Virus record (IMG/VR): IMGVR_UViG_3300046389_000466
Span: 1 to 26,578 of that record
Length of the DNA stretch: 26,578 nucleotides
Direction: 5' to 3' (one strand)
Source: a virus
This document shows, one piece after another, positions 1 through 26,578 of this stretch (its first letter is position 1; every line of letters begins with the position of its first letter). Both the position numbers and the translations under genes were made by a program. The notes below the pieces were generated by a model that was not told the DNA's origin, did not search any database, and saw only the letters and a list, made by a program, of their open reading frames with translations.

Positions 1-1
1 T

Positions 2-3000
2 TATATAATATTAGACAGAGGTCAGGAGGAATATAAATTATATAAAGAACAAATAAAACAAAATAACAAAAACCAAAGATTAATGGGAATCCAAAAACTC
101 AGAAATATAGGTTTTAGTTTAGAACAAGCAAAAAGTTTTTCAAATACTAATCAATTAGCAAAAAGTGCAGTATTATTTGCAGGTTTAGGTTCACTTCAAT
201 CTGATAAAACTATTAAATCAAGATTTGGAATTTCTGAAGATGGTAACTCAATTTGGAATCCTGATTCAGCTTATGGATTAGGAGGAAATCAATTTGGTAA
301 ACAACCAATGCCTGGTATTACATCGGCTACTGTAAATTGTATAAATAGAGGATCAATTAGATCTGCAACAATACAAATTAAAGCCTATAATACTTTTCAA
401 TTTCAATTAATTGAATTATTATATTTAAAATTAGGTTTTACTATGATGTTAGAATGGGGACATAATAAATATTTTAGTAGCGAAGGACTTTTAGAAGAAG
501 TAGGATCAACTCTAATAGAAGATTCATTTTTTTCATCATCCCCTAAAACACAATTAAGTGTATTAAAAAATATTGAAAACTATAGAAAAACATACCAAGG
601 TAATTATGATGGATTCTTTGGTAGAGTAACTAATTTTGATTGGGATTTCTCCCCAGATGGTACTTATAATATTACCATAAAATTAGTAACTTTAGGAGAT
701 ATTATAGAATCTTTACAAGTAAATATTCCTGCCCCTATAAATTCTCTAGCTTCAGATAAATCTGAAGTTAATGGTTCAAACACAATAGAGGTATGGTTAA
801 ATAAATGGGAAAAACGTAATGCTAAAGTTGGGGGTTCAACAACAGTATATAGACCTAATAAAAAATTTTTAAATCTTTTAAATGCTAATTACGAAAGGCA
901 AATTGCTGAAGAAGTTTTTAGATATACTAACCCTGATGGGTCAATTTTTAATGGTACTATGACCCAAGTTAAGGCACAAATCCGAAAAAATTTAACTGAA
1001 GAATACAAAAAGGAAACTGGAGAAGAAGGTTTAAATAAAGAAAGATTTCAAGAAGAACTAAATAATTTTAAATCACAACTTAATTCACAATTTAATATTA
1101 CAAATGGGTTAACTAAAATGAATAGTTATTATACTACATTTGGAAATTTATTAGATGCTATACAAAAATATGTAGTACCTAGAGTAGTAAGTGGAGATCT
1201 AGATTCTCCTTTACTATCTATTGGAACAGATGAAGATGTTAATATTGTTAGTGCCCAACCTAATCAAATTTCATTTGATATTAGTAAATGTTTTATTAAA
1301 CCTTCATTGAATATTGAAGGAGTTACTCCTCCCCAATTTTTACAAAATCAAAAAATTAAAGATTTTTTAGTTTTAGAAAAAACTGGTGATAAAGAAGATA
1401 TAATTTATGGTAAATTAATGAATGTATACCTAAATTTTTCTTTTATAAGATCATGTTTAAATAAAAATATATCAAAAGAAGGAACTTTAGGTTTATTTAA
1501 TTTCCTTTCATCTATATGTGATGGAATTAATAGTTCATTAGGTAATGTAAATAAAATAGAACCTATAATTAATACTGAAATTAATGAAATAGTATTTATT
1601 GATCAAAATCCTATAAGGGGTAATAGTGAATTACTAAAAAGACTTTTAGAGAGAGTTCCTGAAAAACAAGAAATTATTCCTTTTGAAGTTTTTGGGTTTA
1701 ATTCTGATAAAGGTAAACCTAAATCAAATTTTATAAAAAATTTTAAATTTGAATCTAAAATACCCTCTAGTTTAGCTACTATGATGACTATAGGAACAAC
1801 TGCTGGGGGTTCATCTTCTAAAACAATTGATGGTACTGCTTTTGCTTCTATGAATGCTGGATTTGTAGATAGATTCCAACCACAAATATTACCTCCCCCA
1901 GGTTTTCCTAATCCTATACAAGAAGCAGAACAAGCAGAAAAGGCTGAAGAAGAAGACGTAGAAGCTAAATTTGCAGCATATTGGGGAGTTAAAATTGATA
2001 GTATACTCCAGAGAAACTCATATGGAACTGTATTAAGGGATCTTGATATTGGGGGTTTAAGACAAAAAATGAAAGACGATGTAACCCGTAATGTTGGTGT
2101 AGGTAATTCTATTAAATGGGTAATAAAAAGTGGAACCAGTTTAGTCCAATATAAAACGGGTAGAGGAGAACAAAAATCAGGTACATATAATGGTTATACT
2201 TTTACAGGATTAACTTATAGAGAAGCATTAGATGGTTTTAAATCATTTAAATCAGGTGCAGGAGCAAATGTAGTATCTGAAAATGATATTGATCTTGCTT
2301 CTTCTTATCAGCAGTGGATGATATACGCTCTTACTGGTAATTTAACAGGTAAAACAGATGTTAATGGGAATCCCTTTCGTATTGGTAATGATAGAGCACA
2401 ATATCTTAACATGGAAAATAAAGACTTTTTTAAAAAAGGAAAACAAGCTTTTAGAGAATATGTTAATTTAAGAGACCAAAAAGAATTTAGACTCTCAGGT
2501 ACACCTTCAAATCAATCTGGTTTTTTACCTATAACTTTAAATATAACTATGGATGGGTTATCTGGAATGAAAATATACCAAAAAATAAATGTTAATCAGA
2601 AATTTTTACCTCAAGAATATCAAACAAATAGTAGTACAGGTACATTAGATTTTATAATAACTAAAGTAGATCATAAATTGGCTGATAATAAATGGGAAAC
2701 TTTAATATCTACTCTTAGTATACCTCCATCAGCACCTAAAAATGAAAAATTAGCAGATGAAGGAATATTTGAAGAAAATAAGGTTGTAACCGTTGAAGAG
2801 GATACAACTGAACCTATAGAAGGTGATCAAACCCGAATTGATGCTACACAGCTCCAACCTAATAAATTCATAAAAGACGAACTTAAAATATCTGAGGGTT
2901 ATTATAGTGGAGGAGTAAATAGAGTATTTAGATCAAGTACTGTTGCTTATGCCTACCCAGATCCTAAACCTCGTAAAAAAATCAATCAAATAAAAAGAAA

Positions 3001-3463
3001 AAGTGATTATTATCCGGGTAAAGAAAATGAACCTTGGACTATTGGATATGGACAAACTTATTATGCACAAGGACAACAATACGAAAGAGGAGGACAATTA
3101 TTAACAGGTAAAGGTACCAGAGCATTATCCCCAGTAAAAGAAGGAGACTCTATTACTAAAGAATCAGCTGAAATGGGATTTGATAATGTATTATTAGGAA
3201 TAGCTAAAACTATGTCATCTAAAAAAAGAATAAAAGTGCCTCTAACCCAAAATGAATATAATGCTCTTTTATCTTTCTCATATAATTCTGGGCCTGGTGT
3301 ATCAAATCCTAAGAAAAAACTTTATAGCTTAATTAATACAAAACAATATGTAGCAGCGGGGTTTGAATTAGAAAAAACTCTTACTAATAATGGACAATTA
3401 TTGTCTAGAAGAAAAAAAGAATCTGACATATGGTTTACTAATAATCCTGGAGATCCAATTTAA
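2..3463 (+). CDS. Tail hub-like structural protein with C-terminal GH24 lysozyme domain (5' partial)
   Basis: Large virion protein, probably the baseplate hub with built-in tail lysozyme that locally opens peptidoglycan at DNA injection. The frame has no stop between base 2 and the first ATG at 83, and the upstream codons read as plausible Lys/Gln/Glu-rich protein, so the gene probably begins outside the window; ATG 83 remains possible. Counting from that ATG, residues about 70-125 resemble phage tail-hub beta domains, residues about 815-880 resemble the domain typical of hub proteins (ITMDGLSG, then KVDHKL and KWET), and residues about 930-1126 match phage GH24 muramidases: Glu938 in SEG, then YPD, WTIGYGQT, and a C-terminal NEYNALLSFSYNSG and RRKKE. 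This is the usual Glu/Asp/Thr arrangement. There is no signal peptide. A structural gene follows after 5 nt. The lysozyme domain is secure; the hub assignment is inferred from context and weak similarity. Confidence 0.75.
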   Translation, partial: YIILDRGQEEYKLYKEQIKQNNKNQRLMGIQKLRNIGFSLEQAKSFSNTNQLAKSAVLFAGLGSLQSDKTIKSRFGISEDGNSIWNPDSAYGLGGNQFGKQPMPGITSATVNCINRGSIRSATIQIKAYNTFQFQLIELLYLKLGFTMMLEWGHNKYFSSEGLLEEVGSTLIEDSFFSSSPKTQLSVLKNIENYRKTYQGNYDGFFGRVTNFDWDFSPDGTYNITIKLVTLGDIIESLQVNIPAPINSLASDKSEVNGSNTIEVWLNKWEKRNAKVGGSTTVYRPNKKFLNLLNANYERQIAEEVFRYTNPDGSIFNGTMTQVKAQIRKNLTEEYKKETGEEGLNKERFQEELNNFKSQLNSQFNITNGLTKMNSYYTTFGNLLDAIQKYVVPRVVSGDLDSPLLSIGTDEDVNIVSAQPNQISFDISKCFIKPSLNIEGVTPPQFLQNQKIKDFLVLEKTGDKEDIIYGKLMNVYLNFSFIRSCLNKNISKEGTLGLFNFLSSICDGINSSLGNVNKIEPIINTEINEIVFIDQNPIRGNSELLKRLLERVPEKQEIIPFEVFGFNSDKGKPKSNFIKNFKFESKIPSSLATMMTIGTTAGGSSSKTIDGTAFASMNAGFVDRFQPQILPPPGFPNPIQEAEQAEKAEEEDVEAKFAAYWGVKIDSILQRNSYGTVLRDLDIGGLRQKMKDDVTRNVGVGNSIKWVIKSGTSLVQYKTGRGEQKSGTYNGYTFTGLTYREALDGFKSFKSGAGANVVSENDIDLASSYQQWMIYALTGNLTGKTDVNGNPFRIGNDRAQYLNMENKDFFKKGKQAFREYVNLRDQKEFRLSGTPSNQSGFLPITLNITMDGLSGMKIYQKINVNQKFLPQEYQTNSSTGTLDFIITKVDHKLADNKWETLISTLSIPPSAPKNEKLADEGIFEENKVVTVEEDTTEPIEGDQTRIDATQLQPNKFIKDELKISEGYYSGGVNRVFRSSTVAYAYPDPKPRKKINQIKRKSDYYPGKENEPWTIGYGQTYYAQGQQYERGGQLLTGKGTRALSPVKEGDSITKESAEMGFDNVLLGIAKTMSSKKRIKVPLTQNEYNALLSFSYNSGPGVSNPKKKLYSLINTKQYVAAGFELEKTLTNNGQLLSRRKKESDIWFTNNPGDPI

Positions 3464-3468
3464 AAATT

Positions 3469-4335
3469 ATGTATTATCCTAAATCTCAAATACAAGAAAA
3501 TTTATATACCAATGGTAATGAATATATAATAGCTTCAACATCAAAGCCTTATATAGGTTATTACTATCAAACTTCTAATAACCAAAGATTTACAGGAAAA
3601 AATCCTAATGATACCCCTAATTTTCAACTAATAAGTAAACCATCTAATATACTATCAAATGATATTGTATCTGAAACTAATGGAACTGCAACCCCAAATG
3701 CTTTTTGGTCTAATGAATACCAATATATAAATAAAAAACAGGGAATAAACCTTCCTACTCCCGCATCACCCCCTGTTCAAATTACCCCTTTACCTACAGA
3801 TAATAATTATTCTAATGGTTTTTTTACAAGATATTTTTTATATAATTTTGTAGAAAAATCTACTATAGAAACTAATAGTTTAAATTATTCAATGTTTTTA
3901 TCAAAATCTCCTAATACTCAATATGATAGATTTACTCCACTAACTTTATCTTGGAGTTTAACTGGTAAATATAATAGTGTATTTAAATCGAATAAAAATA
4001 ATGTAAATCTTTTAGAACAAAGAACCAGATCTTTTGGATTTAGTAACTTTTTTAAAGATAAATATGCTCAATATTATCAATATAAAGATAATGAAAATTT
4101 ATATAGTAATGGAAAAGAGATAAGATATACTAAAACTAAAAAACCTTATATTGGTTATTATCATATACACCCTGAAAAAGGACCAATGGTTGGGAGGCAA
4201 CATACAATGGAAGCCCATGATTATTTGGAATTTACAACAACAGGTTCTATATTAAACCCATTACCTCCAACTCCACAATCTGGTTCATATAATGAACCTA
4301 CAAAAGTAATCCCAAATACATTTGGAGGCTATTAA
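3469..4335 (+). CDS. Probable phage structural protein with duplicated ENLYxNG/KPYIGYY motif
   Basis: 288-residue protein that I cannot assign to a named family. It has no signal peptide, transmembrane segment or cysteine and is rich in Asn, Tyr, Thr and Pro, like many virion proteins. An internal duplication is visible: ENLYTNG at residues 10-16 followed by KPYIGYY at 26-32, and ENLYSNG at 209-215 followed by KPYIGYYH at 225-232. The spacing between the two motif parts is 16 residues in both copies, so the protein carries two copies of a small domain flanking a divergent middle. It starts 5 nt after the hub/lysozyme gene and is the last gene before a promoter, which places it at the end of a structural operon. 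A baseplate, tail-fibre-attachment or decoration role is possible but unproven. Confidence 0.6.
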   Translation: MYYPKSQIQENLYTNGNEYIIASTSKPYIGYYYQTSNNQRFTGKNPNDTPNFQLISKPSNILSNDIVSETNGTATPNAFWSNEYQYINKKQGINLPTPASPPVQITPLPTDNNYSNGFFTRYFLYNFVEKSTIETNSLNYSMFLSKSPNTQYDRFTPLTLSWSLTGKYNSVFKSNKNNVNLLEQRTRSFGFSNFFKDKYAQYYQYKDNENLYSNGKEIRYTKTKKPYIGYYHIHPEKGPMVGRQHTMEAHDYLEFTTTGSILNPLPPTPQSGSYNEPTKVIPNTFGGY

Positions 4336-4353
4336 TTGAGTTCGTATATTAGG
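4321..4353 (+). promoter_or_regulatory. Bacteroidota-type promoter upstream of the DNA polymerase gene
   Basis: TTTGG at 4321-4325, 15 nt spacer, then TTCGTATATTAGG at 4341-4353. The TATATTAG at 4345-4352 fits the Bacteroidota -7 element TAnnTTTG with one mismatch, and TTTGG sits where the -33 TTTG element is expected. The same architecture with identical spacing recurs at 6086, 21998 and 23790. It begins the replication unit and overlaps the end of the preceding structural gene. Confidence 0.6.
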
Positions 4354-4368
4354 GTAAAATAAGGTTAT

Positions 4369-5640
4369 ATGTACTGGCTTGTAGAAGACGAGGAGCAGTT
4401 AAATGTTTTAATAAATAGTGGTTATAAAGAGGCTTTCATTGAGGTAATACCTTATAATGACACAATACACCCCACACAAAATCATGTTAGTTTAGTGTAT
4501 ATTAGACCAATTGAAGCGAGTAAAGGCTTTATGGTATGCATTACACATAGTGAATGTTTAAATGTGTTAAACACGCGTATAAACGATTTATTAAATAAAT
4601 TTGAAGTATTATATTGTCGTGATAAAAAGGAAATATTACACTATTTTCCAATCAAAACTCTTTATGACATAACACCACCCCCTACTACGTATATACGACC
4701 TACAACACAAACACATGATTTATATTATCGTGAACACAAAGATAATCCGGAGTTAAACTTAATTATACCGATTGTTAAACATTATGAATTGTGTGAAACG
4801 ATTTTTAGAGATCTAAAAACAAATATTAACATAGAAAAAACTAAATATGATGAATTCTTTAACAGTAGAGTATCCGTGGTATTCAACGCTATCGAGAGAA
4901 GTGGAATACGTATACACAACAAAACCTTCAATGAATATTTCCATCCCGTTGATGGTGAATACATCTACACTCAGTTCAACTTAAAAACAACAACAACAAG
5001 ACCCTCAAATAAATTTAAAAATGTAAATTATGCCGCACTTAATAAAGAAAATGGTTGTAGAAAAAGTTTTATACCACGTAATAATAGGTTTGTGGAAATT
5101 GATATTTCTGCTTACCATCCTAGCTTGTCTGCTCGTCTTATTGATTATGATTTTGCCGGGGTTGATATTCACGCTCATTTTGCTTCCTTATATGGAGTGG
5201 ATTATAAAAAATCGAAAGAACTTACCTTCAAACAGCTCTATGGAGGCGTTTTTGACAATTACAAAGGCCTGGAATTCTTTCAAAAAATCGAAAAATACGT
5301 AGGAGAACTTTGGAGTAAGTTTCAAAGCGATGGGTTTGTAGAATGTAAGATTTCTGGGTATAGATATGAAAAAGAAAACTTGGATAATATGAATCCACAA
5401 AAGTTATTTAATTACATTTTACAAAATTTAGAAACGTCTACAAATGTGTTGATATTGTGGGATATACTTTGTATATTACGAGAATATAAAACGAAACTAG
5501 TACTATATACTTATGATTCGTTTTTATTTGATTGGGATGAGAATGAAACAGAATTATTAGAGAAAATAAGAGATATTTTCAAAAAATATAAATTAAATAT
5601 TAAAGAAATAGAAGGTTATGACTACAATTTTACAAAATAG
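4369..5640 (+). CDS. Short family-A (Pol I-like) DNA polymerase
   Basis: 423-residue protein whose C-terminal half carries the family-A polymerase palm motifs. Motif A is EIDISAYHPSLSARL around residues 243-257 with Asp245 as metal ligand, followed by DIHAHFASLYG. A motif-B-like KSKELTFKQLYGG lies near 281-294. Motif C is YTYDSFLFDW with Asp383, where most Pol I enzymes have His-Asp-Glu. The first 100 residues (FIEVIPYND, later LYCRDKKEILHYF) look like a remnant 3'-5' exonuclease fold, but I do not see a complete DEDD set. It is far shorter than E. coli Pol I (928 aa) or T7 polymerase (about 700 aa). Neighbours are gp32, UvsX and DnaB helicase, so it is probably the phage replicase or its polymerase subunit, with proofreading perhaps encoded elsewhere. 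It overlaps the next gene by 23 nt. Confidence 0.7.
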   Translation: MYWLVEDEEQLNVLINSGYKEAFIEVIPYNDTIHPTQNHVSLVYIRPIEASKGFMVCITHSECLNVLNTRINDLLNKFEVLYCRDKKEILHYFPIKTLYDITPPPTTYIRPTTQTHDLYYREHKDNPELNLIIPIVKHYELCETIFRDLKTNINIEKTKYDEFFNSRVSVVFNAIERSGIRIHNKTFNEYFHPVDGEYIYTQFNLKTTTTRPSNKFKNVNYAALNKENGCRKSFIPRNNRFVEIDISAYHPSLSARLIDYDFAGVDIHAHFASLYGVDYKKSKELTFKQLYGGVFDNYKGLEFFQKIEKYVGELWSKFQSDGFVECKISGYRYEKENLDNMNPQKLFNYILQNLETSTNVLILWDILCILREYKTKLVLYTYDSFLFDWDENETELLEKIRDIFKKYKLNIKEIEGYDYNFTK

Positions 5641-6085
5641 AACTAATACGTATAATGCGAATTATGATGTCATAAAAGACATCCAAAACGCAGGAGATTT
5701 GAATAATAAATTATTTTGTACTTTCACCAACTTAGAAGGGTTAGATGCACTTATTGAAGAAATACAATCGAGATATACAATCATATATAATAAAATGTTT
5801 GTTTTAGAAATTGTAGATAAAGATGAATATGTGGTTACATATAATGTAGACCAAGGAAATGTACACACAATCCCAGACAATACTATTTTAGTACATAGAA
5901 AAAAGGAATCCAACACCTTATATACAATTAATGCTCTTAACGAACTTATTAAAAAGTTAAATGGTGGTGTAGTAGATACTAAATATAAAGTAGATTGGCA
6001 ACATTATAGAAATTGTGTTTTACTTACACAACATAATGATTTAAACCAATTAAATACAAAAATATATAAAATAATCGAAGTATAA
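5618..6085 (+). CDS. Small conserved-looking phage protein of unknown function in the replication operon
   Basis: 155-residue soluble protein with no signal peptide or membrane segment. It starts inside the last 23 nt of the polymerase gene, suggesting translational coupling. The C-terminal half is the most ordered part, with TLYTINALNELIKKLNGG and a final stretch DWQHYRNCVLLTQ followed by TKIYKIIEV, which looks like a compact alpha/beta domain. I do not recognise a catalytic motif. The overlap with a short polymerase that seems to lack proofreading makes a polymerase accessory factor or regulator conceivable, but this rests on position only. A hairpin and a new promoter follow directly after its stop. 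Confidence 0.55.
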   Translation: MTTILQNRTNTYNANYDVIKDIQNAGDLNNKLFCTFTNLEGLDALIEEIQSRYTIIYNKMFVLEIVDKDEYVVTYNVDQGNVHTIPDNTILVHRKKESNTLYTINALNELIKKLNGGVVDTKYKVDWQHYRNCVLLTQHNDLNQLNTKIYKIIEV

Positions 6086-6101
6086 TTTGGTTCCCCAAAT
6101 T
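6084..6101 (+). terminator. Hairpin at operon boundary, possible weak terminator
   Basis: AATTTGG (6084-6090), loop TTCC, CCAAATT (6095-6101): a perfect 7-bp stem overlapping the stop codon of the preceding gene. Only a broken T-run (TTCATTT) follows, so termination would be weak. The left arm also contains the TTTGG of the promoter at 6086, so the two signals overlap. Confidence 0.35.
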
Positions 6102-6118
6102 TCATTTCGTATATTAGG
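6086..6118 (+). promoter_or_regulatory. Bacteroidota-type promoter upstream of gene 32
   Basis: TTTGG at 6086-6090, 15 nt spacer, TTCGTATATTAGG at 6106-6118. The 13-nt downstream element is identical to that at 4341-4353 and the spacing is the same. It lies in the only real intergenic gap of the replication block, about 40 nt before the ATG of the ssDNA-binding protein, which is usually needed in large amounts. The -33 element is embedded in a hairpin. Confidence 0.65.
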
Positions 6119-6157
6119 TTACATATAAACAGTTATAATTAAAAATAAGTTACAATT

Positions 6158-6985
6158 ATGGATTTAAATGCACTAAAGCAAAAATTGGATACCCTCCAAT
6201 CAAAACCACAGGGTGGTCAAAAGACCGATTACACAACAATTTTTTGGAGACCTACAGTAGGTAAACAACAAATTAGAATCGTACCATCAGCGTATGATGC
6301 TTCCAACCCATTTACTGAGTTGAAGTTTTATTATGGAATTACTAATAAAGTAATGATTTCACCTCTTAATTTTGGGGAAAAAGACCCTATTGCTCTATTC
6401 GCGGGGAAACTACGTGAAGGTGAGTATAATAAAGAGAATTATATACTTGCTAAAAAGCTAGATGCTAAAAACCGAATTTTTGTTCCTGTAGTAGTACGTG
6501 GAGAAGAAGATAAAGGTGTTAGACTATGGCAATTTGGGAAACAAGTATATGAAGAATTATTAGCACTTGCAGTTGATGATGAAATTGGAGATTATACTGA
6601 CATTGTAAATGGTAGAGATCTTACAGTAGAAACAGTAGGACCAGAATCAACAGGTACTCCTTATAATAAATCATCAGTTAGAGTTAGATTAAAAACCTCT
6701 CCACTTAGTGAAGATGCTACACTAGTAGAAAAATGGACAAATGAACAACCAAACCCAACAGATGGTTTATTTAAAAGATATTCATTTGAAGACATGAAAT
6801 CAGCTTTAGAAAAATGGTTATCACCAGAAGAAGATGAAGAAGAAGTAGTTGCTACTCCAGTAGCAGCTAAACCAGCTACAAACTTTAGTTTAGATACTTC
6901 AAAAGCTAAACAAAGTAAAGTAGATCAATTTGATTCTTTATTTGAAAATAAAGCTAGTAATGAAGTTGATGATCTACCTTTCTAA
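6158..6985 (+). CDS. 32: gp32-like single-stranded DNA-binding protein
   Basis: 275-residue counterpart of T4 gp32, which coats single-stranded DNA and organises the replication and recombination machinery. The N-terminus (MDLNALKQKL, then TTIFWRPTVGKQQIRIVPS) and the core (LKFYYG, RLWQFGKQVYEEL) fit the gp32 family. The C-terminus is a long acidic, low-complexity tail, as expected for a protein-interaction domain. Two things differ from T4. The protein contains no cysteine and no histidine at all, so the gp32 zinc ribbon is absent. The last residues are DDLPF, which closely resembles the DDIPF tip of bacterial SSB that recruits partner proteins. It has its own promoter, and uvsX starts 2 nt after its stop, as in a coupled operon. 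Identity is well supported by the pattern and by the uvsX and helicase neighbours. Confidence 0.85.
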   Translation: MDLNALKQKLDTLQSKPQGGQKTDYTTIFWRPTVGKQQIRIVPSAYDASNPFTELKFYYGITNKVMISPLNFGEKDPIALFAGKLREGEYNKENYILAKKLDAKNRIFVPVVVRGEEDKGVRLWQFGKQVYEELLALAVDDEIGDYTDIVNGRDLTVETVGPESTGTPYNKSSVRVRLKTSPLSEDATLVEKWTNEQPNPTDGLFKRYSFEDMKSALEKWLSPEEDEEEVVATPVAAKPATNFSLDTSKAKQSKVDQFDSLFENKASNEVDDLPF

Positions 6986-6987
6986 AT

Positions 6988-8061
6988 ATGGCAAGAAAAG
7001 CATCGAAGTCTCTCTCGGCGGCAGTATCCGCCGAGATTAAGAGCAAATTTGACTTAAATAAATTTAAATCATCTAAAGGTTTAGATAAAAACGTTAAATT
7101 TAAGGAACAAAAATGGATACCATTATCTCCTGCTTTTCAAGAAATTGCTGGAGTACCTGGGGTACCCATGGGACATATTTCATTACTTAGAGGACATTCT
7201 GATACAGGTAAAACAACTGCTTTACTTGAAGCTGCAGTATCAGCACAAAAAATGGGAATATTACCTGTTTTTATTATTACTGAGATGAAATGGAATTGGG
7301 AACATGCCGCTCAAATGGGATTAGAAGTTAAACTAATCAAAGATGATGAAGGTAATGTTATTGATTATGAGGGAAACTTTATTTATGTTGATAGAGAAAC
7401 TTTACATACTATTGAAGACGTAGCAGCATTTATAATGGATCTACAGAATGAACAGAAAAAAGGTAATCTACCTTATGATTTAGCATTTTTCTGGGATAGT
7501 ATTGGATCAATTCCTTGTGCAATGTCAGTTGAAAAGTTGAAAAACAATAACGAATGGAATGCTGGAGCCATGTCAACACAATTTGGTAATACAGTTAACC
7601 AGAGTATTGTAATGTCTCGTAAAGAATCATCACCATATACTAATACTTTAATTTGTATTAATAAAGTATGGACAGCCAAAGCAGAATCACCTATGGGTCA
7701 ACCTAAAATGATGAATAAAGGTGGAATGGCTATGTGGTATGATGCAACATTTGTAGTTACCTTTGGAAATGTTTCTAATGCTGGAACTTCTAAAATTAAA
7801 GCAATTAAAGGTGGTAAGCAAGTAGAATGGGGTAAAAGAACAAATTTACAGATTGATAAAAATCATGTTAATGGTATGCAATCAAGAGGTAAAATTGTTA
7901 TGACAAATCATGGTTTTATTACAGATACTGATAAAGATAAGAATGCCTACAAGAAAGAACATTCAGATGAATGGACAAAAATCTTGGGTGGAGGAACATT
8001 CAAAATTGTAGAAGACCAAGAAGATGTAACCCCTGTACTTTACGACGTACAAGACTTATAA
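6988..8061 (+). CDS. uvsX: UvsX-type RecA-family recombinase
   Basis: 357-residue RecA-family strand-exchange protein, the phage recombinase that works with gp32 in recombination-dependent replication and repair. The Walker A loop is GHSDTGKT at residues 69-76 and the Walker B strand is LAFFWDSIGSIP. The N-terminal region, with PLSPAFQEIAGVPGVPMGHI before the P-loop, is typical of UvsX rather than bacterial RecA. The next gene, an exonuclease, starts 8 nt downstream. Codons 9-17 contain an unusually GC-rich perfect hairpin (7013-7036) unlike the surrounding AT-rich sequence, which may affect translation or stability of the gp32-uvsX message. Length and order match T4-type phages. Confidence 0.9.
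   Translation: MARKASKSLSAAVSAEIKSKFDLNKFKSSKGLDKNVKFKEQKWIPLSPAFQEIAGVPGVPMGHISLLRGHSDTGKTTALLEAAVSAQKMGILPVFIITEMKWNWEHAAQMGLEVKLIKDDEGNVIDYEGNFIYVDRETLHTIEDVAAFIMDLQNEQKKGNLPYDLAFFWDSIGSIPCAMSVEKLKNNNEWNAGAMSTQFGNTVNQSIVMSRKESSPYTNTLICINKVWTAKAESPMGQPKMMNKGGMAMWYDATFVVTFGNVSNAGTSKIKAIKGGKQVEWGKRTNLQIDKNHVNGMQSRGKIVMTNHGFITDTDKDKNAYKKEHSDEWTKILGGGTFKIVEDQEDVTPVLYDVQDL
7013..7036 (+). promoter_or_regulatory. GC-rich hairpin in the first codons of uvsX
   Basis: TCTCGGCGG (7013-7021), loop CAGTAT, CCGCCGAGA (7028-7036): a perfect 9-bp stem of mostly G-C pairs inside coding sequence 25 nt after the uvsX start. No T-run follows, so it is not an intrinsic terminator. Possible roles are translational damping of uvsX relative to gp32, or an RNA processing or stability element. 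Confidence 0.45.
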
Positions 8062-8069
8062 ATAAAAAC

Positions 8070-9110
8070 ATGAAGCATAAAGAGTTATTTAATCTTCTGG
8101 ATAATATCCAAGAAGATCAGGAGATCCCTACCCAAAATAGACACGACAGAGTATTAATTTTAGATGGTTTAAATTTATTTTTTAGAAATTTTGCTATGAT
8201 GAATATGGTTAATCCTGATGGGGTCCATATTGGAGGATTAGGTGGGTTTTTTCGCTCTTTAGGTGCTATGATTAGACAAACAAATCCAACATCTGTTTAT
8301 GTAGTATTCGACGGAGCAGGTTCAACCGTAAATCGTAAGAATCTGCTCTCCGAATATAAAGGTACTAGAAATTTACAACGAATTACTAATTGGGAAGCAT
8401 TTGATAATCTTGAAGAAGAACATGATTCAAAAATTGACCAAATAGTGCGTATAATCCAGTATTTAAAGCTATTACCTGTTAAAACCACTATAATCGATAA
8501 AGTTGAAGCTGATGATATTATAGCAGTGTTAGCTGAAAAATTAGTAGAAAAATGTAATTCAACTTGTTTTATAGTATCTAGCGATAAAGATTTTCTACAG
8601 TTAGTAACAGATAAGATTATTGTTTACAGACCAATGGAAAAAGAGTACTATACTCCTAAAACTGTAGAAGAAAAATTTGGATTAAAACCTACTAATTTTA
8701 TTTTACATAAAGTATTACTAGGAGATAATTCAGATAATATTCGAGGAATTAAAGGTTTAGGTGCAAAAGGTATATTTAAAAAATTTCCTGAATTAAAAAC
8801 CCATGATTTAACTTTAGATGATATTTTCGATATATCTGCTAGGAAATTTAAGGATCATGTTGTATATTCCCGTATTGTTCAAGAACAAGCTAGAATTGAA
8901 ACTAATTATAAGGTTATGGATTTAAGTATCCCAATGATTGATGATAAAGGAAAAGAACATATAGATAATTTAATAAATGAAGGTTTACCTGAATTTAATC
9001 CTGAAATGTTTATATCATTTTATAATGAAGATAAATTAGGAGGGATGATTAGAAATTTAGATTCATGGTTAAAAGATATATTTGCTCTATTTCCAACTTA
9101 TAAAAAATAA
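8070..9110 (+). CDS. rnh: RNase H / 5'-3' flap exonuclease (FEN family, T4 rnh-like)
   Basis: 346-residue structure-specific 5' nuclease that removes RNA primers and flaps from Okazaki fragments. The acidic metal ligands of the FEN/PIN fold are visible: Asp32 (VLILDGLNLFF), Asp81 (VYVVFDG), Glu146/Asp148/Asp149 (VEADD), Asp172/Asp174 (SSDKDF) and Asp219/Asp222 (LLGDNSDN), followed by the helix-hairpin-helix IRGIKGLGAKGIF. The frame is open from 7971, but I chose ATG 8070: it lies 8 nt after the uvsX stop, and the extra upstream residues are Arg/Cys-rich out-of-frame uvsX sequence. The first 25 residues precede the nuclease fold. It sits between recombinase and helicase, as expected for lagging-strand processing. 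Confidence 0.88.
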   Translation: MKHKELFNLLDNIQEDQEIPTQNRHDRVLILDGLNLFFRNFAMMNMVNPDGVHIGGLGGFFRSLGAMIRQTNPTSVYVVFDGAGSTVNRKNLLSEYKGTRNLQRITNWEAFDNLEEEHDSKIDQIVRIIQYLKLLPVKTTIIDKVEADDIIAVLAEKLVEKCNSTCFIVSSDKDFLQLVTDKIIVYRPMEKEYYTPKTVEEKFGLKPTNFILHKVLLGDNSDNIRGIKGLGAKGIFKKFPELKTHDLTLDDIFDISARKFKDHVVYSRIVQEQARIETNYKVMDLSIPMIDDKGKEHIDNLINEGLPEFNPEMFISFYNEDKLGGMIRNLDSWLKDIFALFPTYKK

Positions 9111-9121
9111 AAAGGTTATAA

Positions 9122-10495
9122 ATGACATTAAATAGTATAAATCAATACGGACATGATTTTCAAATTAAAGTATTATCATCTCTACTAACTCATAAAGAAT
9201 TTCTTACTAATATTCATGATATTATCTCAGAAGAATATTTTGAAAATCAAGCACAAAAATGGGCAATTAAAGAAGTACTTAAATATTATGATAAGTATCA
9301 TACTACTCCTTCATTAGATATATTAAAAGTAGAATTACAAAAAGTAGATAATGAAGTATTACAAATTTCTATTAAAGACCAATTAAAACAAGCATACGTA
9401 ACTTCAGATGAAGATTTAGAATATGTTCAAGAAGAATTTACTAATTTTTGTAAAAACCAACAATTGAAGAAGGCCTTAATGTCGTCTGTGGATTTATTAA
9501 AAGCAGGCGACTTTGATGGTATTCGTTTTATTGTAGATAATGCTTTAAAAGCAGGACAAGATAAAAATATAGGACATGAATATGTTAAAGATATTGAATC
9601 AAGGTATAGAGAAAATTCAAGAGAAACTATACAAACACCTTGGCCGCGTATTAACGATTTACTACAAGGGGGACTTGGAAATGGAGATTTTGGTCTCATA
9701 TTTGGTAATCCAGGAGGTGGTAAATCTTGGTCATTAGTAGCTTTAGGAGGACATGCTGTAAGATTAGGATACAATGTACTTCATTATACTCTTGAATTAG
9801 GAGAAGATTATGTTGGAAAAAGATATGATGCTTTTTTTACTAAAATTCCTGTTAATAAGGTAGATTCTCATAGAGATAAAATTGAAGAAATTATCCCTCA
9901 ACTACCAGGAAAGTTAATAATTAAAGAATATCCAACGGGTAAGGCAACTATCTCAACTATTGAATCACATATTGCAAAAGCTACAAGTATGGGTTCTAAA
10001 CCTGATTTAGTAATTATTGATTATGTAGACCTTCTTTCATCAAGAAGAAAAAATAGAGAGCGTAAGGATGAAATTGATGATATTTATACAAGTACTAAAG
10101 GATTAGCTAGACAATTAGATATACCAATTTGGTCTGTTTCACAAGTTAATCGTGCTGGTGCACAAGATAAAGTGATTCAAGGAGATAAGGCAGCAGGATC
10201 ATATGATAAAATTATGATAACTGATTTTTGTATGTCTCTTTCACGTAAAAAAGAAGATAAAATTAACAACACAGGTAGATTTCATCTAATGAAAAATCGA
10301 TATGGAATGGATGGAATGACTTTTGGTGTTGAAGCTGATACTTCTACTGGTCATTTTGTAGTTAAAAATGAATATTTTGAAGGAGAAGAATCTGAAACAT
10401 TAGCTCCAACAACACGTTCTAATAAATTTGATACAGACGTAGATGACTTTGATAAACAATTGTTACGTAAGAAATTTTTTGAACTAAACTCATAA
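9122..10495 (+). CDS. 41: Replicative DNA helicase, DnaB / T4 gp41 family
   Basis: 457-residue hexameric helicase of the DnaB/gp41 family, unwinding duplex DNA ahead of the fork. The N-terminal domain (about 1-150) has the usual helical layout. The RecA-like C-terminal domain has Walker A GNPGGGKS at residues 195-202, LELGEDYVGKR as the H1a-like segment, Walker B LVIIDYVDLL, and SVSQVNRAG as the sensor/H3 region. The final 50 residues are acidic and probably flexible, perhaps for contact with primase or gp32. It follows the exonuclease after 11 nt with an AAGG-containing leader and precedes nrdB after 11 nt. No primase gene is visible in the window. Family assignment is strong. Confidence 0.88.
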   Translation: MTLNSINQYGHDFQIKVLSSLLTHKEFLTNIHDIISEEYFENQAQKWAIKEVLKYYDKYHTTPSLDILKVELQKVDNEVLQISIKDQLKQAYVTSDEDLEYVQEEFTNFCKNQQLKKALMSSVDLLKAGDFDGIRFIVDNALKAGQDKNIGHEYVKDIESRYRENSRETIQTPWPRINDLLQGGLGNGDFGLIFGNPGGGKSWSLVALGGHAVRLGYNVLHYTLELGEDYVGKRYDAFFTKIPVNKVDSHRDKIEEIIPQLPGKLIIKEYPTGKATISTIESHIAKATSMGSKPDLVIIDYVDLLSSRRKNRERKDEIDDIYTSTKGLARQLDIPIWSVSQVNRAGAQDKVIQGDKAAGSYDKIMITDFCMSLSRKKEDKINNTGRFHLMKNRYGMDGMTFGVEADTSTGHFVVKNEYFEGEESETLAPTTRSNKFDTDVDDFDKQLLRKKFFELNS

Positions 10496-10506
10496 ATAAA
10501 AAAATA

Positions 10507-11493
10507 ATGGCAAAAACCTCATTACTACAAGAAAGAATAGTATACAAACCTTTTGAATACCCAGAAGCACATGATTACTGGATGAAACAACAACAAGCAC
10601 ATTGGTTACATACAGAAGTACCAATGATGTCTGATGTAAATGATTGGAAACAAAATCTAACAAAAACAGAAAAAAATATTATTGGTTCTATTTTAAAAGG
10701 ATTTGCTCAAACAGAAACTGTAGTAAATGATTATTGGTCGTCTTTAGTAACTAAGTGGTTTAGAAAACCTGAAGTAATTAAAATGGCTGTTACATTTGGG
10801 GCGTTTGAAACTATTCATGCCGAAGCTTATTCTTTACTAAATGAAGAATTAGGATTAGATGATTTTAGTGAGTTTTTAGAAGATGAAGCTACAATGGCAA
10901 AAATAGAGGCATTAACTGAAGTAAGAGATTCTCATGATGGTACTCCTAATTGGCATGAAAGAGCAAAATCCTTAGCTATATTTTCAGCATTTACAGAAGG
11001 GGTTAATCTCTTTTCTTCTTTTGCTGTTTTACTTTCTTTTAAATTAGATAATAAACTTAAGGGAGTAGGACAAATTGTAGAATGGAGTATTAGAGACGAA
11101 TCATTACATTCAGATGCTGGGTGTTGGTTATTTAGAACATTACTAAAAGAACACCCAGAATATGACACTCCAAAATTAAAAGCTGATATTGAAGAAGCAG
11201 CTAAATTATCTTTAAAATTAGAATTAGATTTTATTGATACTGTTTATGAAATGGGAGATTTAAAAGGATGTCCTAAATATGATTTAGTATCCTTTATTAA
11301 ACATAGAGTAAATACTAAAATGGGAGATTTAGGGTATGGTCCTATAGTAAATGGTATTGATCAAGAAGCAGTAAAAAGAATGAAATGGTTTGATAATTTA
11401 TCAGGTGGTAAACAACATACAGATTTCTTTGCAAATAGAGTTACAAATTATAGTAAAGGTGTTCAAAATTGGGACGCAAACAGTTTATTTTAA
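10507..11493 (+). CDS. nrdB: Class I ribonucleotide reductase, small (radical) subunit
   Basis: 328-residue NrdB, holding the dimetal cofactor and radical that start ribonucleotide reduction in NrdA, so supplying dNTPs for phage replication. Metal ligands and the radical tyrosine fall with the same spacing as in E. coli NrdB: Glu70, Glu101, His104, Glu164, Glu198, His201 and Tyr108 (ETIHAEAY). The first ligand is Glu where E. coli has Asp84, which affects metal preference in some class I subgroups; the tyrosine is kept, so this is not a Tyr-less class Ic enzyme. The C-terminal tail (NWDANSLF) would dock into NrdA. The gene lies 11 nt after the helicase and 3 nt before nrdA. Assignment is very secure; the metal type cannot be read from the sequence. 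Confidence 0.93.
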   Translation: MAKTSLLQERIVYKPFEYPEAHDYWMKQQQAHWLHTEVPMMSDVNDWKQNLTKTEKNIIGSILKGFAQTETVVNDYWSSLVTKWFRKPEVIKMAVTFGAFETIHAEAYSLLNEELGLDDFSEFLEDEATMAKIEALTEVRDSHDGTPNWHERAKSLAIFSAFTEGVNLFSSFAVLLSFKLDNKLKGVGQIVEWSIRDESLHSDAGCWLFRTLLKEHPEYDTPKLKADIEEAAKLSLKLELDFIDTVYEMGDLKGCPKYDLVSFIKHRVNTKMGDLGYGPIVNGIDQEAVKRMKWFDNLSGGKQHTDFFANRVTNYSKGVQNWDANSLF

Positions 11494-11496
11494 AAT

Positions 11497-13212
11497 ATGG
11501 AAAACAACGCACTACAAGTAGATTATACAAATTGGGAAAAAGGAAAAAATTACCCAGAATGGATGGATGAAATATCTTTAGCAACTATATCTAAAGGTTA
11601 TTTATTGCCTGGAGAAGATGTAAAAAAAGCATATAGAAGAGTTTCTAATGCCGCTGCTAATAGATTAAAAAAACCAGAACTAGCTAATAAATTTTTTAAA
11701 ATTATGTGGAATGGTTGGTTAGGATTAGCATCACCTGTATTATCAAATATGGGAACTGATCGTGGTTTACCTATTTCATGTTTTGGGGTTGATACACCGG
11801 ATTCAATACGTGGAATTGGTTTAACTAACGCAGAACTAATGAAGCTAACAGCCTCTGGTGGTGGTGTAGGTATTTCATTAAATCGTATTAGACAACGTGG
11901 TGAAGCAATTACTGGAAATGGTAAAAGTGAAGGTGTAGTACCATGGGCTAAAATATTTGATTCATCAATTATTGCAACTAATCAAGGAAATGTTAGAAGA
12001 GGAGCAGCATCTGTTAATTTAGATATAGAACACGGAGATATAGAAGAATTTTTACAAATTCGTAGACCAAAAGGTGATCCAAATAGACAATGTCTAAACT
12101 TACATCAATGTGTTGTTGTAGGAGATTCATTTATGAGAAAATTAGAAGCAAGAGACCCAGAAGCAATGAATAGATGGGCTACTGTTTTAAAATCCAGAAT
12201 GGAAACAGGTGAACCTTATATAATGTATAAGGATAATGTTAATAAAGATAACCCAATAGCTTATAGATTAAATAATTTAGATGTAAGCATGACAAATATT
12301 TGTTCTGAAATTACATTATTTACAGATGAAGAACATAGTTTTATTTGTTGTTTATCATCTATGAATTTATCTAAATATGATGAATGGAAAGATACAGATA
12401 CAGTTGAATTAGCCACTTGGTTTTTAGATGGTGTAATGCAAGAATTTATTGATAAATCTAATGGTAAAGATTCCTTAAAAAGAACTCATGCACATGCTCG
12501 TAAGGGTCGTGCTTTAGGTTTAGGTGTAATGGGTTGGCATTCATTCTTACAACAAAAAGGTTTACCATTTAACTCTATAGCATCCACAGCACATACTCAT
12601 AACATTTTTAACGATATTAGAGGTAAAGCAGAAAAAGCATCTATGGCTCTAGCTTTAGAATATGGAGAACCTTTATGGTGTAGAGGAACAGGTATGAGAA
12701 ATACTCATTTATTAGCAATAGCACCAACAGTATCAAATTCAGTTATTTGTGGTGGTATTAGTGCTGGTATTGAACCTTTACCTGCTAATATTTATACTTT
12801 CAATGGTGCTAAAGGTACTTTTATTAGAAAAAATAAAGTATTACAATCTATTTTAGCAGAAAAGGGTGAAGATAAAGATAAATGGTGGGACCAAATGTTA
12901 GCTGAAGATGGCTCAGCACAAGGTTTACCTGATAGCATCCTAACCCCAGATGAAAAAGAATTATTTTTAACATTTCCTGAAATAAATCAATTAGAATTAG
13001 TTAGACAAGCAGCCATTAGACAAAGATATATTGACCAAACACAATCATTAAATTTATCTTTTGATGTAAATGATTCCCCAAAATGGATTAACCAAGTGCA
13101 TTTAGAAGGTTGGAAATTAGGTATTAAAACTTTTTATTATTTAAGAACTGATAGTGTTATAAAAGGTGATCTTGGTTCAAGAATGGCGGATTGTGTATCT
13201 TGTGATGGATAG
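11497..13212 (+). CDS. nrdA: Class I ribonucleotide reductase, large (catalytic) subunit without ATP-cone
   Basis: 571-residue NrdA that reduces ribonucleoside diphosphates with NrdB. Catalytic residues are present: Cys95 in LPISCFG, Asn267/Cys269/Glu271 in NICSEI, the second active-site cysteine in the CCLSS motif at 284-285, a Tyr-Tyr radical-transfer pair in KTFYYLRTDS, and the C-terminal redox pair Cys566/Cys569 (DCVSCDG). It is about 190 residues shorter than E. coli NrdA and begins directly at the ten-helix/barrel domain, so the N-terminal ATP-cone that shuts the enzyme off at high dATP is missing. That is common in phage enzymes and would favour continued dNTP synthesis. A strong intrinsic terminator starts 30 nt after the stop, ending the operon. 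Confidence 0.93.
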   Translation: MENNALQVDYTNWEKGKNYPEWMDEISLATISKGYLLPGEDVKKAYRRVSNAAANRLKKPELANKFFKIMWNGWLGLASPVLSNMGTDRGLPISCFGVDTPDSIRGIGLTNAELMKLTASGGGVGISLNRIRQRGEAITGNGKSEGVVPWAKIFDSSIIATNQGNVRRGAASVNLDIEHGDIEEFLQIRRPKGDPNRQCLNLHQCVVVGDSFMRKLEARDPEAMNRWATVLKSRMETGEPYIMYKDNVNKDNPIAYRLNNLDVSMTNICSEITLFTDEEHSFICCLSSMNLSKYDEWKDTDTVELATWFLDGVMQEFIDKSNGKDSLKRTHAHARKGRALGLGVMGWHSFLQQKGLPFNSIASTAHTHNIFNDIRGKAEKASMALALEYGEPLWCRGTGMRNTHLLAIAPTVSNSVICGGISAGIEPLPANIYTFNGAKGTFIRKNKVLQSILAEKGEDKDKWWDQMLAEDGSAQGLPDSILTPDEKELFLTFPEINQLELVRQAAIRQRYIDQTQSLNLSFDVNDSPKWINQVHLEGWKLGIKTFYYLRTDSVIKGDLGSRMADCVSCDG

Positions 13213-13241
13213 ATAAATAACTATTAAATTTAATTTGTAAT

Positions 13242-13266
13242 GGGGGTCAATTTGACCCCCTTTTTT
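13242..13266 (+). terminator. Intrinsic terminator after nrdA
   Basis: GGGGGTC (13242-13248), loop AATTT, GACCCCC (13254-13260), followed by six T residues. The inverted repeat extends through the loop as a 9-bp palindrome arm. It is a strong Rho-independent terminator that closes the replication and nucleotide-metabolism unit and insulates the envelope cassette. Confidence 0.88.
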
Positions 13267-13277
13267 ATATTTATAAC
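13266..13277 (+). promoter_or_regulatory. Candidate AT-rich (late?) promoter box before the T9SS-substrate gene
   Basis: ATATTTATAA at 13267-13276, directly after the terminator T-run and 23 nt before the ATG. The same 10-mer precedes genes at 18243 and 19947. It lacks the TTTGG element found in the other promoter class. Its reverse complement contains TATAAATA, the T4 late promoter box, so orientation is ambiguous. In such AT-rich DNA chance occurrence is possible. Confidence 0.35.
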
Positions 13278-13299
13278 AAAATATAAAATTAAGAATAAC

Positions 13300-16200
13300 A
13301 TGAAAAAATTATTACTTTGGTTATGCTTTATGCTTCCTTTTTTGAACATAGCCCAAGAAACAGCACCCGTAACCTTTAGATTAGATGTTAATCAAATCAC
13401 CACTAATATTCCTAACCCAGATCAAATGCAAGTTTATATTCAAACTAGCGTTACTGGATGGACTGATATACCAATGGAAGATGTTGGGGGTAACGGAATT
13501 TACAGAAAAAATATTAATATAGGACACCCAACAGATGAAAATGTAGAGGTATTTTATAGGTTTAAGTTAACATCTTTTGGTAATAATGGGCTACCCTGGA
13601 CAGGATGGGAAGGAGGTTCTGATGCATCTGACTGTTTATTTGATGTAGCCACAGGAGGTGCTCCAGGAGGACCTAATAGTTTAAGAAAAGTAACAGTACC
13701 CGAAGAATTGATAGATAATGGTACTTACGTAAATCCTTCAGGAGAATATAAATTAACTCATTGCTTTAATGAGTGTGGTAATGAACCTTGCCCACCTGAA
13801 CCTTGTGTAGATGGTTTAACATCATCTAATGCTTATCAACAATGTGTAGAGAATACTCAAGCTTTAATAGTTTTTGAATGGGAGACAGAATGTACTCCTC
13901 AATCTGTCTTATACTCTAATGCAGAAGGAGCAGGGCCTTTTGAATATCAAGTTAATGAAGATGCAACAAACTTTGGAGTATATGCTGGAAACGGACAAAT
14001 GCCACCAAATTGGAGTGTAGAGCATCAATTAATAGTTAAATTTACAGATGGAAGTGAATCAGAACCTATTTTATACACCCCTACCCCTTGTATTGCAGGA
14101 TGTACAGATCCAAATTCTGATGCTTATAACCCATGGGCAACAGTAGATGATGGTTCTTGTTCTGGAACAAATTGTGACCCGGACACAGAACATCAAATAA
14201 CAATGCAGATTACATTAGATAATTGGCCAGGTGAAACTTCATGGACAATGAATAGTGGAGGTATTATAGGAGCAGTTACAGATGGAACATATAATTTTAA
14301 CGATATAGGAAAAACATTTACCTATAATTTCTGTATAGATAAAAATACAGGATTTGAATTTATTATTAATGATACTTATGGAGATGGTTTAGGTGGTACT
14401 ACATCTGGAGGAACTATAGACGGTAATGTTGTAATATACGATTGTAATGGAGATATTATTTGGGAATTACCTGAACCTGACTTTGGAGATGTAGCATACT
14501 CAGGACAACAATTTGGAGTTGATTGTGAAGGAACAGAAGAAATTTATGGATGTACAGATCCAGCTTATCAATCATATAATCCTGATGCTACTATAGATGA
14601 TGGTTCTTGTTCTGAACTTCATGTTGTAGGTTGTATGGATGAAGATTCAATTAACTACAATCCAGATGCTACTAAACAAGAATTAGTTCCAGTTTGTGAA
14701 TATAATTTAGTAGTAAGAGATGCAGCATCAGATGGATGGGGTAATTCTTTTATAGGAGTTGCTCAAGGAGGAGTTAGTTTAGGAACTTATACTTTAGGAC
14801 CTGGAATAGAAGAACAAGTCTGGCCTTTAACTTTAAACTCAGATGAAGAAGTAATAGTATATTATTTTGAAGTAGGTAATCCTCAAACAACACCAGAAGA
14901 ATTAAATTTCCAAACTTTACAAAATTCATTCCTCATAGTAGATTCAGATGAACAAGTATTACTAGACGGTGGTACTAACCCATTTGAAGATAATGGACAA
15001 GGAGCCTTACAAAATTTTGAAGCACCATTTTTTGAAAAATATTCAGCTTTACCATTTTGTGGTACAGTTTGTATTCCAATTGTAGAAGGGTGTATGACTG
15101 AAGGTTCATTAAACTATAATCCTGAAGCTAATGTAGATGATGGTTCTTGTATTCCTTATATAGAAGGTTGTATGAATCCATTAGCATTTAACTACAACCC
15201 AGATGCCACAGTAGATGATGGTTCTTGTATTGAAGTAATTGTAGGTTGTATGGACCCAGATTCATTTAACTATAACCCAGAAGCTAACACCCCAGGTGAT
15301 TGTATTCCAGTTATAGAAGGTTGTATGGATCCAACATCATTTAATTATAATGAAAATGCAAATGTAGATGATGGTTCATGTATCCCTGTAATAGAAGGAT
15401 GTATGGATGTAAATTCAATTAATTATAATCCTGATGCTAATACTGATGATGGAAGTTGTATTCCAATTGTAGAAGGTTGTACAGATCCAGATTCATTTAA
15501 TTATAATCCAGATGCTAACGTAGATGATGGAAGTTGTATTCCTGTAATATATGGTTGTACAGACCCAGATGCATTTAATTATAATCCAGATGCTAACACA
15601 GATAATGGAACTTGTGAACCAGTAGTATTTGGTTGTACTGATCCTGATTCTTTCAATTATAACCCAGATGCAAATACAGATAATGGTACTTGTATCCCTG
15701 TAATACTTGGTTGTACTGACAACACAGCATTTAACTATAACCCAGATGCTAATACTGACGATGGTAGTTGTATACCAATTTTAGCTGGTTGTACAGATCC
15801 AACATCATTTAACTACAACCCCTTAGCAAATACTGATGATGGTAGTTGTATACCTATAATAGAAGGATGTACTGACCCTAGTGCTTTAAATTACAACCCA
15901 GATGCTAATACAGAAGATTTTAGCTGTGTAGAAATAGTTTATGGTTGTATGGATCCAACATCAGTAAATTACAACCCAGAAGCAAACGTTGATAATGGTA
16001 GCTGTATAACAGCAGTAGTAGGATGTACAGATCCAGAATCATATAACTATAATCCTGAAGCTAACGTTTCAGACCCAGATGCTTGTTTATATGATGCAGG
16101 CTGTATAGATGGTCCTGGTAATCCATATTGGTTAAATGATAATTGCTATGCTTGGGTAATTGATGTGGATCAATATTGTTGTGATAACGAATTTGATTCT

Positions 16201-16506
16201 ATATGTCAGGATATGTATAATTATTGTGAAGATGGATGGCCTGATGGATTTGATTTAAATTCAATTCAATCTCAATTTTCTAGAATTAATAATATAATTG
16301 TGCATCCAAATCCAACATCTGGAATAATAAACGTATCTTCTAATATAGAAGGTGTAACATTTGAAGTAAGGGATTTATTAGGTAAAATAATTGTACCTGA
16401 GTCTAGTGGTAATACAATTGATCTATCAAAATCAGCTGCTGGAATATATGTCTTAACAATTAAGAATGGAACACAAACATATAATAAAAAAATAATTAAA
16501 GAATAA
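13300..16506 (+). CDS. Secreted Cys/Asp-rich repeat protein with T9SS C-terminal sorting domain
   Basis: 1068-residue exported protein, strikingly host-like for a phage. Residues 1-19 are a signal peptide (MKKLL..., cleavage near IAQ). Residues about 20-165 resemble a carbohydrate-binding-module-like beta domain (VTFRLDV, GWTDIPMEDVGGNGIYRK). About 290-410 and 466-590 are two beta domains, the first with DTYGDGLGG. Repeats of GC(T/M)DP..xNYNPxAxxDDGSC type occur singly at 266, 416 and 443 and then as 13 tandem copies at 596-930. A CC...SICQ...C cysteine segment follows. Residues about 995-1068 match type A T9SS sorting domains: VHPNPTSG, FEVRDLLGK, IDLSKSAAGIYVLTI and a basic C-terminus. Predicted route: Sec, periplasm, T9SS, cell surface. 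I chose ATG 13300 because it begins the signal peptide; an upstream in-frame ATG at 13240 lies within the terminator. A surface adhesin or cell-surface-altering role is inference. Confidence 0.85.
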   Translation: MKKLLLWLCFMLPFLNIAQETAPVTFRLDVNQITTNIPNPDQMQVYIQTSVTGWTDIPMEDVGGNGIYRKNINIGHPTDENVEVFYRFKLTSFGNNGLPWTGWEGGSDASDCLFDVATGGAPGGPNSLRKVTVPEELIDNGTYVNPSGEYKLTHCFNECGNEPCPPEPCVDGLTSSNAYQQCVENTQALIVFEWETECTPQSVLYSNAEGAGPFEYQVNEDATNFGVYAGNGQMPPNWSVEHQLIVKFTDGSESEPILYTPTPCIAGCTDPNSDAYNPWATVDDGSCSGTNCDPDTEHQITMQITLDNWPGETSWTMNSGGIIGAVTDGTYNFNDIGKTFTYNFCIDKNTGFEFIINDTYGDGLGGTTSGGTIDGNVVIYDCNGDIIWELPEPDFGDVAYSGQQFGVDCEGTEEIYGCTDPAYQSYNPDATIDDGSCSELHVVGCMDEDSINYNPDATKQELVPVCEYNLVVRDAASDGWGNSFIGVAQGGVSLGTYTLGPGIEEQVWPLTLNSDEEVIVYYFEVGNPQTTPEELNFQTLQNSFLIVDSDEQVLLDGGTNPFEDNGQGALQNFEAPFFEKYSALPFCGTVCIPIVEGCMTEGSLNYNPEANVDDGSCIPYIEGCMNPLAFNYNPDATVDDGSCIEVIVGCMDPDSFNYNPEANTPGDCIPVIEGCMDPTSFNYNENANVDDGSCIPVIEGCMDVNSINYNPDANTDDGSCIPIVEGCTDPDSFNYNPDANVDDGSCIPVIYGCTDPDAFNYNPDANTDNGTCEPVVFGCTDPDSFNYNPDANTDNGTCIPVILGCTDNTAFNYNPDANTDDGSCIPILAGCTDPTSFNYNPLANTDDGSCIPIIEGCTDPSALNYNPDANTEDFSCVEIVYGCMDPTSVNYNPEANVDNGSCITAVVGCTDPESYNYNPEANVSDPDACLYDAGCIDGPGNPYWLNDNCYAWVIDVDQYCCDNEFDSICQDMYNYCEDGWPDGFDLNSIQSQFSRINNIIVHPNPTSGIINVSSNIEGVTFEVRDLLGKIIVPESSGNTIDLSKSAAGIYVLTIKNGTQTYNKKIIKE
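15085..16089 (+). repeat. Tandem array of 13 repeats of about 26 codons within the T9SS-substrate gene
   Basis: Thirteen consecutive units of about 78 nt, each coding (E/V/Y)GC(T/M)DPxSxNYNPxANxDDGSCIPVI-like residues with two cysteines and an Asp-rich acidic loop. Copies differ at many synonymous positions, so the array is diverged rather than recently expanded. One unit is a codon shorter and has TPGD in place of the VDDGS loop. The loops may bind calcium and the cysteines may pair within each unit. Confidence 0.9.
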
Positions 16507-16507
16507 A

Positions 16508-17575
16508 ATGAAAAAATTATTAATACTATTTTTAGTAATACCGTTTTTAGGTTTTAGCCAAGAGCCAGAATCTAAATTTAAAAAAGAATTAAAAAAAACA
16601 TTTAAGTTTTCAACTATATTTGCTGCAGTAAATGGGGGTACTTCATTAGCCGATAAAAATACCTATTCTGTAAATACGGGTACATTAGTACCTGGAGTAA
16701 TAGAAACACCTTTTGATTATTCTTTATCATTAGGGATTAGAAAAATTGCTCGATTCCAATATGAAAATAGAGCTAATGTATTTTACAATGGTACAGAAGA
16801 ATCTTATTCAGATAATGCAACATTAGGTAAAATAAAAGGATTTGAGTTTTTATTTGAAGCTGATTATAGAAGAATTCAAGGGATCGAATATTTAGATCAA
16901 CATCATTTTTTAAGATATGTAGCTGATGATTGGGTAGCTAAAGTAGAATACTTAGTAGGTGGTTTTATTGACATAGAATACTTCCAAGCATCACAAAGAT
17001 ATAAAAAGAATATTACTAAAGAATTTTCAGTTAATGTAGGTGCTGCCCAAAGATTAGCAAGACCTTATGGATATGATCCTTTACAAGAATGGATGTTGAG
17101 TAATGGTAATTTACATTATACATGGTTAGCAATTCAAGAAGGATACGAAGTAGAATTTAATGGAATAGGAGGAGAAACCTATTTAGACCCTTCAGGTAAT
17201 GTTGTAGCAACAAGTACTGAAGTTTGGGAAGAAGTAATTATACCACAAGTATTAGTTGATTATGTAGAGAAAAAAACAGATGCAGCCCCATTAAGATTAG
17301 AATACTCATTAATATTAGGATTTGATTATTATAAGTATACGAAAAACTTTTGGTTACATGCCTGGGGTAATGTAATGCCCTACCACATAAAAAATGGGGA
17401 TAAATTTTCTTTTCATAATTATAATGGTGGGCAATGGGTAGATTATTCTGGAGGATTAATATTTGGTTATAAATTAACTAAATCATTAGGATTATTTGCA
17501 GAAGGAACTTATAATCAATATTGGAATAGAAATTGGCATAATTTTTCAATGGGAGTTAACTACATAATTTTTTAA
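16508..17575 (+). CDS. Probable outer-membrane beta-barrel protein with signal peptide
   Basis: 355-residue protein with a clear signal peptide (MKKLLILFLVIPFLGFSQ, cleavage after FSQ). The mature part has alternating polar/aromatic strands (FLFEADYRRIQG, LHAWGNVMPYHI, LGLFAEGTYNQYW) and ends in a strand with terminal Phe (NFSMGVNYIIF), the usual signature of an outer-membrane barrel recognised by the BAM machinery. No enzyme motif is visible. It starts 1 nt after the stop of the T9SS-substrate gene, so the two are almost certainly co-expressed. In Flavobacteriia, T9SS adhesins are often paired with a PorP/SprF-family outer-membrane protein; this arrangement is similar, but I cannot establish membership of that family by eye. 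Surface-receptor masking or an anchor for the neighbour are alternatives. Confidence 0.65.
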   Translation: MKKLLILFLVIPFLGFSQEPESKFKKELKKTFKFSTIFAAVNGGTSLADKNTYSVNTGTLVPGVIETPFDYSLSLGIRKIARFQYENRANVFYNGTEESYSDNATLGKIKGFEFLFEADYRRIQGIEYLDQHHFLRYVADDWVAKVEYLVGGFIDIEYFQASQRYKKNITKEFSVNVGAAQRLARPYGYDPLQEWMLSNGNLHYTWLAIQEGYEVEFNGIGGETYLDPSGNVVATSTEVWEEVIIPQVLVDYVEKKTDAAPLRLEYSLILGFDYYKYTKNFWLHAWGNVMPYHIKNGDKFSFHNYNGGQWVDYSGGLIFGYKLTKSLGLFAEGTYNQYWNRNWHNFSMGVNYIIF

Positions 17576-17577
17576 AA

Positions 17578-17862
17578 ATGGCGAAAGAATTAAGTGAAAA
17601 TACTAGTTTTCAAATAAGCATACAAACACTAATAGGTATTGCATTCGGTATAGCTACAGTAGTAGGTATGTGGTTTGCACTTCAATCTGATATACAAGAA
17701 GCAAAGGAACTTCCAGTACCCCCTCCACCCGATGTAACTAGAATGGAATATGATATGAAAGATCAATTAATCCGTCAAACAATTATGTCTACTCAAGAAG
17801 ATGTTGAAGAAATAAAGGATAGAATGATTCGAATGGAAGAAAAGATTGATAAATTAAGATAA
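17578..17862 (+). CDS. Small membrane protein with C-terminal coiled coil
   Basis: 94-residue protein with one hydrophobic segment (about residues 15-34, LIGIAFGIATVVGMWFAL), a proline patch (VPPPPD) and a C-terminal helix with heptad-like charges (EEIKDRMIRMEEKIDKLR). There is no cleavable signal peptide, so it is probably an inner-membrane protein whose coiled coil lies on one side of the membrane. The gap to the preceding gene is 2 nt and to the next 6 nt, so it belongs to the envelope cassette. A holin- or spanin-like role is possible given the lysis-like genes downstream, but nothing in the sequence is decisive. Confidence 0.6.
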   Translation: MAKELSENTSFQISIQTLIGIAFGIATVVGMWFALQSDIQEAKELPVPPPPDVTRMEYDMKDQLIRQTIMSTQEDVEEIKDRMIRMEEKIDKLR

Positions 17863-17868
17863 TTAATT

Positions 17869-18195
17869 ATGAAAAAACTACTAACCCTTGTATTATTTAT
17901 ATTTTCTTTATCTTTATATAGTCAAGTTGAAGTAAAGTATTTTAATGCCGGATGGAATAAAGCAAATGACATAGAATGGGTAAGTAAATTATCTGACTGT
18001 GAGTTAGAAAAATTTGATATAGGAATTGATCCATCACTTGCTGCAAAATATAAAGTAGTTGTAGTACCCACCATCATCATCTTCCAAGATGGAGAAGAAG
18101 CAGAAAGATATCAAGCAGACATTAGCTTTAAAATGTCAGCTACTAAAGAAGAAGTTCAAGATTATATTGATGAACTTATAATGAGTGCATTCTAG
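17869..18195 (+). CDS. Exported thioredoxin-fold protein lacking the CxxC active site
   Basis: 108-residue protein with a signal peptide (MKKLLTLVLFIFSLSLYSQ). The mature part follows a thioredoxin fold: first strand VEVKYFNAGW, then KYKVVVVPTIIIFQDGEEAERY, where VVPT matches the cis-proline loop and the following strands fit the family. At the active-site position the sequence is GWNKAN instead of WCxxC, and the single cysteine lies further on (SDCELEK), so disulfide exchange in the classical way is not expected. It may act as a binding or chaperone module in the periplasm, possibly for the cysteine-rich secreted protein encoded upstream. That link is inference from co-location. A cytoplasmic-type thioredoxin with an intact CGPC is encoded separately at 24867. 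Confidence 0.65.
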   Translation: MKKLLTLVLFIFSLSLYSQVEVKYFNAGWNKANDIEWVSKLSDCELEKFDIGIDPSLAAKYKVVVVPTIIIFQDGEEAERYQADISFKMSATKEEVQDYIDELIMSAF

Positions 18196-18199
18196 CATC

Positions 18200-18209
18200 A
18201 TATTTATAA
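18200..18209 (+). promoter_or_regulatory. Second ATATTTATAA box, before the lysis-like block
   Basis: ATATTTATAA in the 47-nt gap between 18195 and 18243, 33 nt before the next ATG. It is identical to the box at 13267-13276. No TTTG element lies at the distance seen in the other promoter class. Confidence 0.3.
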
Positions 18210-18242
18210 TTGCAAACTAGTTATTAACCAAATTGTTATTTT

Positions 18243-18509
18243 ATGTTTAAATTTATAAAACGTAATTGGATGGCCTTAAAAAATTTATTTGATGATAATA
18301 ATAACATCAACGAAAAATCAGTAGTTGGATTCGCTTCATTTGCAGTAATGACTATTTTTGCTATAGTAGATTTAGTAACTGGATATGTTGGTAAAGATTT
18401 AGTAATCAATGAATTCATTTACGACTCTTTTTTATTTATAACACTCGGTTGTTTTGGTATTGCTGAAATAGGACAAATTTTTGGTAAAAAAAACAATAAA
18501 GAGGAATGA
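18243..18509 (+). CDS. Small two-TM membrane protein, holin-like
   Basis: 88-residue protein with a basic N-terminus (MFKFIKRNW), two hydrophobic segments (about 29-47, VGFASFAVMTIFAIVDLVTG, and about 57-76, FIYDSFLFITLGCFGIAEI) and a charged C-terminus (GKKNNKEE). Size and topology suit a phage holin or an antiholin. It is first in a tight run of genes (its TGA overlaps the next ATG as ATGA) that leads to a wall-cleaving enzyme and a holin-family protein. No family can be named with confidence. Confidence 0.55.
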   Translation: MFKFIKRNWMALKNLFDDNNNINEKSVVGFASFAVMTIFAIVDLVTGYVGKDLVINEFIYDSFLFITLGCFGIAEIGQIFGKKNNKEE

Positions 18510-18871
18510 AAAAACTATTATTACTTATACTATTAATCCCTACTTTATCATTTAGTCAATTAGATGTATTTGGAACAAGCATTCCAGAAGATAAAGTAAT
18601 GCATTATATTGGGGGAGTTGCTATTACTAGTATTGCCCATGATTTAATATTTGAAGAAACTAAAGATAAAGATAAAGCTGTTATATATTCAATGGCTACT
18701 ACTTTAGCTTTATCTGCTTTTAAAGAAATATTTATAGATAGAAAAGCTGATGGGAATGATATAGCTGCAGGAATGTATGGAGCGTTAACAGTAGGTGTAG
18801 TTATTTCTATAGATGATATTTTTAAAAAAAGAAAAAGGAAAAAAATAGCCCGAAGAAATTCAAAATATTAA
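18506..18871 (+). CDS. Exported small protein with DKxxHxxGG motif (YfiM/DUF2279-like?)
   Basis: 121-residue protein with a signal peptide (MKKLLLLILLIPTLSFSQ) followed by PEDKVMHYIGGVAIT, two weakly hydrophobic helices (YSMATTLALSAFKEIF and AAGMYGALTVGVVISI) and a strongly basic C-terminus (KKRKRKKIARRNSKY). The DKxxHxxGG start and the later DGNDIAAGMYGAL segment recall YfiM/DUF2279-type periplasmic proteins, though by eye only. There is no lipobox cysteine, so it is not an obvious outer-membrane spanin lipoprotein. It is translationally coupled to the preceding holin-like gene through an ATGA overlap and precedes the probable endolysin by 13 nt. A lysis accessory role fits the location. Confidence 0.55.
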   Translation: MKKLLLLILLIPTLSFSQLDVFGTSIPEDKVMHYIGGVAITSIAHDLIFEETKDKDKAVIYSMATTLALSAFKEIFIDRKADGNDIAAGMYGALTVGVVISIDDIFKKRKRKKIARRNSKY

Positions 18872-18884
18872 AATTTAATTAATT

Positions 18885-19490
18885 ATGAGCTGTTATACAA
18901 GAAAACAAATAAAATGTGCTGTTGAATCAAAAGGATATAAATGGTTCGAAAGTGGTAATTATAACTTAAACATTGTAGGAGTTAGAAATTCAGAAACACT
19001 TGGTAAAGTTACAAATAAATTTGATGATTGTCTTACAGTATCTTATAATGTAGATGGAGAAGAAAAATTCCATTGTTTTAAAGCAACAACTGACCCAGGA
19101 TCTCATTGGGAGAGAAATTTATTAAATAAAGATGGTGTTGCTATTCTAGTTCCGGGGCAATATAGGGGTTCACATAAAATTAGAAAACATCAGGGTAAGT
19201 ATGAAGCCCTATGTCAACAAAAAGAAGTTTGTGTTTATAGAGATAATAACAAAGATGGAGTGTATGATATGCTAGAAGAAAGTATTCATAAAGGTATTTA
19301 TGGTATTAATATACATAAAGCAGGTTCTAGAGTTAATGGATCAACTCAAATTGATAAATGGTCAGCAGGTTGTCAGGTATTTTCCAAAGAATCAGATTTT
19401 AATCAATTAATGGATTTAGCATATAAAGCTAAAGATTTGTATGGTAATTCATTTACTTATACTTTAATTGAATCAAAAGATTTAACCTAA
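18885..19490 (+). CDS. Probable peptidoglycan-active enzyme (L,D-transpeptidase/carboxypeptidase-like endolysin)
   Basis: 201-residue soluble protein without signal peptide. The C-terminal half has INIHKAG at His144, then KWSAGCQVF with Ser160 and Cys163. A histidine followed about 18 residues later by S-x-G-C is the layout of YkuD-type L,D-transpeptidase active sites, here with SAGC instead of the common SHGC. The segment YRGSHKIRKHQGKYEALCQ and an Asp-rich stretch RDNNKDGVYD precede it. The location between membrane proteins and a holin-family gene suggests that it is the phage endolysin, released to the wall through the holin. The exact bond cleaved cannot be read from the sequence, and the family call is by motif only. 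The start is preceded by TTAATTAATT, as for the gene at 17869. Confidence 0.6.
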   Translation: MSCYTRKQIKCAVESKGYKWFESGNYNLNIVGVRNSETLGKVTNKFDDCLTVSYNVDGEEKFHCFKATTDPGSHWERNLLNKDGVAILVPGQYRGSHKIRKHQGKYEALCQQKEVCVYRDNNKDGVYDMLEESIHKGIYGINIHKAGSRVNGSTQIDKWSAGCQVFSKESDFNQLMDLAYKAKDLYGNSFTYTLIESKDLT

Positions 19491-19492
19491 AA

Positions 19493-19909
19493 ATGAAAAC
19501 AATTAAATTAGCAATACTAACATCTACTATGTCAATAGGATTTATATGTTCCTACTTTATGGAACTTACAATGCAAAATGCAGAACAATATTTAGCTATT
19601 TCAACTTTAGTATTTGCTGATGGGTTTTTTGGGATTCTTGCAGGAATTAAGAGAGAAGGATTTAAAACTTACAAAGCAATAAAAATTTTAAGAACTTTAA
19701 TATTTTGGGTTATTATGTTAACTGTAATATTAGTTATAGAAAAAAGCATTCCAGGAGCTGGGTGGTTAAGTGAAACTATGCTTATGCCTTTAGTTGTATT
19801 TCAATTAATAAGCACTGTAAAAAATGCATCAATGGCTGGATTTATTAAAGGTGATGTTTTAAATCAAATCCTAGATAATATCGATAGACATAAAGGCCTT
19901 AGAAAATAG
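19493..19909 (+). CDS. Holin-family membrane protein
   Basis: 138-residue protein with about four hydrophobic segments: 5-24 (IKLAILTSTMSIGFICSYFM), 33-52 (AISTLVFADGFFGILAG), 66-86 (TLIFWVIMLTVILVIEKS) and 95-110 (TMLMPLVVFQLISTVKN). The pattern FADGFFGILAGIKREGFKTYKAIK, followed by a membrane helix and a STVKNASMAG segment, resembles the Phage_holin_4 (TcdE/Cph1-type) family, where a D..(T/F)G loop precedes a basic stretch and the last helix is followed by an E/K-N motif. It starts 2 nt after the probable endolysin gene, the classic holin-endolysin pairing. It would form the inner-membrane hole that times lysis. It is the last gene of the block; a gap of 37 nt with a T-rich stretch follows. 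Confidence 0.65.
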   Translation: MKTIKLAILTSTMSIGFICSYFMELTMQNAEQYLAISTLVFADGFFGILAGIKREGFKTYKAIKILRTLIFWVIMLTVILVIEKSIPGAGWLSETMLMPLVVFQLISTVKNASMAGFIKGDVLNQILDNIDRHKGLRK

Positions 19910-19934
19910 GTTGTCTTAATTCAATTTTTTTACT

Positions 19935-19944
19935 ATATTTATAA
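19935..19944 (+). promoter_or_regulatory. Third ATATTTATAA box, 3 nt before a start codon
   Basis: ATATTTATAA ends only 2 nt before the ATG at 19947. If it is a -10-like element, transcripts would start at or inside the start codon and be nearly leaderless. Alternatively it is a chance AT-rich match. Confidence 0.25.
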
Positions 19945-19946
19945 TC

Positions 19947-20285
19947 ATGTATAGATACAACGCAAAATTAGATCGGGTTGTTGACGGAGATACTGTCGAT
20001 GCCTTAGTAGACTTAGGATTTAATACCTGGAAAAAGGTAAGAGTTCGAATGATGGGGATGAATGCCCCTGAATCTCGTACAAGAGATTTAGAAGAAAAAA
20101 AACGTGGATTAGCTGCTAAAGCAAGATTAATTGAATTATTAGGAGATGGTAATTTTATTTTACAATCTCATGGGGTTGGAAAATATGGTAGATGTCTAGG
20201 TACCCTATTTGTAAAAGATACAGATATAAATAAAACTTTAATTAATGAGGGACATGCAACAGAATACTTTGGGGGTGCTAGATAA
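19947..20285 (+). CDS. Staphylococcal-nuclease-like (thermonuclease) protein
   Basis: 112-residue SNase-fold protein predicted to hydrolyse DNA or RNA with calcium. Motifs in order: VVDGDTVDALVD (Asp13, Asp15, Thr16), KVRVRMMGMNAPES (Arg34, Asn39, Glu42) and GKYGRCLG (Arg82). Arg34, Glu42 and Arg82 match the three catalytic residues of staphylococcal nuclease. The residue usually Asp in G-(I/V)-D-x-P-E is Asn39 here, a conservative change at a calcium ligand. There is no signal peptide, so it would act in the host cytoplasm, for example in host-DNA breakdown or DNA processing. It overlaps the next gene slightly. Small size is typical of phage and plasmid versions. Confidence 0.83.
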   Translation: MYRYNAKLDRVVDGDTVDALVDLGFNTWKKVRVRMMGMNAPESRTRDLEEKKRGLAAKARLIELLGDGNFILQSHGVGKYGRCLGTLFVKDTDINKTLINEGHATEYFGGAR

Positions 20286-21456
20286 GATAAAACAAGGAAT
20301 GTTTCCATTCCTTATTGGATTTTCTGCCCTGTCAGTTTCAGCTTCAGCTGCTTTCTATTCAGTTAGTGGCTTAAGCAAACTTTTTGCAGGAGCAAGTTTA
20401 GAAGTAATTATAATGGCAGGTTCATTAGAATTTGCTAAATTAGTTACAGCTTCACTTTTATACCAATATTGGGATACAATTAATAAATCTTTACGTACTT
20501 ATTTATCTATAGCAACTATTATACTAGTATTAATTACTAGTATGGGTATTTATGGATTTTTAAGTGCTGCTTATCAAGAAACGTATTCTAAATTATCAAC
20601 TATAGAAAATCAAAAAGGTTTTATTCAAAAGAAAATTGAATTTTATCAAAATGATGTAAATCGATATGATGAGGAAATTAAAAGAATATCTAGTAATATT
20701 AGTACTTTATCTAATGCAAAAGCTTCGACCATCCAAGTACGAGACACCACGGTATCTGGAGGCTTTAGACAAACAATATCCACAACTGAGCTTAGAATGG
20801 CGCAGAGTCGTATTAACATTGAGGAGGAGAATCGTAAGTTGGCGCAAGAAAAACGAACTATAGCATCTGATAGTCTTCAAAAATTCCAATTACAAGTATT
20901 AGATTTAGATAATAATAATGAAGTGGCTGGAGAATTAGGACCACTACAGTATCTATCGGGTTTAACGGGTACTTCTATGGATAAGATTATAAATTGGTTA
21001 TTACTTATTATAATATTTGTATTTGATCCTTTAGCAATATCTCTTGTAATAGCAGCCAACTTTGCTTTTACTCAAGCTTATCCAAAAAAGAAATATAGAA
21101 AAAATTTATATGGAGAAAAAATAGAAGACATTGAAGTTAAAGATGCTGAGGAAATCCAAACCCAAGATGAGTTTATGAAAAATTTAGATAATCTTGAAAA
21201 GATTAAAGATTGGGAAGCAGCAGAACGAAGAATGGAAATTATAGGTCAAAATGGAAACGATGGAGAACATTACTCAGGATTAGACTTAAATAATGATGGT
21301 GTTATTAATGAAAAAGATATTGAAATTGCTAAAAATAGAATAAAAGAAATTGATAGTATATTAGAAAAAACTCCAAATTTATCTCGAGAATGGGCTAAAC
21401 GTTTATCTATTGAAAGAAGAAAATTAGATGATGATGAAAATACAAAAATTTATTAA
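20275..21456 (+). CDS. Large membrane protein with periplasmic/cytoplasmic coiled coil and EF-hand loop
   Basis: About 393-residue protein with three N-terminal hydrophobic segments (FPFLIGFSALSVSASAAFYS, VIIMAGSLEFAKLVTASLLY, LSIATIILVLITSMGIYGFL), a long Glu/Lys/Gln-rich coiled coil, a fourth hydrophobic segment (INWLLLIIIFVFDPLAISLV) and a charged C-terminal domain. The latter contains DLNNDGVINEKD, a canonical 12-residue EF-hand/dockerin calcium loop (D-x-N-x-D-G-x-I-x-x-x-D). I chose GTG 20275 because it gives an 11-nt overlap with the nuclease gene and starts just before the amphipathic LDKIKQG; ATG 20245 (41-nt overlap) and ATG 20299 are alternatives. I do not recognise the function; membrane remodelling or host-takeover roles are speculation. 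Codons around 20730-20865 are richer in G+C than their surroundings. Confidence 0.7.
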   Translation: MLDKIKQGMFPFLIGFSALSVSASAAFYSVSGLSKLFAGASLEVIIMAGSLEFAKLVTASLLYQYWDTINKSLRTYLSIATIILVLITSMGIYGFLSAAYQETYSKLSTIENQKGFIQKKIEFYQNDVNRYDEEIKRISSNISTLSNAKASTIQVRDTTVSGGFRQTISTTELRMAQSRINIEEENRKLAQEKRTIASDSLQKFQLQVLDLDNNNEVAGELGPLQYLSGLTGTSMDKIINWLLLIIIFVFDPLAISLVIAANFAFTQAYPKKKYRKNLYGEKIEDIEVKDAEEIQTQDEFMKNLDNLEKIKDWEAAERRMEIIGQNGNDGEHYSGLDLNNDGVINEKDIEIAKNRIKEIDSILEKTPNLSREWAKRLSIERRKLDDDENTKIY

Positions 21457-21628
21457 ATTTCTTATAATTTGGATTAGTCAAAATCTAGCAATCCCTTTTT
21501 GGGTTGTAGGTCATATTCACTTATCAATTCATAATTTTCATGATTTAATAGAAATTGGGGCATCAATAGGAATGAATTTAATAGTAGCAATTGGGTTTTT
21601 TATAGATTATAAAGAAAATGGAAAGTAA
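21428..21628 (+). CDS. Small hydrophobic membrane protein
   Basis: 66-residue protein with two hydrophobic segments (FIKFLIIWISQNLAIPFWVV and GASIGMNLIVAIGFFI) separated by a His-rich loop (GHIHLSIHNFHD). It starts at the first of three consecutive in-frame ATG codons (21428, 21431 and 21434), overlapping the end of the preceding gene by 29 nt, and its own stop overlaps the next gene's start. This chain of overlaps suggests translational coupling. Function unknown. Confidence 0.5.
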   Translation: MMMKIQKFIKFLIIWISQNLAIPFWVVGHIHLSIHNFHDLIEIGASIGMNLIVAIGFFIDYKENGK

Positions 21629-21995
21629 GGAAATACTACAAATAGCAAATAAAGTATACCCTAAAATTAGGGCTCATTATGGTTTAGGTAAAAAAGAATA
21701 CCCACCAATTGAAGTGTATAGAAATATATTTGCTAGACTAAGTGGAGAACCAGATATGGAAGGTGATGATCCTGCAGAAGCTGAATTTGACCGTAAAACA
21801 AATAAGTTATTTATATACTCAGACTTTAATGATAGTGTTGAGGATGTAATTAGGGGAGTTATTCATGAGTATATACATTATTTACAATCTGGATCTTGGA
21901 TGAAAAGATATTATAGTATGGGTTATACTTATGGTAACCACCCATATGAAGTTGATGCTAAAAAAGCAGAAGAAGATTGGAAGTTATTTGTGTAA
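21618..21995 (+). CDS. Small HExxH metallopeptidase-like protein
   Basis: 125-residue soluble protein with a zinc-peptidase motif VIRGVIHEYIHYLQ (His83, Glu84, His87). A Glu at 111 in HPYEVDAKKAEEDW could be the third ligand in the gluzincin style. The preceding YSDFNDSVEDV segment fits a short beta-edge followed by the active helix, similar to minimal SprT- or IrrE-type domains, but it is too short for a confident family. There is no signal peptide, so it acts in the cytoplasm if at all; cleavage of a host regulator or of a phage scaffold protein are possible roles. It overlaps the upstream small membrane-protein gene by 11 nt and is the last gene before a promoter. Confidence 0.65.
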   Translation: MESKEILQIANKVYPKIRAHYGLGKKEYPPIEVYRNIFARLSGEPDMEGDDPAEAEFDRKTNKLFIYSDFNDSVEDVIRGVIHEYIHYLQSGSWMKRYYSMGYTYGNHPYEVDAKKAEEDWKLFV

Positions 21996-21997
21996 TA

Positions 21998-22030
21998 TGT
22001 GGATACCTGAATAAGGGTTCGTATATTTAA
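21998..22030 (+). promoter_or_regulatory. Bacteroidota-type promoter upstream of the DpdA block
   Basis: TGTGG at 21998-22002, 15 nt spacer, TTCGTATATTTAA at 22018-22030. TATATTTA at 22022-22029 approximates TAnnTTTG. Spacing equals that of the promoters at 4321 and 6086. It lies in a 55-nt intergenic gap 20 nt before the next ATG. Confidence 0.55.
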
Positions 22031-22050
22031 GTATAAGAAAAATAAAGGTC

Positions 22051-22233
22051 ATGAATAATCTAGCACAAAAATCTTTAGTTATTGGTATTATAGTATTAGC
22101 AATGATATTTATTCCATTACTTATCAAAGCAGTATTTTGGATATTATTACAATTATTTAATTTTCCATTCCAATCGTTATTAATCTCAATTATAGTTATA
22201 TGTTTGATATCCCTCTTACCAGAAAAGAAGTAG
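22051..22233 (+). CDS. Very small hydrophobic membrane protein
   Basis: 60-residue protein, almost entirely hydrophobic, with two probable membrane helices (SLVIGIIVLAMIFIPLLI and FQSLLISIIVICLISLL) and a charged end (PEKK). It is the first gene after a promoter-like element and its start is preceded by AAAGGTC. Its end overlaps the next gene by 34 nt. Function unknown; the promoter and overlap argue that it is a real gene. Confidence 0.5.
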   Translation: MNNLAQKSLVIGIIVLAMIFIPLLIKAVFWILLQLFNFPFQSLLISIIVICLISLLPEKK

Positions 22234-22709
22234 ATAAACAATTATCACAATATCAAAAAATAAACTATAACCAGTTTAGATGGTGGAGGAGTTATCAACC
22301 AAAAAATAAACCACTTGATAATCGCAAACCACTTCGTGAGCGTATATTCAATGGTGATTTTGATTATTCATGTTATAAAGCTCAACAATATCAAGTCGAA
22401 TATCAATTGAATGATATACTAAAAGAGTGTGGTATGGATTACGCAAAGTATTTAGAAAAAACCCCCGTTATTAGAGCACGAAGAAAACGTTTAATGGAAG
22501 ATTTTGAAAAAGATGAAACTGAAAGATTACGTTCTTTAACAGTTGAATTTACAAAATACTTTAGATGTAATAGAGAACAAGTTGAAGAAGAAATGTTAAA
22601 ATGTAGTGGCTCCCTAATAGATCTTTATTATATTATAGAAGAAAAATATAAAATAGTCCATATGCCTTATCCTTTAAAGCGTAGAGGACGACCCAAAAAA
22701 GTTATATAA
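22200..22709 (+). CDS. Basic phage protein with C-terminal AT-hook-like motif
   Basis: 169-residue soluble protein rich in Arg, Lys, Tyr and Glu. The N-terminal part is Trp/Tyr/Arg-rich (NYNQFRWWRSYQP, KPLRERIFNGDFDYSCYKAQQY), the middle is helical and charged, and the C-terminus is LKRRGRPKKVI (residues 159-169), whose RGRP core flanked by basic residues is the AT-hook that binds the minor groove of AT-rich DNA. Its stop codon is directly followed by the ATG of the DpdA-like gene, so the two are probably made together. A role in targeting the DNA-modifying enzyme to DNA is attractive but is inference. I do not recognise the main domain. Confidence 0.6.
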   Translation: MFDIPLTRKEVDKQLSQYQKINYNQFRWWRSYQPKNKPLDNRKPLRERIFNGDFDYSCYKAQQYQVEYQLNDILKECGMDYAKYLEKTPVIRARRKRLMEDFEKDETERLRSLTVEFTKYFRCNREQVEEEMLKCSGSLIDLYYIIEEKYKIVHMPYPLKRRGRPKKVI

Positions 22710-23507
22710 ATGAAAGTATCACACGAAGTACCTAGATGTTTACTAAAAGCATCACAAGAATTTAATGATTATGATTATTGCTTACCTCATCTATTAGATC
22801 AAGATGAAGAATATAAACAATATTTTTATAATGCTAAAGAAGAAGGACGTTATGTTATCATGGATAATTCACTTCATGAATTAGGAGAAGCATATGATTA
22901 TGATAGATTAAGATATTGGGTCAATGAATTAGAACCAAATGAATTTATTGTACCAGATGTTTGGATGAATTGTTCTCAAACAGCGGCACAAGCTAAATAT
23001 TGGAAACAATTTAAATATCCTAAAAAAACTAAACTCACAGCTGTAATTCAGGGTGAAGATAAGAATCAAGCTTATCTATGTGCTACTTTATTAGCAAATT
23101 TAGGATATAAAAAATTATGTGTATCTTATGGTGCTACTTGGTATAATGATTTTTTCCCACATACTAACGCAGATATGGGAAAAGCATTAGGTAGAGTACG
23201 ATTTGTACAAGGTTTATTTAAGATAAAACATTTAAAAGATATTAAATTTCATTTATTAGGTTGTTCAATTCCACAAGAATTTGGTTGGTATGATGATGGT
23301 TTTTCATCAAGAATTGAATCAATTGATACTTCTAATCCAGTAATGGCAGCTTTAGATGGAACTAAATATAATAGTAATGGAATGAATTATAAACCAAATG
23401 CTAATATGAATGATTTTTTTGATGTTAAATTTGAAGATATTAAATACGAAGATATTATTTACAACACAACACAATTTAGAAGAATTAATAATTTAAAAAT
23501 CAAATAA
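22710..23507 (+). CDS. dpdA: DpdA-like / tRNA-guanine-transglycosylase-family enzyme
   Basis: 265-residue protein with the layout of the TGT/DpdA superfamily, whose DpdA members exchange guanine in DNA for preQ0. Visible landmarks: YVIMDNSLHELG with Asp52 (the general-acid position in TGT strand/loop), FIVPDVWMNCSQT with Asp83 (compare ALDE/PD in TGT), KKLCVSYG near the base-binding loop, LGCSIPQEFGWYDD, and RIESIDTSNPVMAAL with Asp206 at the position of the TGT nucleophile in its FDC-x-P segment. The CxCxxC...H zinc site of queuine TGT is absent and the protein is about 100 residues shorter than bacterial TGT, as in compact phage relatives. It is followed within 400 nt by queC, queD and queE, which make preQ0. 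Family call is by motif and context; the substrate (DNA rather than tRNA) is inference. Confidence 0.75.
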   Translation: MKVSHEVPRCLLKASQEFNDYDYCLPHLLDQDEEYKQYFYNAKEEGRYVIMDNSLHELGEAYDYDRLRYWVNELEPNEFIVPDVWMNCSQTAAQAKYWKQFKYPKKTKLTAVIQGEDKNQAYLCATLLANLGYKKLCVSYGATWYNDFFPHTNADMGKALGRVRFVQGLFKIKHLKDIKFHLLGCSIPQEFGWYDDGFSSRIESIDTSNPVMAALDGTKYNSNGMNYKPNANMNDFFDVKFEDIKYEDIIYNTTQFRRINNLKIK

Positions 23508-23509
23508 TT

Positions 23510-23704
23510 ATGGCAAAGTTAACAAGAAATGTAAATTACGCAAATTACAGATGGGAAGAATATGTGCTAACAGAAGAAGAATTAGCACAATGGAAAACAG
23601 GTGATGAAGATCTCCAACAAGAAATCATAGATAATGCAGATTGGGACCTAGTAAGAGATAAACCAATTGATGATTATAGTGAACCAGAATTTGTAGAAGA
23701 ATAA
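23510..23704 (+). CDS. Small acidic protein
   Basis: 64-residue acidic soluble protein (EEYVLTEEELAQWKTGDEDL, ending DDYSEPEFVEE) without signal peptide or cysteine. It begins 2 nt after the DpdA-like gene in an AATTATG context typical of this genome. No recognised domain. Small acidic phage proteins often bind host proteins or mimic DNA, but nothing specific supports that here. Confidence 0.55.
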   Translation: MAKLTRNVNYANYRWEEYVLTEEELAQWKTGDEDLQQEIIDNADWDLVRDKPIDDYSEPEFVEE

Positions 23705-23708
23705 AGAT

Positions 23709-23894
23709 ATGGCAGAATTTATAAGACACGCACTAGGACTTTGTGGAGAACACTATCATCCAAACTTATGGACTCTTTTAATAGGAGGAGTTGGATTTTC
23801 AACTATTTTTTCGTATGTTCGATCATATATAAAATGTAAATTTAATCAAGCGTTAGCCTATACGCGAAATACCTGGCAAATTTTAAATAAGTAA
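23709..23894 (+). CDS. Small single-TM protein between dpdA-like gene and queC
   Basis: 61-residue protein with an N-terminal His/Cys-containing stretch (RHALGLCGEHYHPN), one hydrophobic segment (LWTLLIGGVGFSTIFSYV) and a basic C-terminus. It lies 4 nt after the acidic gene and 3 nt before queC. The sequence coding its membrane segment also contains a promoter-like element (23790-23822), which may reduce codon freedom there. Function unknown. Confidence 0.5.
   Translation: MAEFIRHALGLCGEHYHPNLWTLLIGGVGFSTIFSYVRSYIKCKFNQALAYTRNTWQILNK
23790..23822 (+). promoter_or_regulatory. Possible internal promoter for the queC-queE genes
   Basis: GTTGG at 23790-23794, 15 nt spacer, TTCGTATGTTCGA at 23810-23822. 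TATGTTCG (23814-23821) fits TAnnTTTG with one mismatch, and the spacing equals the three intergenic promoters. It lies inside the preceding small gene, about 76 nt before the queC ATG. Confidence 0.4.
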
Positions 23895-23897
23895 ATT

Positions 23898-24686
23898 ATG
23901 GCACATTGTGTAGTAAGTTTAAGTGGTGGAATGGATAGTAGCACCCTATTGTTAAGAGCTATCGAGAAATATGATACTGTAACAGGTATCTCATTTGACT
24001 ATGGTCAAAAACACAGAGTAGAGCTAGAGAGAGCTCAATCATTAATTGATTACCTTGCAAGTAAAGGTCACAAAGTAAATTATCGTCAAATCAAATTAGA
24101 TGGATTAGTAGATCTACTAGACTCAGCTTTGGTTACAGGTGGAGATGATGTACCAGAAGGACATTATGAGCAAGATAATATGAAAGAAACAGTTGTTCCT
24201 AACAGAAATAAAATGTTTGCTTCTATTACTCAAGCAGTTGCATTATCTGTAGCAAATAGAACAGAAGATGTTTGTGATATTGCTTTAGGTATTCATGCTG
24301 GTGATCATGCAGTTTATCCTGATTGTAGACAAGAATTTAGAGATGCAGATGATGCAGCTTTTAGAATTGGAAACTGGGATGCAGATAGAGTAGGTTACTT
24401 TACACCTTATTTAGATACTGATAAATTTGGTATTCTACAAGATGGAGAAAAATTATGTGAAATTTTAGGTATTGATTTTGATGAAGTTTATAAAAGAACA
24501 AATACTTCTTATAAGCCTTATCCTTCGGGAAATAGTGATTATAAGTCTGCTTCTAGTGTTGAGAGGATTGAGGCTTTTATTGCTCTTGGCAGAAAAGATC
24601 CCGTACAGTATGAGGATGAAACTGGAGAAGTTGATTACGAAGTAGCAGAAACCCATGTAAAACAAGTATTAGCTGAATATGAATAA
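23898..24686 (+). CDS. queC: 7-cyano-7-deazaguanine (preQ0) synthase QueC, zinc-cysteine site missing
   Basis: 262-residue PP-loop enzyme that converts carboxydeazaguanine to preQ0 with ATP and ammonia. The ATP-binding loop SLSGGMDSST (residues 7-16), FDYGQKHRVE, VPNRNKMFASI and GIHAGDHAVYPDCRQEF are typical QueC motifs. In bacterial QueC a C-terminal TLTCY...CGxCxxC segment binds zinc. Here the corresponding stretch reads TNTSY (Ser204) then SGNSDYKSASSVER (210-223), so all four cysteines are replaced, while the flanking TSY and ERIEAF...GRKDPV are kept. Either zinc is not needed in this lineage or the activity has changed. It overlaps a tiny membrane-protein gene by 8 nt. It is probably expressed with thioredoxin, queD and queE. 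The family call is secure. Confidence 0.92.
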   Translation: MAHCVVSLSGGMDSSTLLLRAIEKYDTVTGISFDYGQKHRVELERAQSLIDYLASKGHKVNYRQIKLDGLVDLLDSALVTGGDDVPEGHYEQDNMKETVVPNRNKMFASITQAVALSVANRTEDVCDIALGIHAGDHAVYPDCRQEFRDADDAAFRIGNWDADRVGYFTPYLDTDKFGILQDGEKLCEILGIDFDEVYKRTNTSYKPYPSGNSDYKSASSVERIEAFIALGRKDPVQYEDETGEVDYEVAETHVKQVLAEYE

Positions 24687-24849
24687 TAAAAAACAAGAAT
24701 TACCTGATGCAAGATTGCATCAAAGAATTAGTTTCATCAAATCAGGCATTCGTATCTTAGGATACGGTGCCTTATGGTGGAGCTTGGACATTGCAGTTAT
24801 TTTACTTATATTAAGTGAAGTAGTTGGAATAGGAGAAGAATTAGTATAA
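24679..24849 (+). CDS. 56-residue membrane protein overlapping the end of queC
   Basis: Short open frame filling most of the gap between queC and the thioredoxin gene. It reads a charged N-terminus (MNNKKQELPDARLHQRISF), then IKSGIRILGYG and a hydrophobic segment (LWWSLDIAVILLILSEVVGI) ending GEELV. The start ATG overlaps queC in an ATGAATAA arrangement. The amphipathic-plus-TM design and the coupling support a real gene. The similar tiny membrane protein after queE (26400) makes a pattern. Its coding sequence contains two short perfect hairpins, 24706-24721 and 24751-24766. Function unknown. Confidence 0.6.
   Translation: MNNKKQELPDARLHQRISFIKSGIRILGYGALWWSLDIAVILLILSEVVGIGEELV
24706..24766 (+). 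other. Two adjacent short hairpins within the 56-residue gene
   Basis: GATGCA (24706-24711), loop AGAT, TGCATC (24716-24721); and CGTATC (24751-24756), loop TTAG, GATACG (24761-24766). Both are perfect 6-bp stems 29 nt apart with no T-run. They could stabilise or regulate the queC message, or be chance. The second overlaps a promoter-like TTCGTATCTTAGG without a -33 element. Confidence 0.25.
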
Positions 24850-24866
24850 TAACCAAAATTTAAAAT

Positions 24867-25115
24867 ATGAAAAAAATAATTTATTTTAGTGCTCCTTGGT
24901 GTGGTCCTTGTAAAGTTTTAGGACCAACTATAGAAAGATTAACTGGTGAGTTACCTATTACAAAAGTTAATGTAGATGAAGATAATACTATTTCTGCTAA
25001 ATATGGAATTAGAAACATTCCTACATTGGTTTTAATAGATCAAAATGGTAAAGAAATTAATAGAATAGTAGGAAACATTTCAGAACAACAAATAAAACAA
25101 TTTTATAATGGGTAA
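24867..25115 (+). CDS. trx: Thioredoxin
   Basis: 82-residue minimal thioredoxin with the classical active site APWCGPCK (Cys12, Cys15), the cis-proline loop IPTLVL and the C-terminal GNISEQQ segment. At 82 residues it is shorter than E. coli thioredoxin (about 108) and close to glutaredoxin-like phage thioredoxins, with the first strand and helix trimmed. No signal peptide, so it is cytoplasmic. It could reduce the NrdA C-terminal disulfide (Cys566/Cys569) during ribonucleotide reduction, which is the usual job of phage thioredoxins; its location between queC and queD leaves open a role for redox-sensitive deazaguanine enzymes. Its stop overlaps the queD start by 8 nt. Confidence 0.9.
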   Translation: MKKIIYFSAPWCGPCKVLGPTIERLTGELPITKVNVDEDNTISAKYGIRNIPTLVLIDQNGKEINRIVGNISEQQIKQFYNG

Positions 25116-25572
25116 ATTTCAATCAAGTAAAGTATTTGACGGGTTTAGTACAGTGTTTCGTCAATGGAAAGCTACAACAACACACTGTAGGTTTGTACAT
25201 GGTTATGGAATTTCATTTAAAGTATATTTTGAAGGCGATTTAGACGAAAGAAATTGGGTTTGGGACTTTGGAGGTATGAAAAGAGCTAAAACTAAAATAG
25301 ATGGTAAGTCTCCTAAAGAATGGATGGATTATATGTTTGATCATACTTTAATTGTTGCTGAAGATGACCCATTTTTAGAAGCATTTAAGCAAATGGAAGA
25401 ATCAGAAGTAGCTCAAGTTAGAGTAATCCCAGCTACTGGTGCAGAAAAATTTGCTGAATATATTTATACTAAATTAAATAGTTTTGTTCAAACTGAAACT
25501 GAAGGTAGAGTAAGAGTTACTAAAGTTAAGTTTGCGGAACATGGAAAAAATGCTGCTTATTACAGCGAGTAA
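25108..25572 (+). CDS. queD: 6-carboxytetrahydropterin synthase QueD-like
   Basis: 154-residue member of the QueD/PTPS family, which turns dihydroneopterin triphosphate into carboxytetrahydropterin, the second step of preQ0 synthesis after FolE. Motifs: FSTVFRQWKA, THCRFVHGYG with Cys27 at the catalytic-cysteine position and His31, WDFGGMKR (Asp53), FDHTLIV (Asp78, His79), VIPATGAEKFAEYI (Glu113) and KFAEHG (Glu144). The canonical HGH zinc pair is HGY here, and no His occurs at the usual first-ligand position; the VFRQW...HC..VHGY form looks like a distinct QueD subfamily. It overlaps thioredoxin upstream and precedes queE by 9 nt. No folE is visible, so GTP cyclohydrolase must come from elsewhere in the phage or from the host. 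Confidence 0.87.
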   Translation: MGKFQSSKVFDGFSTVFRQWKATTTHCRFVHGYGISFKVYFEGDLDERNWVWDFGGMKRAKTKIDGKSPKEWMDYMFDHTLIVAEDDPFLEAFKQMEESEVAQVRVIPATGAEKFAEYIYTKLNSFVQTETEGRVRVTKVKFAEHGKNAAYYSE

Positions 25573-25581
25573 GTTATAATA

Positions 25582-26400
25582 GTGAATGAAAAACCACTTA
25601 AAAAAATTAACAATATGCACAAACAATTGAAACGTATTGAGGATTACGATAAAAATCTTCCGATTGTAGAAGTTTATACTGCAGTCCAATCTGAAGGCTC
25701 TAGAGCAGGATACCCCACAGTAGTAATTAGAACAACAGGATGCACTCACAGATGTTATTTCGGTGAAGGTGGTTGGTGTGATAGTTGGTATACAAGTATC
25801 CACCCAGAAAAAGGCCAATTTAATTTTAATAATATTATACAAAAGTATAAAGATAATCCTCATATTAAAGAGATGATGCTTACTGGTGGTTCACCTACTA
25901 TGCATCCCGCTTTAGTAAATGAGTTAACCCATTTTGCACATGAAAATGATATATTCATTACTATCGAAACTGAAGGATCTCATTTCCTCCCCACTGATTA
26001 TCCTATTAATCTTTTGTCAATTTCTCCTAAGTTTAGTAATAGCGTTCCCGTTGTTGGTGTTGCTACTCCTCAAGGAGGAATTACAGACGAAAGGATGGTT
26101 AAAAAACATAATTCGAAAAGGTTGAATTATGAAGCAATGAAACAATCAATTGCTTACCACTCAGACTATCATATTAAACCAGTATGGGATGGTAAAGATG
26201 AAGATGCGTTAGCTGAAATTATGGATTGTTTAGAAAAACTTGAAGTATCCCAAGATAAAGTTTGGTTTATGCCCGCAGGTGATTCAAGAGAAGCATTATT
26301 TAAATCATACCCCATATTATTTGATTGGGTAAGAGATAATGGTTACAGAATGACTTGGAGACCCCACATTATAGCATTTGAAGATCAAAGAGAAGTATAA
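25582..26400 (+). CDS. queE: 7-carboxy-7-deazaguanine synthase QueE (radical SAM) with extended cysteine loop
   Basis: 272-residue radical-SAM enzyme that contracts carboxytetrahydropterin to carboxydeazaguanine. The N-terminal IVEVYTAVQSEGSRAGYPTVVIR is typical QueE. The iron-sulfur cysteines are Cys54, Cys58 and Cys66 in TTGCTHRCYFGEGGWCDSWYT, a C-x3-C-x7-C spacing, whereas standard QueE and most radical-SAM enzymes have C-x3-C-x2-C; five extra residues lie between the second and third cysteines. Then MMLTGGSPTMHP (the GGEP-like SAM motif as GGSP), ITIETEGS, LLSISPKFSNS and KPVWDGKDEDA follow. ATG 25582 is used; ATG 25615 would also retain the whole core. The stop overlaps the next start by 1 nt. 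Family call is strong. Confidence 0.9.
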   Translation: MNEKPLKKINNMHKQLKRIEDYDKNLPIVEVYTAVQSEGSRAGYPTVVIRTTGCTHRCYFGEGGWCDSWYTSIHPEKGQFNFNNIIQKYKDNPHIKEMMLTGGSPTMHPALVNELTHFAHENDIFITIETEGSHFLPTDYPINLLSISPKFSNSVPVVGVATPQGGITDERMVKKHNSKRLNYEAMKQSIAYHSDYHIKPVWDGKDEDALAEIMDCLEKLEVSQDKVWFMPAGDSREALFKSYPILFDWVRDNGYRMTWRPHIIAFEDQREV

Positions 26401-26564
26401 TGAATAAAATTTGGAGGTATTGGGCTAGAGCATTAGGTGAAAAGGTAGGAGAAGATAATAAAAAAGCAGATACTGTAGCTTGGATTAGAACTTTTATTAT
26501 AGCGCAAGCTGTAATAACAAACCTGCTTATAGCTATTAACATTTTAATAGTTTGGTTTGGATAA
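26400..26564 (+). CDS. 54-residue membrane protein after queE
   Basis: Short gene whose ATG overlaps the queE stop by one base (TAATG). It encodes a charged N-terminal half (MNKIWRYWARALGEKVGEDN, KKADTVAWIRTF) and one hydrophobic segment (IIAQAVITNLLIAINILIVW). Layout and size resemble the 56-residue protein after queC. The near-perfect coupling argues that it is translated. No function is recognisable. The last 14 bases of the window contain no further feature. Confidence 0.6.
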   Translation: MNKIWRYWARALGEKVGEDNKKADTVAWIRTFIIAQAVITNLLIAINILIVWFG

Positions 26565-26578
26565 GCAAGAAGCCCTTC

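Follow-up and report, generated by a model that had tools for sequence, protein, structure and literature searches.

The C-x3-C-x2-C motif is commonly used to recognise radical-SAM enzymes, and it is the spacing found in canonical QueE proteins such as those of B. subtilis (5tgs/5th5) and E. coli (6nhl). Radical-SAM spacing variants are known, including the QueE of B. multivorans, which has one extended loop and reads CX14CX2C (PMC4389238). In a limited literature search, we found no description of QueE variants that differ in the spacing from the second to the third cluster cysteine (Cys2-Cys3). Modified DNA has been reported for several viruses: HVTV-1 DNA carries dPreQ1 at ~30% of G, nt-1 DNA has traces of dPreQ0, dADG and dG+, and Rosebush DNA has 28% dPreQ0, its M. 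smegmatis host being without the pathway (PMC6884629).

Here we describe a viral QueE with a lengthened Cys2-Cys3 interval. It is 82% identical to the QueE of Flavobacterium phage immuto and 72% identical to those of the Cellulophaga phages phiST, phi13:1 and phi19:2; the motif CTHRC[YWF]FGEGGWC is found in immuto and phi13:1, as in the protein studied here.

A QueE with five extra residues in the cluster motif

The window, by which we mean the whole 26,578-nucleotide stretch of DNA analysed (IMG/VR record IMGVR_UViG_3300046389_000466), belongs to a phage of marine, flavobacterial type and carries genes for QueC, QueD, QueE and DpdA (Table 1). The QueE translation, which contains TGCTHRCYFGEGGWCDSWY, begins at a GTG, but could also start from the internal ATG at 25615; many relatives align only from approximately residue 13. 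The protein is similar to QueE over the radical-SAM core but does not have the canonical C-x3-C-x2-C motif, carrying instead that motif plus five residues. The first-pass annotation had read Cys54, Cys58 and Cys66 as C-x3-C-x7-C, with YFGEG inserted between cluster cysteines; its coordinates and spacing proved exact in the translation, and alignment confirmed the position of the insertion. A fourth cysteine of the window QueE, C216, is not conserved, and C54, C58 and C66 are the sole invariant cysteines of the clade in a 42-sequence alignment (A2).

Table 1. Features of the queE region of the window
Feature	Coordinates	Strand	Remarks
dpdA-like DNA guanine transglycosylase	22710..23507	+	34% to immuto DpdA; AlphaFold2 and Foldseek
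queC	23898..24686	+	SGGxDS, YxQxHxxE, VPxRN, YPDC and motif tyrosine kept; all four zinc cysteines replaced
TNTSYKP...SDYKSASSVER replacing QueC zinc motif	24498..24566	+	sequence there, TNTSYKPYPSGNSDYKSASSVER
thioredoxin-like gene	24867..25115	+	between queC and queD; conserved neighbour in many related loci
queD (6-carboxytetrahydropterin synthase-like), FRQW/HGY type	25108..25572	+	Phe17 and Tyr33 at two of three zinc-His positions
queE, 7-carboxy-7-deazaguanine synthase homologue	25582..26400	+	272 aa from GTG; profile matches, AlphaFold2 model
radical-SAM cluster motif C-x3-C-x7-C (C54, C58, C66)	25741..25779	+	translation; residues 54-66, CTHRCYFGEGGWC
YFGEG insertion, Cys2-Cys3 interval of cluster motif	25756..25770	+	alignment

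The x7 loop is conserved among related phages

A scan of viral contigs (IMG/VR) with six peptides from outside the motif returned 376 relatives, and all of the best 80 that we read had the x7 spacing, at 83-96% identity, as YFGEGGWC (76) or FFGEGGWC (4). A further scan, which used a degenerate pattern for the motif, gave at least 113 readable cases, with identities as low as 46%, and among the matches listed all of these read CTHRC[YWF]FG[EADS]GGWC; this set was preselected for the spacing, whereas T, H, R and the second G of GGW were left open. We also compared 139 nucleotide versions of the motif, all distinct and partly chosen by a pattern that fixed F, G, G and W and left those same four positions free, and found THRC, G50, G52, G53, W54 and C55 (A2 numbering) to be fixed; the third codon positions of these residues vary freely, and changes at key residues were synonymous only. 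The motif spacing was likewise invariant in A2 except for one x8 form. At the level of sequence, the YFGEG loop is under purifying selection, and the five-residue extension is fixed across hundreds of related phages.

That the x7 motif might be a sequencing or assembly error, or a chance reading, is an explanation to which we give practically no weight. The identical motif is present in the independent isolates immuto and phi13:1 and in 80/80 environmental contigs; we found nothing in favour of this explanation and ruled it out on the x7 spacing of 80/80 relatives and the synonymous-only variation at key residues. A host-derived gene was also rejected: among 84,980 species genomes scanned, relatives turned up in nine cases, all in metagenome-assembled genomes and likely phage contigs, and the 54 QueE parsed from Bacteroidota and Pseudomonadota all had the x2 spacing.

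Rare loop variants were seen as GEVGGWC (x8, contig L212) and FNSGGWC (L346). The contig that encodes the x8 QueE (CYFGEVGGWC; L212:8001-8765) comes from a metagenome-assembled genome of Thiobius.

Fold and active site

In profile searches of NCBIfam, PHROGs and PDB, QueE was the first match in each case, with E 3e-53 for phrog_2076 (QueE-like), and the PDB search returned QueE only. All five NCBIfam QueE models matched, in 42/42 clade members, far below every equivalog cut-off (57.6 bits against 206 for TIGR03365). Because these cut-offs were made for particular cellular subfamilies, missing them bars the curated equivalog label but not membership of the wider QueE family.

An AlphaFold2 model computed from 42 window and viral sequences (pLDDT 91.8, pTM 0.89) had the QueE structures 5th5/5tgs/6nhl/4njg as its top Foldseek matches, the best solved matches being the enzymes of B. 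subtilis (TM 0.74 on target), E. coli and B. multivorans. Structure prediction, which the first-pass annotation had proposed for the cluster loop, thus recovered the QueE fold, with the loop itself the lowest-confidence part (blocks near 77-79 pLDDT) of a model that is without the cluster.

In an alignment of 46 diverse QueE proteins, the three cluster cysteines, E38, R50, D67, GG102-103, P105, E129 and K150 were invariant. Residues that we take, from general knowledge of QueE structures, to form the substrate and metal sites were also present (Q-x-E, Arg, the Asp after Cys3, GG-x-P, E-T, S-P-K and a C-terminal His). The canonical enzymes of B. subtilis and E. coli resemble the window QueE in fold and active-site residues, but share ~20% identity with it and differ from it in cluster spacing. 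The window QueE reads QSEG for QGEG and GGSP for GGEP; at the latter position, the B. subtilis enzyme has GGNP.

Cluster spacing across QueE proteins

The first-pass annotation had treated the x7 spacing as a departure from the QueE norm. With respect to bacterial chromosomes this is correct, as the Cys2-Cys3 interval was x2 in 54/54 parsed chromosomal QueE of Bacteroidota and Pseudomonadota (five further loci were unparsed, and archaea lay outside the sample); with respect to viruses the insertion is not unique, as x7 is fixed in hundreds of phages and other lengths occur elsewhere. Phages 9g, JG054, Iggy, Dp-1, Youna2, BSTP12, StAshley, CRB2, Rinkes, Bananafish and MA9V-3 have x2 QueE. Longer intervals were x6 (phi3ST:2, phiSM), x7 (the window clade), x17 (CP220), x22-23 (haloviruses, with x22 in HVTV-1/HCTV-5), ~x27 (PhiXhv-16), x34 (GR11A), x35 (an environmental group), x38 (contigs L304 and L349) and x40 (nt-1, Ahp1).

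In a tree computed after removal of the insertion, the inserted forms made up one viral branch together with Mycobacterium phages and MA9V-3 (support 99/97; SH-aLRT 88 with 57 bacterial sequences added), and the presence or absence of an insertion requires two to three changes on the QueE trees. These trees place the window QueE in a virus-only branch among the sequences sampled. The QueE proteins of HVTV-1/HCTV-5, nt-1, CP220 and phiSM/phi3ST:2 belong to the same branch and carry their insertions at the same place, but these differ from YFGEG in length and sequence. With inserted forms of many lengths in one viral branch, the x7 spacing of the window is thus one example of a pattern found more widely in viruses. 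The B. multivorans-type QueE (TIGR04508) provides a precedent for a lengthened cluster loop, but its additional residues separate Cys1 from Cys2 rather than Cys2 from Cys3.

The modified DNA of HVTV-1 (x22) and nt-1 (x40) is no more than suggestive of a working inserted QueE: the hosts of both probably make preQ0 themselves, so modified DNA there is no proof that QueE works. Bananafish, annotated to the same genus as Rosebush (Rosebushvirus), has an x2 QueE, yet falls inside the same viral branch.

The queE neighbourhood

Among 208 related loci, many of them fragmentary, QueD was found in 184, FolE in 155, the thioredoxin-like gene in 145, QueC in 123 and DpdA in 109; QueC, QueD, QueE, DpdA and FolE co-occur in dozens, with 60 in the commonest set alone. 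FolE is not in the 26.6 kb window fragment; in the clade, it retains the zinc ligands MCSHHH and HACVSC (by eye, in a few sequences). The AlphaFold2 model of the DpdA-like protein (pLDDT 95.4) had tRNA-guanine transglycosylase 5egr and DpdA 7ui4 as its top Foldseek matches. The DpdA, QueC and QueD genes of the window point to a 7-deazaguanine in the phage DNA. In the window genes that we examined, we identified neither QueF nor an amidotransferase, and our guess is therefore that the base would be dPreQ0 or a derivative.

In immuto and the Cellulophaga phages, the same QueD type adjoins queE, and DpdA-like and FolE genes are near. Gene order and extra genes differ, with QueF and a formyltransferase-like gene in immuto and no annotated QueC in the stretch of phi13:1 that we read. 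The two immuto genes lie near DpdA (L082:13373-15349) and are both shared by related loci; they might yield a formylated preQ1 base.

Altered QueC and QueD sites, also reported in the first-pass annotation, were borne out: all four cysteines of the canonical QueC zinc motif C(x)8CxxCxxC and two of the three QueD zinc histidines are lost. Zinc cysteines were absent in 123/123 clade loci that have QueC, and the other QueC motifs in Table 1, including the essential tyrosine, follow published definitions (PMC13329287). The window QueD retains Cys27, His31 and an FDH motif; clade QueD is of the FRQ/HGY type in nearly all readable cases, with some IRQ/LRQ. The absence of two zinc ligands from QueD makes the step upstream of QueE uncertain. 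Cys-less QueC of the window type is widespread in environmental viruses, and Iggy and R5C carry another Cys-less form. Relatives of the window QueD occur in ~100 phage records from many hosts, with the FRQ/HGY type read in some only.

These traits are not tied to one another. With an HGY-type QueD, StAshley combines a QueC that has its zinc cysteines and an x2 QueE, phi3ST:2 a canonical QueC with cysteines and an x6 QueE, Iggy a Cys-less QueC and an x2 QueE, and R5C a Cys-less QueC; in a profile search, many environmental loci with the window-type Cys-less QueC had an x35 QueE. The separation of the traits in StAshley, Iggy, phi3ST:2 and the x35 loci indicates a mosaic of phage-type variants rather than one coherent pathway.

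Discussion

We consider it highly probable that the window QueE is the phage's own active radical-SAM 7-carboxy-7-deazaguanine (CDG) synthase, with a canonical-like site, and that it feeds DpdA-mediated modification of the phage DNA. In such an enzyme, C54, C58 and C66 would coordinate the three non-unique irons of a single [4Fe-4S] cluster, the fourth being bound by SAM. YFGEG would loop out between Cys58 and GGWC, and GGWC would restore the usual aromatic-Cys-Asp geometry, so that the site would work like that of canonical QueE. CDG would pass from QueE to QueC, and the DpdA-like transglycosylase would put the product into phage DNA, which would protect it from restriction. The fold, the purifying selection and the conservation of chemistry residues all speak for CDG synthase activity. 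The lengthened loop most likely represents a functional variant rather than new chemistry, because the extension is fixed in hundreds of phages and is one of many viral loop lengths. We see no evidence of new chemistry in the window QueE, whose variant spacing is real and conserved and which is most likely functional.

A QueE-like protein that has no CDG synthase activity, because it uses another substrate, moonlights or is dead, would fit the scores below all QueE equivalog cut-offs and the QSEG and GGSP readings. We hold this to be very unlikely, as the cluster and core residues are invariant, purifying selection is strong and QueD, FolE, QueC and DpdA are constant company; GGNP at the GGSP position in the solved B. 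subtilis enzyme further weakens the case from that substitution. Somewhat less improbable, though still unlikely, is that the insertion does more than loop out passively and serves in regulation or in docking a partner, for example the thioredoxin-like protein of the phage or a flavodoxin/ferredoxin of the host. The loop is nearly invariant in the clade (FG-x-GGW), more strictly than a neutral spacer requires, and the thioredoxin-like gene is near in 145/208 loci; against this, the loops that other viral lineages carry at this position, 6 to 40 residues long, are unrelated.

The first-pass annotation had further suggested that the pathway forms a coherent, divergent branch. Its altered sites and a virus-only QueE branch stand, but the QueE, QueC and QueD traits are unlinked across phages. 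Joint alteration of the three proteins, for a different product or for other metals, would account for the co-occurrence in the clade of x7 QueE, Cys-less QueC (all 123) and FRQ/HGY-type QueD. It is nonetheless improbable in our judgement: each trait occurs without the others in StAshley, Iggy, MA9V-3, phi3ST:2 and the x35 viruses, the QueC catalytic motifs are kept in the window copy, and FolE keeps its zinc ligands. The FolE ligands, as read by eye, also indicate that zinc has not been lost throughout, and we rejected a general zinc-free pathway on this ground. A broader proposal, in which viral QueE would be a separate lineage with an insertion hot spot between Cys2 and Cys3 (2 to 40 residues), and the marine-clade insertion and the loss of QueD and QueC zinc ligands would mark a pathway adapted to other metals or to a reductant of its own, we regard as speculative and unlikely. 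The reading that we prefer remains an active CDG synthase with a lengthened loop.

Motif searches based on C-x3-C-x2-C would miss these viral QueE proteins. Their range of spacings is a measure of what the cluster loop can tolerate, and the natural series x2, x6, x7, x8, x17, x22, x35 and x40 could be used to probe what the loop controls. The clade also adds to the marine phages that probably modify their DNA; it is common in viral metagenomes, and its members score under the cut-offs by which QueE is currently annotated.

Elsewhere in the window (13240-16506), a 1088-residue protein has many GC(T/M)DP..NYNPDAN.DDGSC repeats and a C-terminus that resembles a Bacteroidota type IX secretion sorting domain, both as read by eye.
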